Of a stretch of 64,000 bases of DNA, positions 1 through 64,000 are shown piece after piece (within the stretch, counting starts at the first letter, position 1; every line of letters starts with the position of its first letter). The notes beneath the pieces were generated by a model that was given only the letters and a program-made list of their open reading frames with translations, made no database searches and was not told the DNA's origin. The stretch is from positions 930,001 to 994,000 of the forward strand of contig NZ_CP048788.1 of assembly GCF_012932215.1 (NCBI RefSeq), in the 5' to 3' direction. A program made the position numbers and the translations under genes. Source of the DNA: Roseobacter ponti (lineage in GTDB: Bacteria > Pseudomonadota > Alphaproteobacteria > Rhodobacterales > Rhodobacteraceae).

Positions 1-2
1 TC

Positions 3-230
3 GGGATCAGCAGTCAGGCCGCCGGCCACAAGACCCTCGCACCGCAGCTTGTCAAAGCGCTTAAAACTGCTGGTGCCGATGATATTCTGGTGATCTGCGG
101 CGGCGTGATCCCGCAACAGGATTATCAGTTTCTCTATGATTCCGGGGTAAAAGCCATCTTCGGACCCGGCACCAATATCCCCGAGGCTGCACAGCACATT
201 CTCAAGTTGATCAGCGCAGCCCGACCGTGA
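3..230 (+). CDS. Methylmalonyl-CoA mutase, C-terminal fragment (gene starts before the window)
   Basis: The 75 visible residues read in frame from base 3 and end at TGA 228-230. They match the end of the B12-binding domain of methylmalonyl-CoA mutase: the AGHKTL segment, the VICGGVIP strand-turn, the [10 protein letters not shown] helix and the AIFGPGT loop near the C-terminus are all family hallmarks. The enzyme interconverts (R)-methylmalonyl-CoA and succinyl-CoA with adenosylcobalamin, usually in propionyl-CoA or ethylmalonyl-CoA metabolism in the cytoplasm. The cobalamin-ligand histidine motif and the substrate barrel lie outside the window, so activity cannot be judged. About 120 bases of non-coding sequence separate it from the next gene. 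Confidence 0.9.
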
Positions 231-349
231 ACCCCGCCGTGTAATTTTTTGCGGGAGACCCTTTTATGTCGCCGGACGTTGTATTACCTGCGGTTGAACA
301 TGGTGAGCGGCTGCCGGAGGGTGGCGGTGCGGCAGAAGGGAGACAGGAC

Positions 350-964
350 ATGCTATTGGATCACCTTGCAGTCGCAGGTGAAACGCTGGACGAAGCCCGT
401 TCGGTCGTCGAAGAAACGCTTGGCGTTCCGATGCAGCCCGGCGGCGAGCATGACGTCTTTTTCACCCATAATATGCTTCTGGGGCTCGACGACGGCCTGT
501 ATCTTGAGGCGATTGCGATTAACCCTGCCGCACCACGTCCGGACCGTGCCCGCTGGTTCGATCTTGACCGGTTCAAAGGTCCGGCGAGGCTTACGAACTG
601 GATCTGCCGGTCTGATGATCTGGCCGGTGATCTGAGCGCCCTGCCTGACGCGATGGGCACGCCCGTTGATCTTCAGCGCGGAGATCTCCGCTGGCAGATG
701 GCCGTGCCGCAGGACGGCATTCTGCCCTTTGATAATCTCGCGCCTGCCCTGATCCGGTGGCAGACTGATCTGCATCCGGCACAGCGTCTTGATGGCTCCG
801 GGGTTCGTCTGAAACGGCTTATTATTTCTCACCCGGATGCGCGGCAGCTTTCGGGCCTGCTGTCCGGGCGGCTTAATGATGCGCGGGTGATTTTCGAGGT
901 TGGTCCGGTGGATATGGCTGCGGTTTTTGCGACGCCGGGCGGCGACAGGATGATCAGCGGGTGA
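350..964 (+). CDS. VOC-family protein with glyoxalase-like domain
   Basis: A 204-residue protein. I chose the ATG at 350 because a purine-rich AAGGGAGA lies about 6-12 bases upstream and the family consensus starts at 'LLDHLAVA'; an in-frame ATG at 266 would add 28 unlike residues. The N-terminal half (LDHLAVAG, then [18 protein letters not shown]) is typical of the Glyoxalase_3-like branch of the vicinal-oxygen-chelate superfamily, where a His and a Glu of this half normally bind a metal. Members are cytoplasmic enzymes of mostly unknown substrate. Its stop overlaps the GTG start of the following acetyltransferase (GTGA), indicating translational coupling. Substrate not predictable. Confidence 0.8.
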
Positions 965-1449
965 TCCGGCCGGCGGCTCCACCGGATGCTGCTGATGTGG
1001 CCACCCTCTGGAACCGGATGATCCGCGAAACTGATTTCACCTTCACAACCGAGGAGCGGTCCGTCGCGAATGTCCGCAACCTGATCAGAGAACGCGACGG
1101 CGCTTTCTTCGTGGCTGGAACCGGGGGCGCATTCAGCGGTTTTGTGACATTCGGGGCCTTCCGGTCCGGTCCGGGTTATCGTGCGACAGCAGAGCTCAGC
1201 ATTCTGGTGACGCCGCAGGCTGCGGGTACGGGTCTGGCCGGCGCGCTGATGCAGACCGGCGAAGAAGCTGCGCGCGCCGCAGGCATTCACGTCATGATCG
1301 CGGCCATAAGTGCCGTAAATCCGCGTGCCATCCGGTTTCATACCCGCCAGGGCTATGTTGAAGCAGGACGGTTGGCAGAAGTCGGGCGCAAGAACGGCGC
1401 CTGGCTGGATCTGGTGCTGATGCAGAAAATCCTTGCAGGCGGGCGTTGA
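961..1449 (+). CDS. GNAT-family N-acetyltransferase
   Basis: A 162-residue single-domain GNAT. The start is the GTG at 961, which overlaps the TGA of the preceding gene by four bases. The acetyl-CoA pyrophosphate-binding loop is visible as VTPQAAGTGLAGAL (roughly residues 81-94), followed by the NPRAIRFHTRQGYVEAG strand-helix usual in the phosphinothricin/ribosomal-type branch. Motif A reads QAAGTG in place of the commoner R/Q-x-x-G-x-G. It would transfer acetyl from acetyl-CoA to an amine in the cytoplasm; the substrate is unknown. Tight packing with the VOC gene suggests co-expression rather than a shared pathway. Confidence 0.85.
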   Translation: MIRPAAPPDAADVATLWNRMIRETDFTFTTEERSVANVRNLIRERDGAFFVAGTGGAFSGFVTFGAFRSGPGYRATAELSILVTPQAAGTGLAGALMQTGEEAARAAGIHVMIAAISAVNPRAIRFHTRQGYVEAGRLAEVGRKNGAWLDLVLMQKILAGGR

Positions 1450-1489
1450 CGGACTGACATGCCTGGCGCCAGCGGGTATGCTCGGCGCT

Positions 1490-2167
1490 ATGTCGATCTG
1501 GTCCCGCATCTCCGACGCGCTGTCCGCACTGACCGCAGGCGAAGAGCTTTCGGCTGTTTTCGATCGTTTGCGCAGCCCGCCCGAGCGTTCCGTGGCCTTC
1601 ACTATCGCGGTGATCGCGCTCGGCGCCAAGATGGCCAAGGCGGACGGGCAGGTTACCCGCGACGAGGTCACCGCCTTCCGTGAGGTTTTCCACATTGCCA
1701 GCGCTGATGAGCAGGGGGCGGCGCGGGTCTTTAACCTGGCACGCCGTGATGTTGCGGGATTTGAAGAATATGCCGCGCGAATCCGGGCGATGTTCAGCGG
1801 CCAGCCGGACACGCTGCGTGATCTCCTTGAAGGCCTCTTTCACATTGCGATGGCCGACGGATTCTATCATCCTAATGAGGATGCCTTTCTGGAGCGGGTC
1901 ACGGCCATTTTCGGTGTGCCGGAAAACGAATTCAGGGCGCTGCGGATGCGCTTTGCTCCGGAGGCATTACGGGACCCTTACACCGTGCTCGGCGTGACGC
2001 CCGATATGTCTGAACGTGAAATCCGCAGCGTCTGGCGCCGGCTTGTGCGCGAAAATCACCCTGATGCGATGATCGCGCGTGGTGTGCCTGAAGAGGCGTT
2101 GCAGATGGCACAGAAACGGATGGCAGACATCAACCGCGCGTGGGAAGAAATCCAGGAAAGGGCCTGA
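1490..2167 (+). CDS. TerB-like/J-domain (DjlA-type) co-chaperone
   Basis: About 225 residues from the ATG at 1490; ATGs at 1478 and 1433 are in frame but no start has a strong Shine-Dalgarno site, so the start is uncertain. The middle region (AKMAKADGQVTRDEVTAFREVF and IAMADGFYHPNEDAFLERV) has the acidic repeats of the TerB/DjlA fold. The last ~65 residues form a J domain: DPYTVLGV at its start and the HPD tripeptide in ENHPDAM, the site that stimulates DnaK ATPase. The order TerB-then-J is that of DjlA, but no N-terminal membrane anchor is visible, so it is probably a soluble cytoplasmic co-chaperone. Its TGA overlaps the next ATG (TGATG). Confidence 0.85.
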   Translation: MSIWSRISDALSALTAGEELSAVFDRLRSPPERSVAFTIAVIALGAKMAKADGQVTRDEVTAFREVFHIASADEQGAARVFNLARRDVAGFEEYAARIRAMFSGQPDTLRDLLEGLFHIAMADGFYHPNEDAFLERVTAIFGVPENEFRALRMRFAPEALRDPYTVLGVTPDMSEREIRSVWRRLVRENHPDAMIARGVPEEALQMAQKRMADINRAWEEIQERA

Positions 2168-3174
2168 TGCGGTTTGCGACCTATAACGTTGAGTGGTTCA
2201 ACGAACTCTTTGACGCAAAAGACCGGCTGATCCGGGACAGCGCGTGGTCGGCCCGCTACAATATCACGCGCAAAGGCCAGGCCGATGCAATCGCGGCTGT
2301 GCTGAGCGCAGTGGATGCGGATGCGGTTCTGATCATCGAGGCGCCTGATGCCAGCGGACGGCGCAGCACCGTTGCCGCGCTCGAGGGCTTTGCTGCGTAT
2401 TACGGGTTGCGCCAGCGGTCGGCGATCATGGGGTTCGCCAATGACACGCGCCAGGAAATCGCGCTGATGTATGATCCGGGCGCGCTTGATGTGGTGCATG
2501 CCCCGCGGGCCGGAACACCGGACGTGCCGCGCTTTGACGGTGTGTTCGGGATTGATCTGGATGTGGATGCGACCCGCGATGAGGTGCGGTTTTCCAAGCC
2601 ACCCCTTGAGCTGGATATAGTCACGCGGACGGGCACGGCTCTGCATCTGATCGGCGCGCACCTGAAGTCTAAGGCGCCGCACGGTGCGCGCAATGACACC
2701 GACATCATGCGCATCGCGATTGCCAACCGTCGCAAGCAACTGGCCCAGGCCATCTGGCTGCGCGCGCGGATCGATCAGGTGAGCACTGAAGACACGCCGC
2801 TTATGGTGATGGGCGATCTCAACGATGGCCCCGGTCTTGATGAATTTGAAGGGCTTTTCGGGCGGTCATCGGTTGAGATCATCCTTGGCTCAGACGGGGA
2901 GAACCCTCTTTTCGACCCGCATGCAGGGCGGGCGCTCAGCCAGCGGCTCGGACCTTTGCCGACCACCTCCCGATTCTGGATCGCGCCGGAGAAACGCTTT
3001 TTACAGGCGCTGCTTGATTACATCATGATTTCACAGGATCTGCGCGCCCGCGGGGCCGACTGGCGCATCTGGCATCCGCTGGATGACCCGGAATGCTGGG
3101 CCGATGCGGATCTGCGGGATGCACTGGTGGCTGCGTCAGATCACTTTCCTGTCAGCATCGATCTGGATATCTGA
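2167..3174 (+). CDS. Endonuclease/exonuclease/phosphatase-fold protein
   Basis: 335 residues from the ATG at 2167, which sits in a TGATG overlap with the preceding gene. All landmark motifs of the EEP (DNase I-like) superfamily are present in order: TYNVEWFNE near the N-terminus (metal-binding Asn/Glu), LIIEAPD, LIGAHLKSK, VMGDLND (Asp/Asn pair) and the C-terminal SDHFPVSID (Asp-His catalytic pair). These residues predict a functional Mg-dependent phosphodiesterase or nuclease. There is no signal peptide, so a cytoplasmic role is likely. Whether it acts on nucleic acid, a phosphoinositide-like molecule or another phosphodiester cannot be told from sequence. Confidence 0.85.
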   Translation: MRFATYNVEWFNELFDAKDRLIRDSAWSARYNITRKGQADAIAAVLSAVDADAVLIIEAPDASGRRSTVAALEGFAAYYGLRQRSAIMGFANDTRQEIALMYDPGALDVVHAPRAGTPDVPRFDGVFGIDLDVDATRDEVRFSKPPLELDIVTRTGTALHLIGAHLKSKAPHGARNDTDIMRIAIANRRKQLAQAIWLRARIDQVSTEDTPLMVMGDLNDGPGLDEFEGLFGRSSVEIILGSDGENPLFDPHAGRALSQRLGPLPTTSRFWIAPEKRFLQALLDYIMISQDLRARGADWRIWHPLDDPECWADADLRDALVAASDHFPVSIDLDI

Positions 3175-3193
3175 CCTCGGAGAATCGCGCAGG

Positions 3194-3562
3194 ATGCGCT
3201 ATACTTCTCAAATGAAACAGATTTTTTCTGCCACCCTTATCGCTCTTGTCACAGCCCTGCCCGTCTCTGCGCAGCAGGACGACGGGTCGTCGCTGATGGA
3301 AGAAGGGACCCGACAGTTTCTTGAGGGCCTGCTGCGCCAGATGGAGCCGGCGCTGGAAGGCATGAGCGAATTCATCGAAGAGATGGGGCCCGCGATGTCA
3401 AATCTGCTGTCACAGGTCGAAGACTGGTCGGTTTATGAGGCACCTGAAATTCTGGAAAACGGGGATATCATCATTCGTCGCAAACCGGAGGATGACCCTG
3501 GAACCGACCCGGAACCGTCGCCTGAAGACACGCCTGACATGCCGCCTCAGGTGGATCTCTGA
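3194..3562 (+). CDS. Small exported acidic protein, conserved hypothetical
   Basis: 122 residues if it starts at ATG 3194 (GGAG at 3179-3182), or 116 from ATG 3212. The N-terminus MKQIFSATLIALVTALPVSA-QQ is a clean Sec signal peptide with an AxA-type cleavage site, so the mature protein is periplasmic. The rest is acidic and helical (LMEEGTRQFLEGLLRQMEPALEGM) and ends in a proline/aspartate-rich tail. Proteins of this shape recur in roseobacters and I recall them being labelled 'AAA+ ATPase' in some automatic annotation; no P-loop is present here and that label is not supported. Its last 16 bases overlap the convergent ppx 3' end. Confidence 0.7.
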   Translation: MRYTSQMKQIFSATLIALVTALPVSAQQDDGSSLMEEGTRQFLEGLLRQMEPALEGMSEFIEEMGPAMSNLLSQVEDWSVYEAPEILENGDIIIRRKPEDDPGTDPEPSPEDTPDMPPQVDL

Positions 3563-5127
3563 CGCACTTTTCTGACCTCAACCTCGGCATTCAGCGATGA
3601 GGCCAGAGAGACCAGCCGGGCCTCTGATACTTCACCGAAAAGCGGCACCATGTCGTTCGTAAGAAGCAGCTGCAGCCGTCGTTTTTTGGGAAACCAGCGC
3701 AGTGTGCCGCGTTCGGCGTCCTGGGCCATCCACATCATGGCGCCGAAACGCATGGCCTTGCCCAGAATTTCCGCCTCCAGCTGTGATTTTTCATCAATGA
3801 GATCATAGAGGTAGTCAAAACGTGTGCCTTCGCGTTTGTTGGAATAACGGTGCAGAAGTGCCAGCCCGAGAAAGACCCGTTCGGAGTGTTTCAACCCGCC
3901 AAGGTTTGCCCGCGTTGCGTTGTCAAAACAGGTCTCGGCGCGGTAATCGGGATGCGCCCGCCAGCTCACGTCATGCAAAAGGCAGGCCGCTTTGACCAGC
4001 CGGCGACGCTGTTCCGGCACGTTTTTGAAAAGCGGATGGATGAAGGCATAAAGCGATTTGCCAAATCCCGGCATACGCGCGTCTTTGGCTTCTGCAAACC
4101 GGCAGGCCTCAATGAGCGGGTCGCGGTCACGCAGCCGCTGCGGCATCTGCTCATAGAGCATGCCTTCGCGAATGCCGTAGCTTGAGATGGCGATGTCCTT
4201 GGGGCGGAACGACTGCACCAGACGGCTCAGCACTTCAGCGGCCAGCGGCACCAGGCTCATACGAGCTGAAGAGATGTTGCAGGCGCCCCGCAACTCTTCG
4301 AGGTCCGCCTTGCGGATGAACTTTGCCGTGGCCGAGACGCTGCGTGCGGTCATGCGGTATTCGTGCAGCACGTGCAGCGGATAGCCGCGGCGGTACATAT
4401 CGATGCGTGCGATCGCCCGCCAGGACCCGCCGACGAGGAAAAGACGGTCCCGCTGGTCGCCCATCACCGATTTCATGTGCTCCATGGTCTCGCGGATGTG
4501 GGTGTCGCGGGCTTTTTTGCCACCTTTGATTTCACGCAGTTTCAGCGGGCCGAGAGACGAGGTCATACGCCGTCCCACCCGCCCGCCGGAGATCTCCGCA
4601 AGCTCCATAGAGGAGCCGCCGATATCGCAGACAAGCCCGTAGGATCCGGGCCATCCAAGCAGCACCCCCTGAGCGGAAAGCCGCGCTTCTTCCTCGCCGT
4701 CGATGACCCAGATGCGCAACCCGGTTTCGCGGCGCACGTCCTCGCAGAAATCGGGGCCGTCGCTGGCGTCTCGCACCGCAGCCGTCGCCACAACGGTCAG
4801 TGCCGGCAGGCCCATGCCCTGGGCCAGATGCTGAAACCGGCGCAGGGCGGCGAGTGCCCGCACCCGTCCCTCGGGGTTGAGCCGCCCGGAGTCCGACAGG
4901 CCGGCACCAAGTGCACACATGATTTTTTCGTTGTAAAAATAGGCTGGTGACCGGGCCGCGCCGTCAAACACTACAAGCCTTACGGAGTTCGAGCCGACAT
5001 CGACCACGCCCACACGGGCCAGAGCGCGCGCGCCGGGGTCTTCAAACAACGGGCGGCCAAAAAGGCCTGCGTCCGGTTGCACGGATGCAGCCTCAGGCGC
5101 TCCGGCGATGTTGGTCTGATCAGTCAT
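3547..5127 (-). CDS. ppx: Exopolyphosphatase / Ppx-GppA phosphatase family
   Basis: 526 residues, start ATG at 5127. The first domain has the actin-fold phosphate loop of the Ppx/GppA family (VVDVGSNSVRLVVFD near residue 41) and the second glycine-rich loop (LVCDIGGSSMEL near residue 165). The C-terminal third resembles the HD-like helical domain (ACLLHDVSWRAHPDY). It should hydrolyse terminal phosphates from polyphosphate and possibly pppGpp in the cytoplasm. It lies 84 bases downstream of ppk in the same leftward operon, the usual pairing of polyphosphate synthesis and breakdown. Its 3' end overlaps a convergent gene by 16 bases. Confidence 0.92.
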   Translation of the reverse strand: MTDQTNIAGAPEAASVQPDAGLFGRPLFEDPGARALARVGVVDVGSNSVRLVVFDGAARSPAYFYNEKIMCALGAGLSDSGRLNPEGRVRALAALRRFQHLAQGMGLPALTVVATAAVRDASDGPDFCEDVRRETGLRIWVIDGEEEARLSAQGVLLGWPGSYGLVCDIGGSSMELAEISGGRVGRRMTSSLGPLKLREIKGGKKARDTHIRETMEHMKSVMGDQRDRLFLVGGSWRAIARIDMYRRGYPLHVLHEYRMTARSVSATAKFIRKADLEELRGACNISSARMSLVPLAAEVLSRLVQSFRPKDIAISSYGIREGMLYEQMPQRLRDRDPLIEACRFAEAKDARMPGFGKSLYAFIHPLFKNVPEQRRRLVKAACLLHDVSWRAHPDYRAETCFDNATRANLGGLKHSERVFLGLALLHRYSNKREGTRFDYLYDLIDEKSQLEAEILGKAMRFGAMMWMAQDAERGTLRWFPKKRRLQLLLTNDMVPLFGEVSEARLVSLASSLNAEVEVRKVRQRST

Positions 5128-5211
5128 TGGCAGTTCCGCAGCTTCGCCTCACCCTGTGAAAGATTTGGCTGATGGTCAATGCGCCCGGTCGGATTTACCG
5201 GAATTGCGGTC

Positions 5212-7386
5212 TCAGTCTTCGGTATGGGTCAGCTTGGGCACGTCCGATGCTCCGGCCGAGCCGCGCCCGGACAGTGACGGGTTTTCCATAAAGAAACGGT
5301 GGCAGTTGAACGCAAAAGCGCCTTCCGGCAGGGGCGGACGTTCAAACGAGCCATCAGGCCCCATGACCCAGCTTTGCGCGACATCCGCGAGATTGGCGGC
5401 CATGATCTGGCTGACGATCTGCGCCTTGACGGTCGCGTTCTCGATTTCAACGAGGGTTTCCACGCGCCGGTTCAGGTTGCGGCCCATCCAGTCGGCGGAG
5501 GAGATGAAAACCCGGCCTTTTTTGTGCGGCAGTCCGGCGCCGTTGCCGAAACAGACGATGCGCGAATGCTCAAGGAAGCGTCCGACGATAGATTTGACGC
5601 GGACGTTTTCGCTCAGCCCTTTGATGCCGGGGCGCAACCCGCAGATGCCGCGTACGACGAGGCTGATTTTCACGCCCGCCTGGCTGGCGGCATAGAGTGC
5701 GTCGATCACTTCACTGTCGATGATCGAATTCATTTTGGCCCAGATGACGGCCGGTTTGCCGGCGCGCGCGTGCTCTGCCTCCGCCGCGATCAGTTCCAGC
5801 AGGCGGGGTTTGAGTGTGGTGGGCGATATGGCCAGGTTGTCGAGTTTTTCAGGCTGGGCGTAACCGGAGAGATAGTTGAAGACTTTGGTCGCATCACGGC
5901 CGAGGCGCGTATCGCAGGTAAAGAGCGACAGATCGGTGTAAATGCGGGCCGTAATAGGATGGTAGTTACCGGTGCCGTAGTGGGTGTAGGTCACCAGCTG
6001 ATTACCTTCGCGCCGCACCACGGTGGAGATTTTTGCGTGGGTTTTCAGATCTAAAAAGCCATAAACCACATGCGCGCCCGCCCGCTCCAGACGGCGCGAC
6101 TGGCGGATGTTGGCGGCCTCGTCGAACCGCGCTTTGAGCTCCACCAGAGCGGTCACGGATTTACCCTCTTCGGCCGCTTCGCAGAGCGCCTCAACAATCG
6201 GGCTGTCGCGTGAGGTGCGATAGAGGGTCTGTTTGATCGCCACCACCTGCGGGTCACGTGCGGCCTGCTGCAGAAAGCGCACAACCATATCGAAGGTCTC
6301 GTAGGGGTGATGCAGCAACATGTCTTTGTTTCGCACAGCGGCCAGCATATCGCCTTCAAAATCGGTCACGCGCTCGGGGATGCGCGGTGTGAAGCTGGGC
6401 CAGAGCAGATCGGGGCGGCTGTCGAGAACCAGCTCGCTGAGATCAGCCGAGCCGATCATGCCGTCGATCTCGATGACTTCTTCGGCGTCCACGCCAAGCT
6501 CTTCCATAATCACCGATTTGAGCTTTTCGGGGGCGCCTGCGGAATGCGTCAGCCGCACCACTTCGCCCCGCCTGCGGCGTTTAAGGGCCACCTCGAACTC
6601 GCGTACGAGGTCTTCGGCTTCCTCCTCGACCTCGAGATCGCTGTCACGCAGTACGCGAAACTCGAAATGCGCTTTAAGTTTGTACCCGGGAAACAGCCCG
6701 CCCACGTTCAGCACCAGCAGCTCTTCGAGCGGCAGAAACCGGTTTTCGCCTTCACCTGCCGGCAGGGCGATAAAACGTTCGATCTGTGCAGGGATCGGCA
6801 GCAGCGCCTGCAGGGGCCGCTTGTCGCTGCTGCGTTCAAGCTGAAGCGCCAGCGCGTAGCCGGTGTTGGGAATAAACGGAAAAGGATGCGCAGGATCAAT
6901 CGCCAGAGGCGACAGAACCGCAAAGACCTGGGTGAGGAAAACGTCCTCCAGATACGTCAGATCTTCGTCTGTGAGGTCCCTGTTGCGCAGGACGGATATC
7001 TTCTGTTCTTCCATCTCCGCCAGCAGCTTCACCAGAACTTTCTGCTGGGTTTCCATCAGGCTGCGCGCATTCTGATCAATCAGCACAAGCTGTTCAGCAG
7101 GACTGAGCCCGTCAGCGCCTGGCGTCGTATTACCCGCATGGGCAAGTTCGCGCAGACCGGCCACCCGCACGGTATAAAACTCGTCGAGATTATTAGCGGA
7201 GATCGAAAGAAACCGGAGCCTTTCAAGCAACGGCACGCGGAGGTTTTCAGCTTCCTCCACAACGCGCCAGTTGAAGCCGAGCCAGCTCAGCTCCCGGTTA
7301 AAGAACCGGGCGGGACCTGACGTATCAAGATCCGGCATCTCGGTTGCAGGTGGGAAATCAGCGGTCAGAAAGTCGGCGTAGGTCAT
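5212..7386 (-). CDS. ppk: Polyphosphate kinase 1
   Basis: 724 residues from the ATG at 7386; the longer open frame to 7557 runs into hdaA and encodes unrelated sequence. The N-terminus [20 protein letters not shown] is the PPK1 N domain signature. Further on are [16 protein letters not shown], the phosphohistidine-type segment, RFDEAANI, and [11 protein letters not shown] with the second conserved histidine. Length is close to the usual ~690-720. PPK1 reversibly polymerises the gamma phosphate of ATP into polyphosphate at the inner membrane or in the cytoplasm. The gene follows hdaA by 43 bases and precedes ppx, so the operon links DnaA regulation and stress polyphosphate. Confidence 0.96.
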
Positions 7387-7429
7387 ACGTGCCTTGTGCT
7401 GGTAAATTGTAACGGAGCGGTGACATATA

Positions 7430-8110
7430 TCAGCGCGCCGGGCCCTCTTTGTCCAGCAGATCGGCGGCAAGACTGCGGGAAACCGGCTTTTTCCGGGCCA
7501 GCGATGCGGCATCCAGTGCGCATACCACATCACGGGCGGCAGCAAAGGACCGGTCAATGCGCCGGATCAGATATGCAATGACATCCGGTTTCGGCATGAG
7601 CTGGCGGTCGGCAAACAGCTTGGCCAGAACGGCTGATAAGAGTGCATCATCGGGCGGCTCAAGGGCCACCATCGGTGTTCCGCCCAGACGGCTTGCCAGA
7701 TCGGCAAGGCCGATGTCCCATGTCTGAGGCAGGCCGGTGCCGGTGAGCAGCAGGCTGTTGGATTCCGCCAGCACCAGGTTGTGCAGGTGAAAAAGATGCT
7801 GCTGCGTCTGCGCGTTGCCTGCTATGCGGTCCGTGTCTTCAACAGCCACTGAGCCTGCGGCAAGACCGGGCACCATATCGGCGGTCAGGTCGCAGGCAGA
7901 GATGACCTTTGCCCCCGAGAGGGCCGCCCAGACATGCGCGAGATGGGTTTTGCCTGACCCCTCCGGCCCTGTGAGCAGGAGTTTCCGGCCCGGCCAGGTC
8001 TGCCAGCCGTCGATCATTGCAAAAGCGATTTCATTCGAGGGAGCGACGAGGAAATCATCGCGCCCCAGCGCTGCAACGCCGGGCAGGTCAAATCCGAGCT
8101 GTTCGGCCAT
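7430..8110 (-). CDS. hdaA: DnaA-homologous regulatory ATPase HdaA
   Basis: 226 residues from the ATG at 8110. The sequence is a single short AAA+ domain: GPEGSGKTH is the Walker A loop near residue 46, AVEDTDRI the Walker B-like strand near residue 91, and a helical C-terminal lid ([19 protein letters not shown]). There is no DNA-binding domain IV, which separates it from DnaA. Hda/HdaA stimulates ATP hydrolysis by DnaA after initiation when bound to the beta clamp; the N-terminal QLGFDLP resembles the clamp-binding motif (QL-x-F/L). One base separates it from the upstream permease stop, and it is followed by ppk, an arrangement common in alphaproteobacteria. Confidence 0.9.
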
Positions 8111-8111
8111 A

Positions 8112-9179
8112 TCAGGTGTCGCCCCGGCCCGATCTGCCCTGATAGAGCAGTGAATGCTGGTACTTTTCGACCGCGAAACGGGCGATGACGCCCAGAGCTG
8201 CAGCCACCGGCACGGCGACCAGCATGCCCACGAATCCAAAGAGCGCACCAAAGACGGAGAGTGCAAAGATAAGCCAGACCGGGTGCAGCCCGACCGAGTC
8301 ACCCACCAGCTTGGGTGTCAGGATATTGCCTTCGACGATCTGGCCCAGAACAAAGATGCCGGCCACCAGGCCGATGCTGACCCAGTCTCCCCAGAACTGA
8401 AAGAGCGCAAGCCCGATGGCAAGTACACCGCCGATCAGTGCGCCAAGATAAGGGATAAAGGTCACCAGCCCGGCGATGAAGCCCACGACCAGTCCGAACT
8501 GTAACCCGACCAGCATCAGAGCCAGGGCGTAATACGTGCCCAGAATAAAGCAGACGGTGCCCATCCCGCGGATAAACGACGCAAGCGTGTTATCGATTTC
8601 GCGGGCAAGCCGGCGCACGACAGGGGCGTGATCACGCGGCAGAAGCTCGTCGATGCGCTGCACCATCCGGTCCCAGTCGAGCAGCAGATAGACCGACACC
8701 ACCGGCACGACCACAAGCAGCACAATCACATTCAGCAGCGAAGCAGCAGAGCTCAGAGCCGTTTCCAGCAGGGCGGCTCCGCGCTCTTCGATCGCGGCAC
8801 CGATGTTGTTGAGGGTCTGGCGCATGGTCGAGCTCTCTTCGAGCACCGAGGGAAAGCGTTCTGTGACGAATGCAGAAAGCGAGTCTGCGTACTGCGGGGC
8901 GGCGCGTACGAGCTGGATCGACTGGTTGACCAGAGTGGGGATCACAAGCAGCGCCATGATGATAAAGACCAGCAATCCTGCCAGGGTGATCACCGCCGTG
9001 GCCGCAGTACGGCTCAGCCCGAAACGTTCCAGCCGGTCGGCCACAGGATCGAGAAAATAGGCGATCGCACCGCCAAGAATAAACGGCAGCAGCACATGCC
9101 CCAGAGACCACAGCAGCACCAGAAAGACGGCTGCGGCACAGCTCCAGTATATCATCTGATCGCGAACGGGCAGTGCCAT
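8112..9179 (-). CDS. AI-2E family (PerM-like) membrane protein
   Basis: 355 residues from ATG 9179 with GGAG nine bases upstream. The protein has about eight hydrophobic segments: one near 10-30, a pair near 30-75, one near 145-170, and a cluster between ~205 and 340. The GLVTFIPYLGALIGG and GNILTPKLVGDSVGLHP segments are hallmarks of the AI-2E/PerM transporter family (inner membrane). Family members have been linked to AI-2 export, Na+/H+ exchange or PTS-independent functions, so the cargo is open. First gene of the leftward operon permease-hdaA-ppk-ppx; the 172-base gap to the divergent proS must hold promoters for both directions. Confidence 0.88.
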   Translation of the reverse strand: MALPVRDQMIYWSCAAAVFLVLLWSLGHVLLPFILGGAIAYFLDPVADRLERFGLSRTAATAVITLAGLLVFIIMALLVIPTLVNQSIQLVRAAPQYADSLSAFVTERFPSVLEESSTMRQTLNNIGAAIEERGAALLETALSSAASLLNVIVLLVVVPVVSVYLLLDWDRMVQRIDELLPRDHAPVVRRLAREIDNTLASFIRGMGTVCFILGTYYALALMLVGLQFGLVVGFIAGLVTFIPYLGALIGGVLAIGLALFQFWGDWVSIGLVAGIFVLGQIVEGNILTPKLVGDSVGLHPVWLIFALSVFGALFGFVGMLVAVPVAAALGVIARFAVEKYQHSLLYQGRSGRGDT

Positions 9180-9351
9180 CGGGGTCTCCGGTTGCGGGAT
9201 GCATCCCACATTGCCTATGCGCCGGACGGTTGCAAGGGGGCGGCCGGAAAAAGCGCGCGTGCAGCACCGCGGGCAGGTCAGTGCGTGATTGCGGGGGCCC
9301 GCGCTTTGGCATAGTCAGAGGCTGAGTATCTTACCCGAAGGACCAGCCACG

Positions 9352-10743
9352 ATGCGCCTCACACGCTACTTTATGCCCGTACTGCGCGAAAACCCCGCCG
9401 AGGCCCAGATTGTCAGCCACCGGCTGATGCTGCGCGCCGGAATGATCAAGCAAAACGCAGCGGGAATTTATTCCTGGTTGCCGATGGGGTTCAGGGTGCT
9501 GCGTCGCATCGAAGCGATCGTGCATGAAGAGCAGCAGCGCGCGGGCCATATCCCGATGCTGATGCCCACGGTGCAGCCTGCGGATCTGTGGCGCGAGAGC
9601 GGGCGGTACGACGCTTACGGCCCTGAGATGCTGCGCATCCGCGACCGCCAGGACCGCGATATGCTCTATGGTCCCACCAACGAGGAGATGATCACCGACA
9701 TCTTCCGCAGCCATGTGGGCAGCTACAGGGATCTGCCGCTGACGCTTTACCACATCCAGTGGAAGTTCCGTGACGAGATGCGCCCGCGTTTTGGCGTGAT
9801 GCGGGGCCGCGAGTTTTACATGAAAGACGGGTACAATTTCGATCTGACCAGAGAGGACGCGCTGCACGCCTACAACCGTCATCTGGTGAGCTACCTGCGC
9901 ACTTACGAGCGGATGGGTCTGAAGGCGATCCCGATGCGTGCAGACAGCGGACCCATCGGTGGCGATGATACGCATGAGTTTCTCGTGCTGGCAGAGACCG
10001 GCGAGAGCGAGGTATTTTATGACAGCGCGGTGACCGATCTGACCTTTGGCGACCGGGACATCGATTACGACGATGTTACCCAGTGCCAGTCGATCCTCGA
10101 AGAGTTCACTAATCTTTATGCCCGCACGGACGAGACCCATGATGCGGCGATCTTTGAGGGGGTACCTGAAGAGCGCAGGCGCACTGCGCGCGGTATCGAG
10201 GTCGGTCAGATTTTCTATTTCGGCACAAAGTATTCCGAGCCCATGGGTGCCACGGTTCAGGGGCCGGACGGCAAGCCTGTGCCGGTCCACATGGGCAGCC
10301 ACGGCATCGGGGTAAGCCGCCTCGTGGGCGCGATCATTGAGGCGAGCCACGACGACAGGGGCATTATCTGGCCCGAAGGGGTGACGCCGTTTCACTGCGG
10401 CATCGTGAACCTGAAACAGGGTGACAGCGACGCTGACGCCGCCTGTGAGGCGCTTTATGCGGCGCTGACAGCCGAAGGGCTCGATCCGCTCTATGACGAC
10501 CGTGACGAGCGTGCGGGCGGCAAATTCGCGACTATGGATCTGATCGGCCTTCCCTGGCGGATCACCGTGGGCCCGCGCGGGCTGAAGAACGGTGTGGTCG
10601 AACTGACCAGCCGCCGCACAGGTGAGAGCGAAGAGCTGACACCTGAAGAGGCGGTGAAAAAGGTCGTGGGGATTTACAGCGGCCACCGCGGTACAAAGCA
10701 TGTTGAGATGATGAAAGAGCGCGCGTTCCACACGTATATCTGA
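9352..10743 (+). CDS. proS: Prolyl-tRNA synthetase (short alphaproteobacterial type)
   Basis: 463 residues from ATG 9352, with AAGGA ten bases upstream. Class II motifs are clear: an N-terminal [18 protein letters not shown], the motif 2 region [29 protein letters not shown] and motif 3 [17 protein letters not shown], then the anticodon-binding domain. E. coli ProRS has about 570 residues; the missing ~110 correspond to the INS editing domain, which is reduced in alphaproteobacteria. Cis-editing of Ala-tRNA(Pro) is therefore probably absent and would depend on a trans-acting protein. The enzyme charges tRNA(Pro) in the cytoplasm. Confidence 0.95.
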
Positions 10744-10810
10744 GGCTTTGCGCGATCTGACGGCTCTGCTATGCTGTGATATGCCTCCTGGGGGAGAGCA
10801 GGAGCAGGAT

Positions 10811-11308
10811 ATGATCCTTCGCGCAGTGACGCTGTCCCTGGGGCTCGCCGGTGCTTTTGGCGCCGCGCAGTTTCCCGCTTATTCTCAGCAGTATCTGCAA
10901 CGCCTCGGCGGCGCCGTGGATGCGCTAGGCGAAGTGGTGCGCGATTTTGACACCTCTGCCGCAACGCTGGGACTGAGCCGTGCTGACGCACTTGCCGGGA
11001 TGACCGGGTCCGCCTTTGTCACCAGCCGCAGGGCCGATATGGAGCGGACCTTTGCCCGCCACGCGTCTCTTTCGGCTGACCTTGCCGTGCTCGAAGACCT
11101 CGGCCCCTTCATGCGGGCCTGGAATGCACCCCGGATGACCGACCCGCAGATTGCCTCCGGCGCCTTGCAGGCCTTTCGCCCCGCGCTCCCGCTGGAGCTT
11201 GCCACGCTGATCTTTGCCGGCGCAGGTTTTGTCGCCACATGGCTGGCGCTCCGGGTCTGCCGGATGCTGATTGTGCCGTCACGCCGCCGCAGGCCGATGA
11301 CCGCTTGA
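10811..11308 (+). CDS. DUF2937-type membrane protein
   Basis: 165 residues from ATG 10811, preceded by GGAGCAGGAT. The N-terminus has one hydrophobic segment (LSLGLAGAFGAAQFPAYSQQYLQRL) and the C-terminus another (LATLIFAGAGFVATWLAL), the layout of DUF2937 proteins: two membrane spans with a helical loop outside, followed by a basic cytoplasmic tail ending SRRRRPMTA. The motif QFPAYSQQYLQRLGGAVDAL is typical of this family, which has no assigned function. It lies between proS and lolC/E on the same strand, with gaps of 67 and 54 bases, so shared transcription is plausible. Confidence 0.75.
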   Translation: MILRAVTLSLGLAGAFGAAQFPAYSQQYLQRLGGAVDALGEVVRDFDTSAATLGLSRADALAGMTGSAFVTSRRADMERTFARHASLSADLAVLEDLGPFMRAWNAPRMTDPQIASGALQAFRPALPLELATLIFAGAGFVATWLALRVCRMLIVPSRRRRPMTA

Positions 11309-11362
11309 CCCGCCAGTGCCAAAGCATCAGGTTGCGCGCAACCTTGCAGACCGGGAACTGAC

Positions 11363-12649
11363 ATGGCCGGAAAAACCGCCCCCTTTGCCGCATTTGAGTG
11401 GATGATCGCCTGGCGCTATCTGCGCGCCCGCCGGGCCGAGGGGGGTGTCAGCACGATGACCTGGATCAGCCTCATTGGTATCACGCTGGCGGTCTTTGCA
11501 CTGATTGCGACGCTGGCTGTGCGGTCGGGCTTCCGGGCCGAGTTTGTGGGAACGATCCTCGGCGCTAATGCGCATGTGACGGTTTATTCCTTTGGAGAAG
11601 TGGATGCGTCGGGCCGGGTGGACCGCAGCATGACGGAATTCGATGACATGGCTGCGCGTCTTGCCGAAGTGCCCGGTGTAACCCGGGCCGCACCGCTGAT
11701 CCGGGCGCAGGTGATGGGCGCAGGGCAGGGGCGCAACTCTGGTATTGATCTCTACGGTATCGCCGCAGCGGACTTTGAGAGCCTTCCGGGCATTGCCGGT
11801 TCTGACGCCGCACTGGGCGATATCAGTGCCTTCGGAGAGGGGATTGCACTGGGATCCGGGCTTGCCCGCGAGCTTGGGGTGGGCATCGGTGACAAAATCC
11901 GGCTCATCTCGCCTGACGGGGTGAAAACCGCTTTTGGTACATCGCCCCGCATCAATGCCTATGACGTGGTCTTTATTTTCTCCGCCGGGCGCTATGACAT
12001 CGACCGCACGCGCGCCTATCTGCCGTTCGACGAGGCCCAGGTGTTTTTCAACAAAGAAAATACCGCAGACGAGATCGAAGTGATGATCGAAGAGCCCGAA
12101 GCCGTCGACCGCATTACCCCTGTACTTTTGCAGGCGGCGGGTCCGGGCAGCCAGGTCTGGACATGGCGCGATGCCTCAGGCGGGTTCCTGCGCGCGCTTG
12201 AGGTTGAGGACAACGTCATGTTCATCATCCTGTCGATCCTTGTGCTGATCGCGGCGATGAACATCGTCTCCGGGCTGATTATGCTGGTCAAAAACAAGGG
12301 GCGCGACATCGGTATTCTGCGTACCATGGGGCTGAGCGAGGGCTCGGTGCTGCGGGTATTTTTCATCTGTGGTGCGTCAACGGGCATTGCGGGAACGCTG
12401 ATGGGGGTGATCCTGGGGTCGATCTTTGCGCTCTATATCGATCCGATTTTCTCCTTTGTGAACATGATGATGGGCGGCGGTGTCTGGGATCCGGCGATCC
12501 GGGGCATCTATGCGCTGCCGGCGGAACTGCATCTTGATGATGTGCTCTCGGCCACGGCGCTGTCGCTGGGGCTGTCCTTTGTGGTCACGATCTTTCCGGC
12601 CCGCAAAGCGGCGCGGATGAACCCCGTCGAGGCGCTGCGCTATGAGTGA
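11363..12649 (+). CDS. Lipoprotein-releasing ABC transporter permease (LolC/LolE family)
   Basis: 428 residues. There is one N-terminal membrane span near residues 36-57 ([22 protein letters not shown]), a large periplasmic domain, and three C-terminal spans, the architecture of LolC/LolE. The segment [28 protein letters not shown] is the coupling-helix region of FtsX-type permeases. In E. coli LolC and LolE form a heterodimer with LolD; only one permease gene is present here, directly overlapping lolD by eight bases, so it probably homodimerises (LolF-like). The complex extracts mature lipoproteins from the inner membrane for transfer to LolA. The two lipoproteins at 14.9-16.0 kb would be potential clients. 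Confidence 0.92.
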
Positions 12650-13331
12650 GCCGGTGCTGTCCCTCAAAGGCATCACCAAGGCCTATAACACCGGACGCCC
12701 CAATGAGGTGACGGTACTGCGCGGTGTCGGTCTGGATCTGGCGCCGGGGGAGGTCGTGGCCCTTGTCGCGCCGTCGGGGGCAGGTAAATCGACCCTGCTG
12801 CATATCGCCGGTCTGCTGGATACGCCGGATGCGGGCACGGTTCATATCGGTGGCGAGGATATGACCGGACGTTCCGACGGGAGACGTACCGCAGTGCGGC
12901 GCTCGGATGTGGGGTTCATCTATCAGTTTCACCACCTTCTGCCCGAGTTCACGGCGCTCGAAAACATCGTCCTGCCGCAGCTGGTCAACGGGACCGGACG
13001 CCGTGCAGCCGAAGAGCGCGCGATGGAGCTGCTCACATCCGTCGGCGTTGCCCCGCGCGCCGGTCACCGGCCTGCTGCATTGTCGGGCGGCGAGCAGCAG
13101 AGGGTGGCTTTCTGCCGTGCCATGGCAAATGCGCCGGCACTGCTGCTCGCTGATGAGCCGACCGGAAACCTGGATCCTCAGACGTCCGATCAGGTCTTTG
13201 ACACGTTGATGGATCTGGTGCGGCAAACCGGGCTCTGTGCGCTGATTGCAACTCATAATCCGGGTCTTGCTACACGCATGGACCGGCGGATCTTCCTTGA
13301 TGGCGGTCAGATGGTGAGCAACCTGTCCTGA
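12642..13331 (+). CDS. lolD: Lipoprotein-releasing system ATP-binding protein LolD
   Basis: 229 residues, start ATG 12642 within the end of the permease gene. Walker A is residues 43-51 (APSGAGKST), with Ala in place of the first Gly; Q-loop [18 protein letters not shown] signature [11 protein letters not shown] (148 onward); Walker [13 protein letters not shown] (167-178), all characteristic of the MacB/LolD/FtsE subfamily. The protein energises lipoprotein release from the cytoplasmic side. I recall the G-to-A change at the start of Walker A in other alphaproteobacterial LolD proteins, and the essential GKS/T residues are intact, so activity is expected. Confidence 0.95.
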
Positions 13332-13385
13332 AGAACTTGACCTTGCGGATGCCTTGCGCACAACTGTGCGAAAGAGGTGACCGCT

Positions 13386-14381
13386 ATGCCAGTTCTTTCC
13401 GTGGAAGAAATCGAAACAACAACTGCAACCGCGCTGCGTGCGCACGGTGCATCTCCCTTTGCTGCTGCCGAAGTGGCGCGTGCTGTGGCCGCAGCAGAAA
13501 GCCACGGTAACCGGATCTGCGGGCTTTATTATGTGGAAAGCTATTGTCATCAGCTGCAGAGCGGCAGGGTGACCGGCGATGCCGATCCCGTGGTCAGCAA
13601 ACCAGGACCGGGAGCTGTGCATGTTGACGCAGGGTTCGGGTTTGCGCAGCCGGCGTTTGCCCATGGCCTTGTACCGGCCCTCGATGCTGCGCGCGAAAAC
13701 GGGGTGGCAACACTGGCCGTCGCCCATGCGCATACCTGCACGTCGCTGGGGTATTTCACAGAACAGATCGCGCGTGCCGGGCTGATCGGCCTGGGGTTTA
13801 CCAATGCCTCGCCGATCGTCGCACCACCCGGCGGACAAACGCGCGTCATCGGCACCAACCCGATCGCCTTCTCCGTGCCTGACGGCGCGGGTGGTATCGC
13901 AATGCAGTTCGATCAGTCGACGACGACAGTTGCACTCGGCAAGATCACCATGGCCAAAGCCACCGGAAAATCCATCCCCGAGGGCTGGGCGCTCGACGCC
14001 TCGGGTGCCCCGACAACCGATCCGGACGCGGCTCTGAAGGGCTCGCTGGTTTCTGTGGGTGGATACAAGGGCTGGGGGCTCGGGCTGATGGCGGAACTGC
14101 TGGCCGCCGGGATGACAGGCTCCGCCCTGTCGCGCGATGTCAAACCGCTCAAAGCCAGAAGCGGGCCGCCGCACGATCTGGGACAGTTTTATATTCTGAT
14201 GGACCCCGGCGTATCGTCCGGCTTTGCCGACCGGCTCCGGGCACTGGAGGATATCGTGGCGCTTGATGAAGGCACGCGTATGCCGGGGCAGCACCGGACG
14301 GCAGCAGAAAAGGTCGATGTGCTTGACGCTGTCTGGGCGCAGATCACAGAACTGGCGGAGGGGCCTGCACCTTCTGCGTGA
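13386..14381 (+). CDS. Ldh-family (malate/L-lactate-type) dehydrogenase
   Basis: 331 residues from ATG 13386, with AAGAGGTGA five bases before it; the GTG at 13377 is part of that site. The sequence follows the non-classical malate/lactate dehydrogenase family (Ldh_2): ESHGNRICGLYYV near the N-terminus contains the catalytic-type His, then GFGFAQPAF, the THTSLGY-like HTCTSLGYFTEQIA, and TNASPIVAPPGG...GTNPIAFSVP. Such enzymes reduce or oxidise 2-oxo/2-hydroxy acids, delta1-piperideine-2-carboxylate or ureidoglycolate with NAD(P)H in the cytoplasm; the substrate cannot be chosen from sequence. The 3' 38 bases overlap the convergent YdcZ-type gene. Confidence 0.88.
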   Translation: MPVLSVEEIETTTATALRAHGASPFAAAEVARAVAAAESHGNRICGLYYVESYCHQLQSGRVTGDADPVVSKPGPGAVHVDAGFGFAQPAFAHGLVPALDAARENGVATLAVAHAHTCTSLGYFTEQIARAGLIGLGFTNASPIVAPPGGQTRVIGTNPIAFSVPDGAGGIAMQFDQSTTTVALGKITMAKATGKSIPEGWALDASGAPTTDPDAALKGSLVSVGGYKGWGLGLMAELLAAGMTGSALSRDVKPLKARSGPPHDLGQFYILMDPGVSSGFADRLRALEDIVALDEGTRMPGQHRTAAEKVDVLDAVWAQITELAEGPAPSA

Positions 14382-14799
14382 AAAAGACGCCGGCGGCCAT
14401 CAGGGCGATCCCGAATGCACGCGTGCCGGTCATCGGCGAAAGCCGAGCCCCGAACAGACCGAAATGATCAATGACGCCCGCACTGACAAGTTGTCCCAGC
14501 AGAACAAAGAAAATCGCGTTTCCGATGCCGAAAACCGGCGCGATCCAGGTGATGCTGAGTACGTAAAAGGCGACCAGAACGCCGCCCAGGAAAAGGTGTT
14601 TCGGCGCGAGACTCAGCCGTGAGAGGGCGCCTGTGCCCGTCATCATCATCACAATGGCACAGCTGGCGAAAGCGACCACAAAGAGCACCGTCGCAGCCGC
14701 TGCAGGCGATCCGATCCGCTGTCCCAGAGCCGCGTTGAGTGCGGCAAGCAACGGGATCCCGATGCCGGCGAGTGTCATGATAATGGCGTGCTGGGTCAT
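14344..14799 (-). CDS. DMT-superfamily membrane protein, YdcZ (DUF606) type
   Basis: 151 residues, ATG 14799 with AGGAG upstream. Five hydrophobic segments cover nearly all the chain, with the glycine-rich ends typical of the YdcZ/DUF606 half-size drug/metabolite transporters (GIGIPLLAALNAALGQRIGSP at the start; GNAIFFVLLGQLVSAGVIDHFGLFG in the middle; GIALMAAGVFF at the end). Half-size members act as dimers in the inner membrane; substrates are not established. Its 3' end lies antisense within the last 38 bases of the Ldh-type gene. Confidence 0.82.
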   Translation of the reverse strand: MTQHAIIMTLAGIGIPLLAALNAALGQRIGSPAAAATVLFVVAFASCAIVMMMTGTGALSRLSLAPKHLFLGGVLVAFYVLSITWIAPVFGIGNAIFFVLLGQLVSAGVIDHFGLFGARLSPMTGTRAFGIALMAAGVFFTQKVQAPPPVL

Positions 14800-14899
14800 T
14801 CAGACGGGCTCCTTTAACCTGATCCTAACGCGACCATGGCCTTGTGAGGCCATGTCGGCAAGCGGCTTTGCCGGACGGGCCGGACAGTCTGGAGGCGAT

Positions 14900-15298
14900 A
14901 TGACCCGGAGATTTCTGATGCTCTGCGCGGTTCTGGCTCTGACGGGTTGCGGTGGCGCGCGCACCGAAGAGGGTGCGGTGCTTTTTGCAGCCCATTGTGC
15001 TGTCTGTCATGGCGGTGATGCGCGCGGCGGGGGCGGCGCGAATGTGGCGGGCCTCGGGCGGACGCCGGCGGATCTGACGGTTCTGGCCGCGCAGAACGGC
15101 GGCGACTTTCCGGTAGCACGTGTCGCGTGGATGCTTGAGGCCTATTCTTTCGGCACGCAACCCCGACGGCGCATGGCGGAAATCCCGACGCTGCAAAGCA
15201 GGGAGACGCGCAGGCTTCGGACCGGGTCGGGCAGAATGGCAGTCGCGCAGCCACAGGTCGCCATCATCGACTGGCTGCAAACCGTGCAGCGCCGGTAA
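14900..15298 (+). CDS. Lipid-anchored mono-haem c-type cytochrome
   Basis: 132 residues from ATG 14900 with GGAGG five bases upstream. The signal peptide ends in the lipobox LTGC (residues 14-17), so mature Cys17 should be acylated. The haem attachment motif CAVCH follows at 33-37 within EEGAVLFAAHCAVCHGGDARGGGG, typical of small class I cytochromes. The distal ligand is not certain; the candidate is Met in RRRMAEIPTL. It would sit on the periplasmic face of a membrane and pass electrons to an oxidase or reductase. It ends immediately before the convergent lipoprotein gene, with no intergenic base. Confidence 0.85.
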   Translation: MTRRFLMLCAVLALTGCGGARTEEGAVLFAAHCAVCHGGDARGGGGANVAGLGRTPADLTVLAAQNGGDFPVARVAWMLEAYSFGTQPRRRMAEIPTLQSRETRRLRTGSGRMAVAQPQVAIIDWLQTVQRR

Positions 15299-15976
15299 TC
15301 AGCTGCAGATCCCCTGCAGCTCAACCCCGTCCCAGGGCAGGCCGACCGACCATGCCCGTGACTGCGGCAGGGGCGAGACAGGCATCGCCTGAGACAGCAG
15401 ATCATGCAGCCGCTGCGTGCGCGGTGCCTGCGGTGCAAGGGCTCTGCAACAGATATACTCCTCCATGATCGCGCCCTGCTGCTCGAACCCGAAGTCCGAG
15501 AAATCCGGCGCTTCTGCCAGGTCGAAAAGATAAGGATCACCGCCGCCGTCATGTTCAAATGCGGCGCGGAGGGGTGAATAGCCCGTCTCGCGCCGGTTCT
15601 GCCATTGCCAGACGTGCAGCATCTCATGGGCAAAGAGCATCGCCGCGACCAGCCCGATCTGATCCGGATATTCAGGCACGTAGTCTTCGGTGTACCAGTC
15701 GCGGTCAAAAAGGACCGTGTTCCAGAGTGCCACGGCTGCGGGTTTGGAAGTTACCACGGCGTCCTCAACAGGGGGCAGGATCCGCTGGCGACAGGTCGTG
15801 CGCGGGCGTGCTTCACGCCGGAAGGTGACTGCGCGGGTCGGCGCGCCATTCACGACACGCACCCGGTCCGTCTTCAGCGTGTCGCCGTGCAGTGTGCGCG
15901 CGAATGCCGTTTCATTATCTGTGAGGGGCCGGCCGCAGCCCGCGAGGAAGATCATAAAGATCAGAACGATACGCAT
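15299..15976 (-). CDS. Lipoprotein with HExxH metallopeptidase-like motif
   Basis: 225 residues from ATG 15976. The N-terminus IFMIFLAGCG is a lipoprotein signal with lipobox LAGC (Cys14). A zinc-binding HExxH motif, HEMLH, lies at 117-121, followed by VWQWQNRRETGYSPLRAAFEHDGGGDPYLFDL; a third ligand could be a Glu in the EEYICCRAL helix. Such proteins are often annotated only as hypothetical. A DUF4157-like or M-type peptidase role is possible but not shown. The protein has six cysteines besides Cys14 scattered through it, including a CC pair near residue 189. Expected location is the periplasm, membrane-anchored. Confidence 0.7.
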   Translation of the reverse strand: MRIVLIFMIFLAGCGRPLTDNETAFARTLHGDTLKTDRVRVVNGAPTRAVTFRREARPRTTCRQRILPPVEDAVVTSKPAAVALWNTVLFDRDWYTEDYVPEYPDQIGLVAAMLFAHEMLHVWQWQNRRETGYSPLRAAFEHDGGGDPYLFDLAEAPDFSDFGFEQQGAIMEEYICCRALAPQAPRTQRLHDLLSQAMPVSPLPQSRAWSVGLPWDGVELQGICS

Positions 15977-16072
15977 GACCGCAGCAGGGCCCGAAACGCG
16001 CGGCGGGATCAAGCCCCTATCCGCGCGTCTGATCGATTTGTGATCGCACGTCCCCGCGGGGACCAGCGTGGT

Positions 16073-16297
16073 TCACTTGCGGGCAGGCTTGCCTTTGGAT
16101 GCGCGGGCCTGTGCGCCGCGCTTGGAAATATTGTCGGTGTCTTTGCCGACACCGGCGTGTGCGCCTTCGGCGGTTTCAGTGCGGGCATCGGGGCCGCCGG
16201 GGGTGTCAGTGCGACCCTGGTCATGGCCTTTGGCCAGAGCGCCGGTGGCAAGTGCCGTGGTGAAAACGATAAGGGTCAGTGTTTTGACGAGTGACAT
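16073..16297 (-). CDS. Small exported basic protein of unknown function
   Basis: 74 residues from ATG 16297, with AGAGGAAA just upstream. Residues 1-22 (MSLVKTLTLIVFTTALATGALA) form a Sec signal peptide with ALA before the cleavage site. The mature ~52 residues are hydrophilic and low-complexity, rich in Gly, Ala, Thr, Lys and Asp, ending KGKPARK. No domain is recognised. A small periplasmic or secreted peptide is likely. Confidence 0.6.
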   Translation of the reverse strand: MSLVKTLTLIVFTTALATGALAKGHDQGRTDTPGGPDARTETAEGAHAGVGKDTDNISKRGAQARASKGKPARK

Positions 16298-16608
16298 GAG
16301 GTTTCCTCTGTTGGTTGGTTTGTCTGTCCTTGAGCCACGCGACAACGGCCTGCAGAGTTTCAGCAGACGTAAAATGATTTATAAACGCATGAAAATGCTT
16401 GGGAAATTCTTGTGGAATCGTGCCGGCCCGATGCCGGAGGCCTGCTGAAATTGTTTCAGACCGGTCCCGCCGGGGTGAGCAGAAGTGACAGCGCGGGGGC
16501 TTTATGTGTCAGGGCCTGCCCCCCACCTCGGGTGCAGAGCGCAGGGGTATGAAGCACCTGCCGCACAGACCGCCCCGCCCCGCGCGGGGTGCCTGAAAGG
16601 ACGTCAGA
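16298..16608. other. Intergenic region, no supported gene
   Basis: These ~310 bases lie between the small exported protein (leftward) and the microprotein (rightward), so they should hold two divergent promoters. The part 16370-16430 is AT-richer than its surroundings. A 24-codon frame at 16375-16449 has no ribosome-binding site. I see no tRNA or clear terminator. Confidence 0.5.
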
Positions 16609-16701
16609 ATGACCAGAGTACTTATCCCCGTCGTGATCTGTTTTGCATCCCTGACCGGCGTCTGGATCGCTTTTGAGGTGGCCCATATGATGGCGATGTA
16701 G
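16609..16701 (+). CDS. 30-residue single-span membrane microprotein
   Basis: The frame opens with ATG 16609 and closes with TAG 16699-16701, giving 30 residues. AAAGGA lies seven bases ahead of the ATG, a well-placed Shine-Dalgarno site. The peptide is one hydrophobic helix: MTRVLIPVVICFASLTGVWI followed by AFEVAHMMAM, with one Arg near the N-terminus and one Glu inside the C-terminal half. It is shorter than most gene finders' cut-off. A GGGCCC-GTG-GGGCCC hairpin directly follows the stop. The charge layout suggests an inner-membrane peptide of the small respiratory-subunit or regulatory kind, but function is unknown. Confidence 0.55.
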   Translation: MTRVLIPVVICFASLTGVWIAFEVAHMMAM

Positions 16702-16702
16702 C

Positions 16703-16717
16703 GGGCCCGTGGGGCCC
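16703..16717 (+). other. GC hairpin after the microprotein
   Basis: GGGCCC (16703-16708), a GTG loop, GGGCCC (16712-16717) can pair as a six-base GC stem one base after the microprotein stop. No T-run follows, so it is a weak terminator candidate or a message-stabilising hairpin. Confidence 0.4.
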
Positions 16718-16771
16718 CGGGTCAGCACTGCTGAAGGAGCCCAAAGGGGTAAAAAGAGGCGTATGACATGC

Positions 16772-16812
16772 GTGCACAGAGTGTGCACAGGCTGTGCACC
16801 GGTCCGGTGCAC
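16772..16812. repeat. Four GTGCAC palindromes at about one-helical-turn spacing
   Basis: The hexamer GTGCAC, itself a perfect palindrome, occurs at 16772-16777, 16783-16788, 16794-16799 and 16807-16812. The centre-to-centre spacings are 11, 11 and 13 bases, so all four face nearly the same side of the helix. The first three share a longer unit (GTGCACAG, TGTGCACAG, TGTGCACC). The block lies in a gene-free stretch next to the low-GC island. It may be an operator array or a recombination relic; no protein is known to me that binds it. Confidence 0.6.
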
Positions 16813-16927
16813 ATGGGGGAGGAGTGGTGGGGCGGAGGGACCGGGGTGGGCATCAGAAGATCAGGGTCCAACGGGTGAAGCCCCGGACGGGCGCACCCCG
16901 CGGCGGGGCCTCAAGCACTAAGCGCCA
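16813..16927. other. GC-rich stretch bordering the low-GC island, no gene supported
   Basis: This purine-rich G-heavy stretch up to the stop of the island gene has no credible coding sequence: an open frame on the plus strand at 16709-16921 runs through it but has no start signal and an unlike composition. The transition from G-rich to AT-rich sequence near 16920 marks the left edge of the island. Confidence 0.5.
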
Positions 16928-17350
16928 TTAACCTTCTTCATCCTTTCCTAACGAGCTAAGCAATTCGGATAAGCTTGGGCTAGGAGTGAAAGAAGGTGGC
17001 AGTATAATACCACCGTCCAGCAAATACGGATGAATTTCCGCTGAGTTAAATAACGTCGTACTTCTGTTCCAGTGTACCGTGTATATCTTGGAGTCCTGAC
17101 TAGGAATGGGCGTGGTCGTGGGATTCCCTTTACCTGTATAGACGAAAATCCAATCGCCCTTGTACACTTGGCCAGAACCTAACCAGAGGCAGTTATCGTT
17201 GATCGGGAATATTTTTTGTTCTGGTTGCTTAATACCAAGGCCAATCCACTGATATTGAAGATAAAAGTCTTCGTTGACAAGTATTGGTATTCTTTCGCTA
17301 TTGGGTTTCCCACGATCCACAACATCTTTAATATCGAGTGGCCCATTCAT
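16928..17350 (-). CDS. Hypothetical protein of the low-GC island (downstream gene)
   Basis: 140 residues; the start ATG 17350 overlaps the stop of the upstream gene (ATGA), so the two genes are translationally coupled. I recognise no domain. The sequence looks beta-rich and soluble: FYLQYQWIGLGIKQPEQKIF, LWLGSGQVYKGDWIFVYTGKG and YTVHWNRSTTLFNSAEIHPYLL. It ends in a short Ser/Pro-rich tail followed by KDEEG. Its low GC and codon use match its partner but not the chromosome. It could be a soluble sensor, effector or immunity partner to the membrane protein encoded just before it; none of these is shown. Confidence 0.6.
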   Translation of the reverse strand: MNGPLDIKDVVDRGKPNSERIPILVNEDFYLQYQWIGLGIKQPEQKIFPINDNCLWLGSGQVYKGDWIFVYTGKGNPTTTPIPSQDSKIYTVHWNRSTTLFNSAEIHPYLLDGGIILPPSFTPSPSLSELLSSLGKDEEG

Positions 17351-17874
17351 TTGTTTACCTTCCGGAGGATAGGATTACCGAACAGGGCGAGGCCGTAGCA
17401 AAGCAGAGCGCCACCAAAAAAGTACCAGTTCACACTGGGCGCATTGGGATCTCCAAAAGGATAAAGTGAGAGTGACAGTGCAATTGCACCCAAGACCATC
17501 AAGAATGCTGACATCAGATTGATATCCATTGAAGCCCTGTGTTGTACTTTTTCAACCGCAAGGTTTTTTTCCAACTCAGATTTTTCTTCATTTACTGACG
17601 ACAACAATTTTTCAGTTTTATCTAGTTTTTTTGTTAACCGGCTGTTTTCTGAAACTAACTCATCCATTCTAGCTATTGCCAGTTGGGCTGACGACGTAGA
17701 AATGCCGCGAGCTGCGCTGCTGTTAACTTCACTGAGTGCTGCGACAAATTTGTTGCCAGACGAATATTCGGCTTTCGTAAGCTTGCTGTCGTCCAAGACT
17801 TCGCCATCCAAGGACTGACCGCCAGTAGCACCCGAATTTACTAAAGTCGGAACGCTTGGTTGTTCAGAATCCAT
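17347..17874 (-). CDS. Coiled-coil protein with two C-terminal membrane spans (low-GC island)
   Basis: 175 residues from ATG 17874, which has GAGGG nine bases ahead; an ATG at 17883 adds three residues but touches that site. The N-terminal ~65 residues are Ser/Gly-rich and probably disordered. From about 65 to 115 there is a heptad-like coiled coil (ARMDELVSENSRLTKKLDKT, then LLSSVNEEKSELEKNLAVEK). Two hydrophobic helices follow near 120-140 and 150-168, ending with a basic tail (NPILRKVNK). The protein would be anchored in the inner membrane with the coil in the cytoplasm. It begins 12 bases after the parE stop on the same strand and so may use the parE transcript. No family recognised. Confidence 0.65.
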   Translation of the reverse strand: MDSEQPSVPTLVNSGATGGQSLDGEVLDDSKLTKAEYSSGNKFVAALSEVNSSAARGISTSSAQLAIARMDELVSENSRLTKKLDKTEKLLSSVNEEKSELEKNLAVEKVQHRASMDINLMSAFLMVLGAIALSLSLYPFGDPNAPSVNWYFFGGALLCYGLALFGNPILRKVNK

Positions 17875-17886
17875 TTCGTTCATCCC

Positions 17887-19845
17887 TCAAACATCCAGCT
17901 CCTCCACAAACTTCGCGTTTTCCTGGATGTACTGATACCGCAGTTCCGGCTTTTTCCCCATCAGGCGCTCGACAAGATCACCCGTTTCTCCCGGCATATC
18001 CTCGTCAATCGACACGCGGATGAGTTTGCGGGTCGCGGGGTCCATGGTGGTTTCTTTGAGATCTTTGGCGTCCATTTCGCCGAGGCCCTTGAAGCGGGAT
18101 ACGTCGATTTTGCCCTTGCCGCCCAGACCTTTCTCCAGCCAGGCGTTTTTCTCAGCCTCGTCCAGACAATATACCCGTTTGGGCCCCTGGGTGAGCCGGA
18201 AGAGCGGCGGGCAGGCGAGGTAGAGGTGGCCGGCGTCGATGAGCGGGCGCATCTGGGTGAAGAAAAACGTCATCAGCAGCGAGGCGATATGCGCGCCGTC
18301 CACATCCGCATCCGTCATGATGATGATCTTGTCATAGCGCAGGTCATCAAGGTTAAACCGCGTGCCCATGCCGCAGCCAAGCGCCTCGCAGAGGTCGGAA
18401 ATTTCCGCGTTTGAGCCGAGCTTCGAGGAGGCAGCGCCCAGCACGTTGAGGATCTTGCCCTTGAGCGGCAGCAGGGCCTGGGTGTTGCGGTTGCGCGCGC
18501 CCTTGCCGGAGCCGCCGGCGCTGTCGCCCTCGACGATGAAAAGCTCGGTACCTTCGCGCGATTTCGACGTGCAGTCGGTGAGTTTGCCCGGCAGGCGCAG
18601 CTTTTTGGTGGCCGATTTGCGGGCGGTTTCCTTTTCCTGGCGGCGGCGCAGACGTTCCTCGGCGCGCAGTACAAGAAAATCGAGGATGCTGCCTGCGGAT
18701 TTCGTGTCGGCGGCGAGCCAGTTGTCGAAGTGGTCGCGCACGGCTCCTTCGGTCATTTTGGCGGCGGCCTCGGTGGAGAGCCGGTCCTTGGTCTGGCCCA
18801 CAAAGGCCGGGTCGGCGATGAAGCAGGAGACCAGCGCGCAACCGCCCGACAAAAGATCGTCGCGGGTGATCTGCGCGGCCTTGCGGTTGTTGGAAAGCTC
18901 GCCGTAGGCCTTGATGCCCTTGAGGATCGCGGCCCAGAAGCCCGCCACATGGGTGCCGCCCTCGGGCGTGGGCACGGTGTTGCAGTAGGACTGGATGAAC
19001 CCGTCGCGCGAGGGCGTCCAGTTGATTGCCCATTCGACCTTGCCCGCCTGGCCGAATTTTTCTTTGAAATCAACGGTTCCGGCAAAGGGATTTTCGGCAT
19101 AGGTGGTGGCTGTGCCCAGCGTTTCCGAGAGATAGTCCGAGAGGCCGCCGGGGAAGTGGAAGGTGGCCTCAGTCGGCGTTTCACCGTCATCTATGGCGGA
19201 TTTCCAGCGGATTTCGACGCCGGAGAAGAGATAGGCCTTGGAGCGGATCGATTTGAAGAGGCGCGCGGGTTTGAAGCGGTGGGTGCCGAATATTTCGGGG
19301 TCCGCGTGAAAGGTGACGGTGGTGCCGCGCCGGTTCGGGGCCGCGCCGGTTTTTTCCACCGGGCCAAGGGGCAGGCCGCGTGAGAAGCGCTGCTCGTAGA
19401 GTTCCTTGTTGCGGGCGACCTGGACCACCATGCTGTCGCTGAGTGCATTGACGACCGAGGCGCCGACACCGTGCAGGCCCCCCGAGGTCTCATAGGCCTT
19501 GCCGGAGAATTTGCCCCCCGCGTGCAGCGTGCAGAGGATGACTTCGAGGGCGGATTTATCGGGGAATTTGGGGTGCGGGTCGACAGGGATGCCACGCCCG
19601 TTGTCGCGCACGGTGACAGCGTAGTCGTCGTGCAGTTCGACCTCGATGCGGTTGGCGTGGCCTGCGACGGCCTCGTCCATGGAGTTGTCGAGCACTTCGG
19701 CCACCAGGTGGTGCAGCGCGCGTTCATCGGTGCCGCCGATATACATGCCGGGGCGTTTGCGCACAGGTTCGAGGCCTTCGAGGACCTCGATGGAGGAGGC
19801 GTCGTAGCCTTCGGGCGTGGTGCCGGACAACAGATCATTGGGCAT
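17887..19845 (-). CDS. parE: DNA topoisomerase IV subunit B
   Basis: 652 residues from ATG 19845 with AGAGG upstream; the open frame extends to 20136 but that part is antisense to the caspase gene start. GHKL ATPase motifs are clear: EVLDNSMDEAVAG, VRDNGRGIPVDPHP and GGLHGVGASVVNALS. The Toprim region has EGDSAGGSGKGARNRNTQAL and MTDADVDGAHI, with the C-terminal RFKGLGEMDAKDLKETTM. The QALLPLKGKILNV version, length near 650 and lack of a GyrB-style insertion favour ParE over GyrB. With ParC it decatenates daughter chromosomes. The two-gene low-GC island follows its stop directly. Confidence 0.93.
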   Translation of the reverse strand: MPNDLLSGTTPEGYDASSIEVLEGLEPVRKRPGMYIGGTDERALHHLVAEVLDNSMDEAVAGHANRIEVELHDDYAVTVRDNGRGIPVDPHPKFPDKSALEVILCTLHAGGKFSGKAYETSGGLHGVGASVVNALSDSMVVQVARNKELYEQRFSRGLPLGPVEKTGAAPNRRGTTVTFHADPEIFGTHRFKPARLFKSIRSKAYLFSGVEIRWKSAIDDGETPTEATFHFPGGLSDYLSETLGTATTYAENPFAGTVDFKEKFGQAGKVEWAINWTPSRDGFIQSYCNTVPTPEGGTHVAGFWAAILKGIKAYGELSNNRKAAQITRDDLLSGGCALVSCFIADPAFVGQTKDRLSTEAAAKMTEGAVRDHFDNWLAADTKSAGSILDFLVLRAEERLRRRQEKETARKSATKKLRLPGKLTDCTSKSREGTELFIVEGDSAGGSGKGARNRNTQALLPLKGKILNVLGAASSKLGSNAEISDLCEALGCGMGTRFNLDDLRYDKIIIMTDADVDGAHIASLLMTFFFTQMRPLIDAGHLYLACPPLFRLTQGPKRVYCLDEAEKNAWLEKGLGGKGKIDVSRFKGLGEMDAKDLKETTMDPATRKLIRVSIDEDMPGETGDLVERLMGKKPELRYQYIQENAKFVEELDV

Positions 19846-20011
19846 ATGCTCAGGCCTCTTTTTTATGATTGTGACAGAGTATGGCAGAGGGGCGGGGCCG
19901 GGGGAAGCCCTGAGCCCGGGTAACCGTGCGGATCCGCAGGACCGGGGGCACCGCTGAGAGGCGCGCGGCCCGGGCTTTGGGAATCGGGCAAAAGCGCGTA
20001 TTCTGCGAGTC

Positions 20012-22138
20012 GTGGACGGGATACGACATAGGCGGTGGGACCGGGTCTGCCACGGGGCGGGCGCTCTGGTGCTGGTGGTTTTGTGCCTTCTGGCAGGGCT
20101 CTGGCCGCAGAGCGCTGCTGCGCAGGCCAAACGCATCGCGCTGGTGATCGGTAATTCGGAATACGATCACGTCGCCAGCCTGAACAATCCCGCAAATGAC
20201 GCCACCGACCTCGCCGCGGCGCTGGAGCGCATCGGGTTTACGGTGACGCAGGGGATGAACCTTGATTACCGGCAGATGCGCCTGACGCTGCGCGATTTCG
20301 CCGAGGCCGCGCAGGACGCGGATATGGTCATCGTCTATTTCGCCGGCCACGGGATCGAGATCGAAAACACCAATTACCTGATCCCGGTAAATGCTGAACT
20401 GCGCAGCGACCGCGACGTTGATCTTGAGGCGCTGCGGCTGGAGAGCTTTGTGCGTGCGGTCTCGGGCGCGCGGGGGCTCAAGCTCATTCTGGTGGATGCC
20501 TGCCGGAACAATCCGTTCCTGTCCGATATGGTCTATGCCAGCGGGACACGTTCGGTCGGGCGCGGTCTGGCGCGGGTTGATCCCAGCGGTGTCCTTGTGG
20601 GCTATGCCGCGCGCAGCGGGACGCTGGCGATGGATGGTGACGGGCGCAACAGCCCCTATGCGCGTGCGCTGCTGTCGCACATCGAAGAACCCGGGCTGGA
20701 GTTGGGCAAGATGTTCCGCCGCGTGCGCGATACCGTCTGGGAGCTGACGGACGGCGCTCAGGAACCCTTTACCTATGGCTCGCTGCCCGGGCGCGATATT
20801 TTCCTGATGCCGCCGCGCGCCACGCCTGAGCTGACACCGGATGCCTCGGGCGCGCTTTTGCGCATGCAGCAGATGGTGGCGGATTTTGCCGAAGCGGAGG
20901 CGGCGGGCACCGACCGGGACTGGACTGCGTTTCTGGGCCGCTATGCAGACCTGCCCGACAACCAGCTGATGACCATCGCGCAGCAGAAACGCGAAGCAGT
21001 GCGCATGGCCGCAATGAGCAGTCTGCCGGCGGCGCGGCCGGGCGCCACAGCGAGCGGTTCCGGCCTTTCGACCGAACAGATGGTGAAAGAGTATTCATCG
21101 GCGGATGCCGCAGCGGACATATCGCAGTGGACCCGGTTCATTCACCGCTATGCCGAATACCCCGACCATCCTCTCATGCAGAAGGCGAAACTCAAACGCA
21201 GTGCCCTTGTGGTGAGCGCGCTTGATCGCAAAGCTGCGGAAACGGTGCAGAAAACAGCAGCGAAACGGCCGCCGGACGCGTTTCCGGGGCAGGAGAAAGC
21301 GCTCGGGCTGACGCGTGGCCAGCTGCGCGGCGTGCAGTCAGCGCTGAATGCGCGCGGCTTTGATGCCGGGCCGGTGGACGGGCTGATCGGGGCCAGAACG
21401 CGCAATGCCATCAGTGTGTTTCAGTCGGCATCGGGGCTTGCAGCCACCGGCGTGCTCAATAAGTCGACGCTGGCAGCGCTGAACTTTGACCCGGCGGCAT
21501 CGCCGCGCCCCGCGCCGGATGCGGCAACACCTGCCGCACAGCCCGCGCCTGCGGCGCGCAGTGCGGCGCGTGACCGGTTCATCTCGGGCCGGGAGGCAGA
21601 GAAACACGACGCTGACACCCTTAGCCGCCTGCATGATGATCCGCGGCTCACACGGGTCGCAAGGGCGCTGCGCGGCCAGGCCTTCGTTTACGGCTATTTC
21701 GAGGACCGGCTTTATGTCGCGGTACAAAGCTGGGGCGCAACACCCTGGGCGGCTGCCGTGAGTAAGGCCCGCGCGCTTGGCGGACATCTGGCCACGATGA
21801 CGTCCCGTGCGGAGAACCAGTTTGTTTACAGCATGGTGCAGCACGACGACAGGTTCTGGCGGATCACGCAGAACCCGGCGCTGGATGTGTTCGGACCAGC
21901 CTTTGGTCTGGCCCAGTCACCGGATGCGCGCGAGCCCGCCGGCGGCTTTGCGTGGGTGACCGGAGAGGCTCTGGCTTACACCAACTGGGGTGCGGGCGAA
22001 CCGAACAACTATGCCGATAATGAAGATATCGTGACTTTCACCTACCGCAGCCGAACGCCGCTGAACTCTGTGAAAACATCAGCGCGCTGGGGCGATTACC
22101 CGGATGCGGATCGCGGGTACATTATGGAATTTCCGTAG
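20012..22138 (+). CDS. Secreted caspase-fold (C14) protein with peptidoglycan-binding and C-type-lectin-like domains
   Basis: 708 residues from GTG 20012; the signal peptide (LVLVVLCLLAGLWPQSAAAQA, ending near 39) supports a start near here, though no good ribosome-binding site is visible. Residues ~40-270 are a caspase-like p20 domain: KRIALVIGNSEYDHVASLNNP at the start, catalytic His113 in YFAGHGIEIE and Cys164 in LVDACRNNPF. Residues ~432-490 are a peptidoglycan-binding domain (RGVQSALNARGFDAGPVDGL, then TRNAISVFQ). Residues ~550-708 resemble a C-type-lectin fold (GGHLATMTSRAENQFV, AYTNWGAGEPNNYADNEDIV). The protein should act in the periplasm, tethered to wall. It is divergent from parE with a 166-base gap. 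Confidence 0.85.
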   Translation: MDGIRHRRWDRVCHGAGALVLVVLCLLAGLWPQSAAAQAKRIALVIGNSEYDHVASLNNPANDATDLAAALERIGFTVTQGMNLDYRQMRLTLRDFAEAAQDADMVIVYFAGHGIEIENTNYLIPVNAELRSDRDVDLEALRLESFVRAVSGARGLKLILVDACRNNPFLSDMVYASGTRSVGRGLARVDPSGVLVGYAARSGTLAMDGDGRNSPYARALLSHIEEPGLELGKMFRRVRDTVWELTDGAQEPFTYGSLPGRDIFLMPPRATPELTPDASGALLRMQQMVADFAEAEAAGTDRDWTAFLGRYADLPDNQLMTIAQQKREAVRMAAMSSLPAARPGATASGSGLSTEQMVKEYSSADAAADISQWTRFIHRYAEYPDHPLMQKAKLKRSALVVSALDRKAAETVQKTAAKRPPDAFPGQEKALGLTRGQLRGVQSALNARGFDAGPVDGLIGARTRNAISVFQSASGLAATGVLNKSTLAALNFDPAASPRPAPDAATPAAQPAPAARSAARDRFISGREAEKHDADTLSRLHDDPRLTRVARALRGQAFVYGYFEDRLYVAVQSWGATPWAAAVSKARALGGHLATMTSRAENQFVYSMVQHDDRFWRITQNPALDVFGPAFGLAQSPDAREPAGGFAWVTGEALAYTNWGAGEPNNYADNEDIVTFTYRSRTPLNSVKTSARWGDYPDADRGYIMEFP

Positions 22139-22148
22139 GCAGGCCCGG

Positions 22149-23798
22149 TCAATCCGGCGTTGCAATGCCCGGCCAGAGATCCGGATCCAGATTGTCGGTG
22201 AATTCTTTGAAATCGCCGGCAAAGCGCTGCCAGCCCCCCACGGAACGGGTGTGGACCCGGGCGCGCACCTGATCTTTACTTGCGGTTTCCACCCGCGCGT
22301 CGCTCTCTTCCGGATGCAGCATCTTTTCAGTCCATGCGAGGCCGCAGTGCTCTGCGATCGCACGGGTGCCGCTGTCCATGTCCGACACCAGATCTTCATA
22401 GCGCACTGTCAGGATCCGGTCGGCGCAGGTCGCCTGCCAGTGGCGCATATAGAGCGCGAAAAGGTTGGCGTAATCGGCGATATCCGAAAGACGACTGGCG
22501 AAATTCATGCCCTCGGTGACAAAGCGCCGGCGCCACATAGACAGAGCGACATCGCGCGGGTCGCGCCCGACGCAGACGAAGCGCGCGTCAGGAAAAGTAT
22601 CGGCCAGAAGCCCGATGTAGCGGAAATTGGCAGGCATCTTGTCGGTGAAAACGGACGCCTCCTCCGGGACCGGAGGCATGTCTGTGCGGAACCCTTCGGC
22701 AAAATTTGCCAGCGCCTCAGCCGTGACCGGGCGCCCGGTCGCCAGAAAGGCCTGAGCGCGGGCGGCGGCCATCGGCAGTTCACCCCGTGCGGCAACACCC
22801 GGCACCCGGCTCAGGATCATTTCGACCAGCGTCGTGCCCGAGCGGGGGAGCCCGGTGACGAAGACCGGCGAGGGTGTCTGAGCGGCGGGGCGTGCAATGT
22901 CGGCAGGCGCGGGGAAAAGCGAGGTCATCCGCTCGAATTCGTCCCGCGCGGCGCGCCTGTCCCACGAGTGGTGCCGCGCGTCCAGCGCATGCAGCCGGTG
23001 TAACAGCTCCATCGCGTCGGATGCCTGCCCTGAGCGGTGCATCGCCGTGGCCCCGGCAAGCATCAGCTGTGCGCGGTCCGCAGGGTCGGCCGGGCGCGCG
23101 GCAAGTGCCTTTTCCGCAGCCTCACGTACCTGAGGCAGCGTATCGGGCGGACAGACTTCGGCCACACGGGCGAGCGTATTCGGATGGCCCGGTGTAAGCT
23201 GCAACGCCTGTCCCCAGGCCTCCAGTGCGCGCTCCTGCAGGCCCATCTGGCTGAGTTGCTTGCCGAGCTGGCGCAGCGTTTTGGAATCGTCCGGCCGCCG
23301 CGCTGCGGCCGCTTCGAAATCTGCCAGTGCAGCGGCGTCGTCGCGCAGGAAGGTGTATGCAACCGCGCGCAGGTTCAGCGCATCGGCCATCTGCGGGTCA
23401 CGGGTAAGGGCCTGCGTCGCGGCTTTTACCGCTTCGTCGTGGGCGCCGGCACGCTGGTGCAGCATCGCGCGCATGTGCCAGGGACGTGCATCATCCGGTG
23501 CTGCGCTGATCAGCCTGTCGATCTGTCCGGCGGCTTTTGCGTCCTCGCCGCAGAGCACCAGGGAAAGGGTCAGATTGCACCGGAAGTCCGTCTGCTCAGG
23601 GGCTGCTTTCACCGCCGCGGCGAAATAGGGCAGGGCGGCTTTGTGCTGCCCGCCTCTGGCAAAAGTCAGCCCGGCCATATTCTGCAGCCCGGCGTTGCGG
23701 GGTTCTTTCTTTGCCAGCGGACGGATGCGTTTCTGCGCTGCGACATAGTCGCCCGCGGCCATCAGTCTGTTGATCTTTCGCACGATATCCATGGACAT
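22149..23798 (-). CDS. TPR-repeat sulfotransferase
   Basis: 549 residues. The N-terminal ~270 are tandem TPR units (GLQNMAGLTFARGGQHKAAL, RPWHMRAMLHQRAGAHDEAV, ADALNLRAVAYTFLRDDAAAL and so on). The C-terminal half is a sulfotransferase domain: the 5'-phosphosulfate-binding loop VFVTGLPRSGTTLVE near 315 and the 3'-phosphate region CVGRDPRDVALSMW. PAPS-dependent transfer of sulfate to a glycan, lipid or other hydroxyl acceptor in the cytoplasm is expected. TPR-sulfotransferases are common in marine alphaproteobacteria, but their acceptors are mostly unknown. It lies 41 bases downstream of a hydrolase gene on the same strand. Confidence 0.85.
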   Translation of the reverse strand: MSMDIVRKINRLMAAGDYVAAQKRIRPLAKKEPRNAGLQNMAGLTFARGGQHKAALPYFAAAVKAAPEQTDFRCNLTLSLVLCGEDAKAAGQIDRLISAAPDDARPWHMRAMLHQRAGAHDEAVKAATQALTRDPQMADALNLRAVAYTFLRDDAAALADFEAAAARRPDDSKTLRQLGKQLSQMGLQERALEAWGQALQLTPGHPNTLARVAEVCPPDTLPQVREAAEKALAARPADPADRAQLMLAGATAMHRSGQASDAMELLHRLHALDARHHSWDRRAARDEFERMTSLFPAPADIARPAAQTPSPVFVTGLPRSGTTLVEMILSRVPGVAARGELPMAAARAQAFLATGRPVTAEALANFAEGFRTDMPPVPEEASVFTDKMPANFRYIGLLADTFPDARFVCVGRDPRDVALSMWRRRFVTEGMNFASRLSDIADYANLFALYMRHWQATCADRILTVRYEDLVSDMDSGTRAIAEHCGLAWTEKMLHPEESDARVETASKDQVRARVHTRSVGGWQRFAGDFKEFTDNLDPDLWPGIATPD

Positions 23799-23839
23799 GC
23801 TGTCTGATGAATGTCCGCAGCGGCGATGTCAACGCGGAG

Positions 23840-25123
23840 CTATTCGCCGACGCTGAGTGTCTCAAAGCGCAGCCCGCGCGCCGTCCGCGCCGGAAAGCCT
23901 GCCCAGTAGGTGTGATCGTCCGTTGGAAGCGCCTCTTCATCCAGAGCCACAACCCCGTCGTTTGCATTGGGAATAAGCTCAAGATAGGGGCGCCGGGAAA
24001 CATCGCCCCGAAGGTGCAGATCAAAAAAGGCGGTGGCGAAATGCTGCGCGATATTGTTCATCCGCGTGCTGTCCCAGACCGGATCGGCATAATGCTCAAA
24101 GGGCACAAAATCGAGCGTTTCAACCGGGTCCCAGGCTTCGGCCGGGGCGGGGATCGGGGCGGCTGCATTGTGGTTTGCGTTTACAAAGGTCAGCAGATGA
24201 CGTTCGGTATTGCCGGCCTCTTCAAAAATCGTCCGGATCGCCCCGTAGACGGAAACGTCATCAGAGCCCCCCGCCATGATCAGCGTCGGTGTATCCAGTC
24301 CGGCCATACCGTTGGCATCCCAGACATCCGCGTTGCGGCCCCAGGGGCCGATGGCCACGATCGCCCGCACGCGCGGGTCTCTCAGTGCCGCCAGGCTCTC
24401 AGAGCCCGAGAGATGTGCTGTCAGCAGCCCGCGGGGCGTGCCCCATGCAGCTTCGGTCGCCTGCTGGGTGACGCCCGCGCCGCCAAAAACAAGCGCACCG
24501 TATCCGCCCATCGAATAGCCGATTATCCCCACCACGGACGTGTCGATGATGCCGCCCAGCCGGCTTTCCAGCGCCTCCATCTGGTCGATGACAAAGCGCT
24601 GGTCCAGCGGCCGGTGATACAGCGTCGAGCCGAAAGCCCCCTGATCAGAATAGGTGCTGTCGGTGTGATCAACGGAGACCGTCACAAAACCCTTCGATGC
24701 GAGGTTCTCGCCCAGATGCGCCATCAGATATCGGTTGCCGGGATAGCCGTGGCTGATCACGATCAGCGGAAACATACCTTCTGCTGCGGGATCAGCATCG
24801 CGCGTCGCCCGGCCGGTCAGAGTGACGGGCGTCACGCCATCGCGCAGAACCGTGTCATAACCCGTGCGGGCGCTGCTGTCGTCTTCAGCGGGGTACCAGA
24901 CCTCCACCGTCAGCGGCCGGTCATAGAGCGGGATGTCCTGGTCTGTGACATTGACGATGTCGATCTGGCCCGGGTTCACAAATTCAAGCGTCTGAACGCC
25001 CACGGGCAGGGTTCCGAAGAACGCAAGCTCAGGTGCATCGGGGCGGACAAGATCAACAGGGTTGGTGAGCGCGGGTGTCGCCGCCAGAGCGGCAATGCAG
25101 GCGAAAATGCTGGTTCTCGTCAC
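23840..25123 (-). CDS. Exported alpha/beta hydrolase (PAF-acetylhydrolase/dienelactone-hydrolase-like)
   Basis: 427 residues from GTG 25123, where GGAG sits eight bases upstream; the longer frame to 25201 has no site. The start gives a signal peptide (VTRTSIFACIAALAATPALT), so the protein is periplasmic. The nucleophile elbow is GYSMGG with Ser204. An oxyanion-loop segment VISHGYPGNRYLMAHLGENL precedes it, and VVWDST... and VNANHNA may carry the acid and histidine of the triad. This layout resembles PAF-acetylhydrolase-like enzymes that cut short acyl esters. Physiological substrate unknown. Confidence 0.8.
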   Translation of the reverse strand: MTRTSIFACIAALAATPALTNPVDLVRPDAPELAFFGTLPVGVQTLEFVNPGQIDIVNVTDQDIPLYDRPLTVEVWYPAEDDSSARTGYDTVLRDGVTPVTLTGRATRDADPAAEGMFPLIVISHGYPGNRYLMAHLGENLASKGFVTVSVDHTDSTYSDQGAFGSTLYHRPLDQRFVIDQMEALESRLGGIIDTSVVGIIGYSMGGYGALVFGGAGVTQQATEAAWGTPRGLLTAHLSGSESLAALRDPRVRAIVAIGPWGRNADVWDANGMAGLDTPTLIMAGGSDDVSVYGAIRTIFEEAGNTERHLLTFVNANHNAAAPIPAPAEAWDPVETLDFVPFEHYADPVWDSTRMNNIAQHFATAFFDLHLRGDVSRRPYLELIPNANDGVVALDEEALPTDDHTYWAGFPARTARGLRFETLSVGE

Positions 25124-25344
25124 GTTCTGGACTCCGGTCGCATGTTTTCTGCACGCCTCATAACTGAGCAATCTGACACGATCTGAACCTAAATCAAGCA
25201 CTTATCCGCCCGGACGGGTTACGGCAGCGCCTGAAACGGCCCAGTGCCCGACTTCCAGTCATACGGGAATGGCGTCACCGGGCGGCAGAATTTTTACGCA
25301 GATCGGCCCTTTTCCTGAGCGCGCCCCGGGCGTATGGCAGGCTT

Positions 25345-26718
25345 ATGCCGCAGGTGATGACATATTCAGGACATACCCGGGCCGTGCTGCGTCTGGGCCT
25401 GCCGCTGGTGGGCGGGCATGTGGCACAGGTTCTGGTGGGCGTGACCGATACGGTCATGCTGGGCTGGTACAGCGTCGATGCTCTGGCGGCGGTCACGCTG
25501 GGATCGACCTTTTTCTTTACGCTGATGATTTTTGGTGCCGGATTTGCCTGGGCGGTGATGCCGCTGGTCGCCTCGTTTGCAGCTGAAGACGACGAAACGG
25601 GCCTGCGCCGGGCCACGCGTATGGGGCTCTGGCTGAGCCTCGGGTTTGCAGTGCTGGCGATGCCGCTGATGTACTGGTCTGAGCCGGTGCTGCGGCTCAT
25701 GGGGCAGAGCGATCAGGTGGCCGCAGACGCGGGCCTCTATCTGCGCGTTGCGGGCTTTGGTATTTTTCCTGCGCTGATCGTGATGGTGCTGAAATCCTAT
25801 CTGGCGGCGCTGGAACGCACGCAGGTGGTGTTCTGGATCACCGTCGCGGGTGCCGTGGTGAACGGGCTGGCCAATTATGCGCTGATCTTTGGCAACTGGG
25901 GCGCGCCTGAGCTTGGTATTACGGGGGCCGCAATTGCGTCTGTGGTCAGTCAGGTGGCCTATCTGGTGCTGACAGTGATCTATGTCCGCCGCAGTCTGCC
26001 ACAGCATGCGCTTTTCCGGCGGCTCTGGCGGGCCGATCCGCAGATGCTGAAACGGGTTTTTGCACTGGGATGGCCGATCGGGCTGACCAGCCTGTCCGAA
26101 ACCGGGCTTTTCGCGGCTTCGGCGCTGATGATGGGGTGGATCGGCACCGTGGCACTGGCGGCACACGGCATCGCGGTGCAGCTGGCGGCTGTTACGTTCA
26201 TGGTGCATCTGGGTCTGAGCAATGCCGCCACGATCCGGGCCGGCAATGCGCTTGGACGGCGCGATCCTGATCATATGGAACGCGGCGGCATCACCGTCAC
26301 GGTACTGTCTCTGATTACCTCGGCGCTGACGATTGCTGTTTTCGTGACCTTTCCCGAGCCGCTGCTGAACCTCTTTATGCAGGAAGATGAGCCTCAGCGG
26401 GTGGCGATCCTGTCGATCGGTGTCGGGCTTCTGGGCATGGCCGCGCTCTTTCAGCTGGTCGATGGTGCCCAGGCCATCGCCCTGGGCCTGCTACGCGGGG
26501 TGCAGGACACGCGTGCCCCGATGGTCTTTGCCGCCGTCAGCTACTGGGGGCTTGGCATCCCGTGCTCTTATATTTTCGGGTTCTGGTTCGGGATGGGCGG
26601 GATCGGCATCTGGCTGGGTCTTGTGACCGGCCTCGGGATGGCCGCGATCCTGTTGTCCTGGCGTTTCTGGCTGGTTGCCATGCGGGATGTCAGGGCGGGT
26701 GTTCCCGTCGCCGGCTGA
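25345..26718 (+). CDS. MATE-family efflux transporter
   Basis: 457 residues, about twelve hydrophobic segments in the two six-helix bundles of MATE transporters. RLGLPLVGGHVAQVLVGVTDTVMLGWYSVDALAAV is the canonical helix 1, and QLVDGAQAIALGLLRGVQDTRAPM the equivalent of helix 10 in the second bundle. Such inner-membrane proteins export cationic or aromatic compounds in exchange for Na+ or H+. ATG 25345 has AGG upstream; ATG 25357 is an alternative. The following TPR gene starts 64 bases on. Substrate not predictable; a second, different MATE gene lies at 55.9 kb. Confidence 0.9.
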   Translation: MPQVMTYSGHTRAVLRLGLPLVGGHVAQVLVGVTDTVMLGWYSVDALAAVTLGSTFFFTLMIFGAGFAWAVMPLVASFAAEDDETGLRRATRMGLWLSLGFAVLAMPLMYWSEPVLRLMGQSDQVAADAGLYLRVAGFGIFPALIVMVLKSYLAALERTQVVFWITVAGAVVNGLANYALIFGNWGAPELGITGAAIASVVSQVAYLVLTVIYVRRSLPQHALFRRLWRADPQMLKRVFALGWPIGLTSLSETGLFAASALMMGWIGTVALAAHGIAVQLAAVTFMVHLGLSNAATIRAGNALGRRDPDHMERGGITVTVLSLITSALTIAVFVTFPEPLLNLFMQEDEPQRVAILSIGVGLLGMAALFQLVDGAQAIALGLLRGVQDTRAPMVFAAVSYWGLGIPCSYIFGFWFGMGGIGIWLGLVTGLGMAAILLSWRFWLVAMRDVRAGVPVAG

Positions 26719-26782
26719 GGATATCACTCTTGACCGGCCCGGTCTGTGTGAGCAGACTCGGCCTCAGACCCCGGGGGATGCC

Positions 26783-28063
26783 ATGCAAACCGACAGATAC
26801 GACAACACAATCACCACCGCCTCGGCGGCCGTGGCCGATGCTTACGCGGATGCCGTTGATTGCCTGCTGGCCGGTGCGCCGGGTCTGATCCCGGCTTTTG
26901 AAGCTGTCACCGAAGCCGATCCGGCGTTTGCCCTGGGCTGGGTCGGTCTGGCGCGGGCGCATCAGTCTTTCGGGGCGATGCCGGCAGCCGGGCAGGCGAT
27001 GGAACGCGCGCGATCCTTACCGGCAGGGCTCACGGAGCGCGAACGCAGCCATCTCAACGCTTTTGACCTGCTGATCGCGGGCAAGGGGCCGCAGGCCTAT
27101 GCCGCGATCCGGGCGCATGTGAACACCTGGCCCCGGGATGCACTTGTCGCACAGACCTGCTCATCGGTTTTCGGGCTCATCGGTTTTTCCGGGCAGCCCG
27201 GGCGTGAGGCTGAAATCCTTGCCTTTACCGCAGCGCTGATGCCGCACTACGGCGAAGACTGGTGGATGACCAGCCAGTACGCTTTTGCGCTCTGTGAGAA
27301 CGGGGCGCTGGCGCGGGCGGAGGCACAGATTGACCGCGCCCTCGCACTCAGAGACCGCAATGCCCATGGTGCGCATGTGCGCAGCCATATCCTTTATGAG
27401 ACCGGGCGCACCGCAGAAGGGCGCGCCTGGCTGAGTGACTGGCTGGCGCCATATGCGCGCGACGGGATCATGTATGGTCATCTGACCTGGCATTCCGCAC
27501 TCTGGTCGCTCGCGGAGCGGGACACCGAAGCGATGTGGGCGCAGGTGGATGCGGCGGTCGCCCCTGACAGCGGCAGTCTGAGCCCGGGCATCAATGTGCT
27601 GACCGACACGGCATCAATCCTGCAGCGCGCGATGATGGCGGGTGTTGCGGTCTCAGCGGATCGCTGGGCTGCTGTCAGCGCCTATGCGCTGCAGGCCTTT
27701 CCTGCCACGGGTAATGCTTTCATCGATGTGCATGCCGCACTGGCACATGCGATGGCGGGCAATGACGCAGCCCTTGAGGCGATCATCACCGCTCCGGCGG
27801 GGCCGGCGGCGGATCTGGTGCCGGGGCTGGCCTGTGGTTTCCGGGCAATGGCGGCAGAAGACTGGGGTGCCGCGTCAGAAAACCTGACCGGTGCAATGAG
27901 CGATCTGGCGCGGATCGGCGGCAGCCGGGCGCAGCGCGATCTGGTGGAACAGTGCCTGCTGACCAGCCTGATCCGGGACGGGCGCGAGCGCGAGGCACAG
28001 GACATCGCCCGGCTGCGCAGGCCCCTGCTGGTATCCGGCGCGGATACTCATGCGACGCACTAA
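26783..28063 (+). CDS. TTC38-like tetratricopeptide protein
   Basis: 426 residues from ATG 26783 (GGGGGA upstream). The chain consists of helical repeats; segments such as LNAFDLLIAGKGPQAYAAIR, YGEDWWMTSQYAFALCENGA and AHVRSHILYETGRTAEGRAW match the tetratricopeptide-repeat-protein-38 family, found in bacteria and animals and without an established function. No signal peptide or catalytic motif is visible, so a cytoplasmic scaffold role is likely. It follows the MATE gene at 64 bases on the same strand. Confidence 0.75.
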   Translation: MQTDRYDNTITTASAAVADAYADAVDCLLAGAPGLIPAFEAVTEADPAFALGWVGLARAHQSFGAMPAAGQAMERARSLPAGLTERERSHLNAFDLLIAGKGPQAYAAIRAHVNTWPRDALVAQTCSSVFGLIGFSGQPGREAEILAFTAALMPHYGEDWWMTSQYAFALCENGALARAEAQIDRALALRDRNAHGAHVRSHILYETGRTAEGRAWLSDWLAPYARDGIMYGHLTWHSALWSLAERDTEAMWAQVDAAVAPDSGSLSPGINVLTDTASILQRAMMAGVAVSADRWAAVSAYALQAFPATGNAFIDVHAALAHAMAGNDAALEAIITAPAGPAADLVPGLACGFRAMAAEDWGAASENLTGAMSDLARIGGSRAQRDLVEQCLLTSLIRDGREREAQDIARLRRPLLVSGADTHATH

Positions 28064-28090
28064 GTAAGCCCTATAAGGCGCTGAAATAGA

Positions 28091-28900
28091 TTATATATTC
28101 TGTTTTATACTTGATGCGGACCCGGGGGTCCAGCCGATCAGATACTGCAGAAGCTCACGCAGAACATCCCGCAGGTCCGAGGCTTTTTCCGCGTCATAAT
28201 GCCAGGGCTCCTGCTCGGACGTCAGATAGGTGCTCTGCGCCAGTTCCATCTGGATGGCGTGTACGCCGGCGTGGGGCCTGCCATAGCGCCGCGTGGTCCA
28301 GCCGCCCCTGAAGCGGCCGTTCAGAACAGTTGTGTATCCCGACGCGCGGTTGCAGATGCCGGCCACACCCGCGGCCAGGCGTGCATCGCAGGAGGCACCG
28401 TTGTAGGTGCCGATGTTCAGGTCCGGCAGCCGACCTTCGAAAAGGTGCGGCACACGTGACCGGATCGAGTGGCAGTCGAAAAGAATGGCGTATCCGAATG
28501 CCAGCTGTACCCGCGCGATCTGTGCGGCGAGGGCAGCGTGATAGGGGGCAAAGAATGCCGACTGAAGGCTCTTCATTTCGCGGGCGGTCGGCGGATCGTC
28601 CCAGATCGGGTCCCCGTCGAAGGTGGTCAGCGGCACCAGCCCGGTGGTGTTCTGTCCGGGATAAAGAGACGCGCCTTCAGGATCGCGGTTGGCATCCGAG
28701 ACATAGCGGTGAAAGCGCGCCCGCACGATTGTGGCGTCGGGCACGAGGCGGTCATAAAGCCTGTCCACGTGCCAGTCCGTATCGATAAGGCCCTGTCCGG
28801 TCTCGTTGAGCCGCCGGTACCAGACGGGTGGAATATCTGTGCCGGTATGCGGCATGGACAGGATCAGAGGGCTCTCTGCGGGCAGCACGTGGACCGGCAT
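28091..28900 (-). CDS. N-formylglutamate amidohydrolase family (HutG-like)
   Basis: 269 residues from ATG 28900. Landmarks of the N-formylglutamate deformylase family are SMPHTGTDIP near the N-terminus, DTDWHVDRLYD, DANRDPEGASLYPGQN, FDCHSIRS (metal-site His) and RFRGGWTTRRYGRPHAGVHAIQMEL. HutG hydrolyses N-formyl-L-glutamate to formate and glutamate in the last step of one histidine pathway. No hutH, hutU or hutI genes are nearby, so the substrate may instead be another N-formyl or N-acyl amino acid. It is separated by 38 bases from the upstream SDR gene, with which it shares strand. Confidence 0.87.
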   Translation of the reverse strand: MPVHVLPAESPLILSMPHTGTDIPPVWYRRLNETGQGLIDTDWHVDRLYDRLVPDATIVRARFHRYVSDANRDPEGASLYPGQNTTGLVPLTTFDGDPIWDDPPTAREMKSLQSAFFAPYHAALAAQIARVQLAFGYAILFDCHSIRSRVPHLFEGRLPDLNIGTYNGASCDARLAAGVAGICNRASGYTTVLNGRFRGGWTTRRYGRPHAGVHAIQMELAQSTYLTSEQEPWHYDAEKASDLRDVLRELLQYLIGWTPGSASSIKQNI

Positions 28901-28938
28901 TGTTCAGGTTCTCCGCCCCGGCAAAGGGCCGCGGCTCC

Positions 28939-29772
28939 TCAGGTTTCTTTTTTGTCGTTTATCACATTCATCTGCGCGAGCCCGCTTTGCCCCAGATCAA
29001 CTTTGGCAAACGGTCCGCCGTGGCACATCTGCCCGGGGTCGGTGGTATCCACGGGTTCCGCGGCGGCCAGCACGTCGGCGGCGAAGACTTCGGCGTTGTC
29101 CTTCGGACGATAACCCAGAAACGAGGCCTTTGCATTGTCCACGGGCGCGCGGTCGTTGTCGGACACGCCGTAGATGATGGCAAAACCGGTGGAGGGCGTA
29201 TCAATCGCCCGCACCACCAGCTGGATGAGATCACCGTAGCTGAGCCAGGAGCCGAGAGCGCGGGAGTTGTTGACCTGGGCGCAGCTGAGAATGCGCAGAT
29301 GCACCGATTCCAGCCCGCGTTTGTCCCAGTACATGCGGCCCAGATCCTCGGTGAAACATTTGGCGAGGCCGTAGAAGGTGTCGGGGCGGTGTTCGGCGTC
29401 GGTGCCGATGAAATCCGATTTCAGATGCATGCCCACCGCGTGGATCGACGAGGCATAGATGATGCGCCGCACGCCGGCCTTATAGCCCGCCTCCCAGATG
29501 TTGTAGGAACCCACGAAATTCGGGCCGAGCAGTTCCTCGAAAGGCTTTTCATCGACGATGGCACCGAAATGGATGACCATATCGGCCCCCTCGAGCACCG
29601 GGGCGATCTGATACATCTCTGCCAGATCGGCCTGCACATAGGTCTCGCCCGGATAGAGCGTGCCGATATCACCGGCAATGTCGGTGCTGACCAGCTCGTC
29701 GCAGAGCGCCGTCAGCGGCTCCCGCAGATAAGATCCCAGCCGGCCGGCGGCCCCTGTCAGCACCAGTTTCAT
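28939..29772 (-). CDS. Extended SDR, uronate-dehydrogenase-like oxidoreductase
   Basis: 277 residues. The Rossmann start is VLTGAAGRLGSYLREPL (residues 4-20), giving the G-x-x-G-x-x-G fingerprint of extended SDRs. The catalytic set is Ser109 in YASSIHAVGM, Tyr134 and Lys138 in YGLAKCF. The closest family I know is NAD-dependent uronate dehydrogenase (Udh), with the same length and the HFGAIVDEKPFEELLGPN... segment. Udh oxidises D-glucuronate or D-galacturonate to the aldarolactone in the cytoplasm. The neighbouring FAD enzyme does not fit uronate catabolism, so another sugar-acid or amino-alcohol substrate should be kept open. Confidence 0.8.
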   Translation of the reverse strand: MKLVLTGAAGRLGSYLREPLTALCDELVSTDIAGDIGTLYPGETYVQADLAEMYQIAPVLEGADMVIHFGAIVDEKPFEELLGPNFVGSYNIWEAGYKAGVRRIIYASSIHAVGMHLKSDFIGTDAEHRPDTFYGLAKCFTEDLGRMYWDKRGLESVHLRILSCAQVNNSRALGSWLSYGDLIQLVVRAIDTPSTGFAIIYGVSDNDRAPVDNAKASFLGYRPKDNAEVFAADVLAAAEPVDTTDPGQMCHGGPFAKVDLGQSGLAQMNVINDKKET

Positions 29773-29794
29773 CGCATCTCTCCTCTTTGGTCTC

Positions 29795-30985
29795 TCATAT
29801 TACAGCTCTTTCCAAGAAGGTCTCACCGGCCAGGATCCGCGACACTGAGAAGGGGCTGAGATCGAGGCTGCGCCAGGCGCCATACGTGATATGTTCGGCC
29901 AGCCCGCGCCCGAAAGCGGGGGCCTGCTGCAGCCCGTGGCCGGAAAAGCCGTTCACAAACATGAAGTTATCTACCTCAGGGTGCGGTCCGACAATCGCGT
30001 TCTGATCGAAGGTGTTATAGTCGTAGTGCCCGACCCACATGTTGATCAGCCGGATTTCCTCAAACTGCGGGATGCGGGTGGCAATAACGGGCCAGAACTT
30101 TTCCTCCCAGAGCGCGTGATCGGCGATGAAGTCGTCGTGGCCCACGGCAGGGTCCTCATCGGGCGGCCCGCCCGCGAGGTAATAGCGCCCGTCGCTGCGC
30201 ACATGCACGCCGGAAGGGTCGATGGTCAGCGGCAGATCCCGGTCGAGCGGACGGGCCGCGTCAAAGATCCAGGTGTAGCGTTTGCGTGGCTCAACGGGAA
30301 TGTCGAGGCCGGCCATCTGTGCCGTCTGAGCCCCTCTTGTGCCGGTGGCGTTCACGAAGGTGCCGCAGCCGACAGTATCGCCTGATTTCAGGGTGACGCT
30401 GTTGATGCGCGGGCCTTCGCGGTTCAGCCCGGTTACCTCGTCGTGGATGTATTCCACGCCGCCGTGCCGCGCCATTTTGCGGAACCAGTCGAACATGGTG
30501 CCACCGTCGAAATATCCCTCATCGACCAGATTGTGGTTGCCCGCGAGGATGTCTTCAAGCTGGTAGAAGGGGTAGGCGGCGGCGATCTCATCGCGCGACA
30601 TATGCCGGGTGGCGGCGCCGAGAGAGGCCTGGACCTGCTGGCTTTCTTTCAGGGTCTGTGCAAACTCCGGCGTGTCGGCGAGATACATATAGCCATAGCT
30701 TTGCAGCGCAAGAGCCGGTACATCCGGATCGCCGCCCATGAACTCTCTGAAATTACGGATAAATTCGGCGCCAAAGCGGGAGATGGCGATATTGGTCGGG
30801 TTGGAGAACTGCTGGCGGATGCAGCTGTTGGTGTGGCTGGTCGAGGCAAATTCATAGGTGGGATCGCGTTCGATCACGAGGATGCGGCCGTCAAATCCGG
30901 GCTCACGGCTCAGCCACCAGGCCACGGATGAGCCATAGATCGCCCCGCCCGCGATGATCACGTCATATGATGTATGTGCTGGCAT
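29795..30985 (-). CDS. FAD-dependent DAO-family oxidoreductase
   Basis: 396 residues. FAD dinucleotide-binding fold at the N-terminus: YDVIIAGGAIYGSSVAWWL, with the usual G-x-G-x-x-G written as GGAIYG. The C-terminal FVNGFSGHGLQQAPAFGRGLAEH is typical of the sarcosine-oxidase/D-amino-acid-oxidase (DAO) superfamily. Such enzymes oxidise secondary or D-amines in the cytoplasm. It is the first gene of a leftward cluster with the SDR (22-base gap) and the HutG-like enzyme, suggesting a catabolic unit for an N-substituted or D-amino compound; this is inference. Confidence 0.85.
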   Translation of the reverse strand: MPAHTSYDVIIAGGAIYGSSVAWWLSREPGFDGRILVIERDPTYEFASTSHTNSCIRQQFSNPTNIAISRFGAEFIRNFREFMGGDPDVPALALQSYGYMYLADTPEFAQTLKESQQVQASLGAATRHMSRDEIAAAYPFYQLEDILAGNHNLVDEGYFDGGTMFDWFRKMARHGGVEYIHDEVTGLNREGPRINSVTLKSGDTVGCGTFVNATGTRGAQTAQMAGLDIPVEPRKRYTWIFDAARPLDRDLPLTIDPSGVHVRSDGRYYLAGGPPDEDPAVGHDDFIADHALWEEKFWPVIATRIPQFEEIRLINMWVGHYDYNTFDQNAIVGPHPEVDNFMFVNGFSGHGLQQAPAFGRGLAEHITYGAWRSLDLSPFSVSRILAGETFLERAVI

Positions 30986-31132
30986 GGTGCCGCTCTTTTT
31001 CCGCCCGGGTTACCGTGACCAGCAACACCCGATTGCCTGCAACGTCAAGCTTTGTGAACGCGAGGACCCTTCTCGCCGTGTGTGTGGTGCCATGCGCGGG
31101 ATGTGGCGTGCTGCGACCCCGCCTGCCGGGGG

Positions 31133-32152
31133 TCAGCCGTGTTCCGCCAGGGCGCGCGCGTCCCGGGCCATACGGGCGATGATGTCGCGCCAGCGGTGCA
31201 TGTCGCGCGGGTTGGAGGCGTTGCCGTCGAGCCCGCGGCGCAGCACCCCCTGCAGGATCGCGAGCAGCCTGAAATAGGAAAACACCACGTAGAAATCCCA
31301 GTTGCCGGGCGGGTCGATGCCGCGCCGGTCGCAGTAACGCTCCACGTAGTCGGCCTCGTCGGGCAGGCCTTCGGCGTGCCGGTTCACGCCGCCCAGACCC
31401 CGGAAGTGGCCCTCATAAGGCAGACGCCAGTGCATGCACTGATAGGCGAGATCGGCCAGCGGGTGTCCCAGGGTGCTGAGCTCCCAGTCGAGCACCGCGG
31501 CAATCTCTTCGCGGTCGGGGTGAAAGATGATGTTATCAATGCGGTAATCACCGTGCACGATGCAGCTTTCGCCATCATCGGCGACCATGTGATCGCTGAG
31601 CCAGGCCATCAGCCAGTCCGCATCGGGCAGCGGATCGGTCGCCGTCTCAAGGTACTGGCGTGACCAGCGTGCGACCTGGCGTTCGAAATAGTTTCCGGGC
31701 TTGCCATAATCGTCCAGCCCCACGCGCTCGGGCCTGACCCGGTGCAGCCGTGCGAGTGTCGCATTCATCGCGTCATAGATGCGGCCCCGGGCTGTGCGCT
31801 CCTGATCGGGCAGGGCAGGATCCCAGAAGATGCGCCCCTCAACCAGATCCATCACCATGAACTGGGTGCCGAGCGGCGTGTCATCACCGGAGAGGTAAAA
31901 CACCTCCGGCACCGGCACGCCGGTCTCTGCCAGCGCTTTCATCACACGGTATTCGCGGTCCACCGCATGGGCGGATTTCAGCAGCTTTCCCGGTGGCCTC
32001 GCGCGCAGCACATAGGCGTCATCACCGCTGCGGATCTGATAGGTGGGGTTGGACTGCCCGTCGGGGAATTTTGTGATCGTGTCCAGACGACCGAAACCGG
32101 CGACGTGCTGTTGCAGGCATCGTTCCAGTGCGGCGTGGTCAAACTCGTGCAT
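31133..32152 (-). CDS. APH-fold phosphotransferase, LvaA / ACAD10-11 kinase-domain-like
   Basis: 339 residues from ATG 32152; the frame runs to 32269 but that part overlaps the divergent gene's leader. Kinase features of the APH family are visible: FPDGQSNPTYQI (phosphate-anchor region), MDLVEGRIFWDPALP, catalytic HGDYRIDNIIFH and metal-binding LDWELSTLGHPLADLAYQ. This form is the bacterial equivalent of the kinase half of human ACAD10/11 and of LvaA in Pseudomonas putida, which phosphorylates 4-hydroxyacyl-CoA. It is divergent from an acyl-CoA dehydrogenase of the matching type. Cytoplasmic. Substrate chain length is unknown. Confidence 0.82.
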   Translation of the reverse strand: MHEFDHAALERCLQQHVAGFGRLDTITKFPDGQSNPTYQIRSGDDAYVLRARPPGKLLKSAHAVDREYRVMKALAETGVPVPEVFYLSGDDTPLGTQFMVMDLVEGRIFWDPALPDQERTARGRIYDAMNATLARLHRVRPERVGLDDYGKPGNYFERQVARWSRQYLETATDPLPDADWLMAWLSDHMVADDGESCIVHGDYRIDNIIFHPDREEIAAVLDWELSTLGHPLADLAYQCMHWRLPYEGHFRGLGGVNRHAEGLPDEADYVERYCDRRGIDPPGNWDFYVVFSYFRLLAILQGVLRRGLDGNASNPRDMHRWRDIIARMARDARALAEHG

Positions 32153-32249
32153 CCGGAATTCCCTCTGGCGCCCATGGACATCTGCGCGTGATCTAAGCAA
32201 GTCTGGCGGCGCGGGGAAAGCCCTGAAAACCGGCGCGGGAGGAAATGCC

Positions 32250-33485
32250 ATGGATATGAACTTCAGCATGCGGCCGGAAATGCGTGATCTGCTGGCCCGC
32301 GTGGCCGCGATGATCCGCGACGAGGTGATGCCGCTGGAGGCAGAATACCACGCAGAGGTCGGTAAGGGAGACCGCTGGGCCTATACCGACCGGCAGGCGG
32401 AGATTCTGCAGGGGCTGAAAGCAAAGGCGAAGGCGGCGGGCCTGTGGAACTTCTGGCTGACGGACAGCGACCGCGGGTTCGGGCTCAGCACGGTCGAATA
32501 TGCGTATTTTGCCGAAGAGATGGGGAAAACGCCGCTGGGGGCAGAGGTTTTTAACTGCTCGGCCCCGGATACCGGCAATATGGAAGTCTTTGAGCGCTAC
32601 GGGACGGAGGCGATGAAAAAGCAGTGGCTGGCTCCGCTGCTGGAAGGGGAGATCCGCTCGGCCTATCTGATGACGGAGCCTGATGTGGCAAGCTCGGATG
32701 CCACCAATATCGCCATGTCCTGCGTGCAGGACGGGGACGGTTATGTGCTCAACGGCGAAAAATACTGGGCCAGTGGTGCAGGGGATCCGCGTTGCAGGGT
32801 CTATATCGTCATGGTGCGGACCGGCGATGATGATGCGCCAAAACATCAGCGCCATTCGATGATCGTGGTCGATGCGGAAACGCCCGGCATCGACGTGCTG
32901 CGCCCGATGATGGTCTTTGGCCATGACGACGCGCCGCACGGGCATATGCACCTGCGCTTTACCGACGTGCGGGTGCCTGCGGAAAATATGCTGCTCGGCG
33001 AAGGACGTGGTTTCGAAATTGCTCAGGGGCGGCTCGGACCGGGGCGCATTCATCACTGCATGCGCTCGGTGGGACAGGCCGAGGCGGCGCTGGAGCTGAT
33101 GTGCCGCCGGTCGCTGCAAAAAGAGGCCTTTGGTAAGCCGCTGGCGCAGCTGGGGGCGAATTTCGACCTGATCGCGGAATGCCGCATGGAGATCGAGATG
33201 GCGCGGATGCTGTGCCTGAAAGCAGCCTGGATGATGGATCAGGGCGATGCGCGCGCCGCGGCGCCCTGGATCAGCCAGATCAAGGTTGTCGCCCCCCGCA
33301 TGGCGCTCAAAGTCATTGACGAGGCGATGCAGATGCACGGCGGCACCGGTATCAGCCAGGATACGCCGCTGGCGATGGCCTGGACCTGGCAGCGTGCGCT
33401 GCGCTTTGCGGACGGGCCGGACGCGGTGCACCGCCGCCAGGTGGCACGGGCAGAGCTGCGCAGATACACGCAGGAAAAGATCTGA
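32250..33485 (+). CDS. Acyl-CoA dehydrogenase, LvaC / ACAD10-11 type
   Basis: 411 residues from ATG 32250 with GGGAGGAA just upstream. Landmarks of the acyl-CoA dehydrogenase fold: LMTEPDVASSDATNIA (FAD/substrate), VINGEKYW-like VLNGEKYWASGA, RLGPGRIHHCMRSVGQAEAALELMCRR, and MHGGTGISQDTPLA...FADGPDAVHRRQVARAELRRY at the end. The GRIHHCMR and DGPDxVH strings are what I know from the ACAD10/11 branch, which in 4-hydroxyacid catabolism takes the 4-phosphorylated acyl-CoA and removes phosphate. FAD enzyme in the cytoplasm, paired head-to-head with the kinase gene over 97 bases. Confidence 0.85.
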   Translation: MDMNFSMRPEMRDLLARVAAMIRDEVMPLEAEYHAEVGKGDRWAYTDRQAEILQGLKAKAKAAGLWNFWLTDSDRGFGLSTVEYAYFAEEMGKTPLGAEVFNCSAPDTGNMEVFERYGTEAMKKQWLAPLLEGEIRSAYLMTEPDVASSDATNIAMSCVQDGDGYVLNGEKYWASGAGDPRCRVYIVMVRTGDDDAPKHQRHSMIVVDAETPGIDVLRPMMVFGHDDAPHGHMHLRFTDVRVPAENMLLGEGRGFEIAQGRLGPGRIHHCMRSVGQAEAALELMCRRSLQKEAFGKPLAQLGANFDLIAECRMEIEMARMLCLKAAWMMDQGDARAAAPWISQIKVVAPRMALKVIDEAMQMHGGTGISQDTPLAMAWTWQRALRFADGPDAVHRRQVARAELRRYTQEKI

Positions 33486-33498
33486 CACGACAGGGCGT

Positions 33499-33527
33499 TT
33501 GACAGCGCGCGCCTGCCTGCCCTAAAT
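33499..33527 (+). promoter_or_regulatory. Sigma-70-type promoter for the ECF sigma gene
   Basis: TTGACA at 33499-33504, a 17-base spacer and CTAAAT at 33522-33527. The -35 is a perfect consensus; the -10 matches four of six. The start of transcription would lie close to 33534, about 27 bases before the GTG of the sigma-factor gene. Confidence 0.5.
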
Positions 33528-33560
33528 GCAGGCGCTGAGGGTTTGGGAAGAGGTACACGG

Positions 33561-34115
33561 GTGTTCGGAGCGAAAGACCGCAAAAAGGTCGAAAAGCTGA
33601 TCGGTAAGGTTGCTTTGCGGGATCGCGCGGCCTTTGACGGGCTCTACGAGGCCACTTCGGCGAAACTATTCGGCGTCTGCCTGCGTGTGTTGAATGACAA
33701 AGCCGCCGCGGAAGATGCCATGCAGGACACCTATGTTAAAATCTGGAACAACGCGGACCGCTACCAGGCGAACGGTCTGAGCCCGATGACATGGCTGATT
33801 ACAATTGCGCGCAACACGTCGATTGACCGGCTGCGTGCAAAGAAAAGCGGCAGTACCGATTTCGAGAGTGTGGAAAGCACGCTGGTGGCACCCGGGCTGA
33901 CGCCCGAGCAATCCGCTGTGGCGTCGTCTGAGGCACGCAAACTGCAGAAATGCCTCGACGGTCTGGAGAAAGACCGCGCAGCGGCGGTGCGCGGCGCGTA
34001 TCTGGATGGCAAAAGTTATGCTGAGCTTGCCAGCCGCTTTGACGTGCCCCTGAACACCATGCGCACCTGGCTGCGCCGTGGACTGATGTCGCTGAGGGAG
34101 TGTATGTCGTCATGA
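33561..34115 (+). CDS. ECF-type RNA polymerase sigma factor
   Basis: 184 residues from GTG 33561, with AAGAGG seven bases upstream; the open frame begins at TTG 33543. Region 2 is RDRAAFDGLYEATSAKLFGV through DAMQDTYVKIW and WLITIARNTSIDRLRA; region 4 is the C-terminal helix-turn-helix GAYLDGKSYAELASRFDVPL ... WLRRGLMSLRECM. The missing regions 1 and 3 mark it as ECF. It directs core RNA polymerase to stress promoters and is coupled by ATGA overlap to a membrane anti-sigma factor. The signal and targets are unknown; no ECF-type consensus was identified in the window. Confidence 0.9.
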   Translation: MFGAKDRKKVEKLIGKVALRDRAAFDGLYEATSAKLFGVCLRVLNDKAAAEDAMQDTYVKIWNNADRYQANGLSPMTWLITIARNTSIDRLRAKKSGSTDFESVESTLVAPGLTPEQSAVASSEARKLQKCLDGLEKDRAAAVRGAYLDGKSYAELASRFDVPLNTMRTWLRRGLMSLRECMSS

Positions 34116-34813
34116 CCGATGATGTGCTTGTCCTGGGCGATGGCGAAGGCCCTGATGATGACAGCCTGGCGGCGGAGTTCGCCCTCGGGCTGACACCGGC
34201 AGATGAGCTGGGCCCGCTGCGCGAGCGGCTCAGGACGGATGCGAAATTTGCCGCAGCTGTGGCCGCGTGGCAGCAACGGCTTGCGTCACTTGCCGACGAT
34301 ATCAAACCGGTAAAGCCGCCGCGCCGCGCGCGGAACCGGCTGCACCGCAGGCTTTTCGGCGCCGAACGCCGGCCGTTGCTGCAAAAACTCTGGGTCTGGC
34401 AGGGCATCAGCTTTCTAGCGCTTGGTCTGGCGGCCTGGATCAGCTTCAGCGATCTTACGCCTGATCAGGTCCCGACCGCTCCTGTCTATGCGACGCAGAT
34501 TTCCAATGCAGATGAGGGCCTGACGGTGCTTGCGGTTTATGACCCGTCGCGTCAGGCGCTTGTCCTTAACCGGACCGAGGGCAGTGCGCGCGCCGGTCGG
34601 GTGCTGGAGCTCTGGGCGATTGCACCGGATGCGGCCCCTGTTTCTCTGGGCGTACTGCCCGATGCGCCGAACGCACGGGTGATCCTGCCGGAAGATCTGG
34701 CAGAGATTGCAGGCGCGCTGACCCTCGCGATTTCAGATGAACCCGAGGGTGGCTCGACGACAGGTGCGCCGACCGGTGATGTGCTCGGCGCAGGCGCTGT
34801 CTCCGAGCTCTAA
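34112..34813 (+). CDS. Membrane anti-sigma factor (RskA-like)
   Basis: 233 residues from ATG 34112, overlapping the sigma-gene stop. The N-terminal cytoplasmic part (~1-95) includes a helical sigma-binding segment AAEFALGLTPADELGPLRER typical of anti-sigma factors. A single membrane helix follows near 95-115 (LWVWQGISFLALGLAAWISF). The periplasmic C-terminal domain carries the RskA/anti-sigma-K pattern: GLTVLAVYDPSRQALVLN, ELWAIAPDAAPVSLGVLPD and the DEPEGGSTTGAPTGDVL finish. No zinc-binding HxxxCxxC motif is present, so it is not of the ChrR/RsrA redox type; control by a periplasmic signal and proteolysis is more likely. Confidence 0.87.
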   Translation: MTDDVLVLGDGEGPDDDSLAAEFALGLTPADELGPLRERLRTDAKFAAAVAAWQQRLASLADDIKPVKPPRRARNRLHRRLFGAERRPLLQKLWVWQGISFLALGLAAWISFSDLTPDQVPTAPVYATQISNADEGLTVLAVYDPSRQALVLNRTEGSARAGRVLELWAIAPDAAPVSLGVLPDAPNARVILPEDLAEIAGALTLAISDEPEGGSTTGAPTGDVLGAGAVSEL

Positions 34814-35207
34814 AAAATTCTGTCTCTGCCTGAAACTACAGCACAGCCCGGTTCGTGGCTGAACCAAACCAACCCGGCAAAGCCCCCCGCCGGGAGAGGT
34901 TGTGTAAAGAGTAGAACAGGCAAATGTTCCTGTTAATGAGTGCCCGGCGGGGCGTTGTCACTGGCAGCGCCCGCCGCGGTTTGCAGATTTTGCGACCGAT
35001 GTGGATAAACGGTGCCATCCGGGCGTTATTATCGGGTATTCACAAGTATTCCCGCCTGAATTTGAGCTTGCCACAGAAAATAGTCGCTTTTGTGAAGTCT
35101 CCGGAGCGCTCAGAAAGGGAGAGTAACCCTTTGCGGGGCCTGATCCGGTGGCAATTCAGTCGCTTTTGGAATTGAGCGTGCGGGTTTTCCGTTCCAGAGT
35201 GCCGGCC
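34814..35207. other. Intergenic region between the sigma/anti-sigma pair and the dipeptidase-like gene
   Basis: About 390 bases. CCCGGC (34873-34878) and GCCGGG (34889-34894) form an inverted repeat with a ten-base loop in C-rich sequence, which could end the anti-sigma message or be a protein site, but no T-run follows. From 34995 to 35100 the sequence turns AT-richer and probably holds the promoter of the next operon. I see no further gene; a GTG at 35148 could extend the following gene by 20 residues. Confidence 0.4.
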
Positions 35208-36188
35208 ATGCGAGCGCCTTTGATCGATAATCTGCAGTATGCTGACTTCTCTCCGGAAATCTTTGCGCAGATGCGCGAGGGCGGTGTGGATGCAGTCCAT
35301 GTGACCATTGCCTATCACGAGAGCTTTCGCGAGATGGTCCTGAACCTCGAGAAATGGAACCGCTGGTTTGAGGCCCATCCCGACCTGATATTCAGGGGTA
35401 CGCATGCCGGCTGCGTCACGCGGGCACAGGAGACCGGGCGGACTGCGATTTTCTTCGGGTTTCAGAATCCGTCGCCCATCGGCGATGACATCGGTCTGGT
35501 AGAGATCTGCCACCAGCTCGGCATCCGGTTTATGCAGCTGACTTATAACAATCAGTCGCTGCTGGCCACGGGCTGCTATGAAGATGAGGACACCGGGCTG
35601 ACGCGCATGGGCCGACAGGTGGTGCGCGAAATGAACCGCGTTGGCATGGTGGTGGATATGTCGCATTCCGCTGAGCGCTCGACGCTGGAAGCGATTGAAC
35701 ATTCGACGCGCCCCGTTGCGATCACCCATGCGAACCCGCACGCCTGGCATGCCGCTCTGCGCAACAAATCAGACAGGGTGCTGCGGGCGCTGACAGAGGC
35801 GGGCGGGATGCTGGGGTTTTCGGTCTATCCGCATCACCTCGCGGGCGGGACAGACTGCACGCTTGAGAGCTTTTGCGGGATGATCGCGGATACTGCCGGA
35901 CGCTATGGTTCAGAGTATCTCGGCATCGGGACCGATCTGTGCCAGAACCAGCCGGACAGTGTCGTGGAGTGGATGCGGGTCGGACGCTGGTCCAAAGTGA
36001 TTGATTACGGCGAGGGCACAGCGGCAAATGCGGGCTTTCCGCCAATGCCGCACTGGTTCCGCGACAACCGTGATTTCGGCAACATCCGTGCGGGGCTTCT
36101 TGCCGCCGGCCTGTCGGAGACCGACACGGACGGGATCATGGGCGGCAACTGGCACCGCTTTTATGACGCGGGCTTCGGGCCGGCATGA
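35208..36188 (+). CDS. M19 membrane-dipeptidase-fold protein with altered metal site
   Basis: 326 residues from ATG 35208; GTG 35148 is the alternative. The chain follows the M19 dipeptidase (renal dipeptidase) fold: late histidines in VVDMSHSAERS and ITHANP, and LGIGTDL near the end with the substrate-side Asp. However, the N-terminal I-D-G-H-x-D of the family is I-D-N-L-Q-Y, and the bridging Glu position (I-E-G-G) reads F-Q-N. This is like the PA5396-type dipeptidase homologue that lies in the dgc (dimethylglycine) region of Pseudomonas. A classical binuclear zinc centre is therefore unlikely; activity may differ from peptide hydrolysis. Coupled by ATGA overlap to the next gene. Confidence 0.75.
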   Translation: MRAPLIDNLQYADFSPEIFAQMREGGVDAVHVTIAYHESFREMVLNLEKWNRWFEAHPDLIFRGTHAGCVTRAQETGRTAIFFGFQNPSPIGDDIGLVEICHQLGIRFMQLTYNNQSLLATGCYEDEDTGLTRMGRQVVREMNRVGMVVDMSHSAERSTLEAIEHSTRPVAITHANPHAWHAALRNKSDRVLRALTEAGGMLGFSVYPHHLAGGTDCTLESFCGMIADTAGRYGSEYLGIGTDLCQNQPDSVVEWMRVGRWSKVIDYGEGTAANAGFPPMPHWFRDNRDFGNIRAGLLAAGLSETDTDGIMGGNWHRFYDAGFGPA

Positions 36189-37837
36189 AGGATTTCCCGG
36201 ATATCCCGCAGGCGCCGCTGCGCCCGCCCGCGGAGGTGATGCGGCTGAAGCGCATGGGCGCGATGTTCCCCACGCGGCTGTCTTTTCTGCGCACGCTGAT
36301 GCGCCGGCTGGCGGCAGAACAGGTGCAGGTGCGCCGCCCGGTCTGGGAGATCGGCGATGCCGGGTTCGGTCACGCGGTCTATTCCCTGGAGCTTGGCGGA
36401 TATGCGTATTCGCTTGTTGCGGTCGCCACCGATCTGCCCCCCGGTCAGCGCACCGACCGGGTGATCGCTACTGCCTGGGACACGGCCTATGTCCTTTATG
36501 ACGGTGTGCCGGATGCAGATGAGATCGCGCGGATCTGTGCTGCCGCGCCCCGGCAGGAGGCCGCCCGGTTCACGGAACGGGACCTTGTGCTCAGCCGCGC
36601 CAACAAGTCGTTCCGTCTGTTTTCGCATGTGGTGGAACGCCTGCGGGCAGGCCGTCAGCCTGATGAAGCGCTGGTGCGCGCCACGGGCTACCTGATGCGG
36701 ACCACTGCCGTCTACGGTAACGGAAAGTTCGGGATCGCCGACCGCGCCGTTTATGACGACCGGCCGGGGCTCGAAGGGCCGTTCATGGCCGAGATGCTGA
36801 CCGTCTGGCTGATCCGTCTGTTTACCCATGATCTGGCCGAGCATCTGGGCGGTGGAGCGCTCGACCGCAGGCTGAAAAGGCATCTGGGCATCGGGAATTC
36901 CACCGGCCTGGGCATGGCGCCGTTTCTGGTGAACCATCCTGTGCTGCTGAACAACTGGATGATGGTGCGTGAAACGGCACTGGCCCGTGTCAGGGCTGTT
37001 ACGTCGCTTGATGCGGAACAGATTGCCTGTGTGCAAGCGCTTTATAAGCGCGTGGCGCGGCACCTCGCGGAATGGGATGTGCCTGACCCGGCGTATCAGG
37101 CGCGGATCGCGGTTCTGCGACAGGACTGGCGGCGGCTGGCACCCTGTTTTGCGACCGCCGCCCTTGCCGGAGAGATGCCGGTTGCGCGGCTTCTGGCGCA
37201 TACCCGCCAGAGCAGCGTTGATCTGCAGGAACTGATGGCGGCTCTGGTGATGGAGCCCTTTGGCGGGCTGGTGGACGGTCTCGCCGACTGCATGAGTGAT
37301 CCTTTTGGCGCGCAGGTTGTCCCCTTTGCTGGCACCGCTGATCTTGCAGCGGCTGTTGACGCGGGGTTCGCCTGGGCGCTGGCGCCCGATTACGGGGCAC
37401 CTGACCAGTGCCGCCAGTTCTGGTACGTCAGTGCGGCCAAACAGGAACCCCGGCTGGGTCTGCGGTTCGACGAGCCGGGTGAAGAGCTTGAAAGCCCGCT
37501 GGATATTGCCAGAAGTATCAAGGCACTGCGGCGCGATCTTAATCAGAAAGATGAGCCTCTTTCCGCCTTTCTGGCACGCTTTCCCGAGCATGCGCTTGCG
37601 GCGTCGCGGGTGGCTCTCGGGGAGCGCTATCCCTATGCTGAGATCCGCGACAACCTGATCGCCGATACCTGCCTGCCGATTGATATGCTGCGCTGCAAGC
37701 TTGCGTTCTTCGGTGCCTCGCGGTTTGACCCGCGATCGGACCGCTGGACACGGATCACGCTTTGTCAGGGCGCGCCGCTGGCGGATGAACTGGACACGCG
37801 CGCGGATGACTGGTGGTTGCCGGTTTTCGGCGGATGA
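36185..37837 (+). CDS. 550-residue protein of unknown function, coupled to the M19-fold gene
   Basis: 550 residues, start ATG 36185 inside the M19 stop. No known domain was recognised. The sequence is soluble and largely helical with several clear blocks: a start MKDFPDIPQAPLRPPAEVMRLKR..., LTVWLIRLFTHDLAEHLGGG, LGMAPFLVNHPVLLNNWMMVRETALARVRAV, and a C-terminal CRQFWYVSAAKQEPRLGLR ... ADDWWLPVFGG. The LGMAPFLVNHP block contains a His and conserved-looking hydrophobics that could be an active site, but this is speculation. It is embedded by four-base overlaps on both sides, so the three proteins are probably made in matched amounts and may form a complex. Confidence 0.7.
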   Translation: MKDFPDIPQAPLRPPAEVMRLKRMGAMFPTRLSFLRTLMRRLAAEQVQVRRPVWEIGDAGFGHAVYSLELGGYAYSLVAVATDLPPGQRTDRVIATAWDTAYVLYDGVPDADEIARICAAAPRQEAARFTERDLVLSRANKSFRLFSHVVERLRAGRQPDEALVRATGYLMRTTAVYGNGKFGIADRAVYDDRPGLEGPFMAEMLTVWLIRLFTHDLAEHLGGGALDRRLKRHLGIGNSTGLGMAPFLVNHPVLLNNWMMVRETALARVRAVTSLDAEQIACVQALYKRVARHLAEWDVPDPAYQARIAVLRQDWRRLAPCFATAALAGEMPVARLLAHTRQSSVDLQELMAALVMEPFGGLVDGLADCMSDPFGAQVVPFAGTADLAAAVDAGFAWALAPDYGAPDQCRQFWYVSAAKQEPRLGLRFDEPGEELESPLDIARSIKALRRDLNQKDEPLSAFLARFPEHALAASRVALGERYPYAEIRDNLIADTCLPIDMLRCKLAFFGASRFDPRSDRWTRITLCQGAPLADELDTRADDWWLPVFGG

Positions 37838-38328
37838 CCTGGTCGGTTGCGGAAATCACAGCACTCGCATCAAAGGCCGCGCGCGGGGCCGGAGCGCCTG
37901 CGTGGCAGGCGGCGCGTTTCGGACAGGCAGCGGCGCTTCATCTTAGATACGGGCGTCCGGCGACTGAGCTTGATGCGGCGCTGTCAGAGCTTCCGGGCGG
38001 GCCGGCCATGGATCTGCCACTTGCGCTGGATGCCGCACTGGCAGCAGCGGCGCCCGAGGCAGTGGTGATGTCGGATGCACCGCCCGGTTTGCTGCAGAGC
38101 TATGTCGACGCGCTGCCCTGCCGTGCGACCGCGACGGCAGGTGAGGCCGGCGTCTGGCAGCTGAGAACCGAGCCCGGGACACCCCGGGAAAGGCCGGTAC
38201 CCGGTCGCATATCCTGCGCGGATGCGCTGATCGCGCAAATGACTGCGCTTGCGGAGAAAACCTATGTGCCTGAAACGGATGCCTCGCGTGCCGCGGGTGC
38301 CGGTGCCGGGCTGACCGACAACGACTGA
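37834..38328 (+). CDS. DUF3726-like protein, third gene of the M19-fold operon
   Basis: 164 residues from ATG 37834, overlapping the previous stop by ATGA. The N-terminus WSVAEITALASKAARGAGAPAWQAARFGQAAALHLRYGRP resembles the short helical DUF3726 family, whose function is not established. The remainder is Ala-rich with no motif or membrane span, and the C-terminal tail is disordered. Its strict coupling to the two upstream genes suggests an accessory subunit. Assignment to DUF3726 is from memory of the motif 'EIxALAxKAARGAG' and should be verified. Confidence 0.6.
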   Translation: MTWSVAEITALASKAARGAGAPAWQAARFGQAAALHLRYGRPATELDAALSELPGGPAMDLPLALDAALAAAAPEAVVMSDAPPGLLQSYVDALPCRATATAGEAGVWQLRTEPGTPRERPVPGRISCADALIAQMTALAEKTYVPETDASRAAGAGAGLTDND

Positions 38329-38334
38329 CGGGTG

Positions 38335-39102
38335 TCAGGCGAAAGGGTTCTCGTCATAGGCCACATGGCGCAGATAGAGCCCCTGCGGCGGACAGACCGG
38401 ACCACAGGCCGCGCGATCACGTGCTGCGAGTGCGGCTGCCATATCGTCCGGCGTCCATGAGCCGGTGCCGACCCGTTCCAGACTGCCCACAAAGCTGCGC
38501 ACCTGATTGTGCAGAAAAGACCGTGCGCGCACGTCAAAGTGCACTTCCGTGCCGTAGTCTGTCTGGTGCGCGGTCACATCCAGACGGTCGAGCGTTTTGA
38601 CCGGGCTGTCGGCCTGGCAGATCGTCGACCGGAAAGTGGTAAAATCATGCCTGCCGGTCAGGTGGTCCGCGGCCTCCTGCATTGCCGCGACATCGAGCTG
38701 CTGGCGGACCTGCCAGACGAGCCCTTCAAGATGGGTGGCGGGCGCACGACGGCTCAGGATGCGGAAGAAATACTGCCGCTCAAGTGCGGAGAAACGCGCG
38801 TGCCAGTCCTCCGCCACCCGGGCGCAGGCGACGATCGCCACTGGCGCGGGTTTCAGGTGATAGTTCACCGCCTCAGACAACCGGAAAGGTTCCCAGTCCC
38901 GCGCCATGTCGCAATGGGCCACCTGACCCAGAGCATGCACACCGGCGTCGGTGCGCCCGGCGGCTGCGATGCTGTGATCGCCTGGTTCGATACGCGACAG
39001 GGCGGCCTCGATCGCCCCCTGAACGGTGGTCTGTTCTTTCTGGCGCTGCCAGCCGGCAAAAGGCGCGCCGTGGTATTCAATTTTCAGGGCATAGCGGGGC
39101 AT
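38335..39102 (-). CDS. truA: tRNA pseudouridine(38-40) synthase
   Basis: 255 residues. Family landmarks: [18 protein letters not shown] at the start, the catalytic Asp52 in [29 protein letters not shown] and the RNA-binding [18 protein letters not shown]. The enzyme converts uridines 38-40 of the anticodon stem of several tRNAs to pseudouridine. It converges on the M19-fold operon with six bases between stops. Confidence 0.95.
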
Positions 39103-39212
39103 GGGCCGGCCCTAGCGCGCAGGCGAAGCGGCGTCAAATGTCTTTGCAGGCTGGCAAGCAGACGCGCAGACACCTAAGTAGGGGTGAATGTATTAAAACG
39201 GGCAGTCGGGCT

Positions 39213-40628
39213 TTGGTTATCTCTGTGATTGCGGACACGGTGCTGCGCCAGATCGAAACGGTGCAGGATACGGTCAGCGAAACGCTTTTTGAGCCGGTGA
39301 TACGCATAGGCGTCACCGGGCTCGCGCGGGCGGGCAAGACGGTTTTTATCACCTCGCTGGTGGCCAATCTGCTGGACCGGGGGCGGATGCCGCATCTGCT
39401 GGCCGCAGCCGACGGGCGCATTGATGCCGCCTTCCTGCAGCCACAGCCCGATGACACGGTGCCACGCTTTGATTTCGAGAGCCATCTGGCGGATCTGACC
39501 GCGCGTGAGCCGCGCTGGCCTGACAGCACCCGCACAGTCTCTGAATTACGGCTGTCCCTGCGGGTGCGCCGCGGCGGGCTGCTGGCGGGGCTGCAGGGGC
39601 CGCGCACGGTGCATATTGATATTGTGGATTACCCGGGCGAATGGCTGCTGGATCTGGCGCTGCTGGAAAAATCCTATGGCGCGTGGTCGGCGGAGATGCT
39701 GGCGCGCATTGAAGGGCGCGGGGAGGCCGCGGCCTACCGCGATCTGGTGGCGCAGACGGATCCCGCGGCCCCTCTGGAGGAGACCCGGGCGCAGGCGCTG
39801 GCATCAGAGTTTACCGCTTATCTCACCGCGGCCCGGGCGGCGGGCTATTCCGACTGCACCCCGGGGCGTTTTCTGCTGCCCGGTGATCTGGCGGGCTCGC
39901 CGGTGCTGACCTTTGCGCCGCTTCCCGGGGATGGCAGTGGCCCGCGCGGCTCGCTGCTGCGTGAGATGGCGCGGCGCTACGAAGCTTATCGCAAATCAGT
40001 TGTCCGGCCGTTTTTCCGTGAGCATTTTGCAAAGATCGACCGCCAGGTGGTGCTTGTCGATGTGCTGGGCGCGATCCACAAAGGGCCACAGGCGGTGGAG
40101 GATATGCGCGGGGCGATGGCCGACATCCTGAGCGCCTTCCGTCCGGGGCAGAACGCCTTTCTGACGCAGCTTTTTCAGGGGCGCAGGGTTGGCAAAATCC
40201 TCTTTGCCGCGACCAAGGCCGATCATCTGCACCACAACCAGCATGCAAAACTCACAGCGATCACAGAGGCGCTGGTGCGCGGGGCCTCGGACCGGGCGAA
40301 GTTTGCCGGAGCAACCACCGCCGCGATGTCGATTGCCTCGCTGCGTGCGACGACCGAGGAGACGATCACGCATGACGGCAAGACGCTTGATGTGGTGCGC
40401 GGCAGGCTGCTGGAGACCGGTAAACAGGCGGCTTTTCATCCTGGCGCGCTGCCTGATGATCCCGGCCATCTGCTGACACCAGCGCGCGCGGGCGCGGAAA
40501 AGTGGCTGGATCAGGATTACCGTGTGATGAATTTCGCACCACAGCCGCTTACTTTGCGCCCCGGCGAGGGTCCGCCGCACATCCGGCTTGATCACGCAGC
40601 CCAATTCCTTTTAGGAGACAGGCTATGA
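39213..40628 (+). CDS. YcjX-family P-loop protein
   Basis: 471 residues from TTG 39213, chosen because homologues begin with a short 'M-V-x-S-x-I-A-D' N-terminus; GTG 39225 is the alternative and neither has a strong ribosome site. The P-loop GLARAGKT lies at 36-43, followed by VFITSLVANLLDRG. Later blocks IDIVDYPGEWLLDLALLEKSYGAW (Walker B-like DYPG) and KILFAATKADHLHHNQH (TKAD, the guanine-specificity type) indicate a dynamin-like GTPase. Its partner family TIGR01620 follows two genes later. YcjX is a phage-shock/stress-linked GTPase in enterobacteria. Confidence 0.85.
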   Translation: MVISVIADTVLRQIETVQDTVSETLFEPVIRIGVTGLARAGKTVFITSLVANLLDRGRMPHLLAAADGRIDAAFLQPQPDDTVPRFDFESHLADLTAREPRWPDSTRTVSELRLSLRVRRGGLLAGLQGPRTVHIDIVDYPGEWLLDLALLEKSYGAWSAEMLARIEGRGEAAAYRDLVAQTDPAAPLEETRAQALASEFTAYLTAARAAGYSDCTPGRFLLPGDLAGSPVLTFAPLPGDGSGPRGSLLREMARRYEAYRKSVVRPFFREHFAKIDRQVVLVDVLGAIHKGPQAVEDMRGAMADILSAFRPGQNAFLTQLFQGRRVGKILFAATKADHLHHNQHAKLTAITEALVRGASDRAKFAGATTAAMSIASLRATTEETITHDGKTLDVVRGRLLETGKQAAFHPGALPDDPGHLLTPARAGAEKWLDQDYRVMNFAPQPLTLRPGEGPPHIRLDHAAQFLLGDRL

Positions 40629-41074
40629 CGGATATCACGATCACTCCGGCCCGGAGCCTCGATGCGGGCGCTGTCGGGCACATCCTGTCGATGACCAACG
40701 ACCAGATGCCCTGGCTGCCGCGGGTGCATACGGCCGCTGAAGAGATCCGCTATGCCGGCGATATGATCGAAGCAGGCTGGGTGCGGGTGGCAAAGGCAGA
40801 CGGGCGCGTTGTCGGTTTCATTGCGCGCTGGGAGCAGGACGTGCATGCGCTTTATGTGCTGCCGGATGCTCAGGACAAGGGCGTCGGCACGGCGCTCATC
40901 GAGGACGCAAAAAACGACAGTGAGACGCTGGCACTCTGGAGCTATGAGGCCAACGCAGGTGCGACCCGGTTTTACGGGCTGCGCGGGTTTATCCAGACGG
41001 ATCAGACCGATGGCAGCGGCAATGACGCGGGCCTGCCCGACATCCGCTTTGAGTGGACCCGGAGCAAAAGCTGA
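40625..41074 (+). CDS. GNAT-family N-acetyltransferase between ycjX and TIGR01620
   Basis: 149 residues, ATG 40625 overlapping the ycjX stop. The acetyl-CoA loop is LPDAQDKGVGTALIEDAK, and YEANAGATRFYGLRGFIQTDQTD is the C-terminal GNAT segment. The short form without the usual N-terminal insert suggests a small-molecule or peptide acceptor. It is sandwiched with four-base and one-base overlaps between two stress-related membrane-associated genes, so it is part of that operon. Confidence 0.82.
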   Translation: MTDITITPARSLDAGAVGHILSMTNDQMPWLPRVHTAAEEIRYAGDMIEAGWVRVAKADGRVVGFIARWEQDVHALYVLPDAQDKGVGTALIEDAKNDSETLALWSYEANAGATRFYGLRGFIQTDQTDGSGNDAGLPDIRFEWTRSKS

Positions 41075-42075
41075 TGGCCAGAGGGCCGGTTCTTATCGAT
41101 CTTGACGAGGAGGCGCCGGCGACATCGGTGGCTGAAGCCCCCCCTGTGCCTGATCCCGGTCTGCCGGCACCGTCCGGGCAGGCGATGCAGGCGGCAGCGC
41201 GCGTGGCCGCGCGCCGGCCCTCGCGGCTCGGGCGCTGGTTCTGGGGGTTGGCGGGCGCACTGATCTCCGCATTGGCGGGCCTTGCAGCCTGGGAACTGGT
41301 AACCGGACTTCTGGAGCGCAACCCGGTGCTGGGCTGGGGGCTTGGCGGCCTGATGGCGGCGTTTCTCTTCGTTCTGGTGCTGGTTGCGCTGCGCGAAGCG
41401 GCGGCAATCGGACGACTGGGGCGCATCGATGATCTGCGCCAGGCGGCTGAGACGGCGCGTACGGAGAATGATCTTAAGGCCGCCCGCATGGTCAGCGCGC
41501 GCCTGGTGACGCTTTATAAAGGGCGCGAAGAGACGCGCTGGGGCCGCGACCGGCTGGCAACGCTGGGCCCTGATCAGATGGATGCGGGCGCGATGCTGGC
41601 CCTGACGGAGGCCGAGCTTCTGGCCCCGCTTGACCGGCTTGCGCGCCGCGAGGTTGAGGCCGCCGCACGTCAGGTGGCGACCGTTACGGCCCTGGTGCCG
41701 CTGGCACTGGCGGATGTTGCAGCAGCACTCACCGCAAACCTGCGCATGATCCGGCGCATTGCAGAGGTTTACGGCGGTCGTTCCGGTACGCTTGGGAGCT
41801 GGCGGCTGGCGCGGGCGGTGATGTCGCATCTGGTGGCCACGGGCGCAGTTGCGGTGGGCGATGATATGCTGGAGCCGGTGCTGGGCGGGTCGATCCTCGG
41901 CAAGCTTTCGCGCCGCTTCGGCGAGGGGCTCGTGAACGGCGCGCTGACCGCACGCGTGGGCGTGGCGGCGATGGAAGTATGCCGGCCGCTGCCCTTCAGC
42001 ACTGGAAAACGCCCGAAAGTGCGCAATATCATCAGAGACAGTCTTGGCGGGCTTTTCGGCGCGTCACAAAGCTGA
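41074..42075 (+). CDS. TIGR01620/YcjF-family membrane protein
   Basis: 333 residues from ATG 41074, in a TGATG overlap with the acetyltransferase. Two hydrophobic helices (LGRWFWGLAGALISALAGLAAWELV and GLGGLMAAFLFVLVLVALREA) near residues 50-112 anchor the protein. The soluble remainder includes RRIAEVYGGRSGTLGSWRLARAVMSHLVATGAVAVGDDML, which is the DUF697/YcjF block. Known as the partner of YcjX in many proteobacteria. Inner membrane. Confidence 0.85.
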   Translation: MARGPVLIDLDEEAPATSVAEAPPVPDPGLPAPSGQAMQAAARVAARRPSRLGRWFWGLAGALISALAGLAAWELVTGLLERNPVLGWGLGGLMAAFLFVLVLVALREAAAIGRLGRIDDLRQAAETARTENDLKAARMVSARLVTLYKGREETRWGRDRLATLGPDQMDAGAMLALTEAELLAPLDRLARREVEAAARQVATVTALVPLALADVAAALTANLRMIRRIAEVYGGRSGTLGSWRLARAVMSHLVATGAVAVGDDMLEPVLGGSILGKLSRRFGEGLVNGALTARVGVAAMEVCRPLPFSTGKRPKVRNIIRDSLGGLFGASQS

Positions 42076-42102
42076 CGGTTTCGTCAGTCCCGGAGGGATT
42101 TC

Positions 42103-43719
42103 ATGGAAAGTTTTGCGGCCGATCTGGCCACAATGGTGCGCACGCCGCTGGAAGAAGACCACGTGAGGCTGATGCGCCGCGCGGGCAAAGTCGTGCCTTT
42201 CAAAGCCGGCGAGATGGTGCAGGAACCCGGGCAGGCGACCGATCTTTTTCATTATGTGCTGAGCGGTGAGATCGAAGCGCTTGACCCGCGCACAATGGAG
42301 CGGATGGGCAATGCCACACTGGGCCCCTCACAGTTTTTCGGGGATCTGCAGTTTCTGTCGGGCGGCGTGTCGCTGGCGGGCGCACGCGCGGTGACGGACA
42401 GCGAGGTGCTCTGTGTGCCCCGCGCGGCCATGCTGCAGCTGATGTCGGATGTGCCGGAGATCAGCGACATTGTGGTGACCGTGCTGGCCGCGCGGCGGCA
42501 GCGCGCCGTGCGGGCGGCGGACAGCCTGCTGACCCTGATCGGGCCGGAACTCAGCCGCGACATCCGCGAGGTGGCAGGTTTTGCCGCGCGCAACCGCATT
42601 CCGGTGCGTGAGATTGCCGCCGACAGCGAAGAGGCGCTGGCCCTGGCCGCGCAATGCGGTCTGGAAAAAGCGCAGCCCGGCGTGCTCTTTGGCCGCGAGC
42701 GCAGGATCGAGCCGCCGACCCCGCGCGCGGTGGCCGAAGCGCTGGGGCTTGATCTGACACTGGGGGAGGCGGACACCTTTGATGTGCTGATCGTGGGGGG
42801 TGGCCCGGCGGGGGTCGCGGCGGCGGTCTATGCCGGTGCCGAAGGGCTGCGCGCGATTGTTCTGGAGGATCTGGCCATTGGCGGACAGGCGGGTACCTCG
42901 AGCCGGATCGAGAATTATATGGGATTTCCGACCGGCATTTCGGGCGGCGATCTTGTCGGGCGCGGCGAGGTGCAGGCGATGAAGTTCGGCACTCGGTTTT
43001 CCGTGCCGCGCCGGGTGGGCGCGCTCACGCAGTGCGCGGAGAAAAAGTTTCACGTCACGCTCGATGACGGCCAGGCCGTTTCGGCCCGGTCGCTGATCGT
43101 GGCGACCGGCGTGCAGTACCGGCGCATGCCGCTTGAGGGGCTTGAGCGGCTGGAGAACGCCGGTGTGTATTATGCCGCCACCGAGGTTGAGGCGCGCTGG
43201 TGCCGGGACAGCGATGTGGCGGTGATCGGCGGCGGCAATTCGGCGGGGCAGGCGGCGATGTTTCTGGCGCGTACCACGCGGCATGTGCATGTGCTTGTGC
43301 GTGGCGAGGGGCTGGCCTCTTCGATGTCCGATTATCTTCTGCAGCGGCTGGAAACGCATCCGCGCATCACCATCCACACCTGTACCGAGGTCACCGGTCT
43401 GCACGGCGACACACAGCTTGAACGCATCACAATCCGCGACCGCACGTCCGGCCAGTCCTGGGATCTGCGCACCCGGGCGCTTTTCGTGATGGTCGGGGCG
43501 GCCCCGAACACCGACTGGCTCTCAGGGCTGGTCGATCTCGACCCGCGCGGCTTTGTGCTGACCGGCACCGAAGCCGGCGGGCGTTCGCAGTTTGAGACCT
43601 CTCTGCCGGGTGTCTTTGCGGTGGGCGACGTGCGCGCCGGCTCGGTAAAGCGTGTGGCCTCTGCGGTGGGCGAGGGGTCAGTGGTGATCTCTTCGGTCTG
43701 GGCGCATGTGAACGGATAA
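42103..43719 (+). CDS. Cyclic-nucleotide-binding domain fused to thioredoxin-reductase-like flavoprotein without redox cysteines
   Basis: 538 residues from ATG 42103 with CGGAGG upstream. Residues ~15-135 form a CRP-like cyclic-nucleotide-binding domain (FKAGEMVQEPGQATDLFHYVLSGEIEAL, FFGDLQFLSGG). From ~228 the FAD fold DVLIVGGGPAGVAAAVYAGAEGLRA and the GGQAGTSSRIENYMGFP loop are those of thioredoxin reductase, with the NAD(P)H fold VAVIGGGNSAGQAAMFLA near 372. At the place where TrxR has the CATC dithiol this protein reads AATE (358-361). It is thus unlikely to reduce thioredoxin directly; an NAD(P)H-flavin oxidoreductase gated by cyclic nucleotide is a reasonable guess. Confidence 0.82.
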   Translation: MESFAADLATMVRTPLEEDHVRLMRRAGKVVPFKAGEMVQEPGQATDLFHYVLSGEIEALDPRTMERMGNATLGPSQFFGDLQFLSGGVSLAGARAVTDSEVLCVPRAAMLQLMSDVPEISDIVVTVLAARRQRAVRAADSLLTLIGPELSRDIREVAGFAARNRIPVREIAADSEEALALAAQCGLEKAQPGVLFGRERRIEPPTPRAVAEALGLDLTLGEADTFDVLIVGGGPAGVAAAVYAGAEGLRAIVLEDLAIGGQAGTSSRIENYMGFPTGISGGDLVGRGEVQAMKFGTRFSVPRRVGALTQCAEKKFHVTLDDGQAVSARSLIVATGVQYRRMPLEGLERLENAGVYYAATEVEARWCRDSDVAVIGGGNSAGQAAMFLARTTRHVHVLVRGEGLASSMSDYLLQRLETHPRITIHTCTEVTGLHGDTQLERITIRDRTSGQSWDLRTRALFVMVGAAPNTDWLSGLVDLDPRGFVLTGTEAGGRSQFETSLPGVFAVGDVRAGSVKRVASAVGEGSVVISSVWAHVNG

Positions 43720-43765
43720 GGGGCGCTGCCCCTGGCGCAACGGTCCCCCGGCCCTGATCCGGGGC
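43720..43765 (+). other. Two GC hairpins after the flavoprotein gene
   Basis: GGGGC-GCT-GCCCC at about 43720-43732 and CCCCGG (43746-43751) with CCGGGG (43759-43764) follow the stop. Neither is followed by a T-run; they may reduce read-through into ileS or be a Rho-linked end, but this is not certain. Confidence 0.3.
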
Positions 43766-43779
43766 GCACAAACGCAGGG

Positions 43780-43808
43780 TTGTGGCGGAGCGGTGGCCTG
43801 CCTATAAG
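43780..43808 (+). promoter_or_regulatory. Possible promoter of ileS
   Basis: TTGTGG (43780-43785), 17-base spacer, TATAAG (43803-43808). The -10 is close to consensus; the -35 matches only the leading TTG. The start would leave a leader of about 135 bases before ileS. No T-box or other riboswitch was recognised. Confidence 0.3.
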
Positions 43809-43950
43809 CAGCGCATGATGGCTTTTCGCGCACTCATTATCCGAATTATATCCCCGGCGCTCTGAAACGATGAGACGCCGGGCCAAGGTGCTGAGTACAT
43901 CGCACCGACCGCTTACCCCCTGACCGACACAACTCCGAAGGACGCCCGCA

Positions 43951-46896
43951 ATGTGCGCCGATACGACCGAAACACCTGAGTATAAATCCACCCTGAACCT
44001 GCCCCGCACGGAATTTCCGATGCGCGCGGGCCTGCCCAAACGCGAGCCCGACTGGCTGGCTCGCTGGGAAGAGATCGGAATCTACGACCGTCTGCGAGAA
44101 AAGGACGGTCGTACGCCCTTCACGCTGCACGACGGACCGCCCTATGCCAACGGGCATCTGCACATCGGGCATGCGCTGAACAAGACGATCAAGGATATGA
44201 TCGTGCGCAGCCATCAGATGATGGGGTTTGACGCGCGGTATATCCCCGGCTGGGACTGTCACGGGCTGCCCATCGAGTGGAAGATCGAGGAGCAGTATCG
44301 CCAGAAAGGTCGCGACAAGGACGATGTCCCGATCAATGAGTTTCGGGCTGAATGCCGGCAGTTTGCCGCCGGCTGGGTCGACATCCAGCGCGAGGAATTC
44401 AAGCGTCTGGGCGTGACCGGCAACTGGGCGGATCCCTATCTTACGATGGATTTCCACGCCGAGCGGGTGATCGCCGAGGAGTTTATGAAGTTCCTGATGA
44501 ACGGTACGCTCTATCAGGGCTCAAAGCCTGTGATGTGGTCGCCGGTGGAGAAAACCGCGCTGGCCGAAGCGGAAGTGGAGTATCACGACAAGGACAGCTT
44601 CACGATCTGGGTGAAGTTTAAGGTTGCACAACAAGAATACGATCCAAAATCGTCGGACAGGGCTAAGGATATCGACTTGCTCGACGCCTATGTTGTTATT
44701 TGGACAACTACGCCCTGGACGATGCCCTCGAACAAGGCGGTGGTGTATGGCGAAGACATCTCCTACGGGCTTTATGAGATCACCGGGCGCCCTGAGGAAT
44801 CCTGGGTCACGATCAGCGATCGTTATATCCTTGCGGATAAACGTGCGGCCGATGTGATGTCGCGCGCGCGGCTGGACGAGACGATGTATCGCCGTCTGCG
44901 CGACGTATCATCAGATGAGCTTTCCAGACTTAGTCTCAACCATCCGCTGGCCGGAGCAGACGGCGCAGAGGGCGAGTGGGACGATACCCGGGATTTCCGC
45001 GCCGCCGATTTCGTCACGGATGACGAAGGCACCGGCTTCGTGCACTGCGCGCCCAGCCACGGGATGGAGGAATATGAGCTCTACCGTGATCTCGGCATGC
45101 TGCAGGATGTCATCACCTATAACGTGACCGACGAGGGCATGTTCCGTGAGGGGCTGCCGTTTTTCGGCGGCAAATACATCCTCAACCGCAAGGGCAAAGA
45201 GGGTGACGCCAATGCGGCCGTGATCGACAAGCTCGTTGAGGTCGGCGGCCTGATGGCGCGTGGCAAAATCAAACACAGCTATCCGCACTCCTGGCGCTCC
45301 AAAGCGCCGGTGATCTATCGCAACACGCCGCAGTGGTTTGCCGCGATCGACAAGACCGTGGGCGACGGACAGGACGAGTTTGGCACGACGATCCGTGAAC
45401 GGGCGCTGACCGAGATCGACAATGTGAACTGGGTGCCGAAATCCGGGCGCAACCGGCTGCATTCGATGATGGAAGCGCGCCCTGACTGGGTGCTGTCGCG
45501 CCAGCGTGCCTGGGGTGTGCCGCTCACGTGTTTCACCCGGAAGGGTCTGCTGCCGACCGATCCAGATTTCCTGTTGCGCAACGAAGCGGTCAACCAGCGC
45601 ATCGTTGAGGCATTTGAGGCCGAGGGTGCCGATGCCTGGTATGAAGAAGGCGCGAAAGAGCGGTTTCTTGGCGGTATCGTTGACCCGGATGACTATGAAC
45701 AGGTGACGGATATCCTCGACGTGTGGTTCGATTCCGGATCGACACATGCCTTCACTCTGCGCGACCGCCCCGACGGAACCAAAGACGGGATCGCGGATGT
45801 CTATATGGAAGGCACCGACCAGCACCGCGGGTGGTTTCATTCCTCGTTGCTGCAGTCCGTGGGCACCATGGGTCGCGCGCCTTACCGCAATGTGGTGACG
45901 CACGGGTTCACGCTGGATGAAAAGGGCATGAAGATGTCCAAATCGCTCGGCAATACCATCGTGCCGGAAAAGATCGTGCAGCAGTATGGCGCGGATATCC
46001 TGCGGCTCTGGGTGGCGCAGACGGATTATACGCTCGATCAGCGGATCGGGCCGGAGATCCTAAAAGGCACCGCCGACAGCTATCGCCGTCTGCGCAACAC
46101 CATGCGCTACATGCTGGGCTCGCTGGCGGATTTCAGCGAGGCGGACCGGGTCACGGCAGAGGAGATGCCGGAGCTGGAACGGTGGGTGCTGCATCGTCTG
46201 GCGGAGCTCGATAAGACGGTGCGGAACGGCTATGCCGCCTATGATTTCCAGGGCGTCTGGCAGGCGGTTTTTACCTTTGCCACGGTCGATCTCTCGGCGT
46301 TTTACTTCGATATCCGCAAGGATGTGCTCTATTGCGACGGCGACACCCGTGAACGGCGCGCGGCGCGAACTGTTCTTGATCTGCTCTTTCACCGGCTGAC
46401 GACATGGCTCGCGCCTGTGCTGGTCTTTACCATGGAAGAGGTCTGGCTGGAGCGTTTCCCGGGCGATGAAAGCTCTGTGCACCTGCAGGATTTTCCGGAG
46501 ACACCGGCAGGCTGGCAGAATGCGGATCTCGCGCGCAAATGGTCGGGTATCCGGTCTGCGCGGCGTGTGGTGACCGCAGCACTTGAGATCGAACGGACAA
46601 ACAAGGTGATCGGCGCCTCGCTTGAAGCCGCACCGGTGGTTTACATCGCCGATGATGCTCTGCGCAGTGCAGTCAGCGATCTGCCGTTTCAGGACATCTG
46701 CATCACGTCACAGATCACGGTGAGCGGCGATCCCGCACCTGAAGATGCGTTCCGGCTGCCGGAGGTGGCGGGCGTTGCTGTGGCCTTTGCCCGGGCGGAT
46801 GGCGAAAAATGTGCGCGCTGCTGGAAAGTACTGCCTGATGTGGGCACACATGCGCACCCGGACGTCTGCGGGCGCTGCGACGCCGCTGTGAGCTGA
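43951..46896 (+). CDS. ileS: Isoleucyl-tRNA synthetase
   Basis: 981 residues. The class I signatures are HIGH at 71-74 within PYANGHLHIGHALNKTIKD and KMSKS beginning at residue 661 (KGMKMSKSLGNT). The editing domain has VVIWTTTPWTMPSNKAV. The C-terminal zinc ribbon has CARCWK and CGRCD. The enzyme charges tRNA(Ile). A stretch at about 44610-44710 uses A/T-ending codons and encodes an unusual insert VAQQEYDPKSSDRAKDIDLL ahead of the TTTPWT block, differing from the rest of the gene. Confidence 0.96.
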   Translation: MCADTTETPEYKSTLNLPRTEFPMRAGLPKREPDWLARWEEIGIYDRLREKDGRTPFTLHDGPPYANGHLHIGHALNKTIKDMIVRSHQMMGFDARYIPGWDCHGLPIEWKIEEQYRQKGRDKDDVPINEFRAECRQFAAGWVDIQREEFKRLGVTGNWADPYLTMDFHAERVIAEEFMKFLMNGTLYQGSKPVMWSPVEKTALAEAEVEYHDKDSFTIWVKFKVAQQEYDPKSSDRAKDIDLLDAYVVIWTTTPWTMPSNKAVVYGEDISYGLYEITGRPEESWVTISDRYILADKRAADVMSRARLDETMYRRLRDVSSDELSRLSLNHPLAGADGAEGEWDDTRDFRAADFVTDDEGTGFVHCAPSHGMEEYELYRDLGMLQDVITYNVTDEGMFREGLPFFGGKYILNRKGKEGDANAAVIDKLVEVGGLMARGKIKHSYPHSWRSKAPVIYRNTPQWFAAIDKTVGDGQDEFGTTIRERALTEIDNVNWVPKSGRNRLHSMMEARPDWVLSRQRAWGVPLTCFTRKGLLPTDPDFLLRNEAVNQRIVEAFEAEGADAWYEEGAKERFLGGIVDPDDYEQVTDILDVWFDSGSTHAFTLRDRPDGTKDGIADVYMEGTDQHRGWFHSSLLQSVGTMGRAPYRNVVTHGFTLDEKGMKMSKSLGNTIVPEKIVQQYGADILRLWVAQTDYTLDQRIGPEILKGTADSYRRLRNTMRYMLGSLADFSEADRVTAEEMPELERWVLHRLAELDKTVRNGYAAYDFQGVWQAVFTFATVDLSAFYFDIRKDVLYCDGDTRERRAARTVLDLLFHRLTTWLAPVLVFTMEEVWLERFPGDESSVHLQDFPETPAGWQNADLARKWSGIRSARRVVTAALEIERTNKVIGASLEAAPVVYIADDALRSAVSDLPFQDICITSQITVSGDPAPEDAFRLPEVAGVAVAFARADGEKCARCWKVLPDVGTHAHPDVCGRCDAAVS

Positions 46897-46967
46897 GCAC
46901 GCAGGTTTGCCGGGGTCCGCGCGGGATGTTTGTTTCCCACGGGCCCCGGTGCCGGTCTGCCCGGAGG

Positions 46968-47495
46968 TCAGGTGGCGGTGCGCGCCACACCCTTCAGCAG
47001 GTCCGGGTCAAGCTGCGCGTCGGCGCTGCCGTGCAGGACAGAGATGTCGCCGGTCGTCTCAAACACAACGGCCAGCACCTGATTGTGGTCGGTGACATTT
47101 GCCTCGCGCAGCTTGGCGCGCAACTCGTCTTCGCTGACCTTCGCGTGACGCAGGTTGTCATGCAGCACGGCGCGGCCGTCCATGAGAAGAAGAGGTTTGT
47201 TGGTGACAAGCTCTGCGACGCGGTCAGATCGCGACACAAGCCCGGTCATGGCCATCTGCAGCACGAAAAGAACAGCGATCGCTGCAAGCGGTACCGCCAG
47301 AGGCGTATTGTCAGAGGTTGCGGCACTGGCGAGCAGCGAACCGACGGCGACGGTAACGGCAAAGTCGTGAGAGGCCATTTTGGCAAAGCTGCGCAGGCCG
47401 GCAATACGCACGGCCAGTATGATGCCGCAATAGGCGAGGATACCGCCCGCTATTGCCTGCCAGAGCGATGACAGGTCATCGGGTAAAAAGGTCAT
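46968..47495 (-). CDS. DUF421 / YetF-like membrane protein
   Basis: 175 residues from ATG 47495, GGAAGGA seven bases upstream. Three hydrophobic segments at ~13-30, ~45-62 and ~66-84, then a cytoplasmic domain. The block VRIAGLRSFAKMASHDFAVTVAVGS is the conserved core of DUF421 (YetF/YrbG-type), followed by LLMDGRAVLHDNLRHAKVSEDELRAKLREANV. Such proteins sit in the inner membrane, and relatives in Bacillus affect germination; a general function is not known. Isolated from neighbours by ~70 and ~200 bases. Confidence 0.83.
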   Translation of the reverse strand: MTFLPDDLSSLWQAIAGGILAYCGIILAVRIAGLRSFAKMASHDFAVTVAVGSLLASAATSDNTPLAVPLAAIAVLFVLQMAMTGLVSRSDRVAELVTNKPLLLMDGRAVLHDNLRHAKVSEDELRAKLREANVTDHNQVLAVVFETTGDISVLHGSADAQLDPDLLKGVARTAT

Positions 47496-47694
47496 CAACG
47501 AATCCTTCCCGGCCATCGGGCCCCTGAGTGCCGGGCGAGCGCAGAGACCAGCGCCCGTGGCACAGCCACCGGACGGGAAACGCCTCAGGCGCAGTTTGGG
47601 TTGCAACCTGTCTGTGGAAAGGATGCGCCGCGTGCAGATGGCGCCGGATTTTTCAGGAGCGCGTTCCCGATGCGGGCTTTGGCGGGAGAGGAGT

Positions 47695-48075
47695 TCAGGC
47701 GCCGTCGACCTGCCGCTGGTAATCCTCCGCATCAAACCAGCCTTTCGAGGCGGTAACCTGCATAGCGTCGTCGAGATCCCACTCCTCCCAGCCACCGACC
47801 CTGCAGGGGTTGCCCGTCTCCGCGTGGTGCCCTTCGAGCGTCCACAGATATATGATGTGATCGCCCCCGGCACGCACGCCGTCACAGGTCAGATGCAGGT
47901 CCGGAAACTCCGCGTGAAAGCCGGCGGCCATGGCTTCAAGGGCGCTGGTGCCGGTATGGGGATCACCGCGATTGATCACGATCGTCGCCCCGGGGGTGAA
48001 ATGCCTGGCAACCTGCGAGGGGTCCCTGCTGTTCCAGGCGGCGGTGTAGGCGTCAGCTTTCTGCTGTGGTGTCAT
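47695..48075 (-). CDS. NTF2-like / SnoaL-fold protein
   Basis: 126 residues from ATG 48075. It has the SnoaL/NTF2-like layout: a long first helix (QQKADAYTAAWNSRDPSQVARHF), TPGATIVINRGDPHTG, LEAMAAGFHAEFPDLHLTCDGVRAGGDHIIYLWTLEGHH, and a final WEEWDLDD...GWFDAEDYQRQVDG. The His-Asp residues of the enzymatic members are not all clear. Function unknown; cytoplasmic. It lies divergent from ogt. Confidence 0.75.
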   Translation of the reverse strand: MTPQQKADAYTAAWNSRDPSQVARHFTPGATIVINRGDPHTGTSALEAMAAGFHAEFPDLHLTCDGVRAGGDHIIYLWTLEGHHAETGNPCRVGGWEEWDLDDAMQVTASKGWFDAEDYQRQVDGA

Positions 48076-48213
48076 CTGTTGAAAATCCCTGTGTTCTGAA
48101 ATGTGCGGGCAGGATGCGCCGAAAGCATCTGCCGTACCACGGTTTTCTGAGCGCTGTGGCACAAAGCGCAGGAAGCGGGTTGCGCGAAACGCATGCTGCG
48201 GTCAGCATCGGGC

Positions 48214-48669
48214 ATGGCTGAGAAAACGGTTGAGACACAATTCGGCGCACTGACGCTGACAGAGGAAAACGGTGCTTTGACGGCGCTGCGCTGGGGCGTG
48301 GCGGCGCAGGGGGAGAGCACAGAGCTGCTGGACCGCGCCGCAGAGCAGCTGCGCGCCTATGATGCCGGCACACTTGAGGCATTCGATCTGCCGCTGCGCG
48401 TTCAGGGGTCGGATTTCCAGCGGGCTGTCTGTGACGCGATTTATGCCATCCCTTTTGGCGAAACGCTGACCTATGGCGAGATTGCGCAGGCCCTGGGCGC
48501 ACCGGCCCAGGCGGTCGGCCGCGCCTGTGGCGGCAACCCGATCCCGGTCATCATCCCCTGTCACCGGGTGATGGGCGCAAAGGGGCTGACCGGATTTTCA
48601 GGAGCAGGCGGCGTGGAGACCAAAGTGGCGCTGCTGCGGCACGAAGGGGCGGGCAGCTTTCTGATCTGA
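48214..48669 (+). CDS. ogt: Methylated-DNA--protein-cysteine methyltransferase
   Basis: 151 residues from ATG 48214 (ATG 48193 is in frame; neither has a strong ribosome site). The acceptor is Cys116 in IIPCHRVMGAKGLTGFSGAGG, and FQRAVCDAIYAIPFGETLTYGEIAQALGAPAQAVGRACGGNPIP is the family HTH/Asn hinge region. The protein repairs O6-methylguanine by a single-use transfer. The hinge reads RACGGNPIP, with Gly-Gly in place of the more usual Ala-Asn. Confidence 0.9.
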   Translation: MAEKTVETQFGALTLTEENGALTALRWGVAAQGESTELLDRAAEQLRAYDAGTLEAFDLPLRVQGSDFQRAVCDAIYAIPFGETLTYGEIAQALGAPAQAVGRACGGNPIPVIIPCHRVMGAKGLTGFSGAGGVETKVALLRHEGAGSFLI

Positions 48670-48678
48670 GACCTGCGG

Positions 48679-49374
48679 TCAGGTGCTGCGTTCGGGAATG
48701 ATCTGCTGCGCGACACCGGCAAAAACGAGATAGATACTGGTGATGATCAGGCCCCAGTGCGCCCAGCTTTCGGGATGAAAATCGACCCAGGCCGCCCAGC
48801 CCGCAAAAAACGTCCAGGCCAGCGCCATCGGCAACGTGATCGCCCGCCAGCGTTCGGTCCGCACCGGATGCACGAATTTGAGCGGCAGGAACATCGCAAG
48901 GGCCAGGGCACTCACCAGCGTGAGGCTGACCCAGAAGTTCGGCTCAAGGGCAAAGATCACCAGCACCAGCATGTTCCAGCACCCGGGAAAGCCGGAAAAG
49001 GAATTATCCTTTGTTTTCATGCGTGTGTCGGCGAAGTACATCGCGCTTGCGAAGGTGATGATGATAATCGCGAACCAGCCTGTCCAGCCGTCCATCAGCC
49101 CGGATTTGAAAAGCGCAAAGGCGGGAATGAATACATATGTCAGGTAGTCGATGATCAGGTCGAGCAGCACGCCGTCGAACTCGGGCGCGTTGTGTTTGAC
49201 ATGGTATTTACGCGCCAGCGGTCCGTCGATGCCATCGACGAAAAACGCAACAACGAGCCACAGAAACATCAGGTCCCATTTGGCATCCACCGCGGCGAGC
49301 ATCGCCAGCATGGCAAACACAGCGCCCGTGGCGGTCAGCAGATGTACGCCGAGGGCGAGAAAACGAGTTGTCAT
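48679..49374 (-). CDS. pcs: Phosphatidylcholine synthase
   Basis: 231 residues from ATG 49374. The CDP-alcohol phosphotransferase signature is FVDGIDGPLARKYHVK...FDGVLLDLIIDY, the DGxDGxxAR...GxxxDxxxD form that belongs to bacterial Pcs. About eight hydrophobic segments follow. Pcs condenses CDP-diacylglycerol with free choline to give phosphatidylcholine in one step at the inner membrane, a marker for alphaproteobacteria. It converges on ogt with 9 bases between stops. Confidence 0.92.
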   Translation of the reverse strand: MTTRFLALGVHLLTATGAVFAMLAMLAAVDAKWDLMFLWLVVAFFVDGIDGPLARKYHVKHNAPEFDGVLLDLIIDYLTYVFIPAFALFKSGLMDGWTGWFAIIIITFASAMYFADTRMKTKDNSFSGFPGCWNMLVLVIFALEPNFWVSLTLVSALALAMFLPLKFVHPVRTERWRAITLPMALAWTFFAGWAAWVDFHPESWAHWGLIITSIYLVFAGVAQQIIPERST

Positions 49375-49564
49375 GCACGCTTCATGCCGCAAGAGCCGCG
49401 CGGATGCAAAAAGAAAGTCGGGCGCCTGTGGCCCAGAGGGCGGCACCTGTGCGGGCGTGGCAATGAAAGCGGGCAGGCGAGGGCAGGTGCTGTGTGGGTG
49501 AGCGCTGGTAGGGGGCGGTCAAAGGGTGGCTAAGGCGCGTGACTTCCGGCGCCGGGTCGACCGG

Positions 49565-50488
49565 TCAGGCGCGCGGGTGAGCGCGGTCATAGACTTCCAT
49601 CAGCCGGGCCGTGTCGACCGCAGTATAGGCCTGCGTGGTGGAAAGAGAGGCATGTCCCAGAAGCTCCTGAATGGCCCGCAGATCACCGCCGGCGTCCAGC
49701 AGATGGGTGGCAAAGCTGTGCCGCATCGCGTGTGGCGTGGCGCTTGCCGGCAGGCCCAGCTGCATGCGCGCGCGCGCCATGACTTTCTGGATCGGTCCCG
49801 GCCCCAGCGCGCCGCCGCGCACCGCCCGGAAGAGCGGCGCATCCGCCGTCTGCGCATGCGGACAGAGCTGCAGATAAACGGCAACGCTCTCGCGGGCTGC
49901 GGGGAGAACCGGCACCACGCGCTCCTTATTGCCCTTGCCGAAGATCCGCAGCACGTCCGGCAGCGGGGCATCCGGGCCTTTGAGCGACAGCGCCTCGGAA
50001 ATCCGCAGGCCGCAGCCCCAGAGCAGTGTCACCACGGCCACGTCGCGGGCTGCAATCCAGGGCTGTTCTGACTGTATGCCGATCGTGTCGATCAGGCTGC
50101 GTGCGGCATCTTTTGCGAGCGGGCGGGGCAGCTTTTTCTGGAATTTCGGGGCGCGTACCGAGAGAACGGCAGTCGCCTCAAACCCTTCGCGTTCCGCCAG
50201 CCAGCGGTAAAAGGCTTTGACCGCCGATAGCTTGCGCGCAAGGGATCTGGCGCCGATGCCGGTGCCGCGGCTCTGCGCCATCCAGGCCCGCATGTCGCTC
50301 AGTGCAATATCCTGAAGCGCGCCAAGCCCCTGCGGCGCGCCTTTGTGCTCCGTGATAAAAGCCAGGAACTCAACGACATCGCCCCGATAGGCGGTCAGCG
50401 TGTTGTCGGAGGCGTTTTTCAGCGCGCGCTGATGCTCCAGCCAGGTCTGCAGCGCATCACGCGCGGCCGGGCTGATCATCGTTGTCAT
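49565..50488 (-). CDS. xerC: Tyrosine recombinase XerC-type
   Basis: 307 residues; ATG 50488 overlaps the DUF484 stop. The N-terminal SAM-like core-binding domain begins LQTWLEHQRALKNASDNTL...YRGDVVEFLAF. The catalytic set is Arg in GCGLRISEALSL, His-x-x-Arg in PHAMRHSFATHLLDAG, LGHASLSTTQ with the second His, and the nucleophile Tyr in AYTAVD. With XerD it resolves chromosome dimers at dif. The pairing with DUF484 is the arrangement seen in proteobacterial xerC operons, supporting a housekeeping rather than a mobile-element role. Confidence 0.92.
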   Translation of the reverse strand: MTTMISPAARDALQTWLEHQRALKNASDNTLTAYRGDVVEFLAFITEHKGAPQGLGALQDIALSDMRAWMAQSRGTGIGARSLARKLSAVKAFYRWLAEREGFEATAVLSVRAPKFQKKLPRPLAKDAARSLIDTIGIQSEQPWIAARDVAVVTLLWGCGLRISEALSLKGPDAPLPDVLRIFGKGNKERVVPVLPAARESVAVYLQLCPHAQTADAPLFRAVRGGALGPGPIQKVMARARMQLGLPASATPHAMRHSFATHLLDAGGDLRAIQELLGHASLSTTQAYTAVDTARLMEVYDRAHPRA

Positions 50489-51192
50489 GACAGCCAGCGG
50501 CGCATGATCCGTTCAAAAACGCCGGTAAAGAATACCAGCAGATCAGTGCCCTGTTGCGGCCCGAACATATGCGGGTCTTCAGCGCCAAGCACCAGCATGC
50601 CGGGCTGACGGCCCTCGCCGAAATCCAGCGACAGGCAGGCTTCCGATCTGATCCAGTCCGATTTGCCTCCGTAAAGGCTGCCGGCGTCGCCCTGCACCTG
50701 GCGCAGGGTTACCTGTCGGAGCGCACCGCCGCGTCCCTGTGTGATATAATCTGCGATAAACCCTGGCTCCGCGACGCGCAGCACATCGTCCAGCCGGTCA
50801 AGGCCGTTGGTTTCGTCGTGATTTTCGGATTCCAGCACCAGCCGCACCAGATCGACGCGCAGGATATCGGCCACTTCACCGCCGAGATCGCGCAGAAAGA
50901 CCTCAAATTCGGTCGGGTCGAGCATCCGCAGAATGGCGCGGTGGATCTGGTTGGTGCCGGCGAGGTTTTCATAGGCGGCCGCGATCACCGACCGGTGCGT
51001 GTCTTCCAGCCGGTCGAGCCGCGCTTCAAGACGCTCCATCGCGATCCCGCGCATGTCTATGATATTGGCGCCCATGGCCTTTTCATTGGCCGCGACAAGC
51101 GCATTCATCACGTCTTTATCATCCAGAATGGCATCCGGACGGGAAATGATAGCTTCACGCAGGGCGTGTTCGATCTTGGGACTGGTTGTCAT
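50485..51192 (-). CDS. DUF484-family protein
   Basis: 235 residues from ATG 51192. The GAF-like DUF484 chain includes FLRDLGGEVADILRVDLVRLVLES, GALRQVTLRQVQGD and SEACLSLDFGEGRQPGMLVLGAEDPHMFGPQQGTDLLVFFTGVFERIMRRWL. DUF484 genes lie next to xerC in many proteobacteria; role not known. The start of the gene shows GAGCAG upstream. Confidence 0.85.
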   Translation of the reverse strand: MTTSPKIEHALREAIISRPDAILDDKDVMNALVAANEKAMGANIIDMRGIAMERLEARLDRLEDTHRSVIAAAYENLAGTNQIHRAILRMLDPTEFEVFLRDLGGEVADILRVDLVRLVLESENHDETNGLDRLDDVLRVAEPGFIADYITQGRGGALRQVTLRQVQGDAGSLYGGKSDWIRSEACLSLDFGEGRQPGMLVLGAEDPHMFGPQQGTDLLVFFTGVFERIMRRWLS

Positions 51193-51232
51193 CTGCTGCT
51201 CTTTATTTTTTCAGGATCTATAGCATGGCCCG

Positions 51233-51273
51233 GACATAAAATCTGCCACGAAATTACAAAAATTCCGTGGCAG
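51233..51273 (-). terminator. Terminator of fsa
   Basis: CTGCCACGAAATT (51243-51255) and AATTCCGTGGCAG (51261-51273) pair as a 13-base stem with one mismatch and a five-base loop. Read leftward it is followed by ATTTTAT (51242-51236), as expected for a Rho-independent end. It lies between the fsa stop and the start of DUF484, both transcribed leftward. Confidence 0.6.
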
Positions 51274-51320
51274 TGCTGTCGTTGCAAAATCGCGTCACCC
51301 GGCGTGCGGGTGGCAGATGG

Positions 51321-51974
51321 TCAGAGAATTTTCTGGCCGGTTTTGGACCAGTCATCCATGAACTGCTGCAATCCCTTGTCGGTCAGCGGGTGCGAAGCCA
51401 GCTTGCGGATCACTTCGGGGGGCGCTGTGATCACATCTGCGCCAATCAGTGCCGCGTCCTGAATATGGTTCACCGACCGGATCGAGGCGGCAAGGATCTG
51501 CGTCTCAAACCCGAAGTTGTCATAGATGGTACGGATGTCCTGAATAAGGTCCATGCCATCGAGGTTGATATCGTCAAGACGCCCGATGAAGGGGCTGATG
51601 AATGTGGCACCGGCCTTGGCTGCGAGCAGCGCCTGGTTTGCGGAGAAACACAGGGTAACGTTGACCATTTTGCCTTCGGTTGAGAGCACTTTGCAGGCCT
51701 TGAGTCCGTCCCATGTCAGCGGCAGCTTGACGGTGATGTTGCCGGCGATATCGGCAAGCTTGCGGCCTTCGGCGATCATCGCGTCGGCGTCCGTGGCCAC
51801 CACTTCGGCGCTGACCGGGCCGCTGACGATGTCGCAGATCTCTTTGGTGACCTCAAGGATGTCACGGCCCGATTTCAGGATCAGTGACGGGTTAGTCGTG
51901 ACACCGTCGACCATACCAAGATCATTCAGCTCGGAGATCGCTGTGGTATCCGCTGTATCGACAAAGAATTTCAT
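51321..51974 (-). CDS. fsa: Transaldolase / fructose-6-phosphate aldolase
   Basis: 217 residues from ATG 51974 with GGGAGCGAAGG upstream. The start [31 protein letters not shown], Schiff-base Lys83 in [15 protein letters not shown] and [29 protein letters not shown] are diagnostic of the short (~215-220) transaldolase/FSA group. Whether this protein is a transaldolase of the pentose phosphate pathway or an F6P aldolase depends on one position in the active site that I cannot place with certainty. Cytoplasmic; divergent from priA over 117 bases. Confidence 0.9.
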
Positions 51975-52091
51975 CCTTCGCTCCCTTTTTGTTGTCTCGC
52001 GCAACGCCTGCGCATTCCCTCTTGCTCTTGGCTTTACCGCATGATCTGCCATGCTGAAACCCGAAAATCCCTCAAAGCCGGAGCCTGCGCG

Positions 52092-54287
52092 TTGAGCGAG
52101 CCGCAATTTTTCGACACAGGTGCGCTGGTGGCTGTGCTGAGCACGCAGCCGCTGGGGCGTGCGCTGGACTACCGCGCACCCGAGGGGGGCTGCTTTGCCG
52201 GCGCCTTTGTTGAAGTGCCGCTCGGGCCTCGTAAGGTCATCGGCGTGGTCTGGGGCGCGGGGCAGGGCGATTACGATATCTCAAAGATCCGCCCGGTGAT
52301 CCGCGTGCTGGATGCCGCTCCGATGCGCGATGAGATGCGCAGCTTTCTGCAACGGGCCTCCGATTACACGCTGACGCCGATGCCTGCGATGCTGCGTCTG
52401 GCGACCCGTGCGCCCGGGCTGGGCGATCCGCCGTCGATGCGGCGGGTCTACCGGCGTGGCGATGCGGAGCCGGACAAGATGACGGCGGCCCGTCGCAAGG
52501 TGCTGGCAGCTCTCGCGGATTATGGTGATCTCTCGTTCACACTGAAAGAGCTTGCTGAAATGGCCGGTGTCGGCGCGTCGGTGGTCAAGGGGCTGGTGGC
52601 CCATGGTGCTGTGCTTGAAGAGGACAGTCCGCGGGATCAGCCCTTTGCACGGCTCGATCCCGCACTGCCGGGCAAAGAGCTTACCGAAGATCAGGCGACG
52701 GGAGCTGCGGCGCTGGCCGAGGCTGTGCGTTCTGAAAGCTACGGGACGACGCTGCTGCGCGGGGTGACGGGATCGGGCAAAACCGAGGTTTATCTGGAGG
52801 CGGTTGCCGCTGCCCTGCGGTCCGGTCGACAGGCGCTTGTGCTTCTGCCTGAAATCGCACTGACGGCGGAGTTCCTGACACGTGTTGAAGAACGTTTCGG
52901 CGCCAGACCCGCCGAGTGGCACTCCGGTGCCACCATGACAGAACGCCGCCGCATCTGGCGCATGGTCGGCGAGGGGCAGGCACAGCTGGTGATCGGGGCG
53001 CGCTCGGCGCTTTTTCTGCCCTATCAGAATCTGGGGCTGATTGTCGTCGATGAGGAGCATGACACCTCCTACAAGCAGGAAGAGGGCGTGCTGTATAATG
53101 CGCGCGATATGGCGGTGCTTCGCGCCTCGATCTGCGGGGCGCATGTGGTGCTGGCCTCGGCCACGCCGTCGCTGGAAAGCTGGGTCAATGCAGAGGCGGG
53201 CAAGTACCGCCGGCTGGAGCTGAAATCGCGGTACGGGCCGGCGGTGCTGCCGCAGATGCGTGCGATTGACATGCGTGCAGAGAGCCTGCCGGCCAATCGC
53301 TGGGTTTCAGACGCGCTCCGGCGCGAGGTGGCAGCACGGCTTGAACGTGACGAACAGGCGATGCTTTTTATCAACCGGCGCGGCTATGCCCCGGTTACGC
53401 TCTGCCGCGCCTGCGGGCATCAGATCGGCTGCGATCACTGTGACGCACGACTGGTCGAACACCGGTTTCTCAAGCGCCTTGTCTGTCATCAGTGTGGTGA
53501 GACGAAGCCGATGCCCGATATCTGCCCCTCCTGCGAGGTCGGGGGGCGGCTGGCGCCGGTCGGGCCCGGTGTCGAGCGGCTGGGCGAAGAGGCGGCAGAG
53601 CTTTTCCCGGACGCCCGGGTTGCGACGCTGAGTTCGGATATGTACGGCTCCGCCCGCGCCCTGAAAGAAGAGATTTCCGGCATCGCTCAGGGGGCGGCGG
53701 ACATCATAATCGGCACGCAGCTGGTCGCCAAAGGGCACAATTTTCCGAAACTGACGCTGGTGGGGGTGATCGATGCCGATCTGGGGCTGCAGGGCTCGGA
53801 TCTGCGCGCGGCGGAGCGCACCTTTCAGCTGATGCGTCAGGTGGCCGGCCGGGCGGGCCGGGCCGAGGCTCCGGGCACGGCCCTTCTGCAGACCTATCAG
53901 CCTGAGCATCCGGTGATCCGTGCAATTCTCGCCGGCCAAGAGGAGGCTTTCTGGGCGGCGGAAGCCCGCGAACGAGAGGCCGCCGGCGTGCCGCCCTATG
54001 GCCGGATGGCAGGGATCATCCTGAGCGCGCCGGACGTGGCGCAGGTCTTTGATGCAGGCAATCAGCTGGCGCGCGAGGACCAGCCGCTGCGCGCGATCGG
54101 CGCGCAGGTTTTCGGACCGGCCCCTGCGCCCATCGCCCGGGTGCGTGGCCGCCACCGGGTGCGGCTGCTGGTTAAGGCTGAGAAATCCGCGCCGCTACAG
54201 GCCGCTGTGGCGAAATGGGTGGGGCAGATCCGGCTGAAGGGCGATCTGCGCATTGCCGTGGACATCGATCCGCAGAGTTTTTACTGA
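52092..54287 (+). CDS. priA: Primosomal protein N' (replication restart helicase)
   Basis: 731 residues from TTG 52092, chosen because CGGAG lies nine bases upstream and homologues begin S/T-E-P-x-x-F-D; an in-frame ATG at 52041 adds 17 residues. Helicase motifs: [14 protein letters not shown] (Walker A), [12 protein letters not shown] (DEEH), [30 protein letters not shown] and [19 protein letters not shown] (zinc clusters), and QMVAGRAGR-like [14 protein letters not shown]. It reloads DnaB at stalled forks. Confidence 0.95.
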
Positions 54288-54694
54288 CGCACCTCTGCTC
54301 ACGGCCTGTCAGCATTTTTCTGATGAAACGGTTCTGACTATCTCCGCCGCGTTGCCCGGCGCCGGATGCCGCAGCCCTCAGACAGGACGGATGTTACGCC
54401 CCGTGCCACTTTGCCGGCCACTCCTGCGGCACATCCCTGTACGGCTGAGCGGGTCCTGGCCGCCAATGCCGTGTCGCACGCTCTTTTTGCCGTGTTCCTT
54501 CCGGCGCTGAACCTGTGGACGCTGAGCGGTGGCACAGCCCCGGATGACCCTTACGGAAATGCCGCTGTTCCCGGCAGGCCCGGCCCTGGACAGACATGGG
54601 GTTCATCACGTGTTGTGCGGACCCCGAAGTCACGCCGGGGTGAGCTGCGTAATCGTGCCTCGCCAACGGCCCGCAAAAGGCATAGTCAGGTGTT
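54288..54694. other. Gene-free region between priA and the MFS gene
   Basis: About 407 bases. ACCCCG (54621-54626) and CGGGGT (54636-54641) form a small hairpin just before the MFS gene, and a CATAGT -10-like hexamer lies at 54681-54686. I did not find a tRNA, a credible coding frame or a clear terminator for priA. An open frame (54366-54770) through it has no start signal. Confidence 0.4.
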
Positions 54695-55927
54695 ATGGCC
54701 AGATATGTCCCCCTTGCCGAGGCGCGAACACTGCCGCTCTGGCGCAGACCCATTTCGCTGCTTTTCCTGATGGCCTTTGCCATGCCGGTTGCGTTTTACA
54801 CCTGGTTTGCGCTGCTCAATAACTTCGTTGAAGAAGTCGCGGGCTTTGACGGGGCGGACATCGGCCTTTTGCATACGATCCGCGAGATCCCCGGGTTTCT
54901 GGCAGTTGGCGTCATTGCGGTCATTATCTTTGTGCGCGAACAGGTGCTGGGGCTGGCATCGCTTGTTCTTCTGGGGCTCGCCACGGCCGTCACGGCGCAG
55001 TTTCCGCAGCTCACGGGCATCCTGATGCTGACTTTCATCAGCTCGGTTGGCTTTCACTATTTCGAGACGGTCAACCAGTCGCTGCAGCTGCAGTGGCTGC
55101 CCAAAGACCGCGCGCCGCAGATCCTCGGCTGGCTGCTGGCCACCGGATCTGCCGCGACCTTCATCGTCTATTTCATCATTATGATCCTGTGGGAGCCGCT
55201 CGGGCTGACTTATAATATGGTCTTTATGGCGGGGGGTGGCATCACGGCAGCGATTGCCGTTTTCGCCATGGTGGCCTATCCGCAGTTCGAGGCGCCGCAT
55301 CCGCAGATCAAACGGATGATCCTGCGCCGCCGCTACTGGCTCTATTATGCGCTGCAGTTCATGTCAGGTGCGCGCCGTCAGATCTTCATGGTCTTTGCGG
55401 GCTTTATGATGGTCGAAAAGTTCGGCTTTCAGGTGCATGAGGTCGCGGGGCTCTATCTGATTAACCTCGTGATCAACATGGCCGTGGCCCCGTTTCTGGG
55501 GGGGATTGTTGCGCGCTTTGGCGAACGTAACGCGCTGGTCTTTGAATATGCGGGTCTTGTTTGCGTTTTCCTGGCCTATGGTGGCGTTTACTTCTTTGAC
55601 TGGGGGTTTCAGGTCGCGGCAGCCTTATATGTGATTGACCATATGTTCTTTGGTCTCGCCCTGGCGCTGAAAACCTATTTCCAGAAGATCGGCGATCCCG
55701 GCGACATCGCGCCCACCGCTGCCGTGGCTTTCACGATCAACCATATTGCAGCTGTCTTTCTGCCGGTGCTGCTGGGGCTTTTGTGGCTGGTCTCGCCGGG
55801 GGCTGTTTTCTTGCTCGCTGCCGGGATGGCTGCGGTCTCTCTGACGCTTGCCACGCTGATCCCCCGCCATCCTGAGAAGGGAAATGAGACGGTTTTTGCC
55901 CGTGTGGCGCCTGCGCCTGCGGAATGA
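54695..55927 (+). CDS. MFS transporter
   Basis: 410 residues from ATG 54695. Twelve hydrophobic segments are apparent, and ADIGLLHTIREIPGFLAVGV and MVFMAGGGITAAIAVFAMVAY are among the loops. The block TVNQSLQLQWLPKDRAPQILGWLLATGSAATFIVYFI is of the MFS N-half; LGGIVARFGERNALVFEYAGL is the second copy of the loop 2/3 motif. The cargo is unknown. The gene overlaps a MATE gene by ATGA, so both are in an operon with prmA. Confidence 0.85.
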   Translation: MARYVPLAEARTLPLWRRPISLLFLMAFAMPVAFYTWFALLNNFVEEVAGFDGADIGLLHTIREIPGFLAVGVIAVIIFVREQVLGLASLVLLGLATAVTAQFPQLTGILMLTFISSVGFHYFETVNQSLQLQWLPKDRAPQILGWLLATGSAATFIVYFIIMILWEPLGLTYNMVFMAGGGITAAIAVFAMVAYPQFEAPHPQIKRMILRRRYWLYYALQFMSGARRQIFMVFAGFMMVEKFGFQVHEVAGLYLINLVINMAVAPFLGGIVARFGERNALVFEYAGLVCVFLAYGGVYFFDWGFQVAAALYVIDHMFFGLALALKTYFQKIGDPGDIAPTAAVAFTINHIAAVFLPVLLGLLWLVSPGAVFLLAAGMAAVSLTLATLIPRHPEKGNETVFARVAPAPAE

Positions 55928-57315
55928 GCGAAGGGCGTTTTCTGACCGGCTCCACCATGGGGCATGTGGTGCGCATGACGGCCACGGGTGCTTTCGGCAT
56001 TACGTTCGTGTTTCTGGTGGATGCGGCGAACCTCTTCTGGATCGCACAGCTTGGCGATGCCCAGCTGGTGGCGGCCATCGGGTTTGCTTTTGCGATCCAG
56101 TTTTTCTCAGTTTCCTCAGGTGTCGGTCTGATGATTGCGTCGACAGCGATGATCTCGCGCAGCATCGGAGCAGGCAGGCGGGATCTGGCCCGCGAACAGG
56201 CAGGCGCAGCCGTTGTCATTGCCACGACAATACAGGCCGGCGTGGCCCTTCTGATTGTTCTCTTCCGGCACGATCTGGTGGCCATGGCTGGTGCCACGGG
56301 CGAGACCGCGGCTCTGGCTGCGCGCTATCTGGCGATCACCGTGCCTTCGCTGGTGCTGATGGCGGTGGGGCTGATCTGTTCGGGCGCGCTGCGCGCGGAA
56401 GGTCTTGGGGCCCAGGCCATGTATATCACGCTGATCTCGGGCTTTCTGCTGATGCTCACAGACCCGGTGCTGATCATCTGGCTGGGCTGGGGGCTGGATG
56501 GCGCTGCCATTGGTCTGGTACTCTTCCGTCTGGCGCTGCTCGGCATGGGTCTTTGGCTTGCCGCCGCACGCAATAATCTCATCGCACTGCCGGATCTCAG
56601 CGCCGTGCGCCGGGTGATGCCGGTCTACATGGCGATTGCCCTGCCGGCGATTGCCACGCAGATGGCCACACCTGCCGGTAATTACCTTCTCACGATTGTG
56701 ATGGCGCCATTCGGGGATGATGCCGTTGCGGCCTGGGCTGTGGTCGGGCGAATGACAGTGGTGGCCTTTGGCGGGATTTTTGCGCTGGCCGGCGCGATCG
56801 GCGGCATCTTCGGACAGAACTACGGCGCGGGCCATCTCGACCGCCTGCGCAGTACCTACCGCGATGCGATCATCTTCTGTCTGCTCTATACCCTCGCGAC
56901 CTGGGCGCTGCTGCTCATTGCAACGCCTTACGTCATCGAGGGCTTCGCGCTCAACGGGCAGGGCGCGGATATCGTGCGGGCCTTTACCCGGTTTGGTGTG
57001 GGGGCCTTTGTCTTCCTTGGGGCGCTCTTTGTATCCAATGCGGCGTTCAATGCGCTGGGCAGACCGCTGCGCTCGACGCTGGTGAACTGGATCAAGGAGG
57101 GCCTGCTCTCCTTGCCGGCGGCGGCCTTTCTGGCAGGCTTTTTTGGTGCTCCGGGGGTGATTTACGGTCAGGCGGCGGCCGGAGTGATCGTGGGCACGGT
57201 GTCTGCGATCTGGGGCTGGCGTTTTGTGCTGTCTCTGCGTGCTGACACGCCGGTTGCGCTTGACGCGACGCCGCCGCGGCCCTACCCGAACCCGGACCGC
57301 TACCGGAGACGCTGA
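55924..57315 (+). CDS. MATE-family efflux transporter (second copy)
   Basis: 463 residues, start ATG 55924 overlapping the MFS stop. The start SEGRFLTGSTMGHVVRMTATGAFGITFVFLVDAANLFWIAQLGD and the second-half FVFLGALFVSNAAFNALGRPLRSTLVNW are MATE-type. It is not closely similar to the MATE protein at 25.3 kb in the segments compared by eye. Na+ or H+ antiport of an unknown compound at the inner membrane. Its stop overlaps the prmA start (TGATG). Confidence 0.87.
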   Translation: MSEGRFLTGSTMGHVVRMTATGAFGITFVFLVDAANLFWIAQLGDAQLVAAIGFAFAIQFFSVSSGVGLMIASTAMISRSIGAGRRDLAREQAGAAVVIATTIQAGVALLIVLFRHDLVAMAGATGETAALAARYLAITVPSLVLMAVGLICSGALRAEGLGAQAMYITLISGFLLMLTDPVLIIWLGWGLDGAAIGLVLFRLALLGMGLWLAAARNNLIALPDLSAVRRVMPVYMAIALPAIATQMATPAGNYLLTIVMAPFGDDAVAAWAVVGRMTVVAFGGIFALAGAIGGIFGQNYGAGHLDRLRSTYRDAIIFCLLYTLATWALLLIATPYVIEGFALNGQGADIVRAFTRFGVGAFVFLGALFVSNAAFNALGRPLRSTLVNWIKEGLLSLPAAAFLAGFFGAPGVIYGQAAAGVIVGTVSAIWGWRFVLSLRADTPVALDATPPRPYPNPDRYRRR

Positions 57316-58190
57316 TGCCCACCTTTACCGCCCTGACGACGCTGCCTGGCAGGACGTCTGCCGAAAACCTCGGTGAGGCCATGGAGAACCTTTCGCCCGA
57401 ACCCACCGGCATCGGCGTGTTCGAGATGGAGGATGGCTCGGGGCTCTGGGAAGTTGGTGGCTATTTTACCGAACCGCCTGATGACACGGCACTGGCGCTT
57501 CTGGCCGCAGCCTTTGGCGCGCAGCCGTTTGTGGTGTCCGAAGTGCCCGAGACCGACTGGGTCGCGCATGTGCGCCGCGAGCTGGCGCCGGTCTCTGCCG
57601 GGCGCTTTTTCGTCTATGGCAGCCATGATGCCGATAAAGTGCCGCCCGAAGCCGAGCCGCTTCTGATCGAGGCCGCCATGGCGTTCGGCACCGGGCATCA
57701 CGGTACCACGCTGGGCTGCCTGCGGGCGCTTGACCGGCTGGCAGGCGAGGGGTTCGTCGGACAGAACGTGGTGGATATCGGCTGCGGCACGGCTGTGCTG
57801 GCCATGGCTGCGGCAAGGATCTGGCCCGGCACGGTTCTGGCCAGCGATATTGACCAGGTGGCCGTGGATGTGGCGCGCACCAATGCCCGCGCTAACGGCC
57901 TCGAAGACCGCATCCGCTGTGTGGAGGCCGCAGGCTTTGACGCGCCGGCTCTGAAAGAGGCCAGCCCCTTTGATCTGATCTTTGCGAATATTCTCAAAGG
58001 GCCGCTCATCGCCCTCGCGCCGGACATGTCGCGCCACCTGCAGCAGGGGGGATTCGCGATTTTGTCCGGGATTTTAAACGAACAGGCCGATGAGGTGATC
58101 TCGGTCTATTCAGCAGCCGGGATCAATCTGGTGCACCGCGAGCAGATTGTTGACTGGACAACGTTGACACTCGCCACAATTGCCCGCTGA
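57315..58190 (+). CDS. prmA: Ribosomal protein L11 methyltransferase
   Basis: 291 residues; ATG 57315 in a TGATG overlap. SAM-binding motif VVDIGCGTAVLAMAAARIWPGTVLASDID and the catalytic-type FDLIFANILKGPLIALAPD are the PrmA landmarks; AMAFGTGHHGTTLGCLRAL precedes them. The shortened N-terminal L11-binding domain (~95 residues) fits. The enzyme trimethylates L11. After the stop, GGCC...GGCC and a run TTGTTTTTT (58226-58232) may form a weak terminator. Confidence 0.9.
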   Translation: MPTFTALTTLPGRTSAENLGEAMENLSPEPTGIGVFEMEDGSGLWEVGGYFTEPPDDTALALLAAAFGAQPFVVSEVPETDWVAHVRRELAPVSAGRFFVYGSHDADKVPPEAEPLLIEAAMAFGTGHHGTTLGCLRALDRLAGEGFVGQNVVDIGCGTAVLAMAAARIWPGTVLASDIDQVAVDVARTNARANGLEDRIRCVEAAGFDAPALKEASPFDLIFANILKGPLIALAPDMSRHLQQGGFAILSGILNEQADEVISVYSAAGINLVHREQIVDWTTLTLATIAR

Positions 58191-58293
58191 ATGCCCCAAT
58201 TCGGCCTCATTTGGCCATTCCGGCTTGTTTTTTGCCCGAATATTGACAATTTTAGTCTTAATCCGGTGGGGGCCTGATTACCAGGAGAGTGGG

Positions 58294-58638
58294 ATGTCCG
58301 ATACATACGCTCAGTTTGAAAAACGGATTAACGGGGTCGCCCGCAGGCACAAAGCGCTTGCCGCCGGGTACACAGCAGAGATCACCCATGACGGGCTGAT
58401 CACGCTGACGCCAAAGCCATCACGCATTTATACACGGCTTCAGATGCTGGCTGTGAGCATGGTGGCATTTTTTGTTCTCAAAGCCACTGCGATCGCCATG
58501 ACAGGTCAGGCTGAATACCAGGCCCGCATTGATGTGCTGGCCGCGGGCACATCTTTTGAACAGGCCGGTGCCTGGTTCCTGCAGCCCGGCGCGATAACGT
58601 CGACCCTGGCACAGTTCCTGACAGTTTTTACCGGCTGA
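58294..58638 (+). CDS. Small membrane protein of unknown function
   Basis: 114 residues from ATG 58294, AGGAG ten bases upstream. The N-terminal ~45 residues are hydrophilic (MSDTYAQFEKRINGVARRHK then TAEITHDGLITLTPKPSR), followed by a single hydrophobic helix RLQMLAVSMVAFFVLKATAIAM at ~50-70 and a C-terminal stretch EYQARIDVLAAGTSFEQAGA that is helical. I recognise no domain. Alphaproteobacterial genes of this form often encode inner-membrane proteins. A 100-base gap to prmA and a terminator after it suggest a separate transcript. Confidence 0.6.
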   Translation: MSDTYAQFEKRINGVARRHKALAAGYTAEITHDGLITLTPKPSRIYTRLQMLAVSMVAFFVLKATAIAMTGQAEYQARIDVLAAGTSFEQAGAWFLQPGAITSTLAQFLTVFTG

Positions 58639-58696
58639 TCCTTCAGTTTGTGAGTTTAGTAAGGTTGCCGGGCGTTCCGGCAGCTGGTTGTGTGAC

Positions 58697-58714
58697 GGGT
58701 GTCTGCAGACACCC
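58697..58714. repeat. Perfect 18-bp palindrome
   Basis: GGGTGTCTGCAGACACCC is fully self-complementary. It lies 59 bases after the preceding stop and just before the strong terminator, and could be an operator or a cruciform. No near-copy was noticed elsewhere in the window. Confidence 0.6.
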
Positions 58715-58720
58715 ATGGTA

Positions 58721-58762
58721 AAAAAAGCCGCCCGCTCCGGTCCGGAGGGGCGGCTTTTTCGT
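58721..58762. terminator. Strong bidirectional Rho-independent terminator
   Basis: AAAAAGCCGCCC (from 58722) pairs with GGGCGGCTTTTT (58748-58759) around a CCGGTCCGG-rich loop. A-run on the left and T-run on the right make it work for both strands: rightward for the 114-residue protein and leftward for DUF1127. Confidence 0.85.
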
Positions 58763-58797
58763 TTTACAGAGGCGTATCGCCCCCGAAGTCACAAAAA

Positions 58798-59016
58798 TCA
58801 GCGGATCAGTGTGTTGTCTGCAACGCTTTCGATGTCTGAGCGGCTCAGACCGATATCGTCCAGCTCGCGGTCGGTCAGACCGGAAAGAGCGTTGCGGGTG
58901 ACGCGTGCGTCATTCCATGCAACCACGCCGGCAAGGGCGCTGGAGAAAAGGTTGAAGAAACGGCTGGCCAGAGTGGCGGAGCCGTAATGGGTGCGGGTGG
59001 TATCAAAAGTAGCCAT
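58798..59016 (-). CDS. DUF1127 small protein
   Basis: 72 residues from ATG 59016, AAAGGA upstream. The C-terminal half NALSGLTDRELDDIGLSRSDIESVA is the DUF1127 motif (L-x-x-L-x-D-x-x-L-x-D-I-G-x-x-R). The N-terminal FFNLFSSALAGVVAWNDAR is amphipathic. In other alphaproteobacteria such proteins affect phosphate, carbon and RNA turnover under stress. A sigma-70-like promoter lies upstream and a strong terminator downstream, so it is a one-gene transcript. Confidence 0.85.
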   Translation of the reverse strand: MATFDTTRTHYGSATLASRFFNLFSSALAGVVAWNDARVTRNALSGLTDRELDDIGLSRSDIESVADNTLIR

Positions 59017-59347
59017 TGTGCCGTCCTTTATCTGAAGTGTTAACCGGTCATGCCGGTGTGTGATAAAGGGCAGATAGGTCTTGCCTGAAATTTGAGCAAG
59101 GTGCGAAAACGCATGTTGGATATGCAGTTTTTGCATAGGTCTCATTATGCTTAACCATAAGTAAAGGCTAATAAAATCTGAATGTGAGCCGGTGTCGGAA
59201 ACAGCTCGCCCGATGACGGTTTTGAACCGAATTGCGCTCCGTGGACACCGGCTGCACATTCCGTGGAGCGGAAAACGAACAGCTTGGCGGATGTTCGCCT
59301 TTCGTGCTAATGCATAAAAAACGAGATAATTCGGCAGGGCGGTGCAG
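59017..59347. other. Divergent intergenic region between DUF1127 and ruvC
   Basis: About 330 bases, AT-richer than neighbours. It contains the DUF1127 promoter near 59071-59099. The ruvC promoter must also be here; AT-rich sequence around 59150-59180 and 59310-59330 are the candidate sites, but no confident -35/-10 pair was found for it. No small gene recognised. Confidence 0.4.
59071..59099 (-). promoter_or_regulatory. Sigma-70-like promoter for DUF1127
   Basis: Read leftward: TTGCTC (59099-59094), 17-base spacer, TATCTG (59076-59071). Both hexamers match four or fewer of six bases, spacing ideal. Transcription would begin about 48 bases before the DUF1127 ATG. Confidence 0.4.
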
Positions 59348-59851
59348 ATGGTGCGGGTGATCGGGATAGATCCGGGGCTGAGAAACCTCGGATGGGGCGT
59401 GATCGACGTCGCCGGCAGCCGGTTCCGCCATGTGGCCAACGGGGTCTGCCGGTCAGAAGGTGCGGCGCTGCCGGACCGCCTTTTGTCCCTGCACAGCCAG
59501 CTCACAGAGATCTTCCGCCAGTGGCTGCCCGAGGCGGCAGCCGTCGAGCAGACATTCGTCAATAAGGACGGTGCGGGCACGCTGAAACTGGGTCAGGCGC
59601 GGGGTATTGCGATGCTGGTGCCGGCACAGGCCGGGCTCAGCGTCGGGGAATACGCGCCCAACCGGATCAAAAAAACCGTCGTTGGCGTGGGCCATGCGGA
59701 TAAAAAACAGGTGCTGCATATGGTGCAGATGCAGCTGCCGGGCGCGCAGATCGCGGGACCTGATGCGGCCGACGCGCTGGCCATCGCTATCTGTCATGCG
59801 CATTATGGCGGGGCCGAAATATCCGGCCGCGTCCTGAAGGTGCGCGCATGA
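59348..59851 (+). CDS. ruvC: Holliday-junction endonuclease RuvC
   Basis: 167 residues from ATG 59348. The RNase H-fold acidic residues are in order: Asp8 in [13 protein letters not shown], Glu in [15 protein letters not shown], and the pair of Asp in [17 protein letters not shown] at the C-terminus. RuvC cuts the Holliday junction that RuvAB migrates. It overlaps ruvA by ATGA. Confidence 0.95.
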
Positions 59852-60510
59852 TCGGGAAAATCTCCGGGCGTATCGAATACCGGGCCACAGATCATGTGCT
59901 CATCGACGTGCGCGGTGTCGGATATCTTGTGTATTGCTCTGAGCGGACGCTCGCGGGGCTGCCCGGTGCGGGTGAGGCTGCTGCCCTTTATACCGATCTG
60001 CTGGTGCGTGAGGACGTGCTGCAGCTTTTCGGGTTCCCGACGCTGGTTGAAAAAGAATGGCACAGGTTGCTGACCTCGGTGCAGGGCGTAGGTGCCAAAG
60101 CCTCGCTTGCAATCCTGGGCACGCTGGGGCCGGACGGTGTGAGCCGGGCGATTGCCATTGGCGACTGGAACGCGGTCAAAGCGGCAAAGGGCGTGGGCCC
60201 CAAGATCGCGCAGCGCGTGGTGCTCGATCTCAAAGACAAAGCGCCCGGCGTGATGGCCATGGGCGGCACGCCGGCAGCCACGGCAGATGCCACAGACGTG
60301 GATGTGATCGAGCCTGTGGGTGCGCCGGCGGCCCGCGCGGCGCCTGCGCCGTCATCGGCCCAGGCGGAGGCGCTGTCGGCGCTGGCCAATCTGGGATATA
60401 CCCCCGGCGATGCGGCCGGTGCCGTGGCGCGGGCCGCAGGCGAGGCGCCGGAGGCGGACACTCCGGCCCTCATTCGCGCAGCGCTCAAGCTCCTGGCACC
60501 GCAGAGCTGA
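59848..60510 (+). CDS. ruvA: Holliday-junction DNA helicase subunit RuvA
   Basis: 220 residues, ATG 59848 overlapping ruvC. Domain I ([35 protein letters not shown]), domain II with helix-hairpin-helix motifs ([20 protein letters not shown] and [20 protein letters not shown]), an Ala/Pro-rich linker and the C-terminal domain III ([23 protein letters not shown]). It binds the four-way junction and loads RuvB. The linker is long and variable as usual. Confidence 0.95.
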
Positions 60511-60525
60511 GATGGGTGAGTTCAG

Positions 60526-61554
60526 ATGAGCGATATTGATCCTACCGTGCGCCCCGATCCGCTGCCCGAAGACAGTGATCGTGCGCTGCGTCCGCAGATG
60601 CTGGACGAATTTGTGGGCCAGGCCGAGGCGCGGGCCAATCTGCGGGTGTTTATCCAGTCTGCCCGGCAGCGCGGCGAGGCGATGGATCACACGCTTTTTC
60701 ACGGCCCGCCGGGGCTTGGCAAGACCACGCTGGCGCAGATCATGGCGCGTGAGCTTGGCGTGAATTTCCGCATGACGTCCGGGCCGGTGCTGGCGCGTGC
60801 CGGGGATCTTGCCGCGATCCTGACCAATCTCGAGGCCCGCGACGTGCTCTTTATCGACGAGATCCACCGGCTGAACCCGGTGGTCGAAGAGGTGCTCTAT
60901 CCCGCGCTGGAGGATTTCGAGCTTGATCTGGTGATCGGTGAGGGGCCCGCTGCACGCACGGTGCGCATTGAGCTGCAGCCTTTCACGCTGGTGGGGGCGA
61001 CGACTCGTATGGGGCTCCTGACCACGCCGCTGCGCGACCGGTTCGGCATTCCAACACGGTTGCAGTTTTACACCGAAGACGAGCTTTTCATCATCGTGGA
61101 ACGCAACGCCCGCAAGCTTGGCGCACCCGCGGATGAGGGTGGCGCGCGCGAGATAGCCCGCCGGGCGCGTGGCACGCCGCGGATCGCCGGGCGGCTGTTG
61201 CGGCGGGTGGTGGATTTCGCAGTGGTCGAAGGCGACGGAAGGGTCACCAAAGAGCTGGCTGATATGGCGCTGACGCGGCTCGGCGTGGATCAGCTCGGGC
61301 TCGACGGGGCGGACCGGCGCTATCTGACGCTGATTGCAGAGAACTACGCCGGCGGGCCGGTGGGCATTGAGACGCTGGGTGCGGCGCTGAGCGAGAGCCG
61401 CGATGCGCTGGAAGAGGTGATTGAGCCCTTTTTGCTGCAACAGGGGTTCATACAGCGGACACCGCGCGGGCGGATGCTGGCGCAGAAAGCCTGGACGCAT
61501 CTGGGGATGGCCGCCCCGGGGCCTGCGCCCGATCTTTTTGGCGGGCCGGGCTGA
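60526..61554 (+). CDS. ruvB: Holliday-junction branch-migration ATPase RuvB
   Basis: 342 residues, ATG 60526. Walker [12 protein letters not shown], Walker [11 protein letters not shown], sensor/arginine-finger [20 protein letters not shown], and the winged-helix C-terminal [16 protein letters not shown]. It drives branch migration in the RuvAB complex. Fifteen bases follow the ruvA stop. Confidence 0.96.
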
Positions 61555-61594
61555 TGCAGCAGGCGAGAGACAACAGCGCCGGACGAGGGAACTG

Positions 61595-62218
61595 ATGGAC
61601 GCGGACGAGGTCGAGGCACTCTTCACCCGCAGCGACGGCAGCTTTGCCTTTGCACGCTGGGGCCGGCCTGTGGCCCCGGTGATTTTCGGAGTGACAGATG
61701 AAACGCTGGCGGTCGTGAAAGGGGCGCTGGAGGCCGTCATGGTGCTGAGCGGGCACCAGATGCTGGAGACGGACCCCGAGCTTGGCAGCAATATGATGGT
61801 GTTCTTCTTTTCGGACTGGGACGAGTTGCCCCAGGTGCCGGGGCTCGACCGCCTGGTCAATGATCTGGTGCCGCTGGTGGGCCGGCTGAAAGAGCAGGAG
61901 GCCAATCAGTACCGGGTGTTTCATTTCGACGGGCAGGGCGCCATCAAAGCCTGTTTCGTGTTTTTGCGTATGGACGAACACCTCAGTGCGGTGCCGGCAG
62001 AGACCCTGGCGCTCAGCCAGGTGGTGCAGTCAGTGCTGTTGTGGTCGGATCTGGCGTTCCGTGACCGCTCGCCACTGGCCGTGTCCGGCGAAAAGACCAT
62101 TCTGCGCCCTGATATTGCGGCGCTGATCCGGGCGGCTTACGATCCGGCGATCCCGTCTGCGGCAACCGATCCTGGCCTCGCGCTGCGTCTCGCCGCCCGG
62201 GTGGGACTTTTGCAATGA
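61595..62218 (+). CDS. Conserved hypothetical protein between ruvB and ybgC
   Basis: 207 residues from ATG 61595, with GAGGGA upstream. I do not recognise a domain. The chain is soluble with alternating helices and strands: FAFARWGRPVAPVIFGVTDETLAVVKGALEAV, MVFFFSDWDELPQVPGLDRLV, RVFHFDGQGAIKACFVFLRMDE and VVQSVLLWSD, ending in a helical Ala-rich tail. The next ATG overlaps its stop by ATGA. Location suggests membrane-envelope or DNA-repair linkage, without evidence. A low-level flavoprotein or lipocalin-like fold cannot be excluded. Confidence 0.65.
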   Translation: MDADEVEALFTRSDGSFAFARWGRPVAPVIFGVTDETLAVVKGALEAVMVLSGHQMLETDPELGSNMMVFFFSDWDELPQVPGLDRLVNDLVPLVGRLKEQEANQYRVFHFDGQGAIKACFVFLRMDEHLSAVPAETLALSQVVQSVLLWSDLAFRDRSPLAVSGEKTILRPDIAALIRAAYDPAIPSAATDPGLALRLAARVGLLQ

Positions 62219-62568
62219 GCCTGCCTGAGCCTTTGAGCTTTGCCCGCGACTGGCAGGCGGCCTGGAACAGTCACGACCTCGACCGTGTTCTGGCCAGATA
62301 CACCGACGATATCCGGTTCCGCTCAAGCAAGGCGCAGACGCTGGTGGGGCGGGGGCTGATTGAGGGTAAAGACGCGCTGCGCGACTACTGGCGTCAGGCG
62401 CTGGAGGCGCAGCCGACGCTGGCCTTCCGGGTGCAGGATGTATTCGGAGGGTATCAGATGATTGTCATTACCTACCTCAATCACCGCGATGTGCTGGCTG
62501 CGGAGACGCTTTATTTCAACGAGGAGGGGCTCGTTTACCGCGCCGCCGCCTCGCACCGGGATATCTGA
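62215..62568 (+). CDS. NTF2-like protein of the ruv-tol gene cluster
   Basis: 117 residues, ATG 62215. The NTF2/SnoaL-type pattern is FARDWQAAWNSHDLDRVLARYTDDIRFRS...GRGLIEGKDALRDYWRQAL, then AFRVQDVFGGYQMIVITYLNH and AAETLYFNEEGLVYRAAASH. Compared with the NTF2-like protein at 47.7 kb it is shorter and shares only the first helix pattern by eye. Function unknown. Confidence 0.75.
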   Translation: MSLPEPLSFARDWQAAWNSHDLDRVLARYTDDIRFRSSKAQTLVGRGLIEGKDALRDYWRQALEAQPTLAFRVQDVFGGYQMIVITYLNHRDVLAAETLYFNEEGLVYRAAASHRDI

Positions 62569-62572
62569 GCCG

Positions 62573-62968
62573 ATGCATCGTTTCGAGGTCCGGGTTTATT
62601 ACGAAGACACCGACATGGCGGGCATCGTCTATTATGCCAATTATCTGCGCTTCATTGAGCGCGCGCGCAGCGACTGGGTGCGCGAGGCCGGTATCGACCA
62701 GCTGGCGATGAAGGTGCAGGGCCTCGTGTTCGCGGTGCGCCGGGTTGAGGCGGATTACCTGCTGCCTGCGGTTTTCGACGATCAGCTTGAGGTACAGACC
62801 ACCATCTCGCAAATGACACCGGCGCGCATGATCATGGCGCAGAAAGTCTGGCGGGGTGATGCCCTGCTTTTTCAGGCCGACGTGACGATTGTCTGCATCG
62901 GAGCAGGTGGAAAACCGGCGCGTTTGCCAGCAGAACTCCGCTTACTGCCTGTCACGCCACCCACCTGA
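62573..62968 (+). CDS. ybgC: Tol-Pal-associated acyl-CoA thioesterase
   Basis: 131 residues from ATG 62573. The hot-dog-fold catalytic string YYEDTDMAGIVYYANYLRFIERARSDW contains the Asp of the 4-hydroxybenzoyl-CoA thioesterase family. YbgC hydrolyses acyl-CoA and is encoded with tol-pal in many Gram-negative bacteria. It precedes tolQ by 98 bases. Confidence 0.93.
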   Translation: MHRFEVRVYYEDTDMAGIVYYANYLRFIERARSDWVREAGIDQLAMKVQGLVFAVRRVEADYLLPAVFDDQLEVQTTISQMTPARMIMAQKVWRGDALLFQADVTIVCIGAGGKPARLPAELRLLPVTPPT

Positions 62969-63066
62969 CAGCATAGTGATAGCAATCTGTCTTGCGCTGG
63001 GTTAGGGTCCTGAGACAATGGAGCCGGAAAACCGGCCCACGGCGGTATTGAGCAAAGAGCAGGCAT

Positions 63067-63762
63067 ATGGAAGCAGAGACGCTGGCACTGGCGCATGAGA
63101 TTGATTTCTCATTTTTCGGGCTGTTCGCCCGTGCGACCCTCATCGTAAAAATCGTGATGATCATGCTGATCGTGGCCTCGTTCTGGTCCTGGTCCATCAT
63201 TGTCATCAAACTGATCCAGTACCGGCGCGCGCGCGCCGAGGCTGCGGTTTTCGATCAGGCCTTCTGGTCGGGCGAACCACTGGATTCGCTCTTTGAGCAG
63301 ACCGGGCCTGCCCCCTCAGGCAGTGCGGAGAAGATATTTGCCGCCGGCATGACCGAATGGCAGCGCTCGCACCGTGATGACGGCGGGCTGATTGCCGGGG
63401 CCACCGCGCGCATCGACCGTTCGATGGATGTGGCGATAAACAAAGAGGCAGAATATCTGCGCAACGGGCTGACCGTGCTGGCAACGGTAGGCTCCTCGGC
63501 ACCTTTTATCGGGCTTTTCGGCACGGTAATCGGCATTATGAACGCCTTTATCGAGATTGCCGAGCAGCAGAACACAAACCTTGCGGTTGTGGCACCCGGT
63601 ATTGCAGAGGCGCTTCTGGCCACCGGTCTGGGTCTTCTGGCCGCGATCCCGGCGGTAATATTCTATAACAAGCTGAGTTCGGATGCCGATCATATCCTCG
63701 GGGGCTACGAATCCTTTGCGGATGAGTTTGCCACCATCCTCAGCCGCCAGCTGGACAGCTGA
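63067..63762 (+). CDS. tolQ: Tol-Pal system proton channel subunit TolQ
   Basis: 231 residues. One N-terminal membrane helix (TLIVKIVMIMLIVASFWSWSIIVIK), a cytoplasmic loop, and two C-terminal helices (LTVLATVGSSAPFIGLFGTVIGIMNAFIEIA and LLATGLGLLAAIPAVIFYNKL). The GSSAPFIGLFGTVIGI helix is the TolQ/ExbB signature. With TolR it forms the proton-driven motor for outer-membrane invagination at division. Confidence 0.94.
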   Translation: MEAETLALAHEIDFSFFGLFARATLIVKIVMIMLIVASFWSWSIIVIKLIQYRRARAEAAVFDQAFWSGEPLDSLFEQTGPAPSGSAEKIFAAGMTEWQRSHRDDGGLIAGATARIDRSMDVAINKEAEYLRNGLTVLATVGSSAPFIGLFGTVIGIMNAFIEIAEQQNTNLAVVAPGIAEALLATGLGLLAAIPAVIFYNKLSSDADHILGGYESFADEFATILSRQLDS

Positions 63763-63765
63763 GCG

Positions 63766-64000
63766 ATGGGTGCCGGTGTCATGCAAAAGCAGGGCGGGGC
63801 CACCAAACGGCGCCGCCGCACCTCGCGGGCGCAGCCGATGGCCGAGATCAACGTCACGCCCTTTGTCGATGTGATGCTGGTGCTGCTCATTATCTTTATG
63901 GTGGCAGCACCGCTGCTCACAGTGGGGGTGCCGGTGGAGCTGCCGAAAACGGCGGCCGGGGCGCTGCCGACGGATCAGGAAGAGCCGCTGACGGTAACCA
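63766..64000 (+). CDS. tolR: TolR, N-terminal part (runs off the window)
   Basis: 78 residues visible. ATG 63766 is three bases after the tolQ stop. [38 protein letters not shown] carries the ExbD/TolR membrane helix with the essential Asp (FVDVMLVLL). The remaining C-terminal periplasmic domain is outside the window. Confidence 0.92.

Follow-up and report, generated by a model that had tools for sequence, protein, structure and literature searches.

Catabolism of homarine (N-methylpicolinate) has reportedly been assigned by Ferrer-Gonzalez et al. to an operon, homABCDER, which is said to occur in Rhodobacterales, SAR11, and SAR116 and to yield N-methylglutamate. Two enzyme families are relevant to the genes described below. 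M19 dipeptidases bind zinc through five ligands, namely an HxD motif near the N-terminus, a bridging Glu, and two His residues, and Ldh_2 dehydrogenases carry a conserved catalytic His. Homarine itself is a plankton metabolite that is taken up quickly by R. pomeroyi (PMC12817926, in excerpt). The participation of Mgd in its catabolism is reported, with reference to Ferrer-Gonzalez et al. (2026, Nat Microbiol 11:1531-1546, doi 10.1038/s41564-026-02313-7), in an excerpt of PMC13390433.

The locus analyzed here lies in Roseobacter ponti, within a stretch of 64,000 nucleotides that we refer to as the window. The genes of interest in the window are the following.

33543..34115, + strand: ECF sigma gene, upstream neighbor of the trio
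34100..34813, + strand: anti-sigma gene, upstream neighbor of the trio
35208..36188, + strand: M19-fold protein gene (326 aa; ATG start; Pfam M19, E 1e-69)
36185..37837, + strand: gene for a 550-aa protein of an unnamed family
37834..38328, + strand: DUF3726-type protein gene (164 aa; assigned from alignments and the model of a homologue from locus L098)
38335..39102, - strand: truA, downstream neighbor and marker of the relocated type
13377..14381, + strand: Ldh_2 protein gene, nearest relative delta1-piperideine-2-carboxylate reductase

The initial annotation described the three central genes as coupled by ATGA overlaps and isolated between an ECF sigma module and truA. Both overlaps are present in the ORF list (36185-36188 between the M19 and 550-aa genes, 37834-37837 between the 550-aa and DUF3726-type genes), and the ORF positions confirm the isolation. 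The M19 frame has an alternative opening at GTG 35148. Taken alone, ATGA overlaps are an ordinary feature of bacterial operons. No paper describing these genes was found in the open-licence literature searched.

Conservation of the trio was followed through the 550-aa gene, which occurs in 25 of 59 relatives searched and in 39 of 289 drawn genomes of the class, and whose family is present in all 19 genomes of the genus. Relatives of the protein lie on at least 582 genome stretches, from which the best 80, a set that favors close relatives, were taken as database loci and their neighbors counted by tblastn. A DUF3726-type gene directly follows the 550-aa gene in 77 of these best 80 loci, and in the remaining three the contig breaks off no more than 270 bases past the 550-aa gene. 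Seventy-five of the same 80 hold at least 1 kb of upstream sequence, and 53 of them have an M19 gene within 4 kb upstream (48 within 200 bp, five more at up to 4 kb), with none in the other 22. The genomes of 19 M19-less loci were searched, and every one encodes a close M19 protein elsewhere (68-75% identical). Of the 34 genomes lacking the 550-aa gene, 24 served as a control, and one of these has an M19 at E <1e-100, versus six of six genomes that carry the gene; the exception, G020, has its close M19 gene beside a LysR gene. The arrangement extends to four actinobacterial MAG loci (L093, L096, L098, and L099), in which M19 is present in all four and DUF3726 in three, the fourth contig ending. 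The three genes are therefore conserved together, and this neighborhood supports the proposal, read earlier from strict coupling, that they form a functional unit.

In other genomes the trio is part of a longer operon, which at its fullest reads LysR-ALDH-M19-550-DUF3726-Ldh and is accompanied by betaine-type transporters. This order is found on annotated plasmids of Aminobacter and Pararhizobium, and all six genes are present at plasmid loci L031, L032, L033 (two fused), and L125 as well as at L095 and L100-L103. Variations on the theme include a BCCT transporter inserted into the six-gene order of Ruegeria TM1040, fusion of the 550-aa and DUF3726 proteins into a single protein in one Mesorhizobium plasmid operon, a reversed Ldh in Shinella, and a Phaeobacter operon without Ldh. 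OpuA-type transporter genes follow the operon in several plasmids. The rhizobial plasmid loci also lie among other betaine genes. Compact versions occur in AT-rich genomes of 1.2-1.6 Mb; in L158 and L159, OpuA genes, ALDH, M19, 550, and DUF3726 follow one another and Ldh is divergent, and L160 has M19-550-DUF3726 with a Mgd/Sox-like gene ∼5 kb off. The nearest solved structure to the operon Ldh is DpkA (1wtj; E 5e-53 versus 2e-38 for the next). A distant operon of the S. meliloti pSymB type (L126) reads IclR - 550-like - 242 aa - M19 - ABC transporter - aminotransferase - SSADH; the S. meliloti row sits on a very long branch of the tree and its placement is unsure. The window locus holds three of the six operon genes, with LysR, ALDH, and Ldh missing. 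The fuller operon comprises five enzymes and one regulator, as homABCDER reportedly does, and from this outline we infer that the two are the same.

A connection to N-methylglutamate comes from the neighbors of the fuller operon. In Ruegeria TM1040, a sarcosine-oxidase-like tetramer and a helix-turn-helix regulator precede the operon. The alpha subunit of this tetramer has copies in three genus genomes that share 71-73% identity with it, and the beta subunit is 78-80% identical to the two compared. In those three genomes (ORFs of all three, Pfam run on one), the tetramer adjoins dmm-type genes and an AraC-type regulator in the order dmm - AraC - tetramer. Because these alike copies stand in the gene order given for R. 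pomeroyi DSS-3, dmmDABC - tmaR - mgdABCD (PMC13390433, in excerpt), the TM1040-type tetramer is probably mgdABCD, N-methylglutamate dehydrogenase, with paralogue labels drawn from homology and gene order. A related tetramer lies beside Ldh, M19, 550, and DUF3726 in SAR116 (L109 and L110). Its beta subunit in L110 is 57-59% identical to the Mgd type versus 47% to the other paralogue, and the SAR116 alpha subunit, at 40-41% versus 37-38%, is hardly decisive. A tetramer near the SAR116 type is also found at L161, where no Ldh match was obtained. Mgd-type genes are not beside the window trio, and a Mgd-like set is located elsewhere in the window genome.

The 550-aa protein, the largest of the three, had been said to contain no recognizable domain, and a profile search had been proposed. 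The description holds: Pfam, NCBIfam, and PDB sequences give nothing credible, and the libraries searched contain no known family to which the protein could be assigned. Its structure model is confident (pLDDT 91.3, pTM 0.92) and has zero Foldseek matches in the PDB at E ≤0.001 and no VIA match at Z ≥5. The best Foldseek match, MutS, was rejected as a relative (E 0.13, TM 0.09), as was the top VIA row, phage Mu Mom, with a Z of only 4.8 and other weak rows below it. Matches to the GNAT/malonyl-CoA decarboxylase fold, at VIA Z 4.8 and lower, are in the range of chance. The absence of a PDB match to a predicted model does not prove a new fold. A 1304-aa open frame at L013 was rejected as a fusion, its upstream part resembling GC-rich off-frame translation, and the 550-aa part alone was taken from it.

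The third protein of the window scores below the cut-off for Pfam DUF3726 (PF12525; E 0.13, 12.6 bits, cut-off 22.1). In its alignment, 14 of 15 members, the window protein included, match DUF3726 at E ≤1 (best 1.1e-26), and by these profile matches it is a divergent DUF3726 relative. The full-length DUF3726 homologue of L098 (206 aa) was modeled with a pLDDT of 89.6. All 17 Foldseek matches of this model with E ≤0.001 belong to the Ldh_2 family, and so do the top 15 VIA rows (Z 9.3-11.5; next row 5.8). When the DUF3726 and operon Ldh profiles were compared, 46 columns at the N-terminus agreed (E 4e-5, probability 70). Judged from the L098 model, DUF3726 proteins are shrunken Ldh_2 folds, of which the window protein, linked by its alignments, would be a short version. 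They are ∼100-170 residues shorter than Ldh_2 proteins, and no invariant His is present in the DUF3726 alignments A2 (15 rows) and A6 (32 rows); on both grounds, they are probably not dehydrogenases themselves.

For the M19 protein, the Pfam M19 match starts at profile position 28, and the nearest PDB entry is 2i5g, an "amidohydrolase" (E 7e-54), which we take to be PA5396; the connection to PA5396 made in the initial annotation is thereby upheld. In all 13 rows of alignment A4 and two further rows, HxD is absent and Gln replaces the bridging Glu, while the two His and the Asp are retained. In the alignment of those two further rows, a canonical M19 of G007 has DGHND and the Glu, the N-termini not being aligned residue by residue. 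The Gln substitution is common to the subfamily and 2i5g. With ligand roles as generally understood for M19, three of the five canonical zinc ligands are missing, and because there is neither an HxD pair nor a bridging Glu, we do not regard these proteins as canonical two-zinc dipeptidases.

The window copy belongs to a clade whose members are often neighbors of truA. A quick tree built from 112 sequences places every one of the 44 truA-linked rows in a single clade of 62 rows (SH-aLRT 100); its members L035 and L036, the same sequences as G018 and G017, are labeled uncultured Roseobacter. LysR and the operon-type ALDH are mostly missing from this clade (L058 has both), several Litoreibacter loci have a different ALDH (∼35% identical), and no Ldh was found beside loci of the clade. 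In 14 genomes of M19-less loci, the detached M19 forms an ALDH-M19 unit in six, belongs to a second complete copy in two, and has no recognized ALDH in six. The core can thus persist, as in the truA-linked clade, when the remaining operon genes are gone. Among the 19 genomes of the genus, 15 carry the truA type (assigned from observed linkage in 13 and from identity in two) and five the operon type, with one having both and none neither. That the two types are almost mutually exclusive (Fisher p 0.0013, not corrected for relatedness) suggests that they do the same job. A close copy of the operon ALDH is absent from the window genome; seven of the 15 truA-type genus genomes have an ALDH that matches it at 50-54% only, in three cases with an in-frame stop. 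The Ldh_2 protein encoded at 13377-14381 is nearest to 1wtj in the PDB (E 2.8e-46, next 4.1e-39), has a 40-44% match in 19 of 19 genus genomes, and could be a candidate partner of the trio acting from a distance.

Our current hypothesis, which we consider somewhat more probable than its negation, takes the trio for the core of an operon that degrades an N-methylated, 2-carboxylated six-membered N-heterocycle, with homarine as the most likely substrate, and the arrangement beside truA for a stripped-down form of it; both the substrate and the steps are putative. The DpkA-like Ldh and the Mgd-type genes fit a ring of this kind that ends in N-methylglutamate. Homarine would be imported by a betaine-type transporter, and the Ldh may act as a reductase at, or close to, the carboxylate-bearing N=C2 end of the ring. 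A 550/DUF3726 complex and the M19 protein would then hydrate and open the ring and release one carbon, ALDH would oxidize the semialdehyde to N-methylglutamate, from which Mgd would generate glutamate plus a C1 unit. For the window organism, the gene at 13377-14381 may supply the Ldh activity, and some other ALDH could carry out the aldehyde step. If the homarine reading holds, ring-breaking would be performed by a family without a Pfam entry or recognized fold, aided by a pseudo-dehydrogenase and a pseudo-dipeptidase, and encoded on at least 582 genome stretches. A more specific and tentative proposal, possible rather than likely, is that the 550-aa and DUF3726 proteins are the two subunits of an enzyme belonging to a new class, which, with the zinc-poor M19 protein, carries out O2-free hydration and opening of the N-methylpyridinium-carboxylate ring. 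If ring C6 leaves as formaldehyde, the conversion of homarine and 3 H2O to N-methylglutamate and formaldehyde is redox-neutral and would be balanced by one reductase (Ldh) and one ALDH, as a matter of arithmetic rather than data.

The initial annotation had suggested degradation of modified amino acids or betaines. The general link stands; the partner genes would favor an N-methylated six-membered ring (homarine) over the glycine betaine, carnitine, and D-amino compounds that it named as test conditions. Within the broader class, another N-methylated cyclic or betaine-type compound (proline or pipecolate betaine, trigonelline, or similar) could be the substrate, with the truA-type trio having its own substrate in this range. 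Loci of Mesorhizobium and Shinella lie beside a trimethylamine-methyltransferase-family gene, FAD oxidoreductases, a DgcA-like oxidoreductase, and OpuA genes, and the distant S. meliloti version, in pairing the core with an aminotransferase, succinate-semialdehyde dehydrogenase, and a polyamine-type transporter, indicates that the core is not specific to a single substrate. However, across the loci read, neither an oxygenase nor a methyltransferase recurs as a constant partner, and the DpkA-like Ldh and Mgd-type genes fit the 2-carboxylated six-ring. We consider a different substrate rather unlikely. It is very unlikely that the trio plays an accessory part in the degradation of glycine betaine, dimethylglycine, or sarcosine, in which M19 and its partners would handle a demethylation by-product. 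This idea draws on 2i5g as the nearest solved M19 and on the predicted dipeptidase gene located ahead of dgcAB in Vibrio natriegens and P. aeruginosa (PMC12093977, in excerpt), but the dgcAB gene set, as the excerpt describes it, has a hypothetical protein and a dipeptidase, with no mention there of a DpkA-like Ldh.

Control of the trio by the nearby ECF sigma factor had also been put forward; in an extended version of this reading, the truA-type trio would be regulated by, and serve, the ECF module in a stress response rather than catabolism. The module adjoins the trio in the window, in its nearest relative (G001), and in four loci, all Sulfitobacter, and a loose pair search of two upstream regions found three 6+4-base pairs in common versus 0.34 expected under simple, not dinucleotide, shuffling. 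The same regions share one 5+5-base pair (0.33 expected) and no 6+5-base pair (0.075 expected, both by simple shuffling). The four Sulfitobacter loci are, however, the only ones among the best 80 of at least 582 (68 of these 80 have 3.5 kb or more of upstream sequence), the gap between the anti-sigma and M19 genes is nearly 400 bp, and the fuller operons have their own LysR gene. Regulation by the ECF factor is thus not borne out, the ECF/anti-sigma pair is probably not part of the unit, and a stress-response role is the least probable of these readings, a very remote one.

Several components of the proposed homarine pathway have a described counterpart from which they depart. The trio M19 shares its fold with the membrane dipeptidases and 2i5g, and the Gln with the latter, but lacks HxD and the bridging Glu. 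The predicted fold of the DUF3726 proteins is that of the Ldh_2 family and DpkA (1wtj), from which they differ in length and in the missing invariant His. The S. meliloti operon keeps a distant core trio in one operon (550-aa proteins ∼30% identical), whereas order, partners, and regulator differ. The fuller operon resembles homABCDER, as reportedly described, in five enzymes and a regulator, in occurrence in Rhodobacterales and SAR116, and in the link to Mgd; the window copy differs in having three of the six genes and in lying beside truA. The trio is probably a reduced arrangement of this published system.

The 550-residue protein and the DUF3726 protein are encoded as a single fused protein on a Mesorhizobium plasmid (L033, 11974-14418), which suggests that the two belong to one complex. 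Genome G020 is an exception to the co-occurrence of the close M19 gene with the 550-residue gene, as it carries, at L175 7404-9342, a LysR gene and a close M19 gene without a 550-residue gene.

Several other genes adjoin the operon or the trio. Genes for a three-subunit molybdenum hydroxylase, of the xanthine-dehydrogenase type by Pfam (on L110), lie downstream of the DUF3726 gene on the strand opposite to the operon in L105 and in the SAR116 loci L109 and L110. A DMSP-demethylase family gene adjoins the operon in the AT-rich genomes (L158, L159, and L160) and in Phaeobacter, and the genes of this family beside the operon match the Phaeobacter copy at 31-51%:

L030, 14864-15970, DMSP-demethylase family gene, Phaeobacter

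In Litoreibacter roseus (L072), the trio is followed by a histidinol-dehydrogenase-family gene (11285-12592) whose cluster has four members. Directly 5' of many 550-residue genes that lack a nearby M19 gene are two large genes (∼600 and 1420 residues), which, by sight of their sequences, look like a putative TamA/TamB pair:

L042, L044, L046, L050, and others, minus strand, large gene pair

Distant versions of the 550-residue protein, ∼28-30% identical to the window protein, occur in three rhizobial loci:

L126, 7223-17656, S. meliloti
L123, 9198-17640, Neorhizobium
L124, 8134-15747, Mesorhizobium ciceri

Each is accompanied by a partner protein of 240-255 residues, and each locus has ABC transporters of its own. 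The S. meliloti and Neorhizobium loci also contain M19, the former with additional aminotransferase and succinate-semialdehyde dehydrogenase genes.
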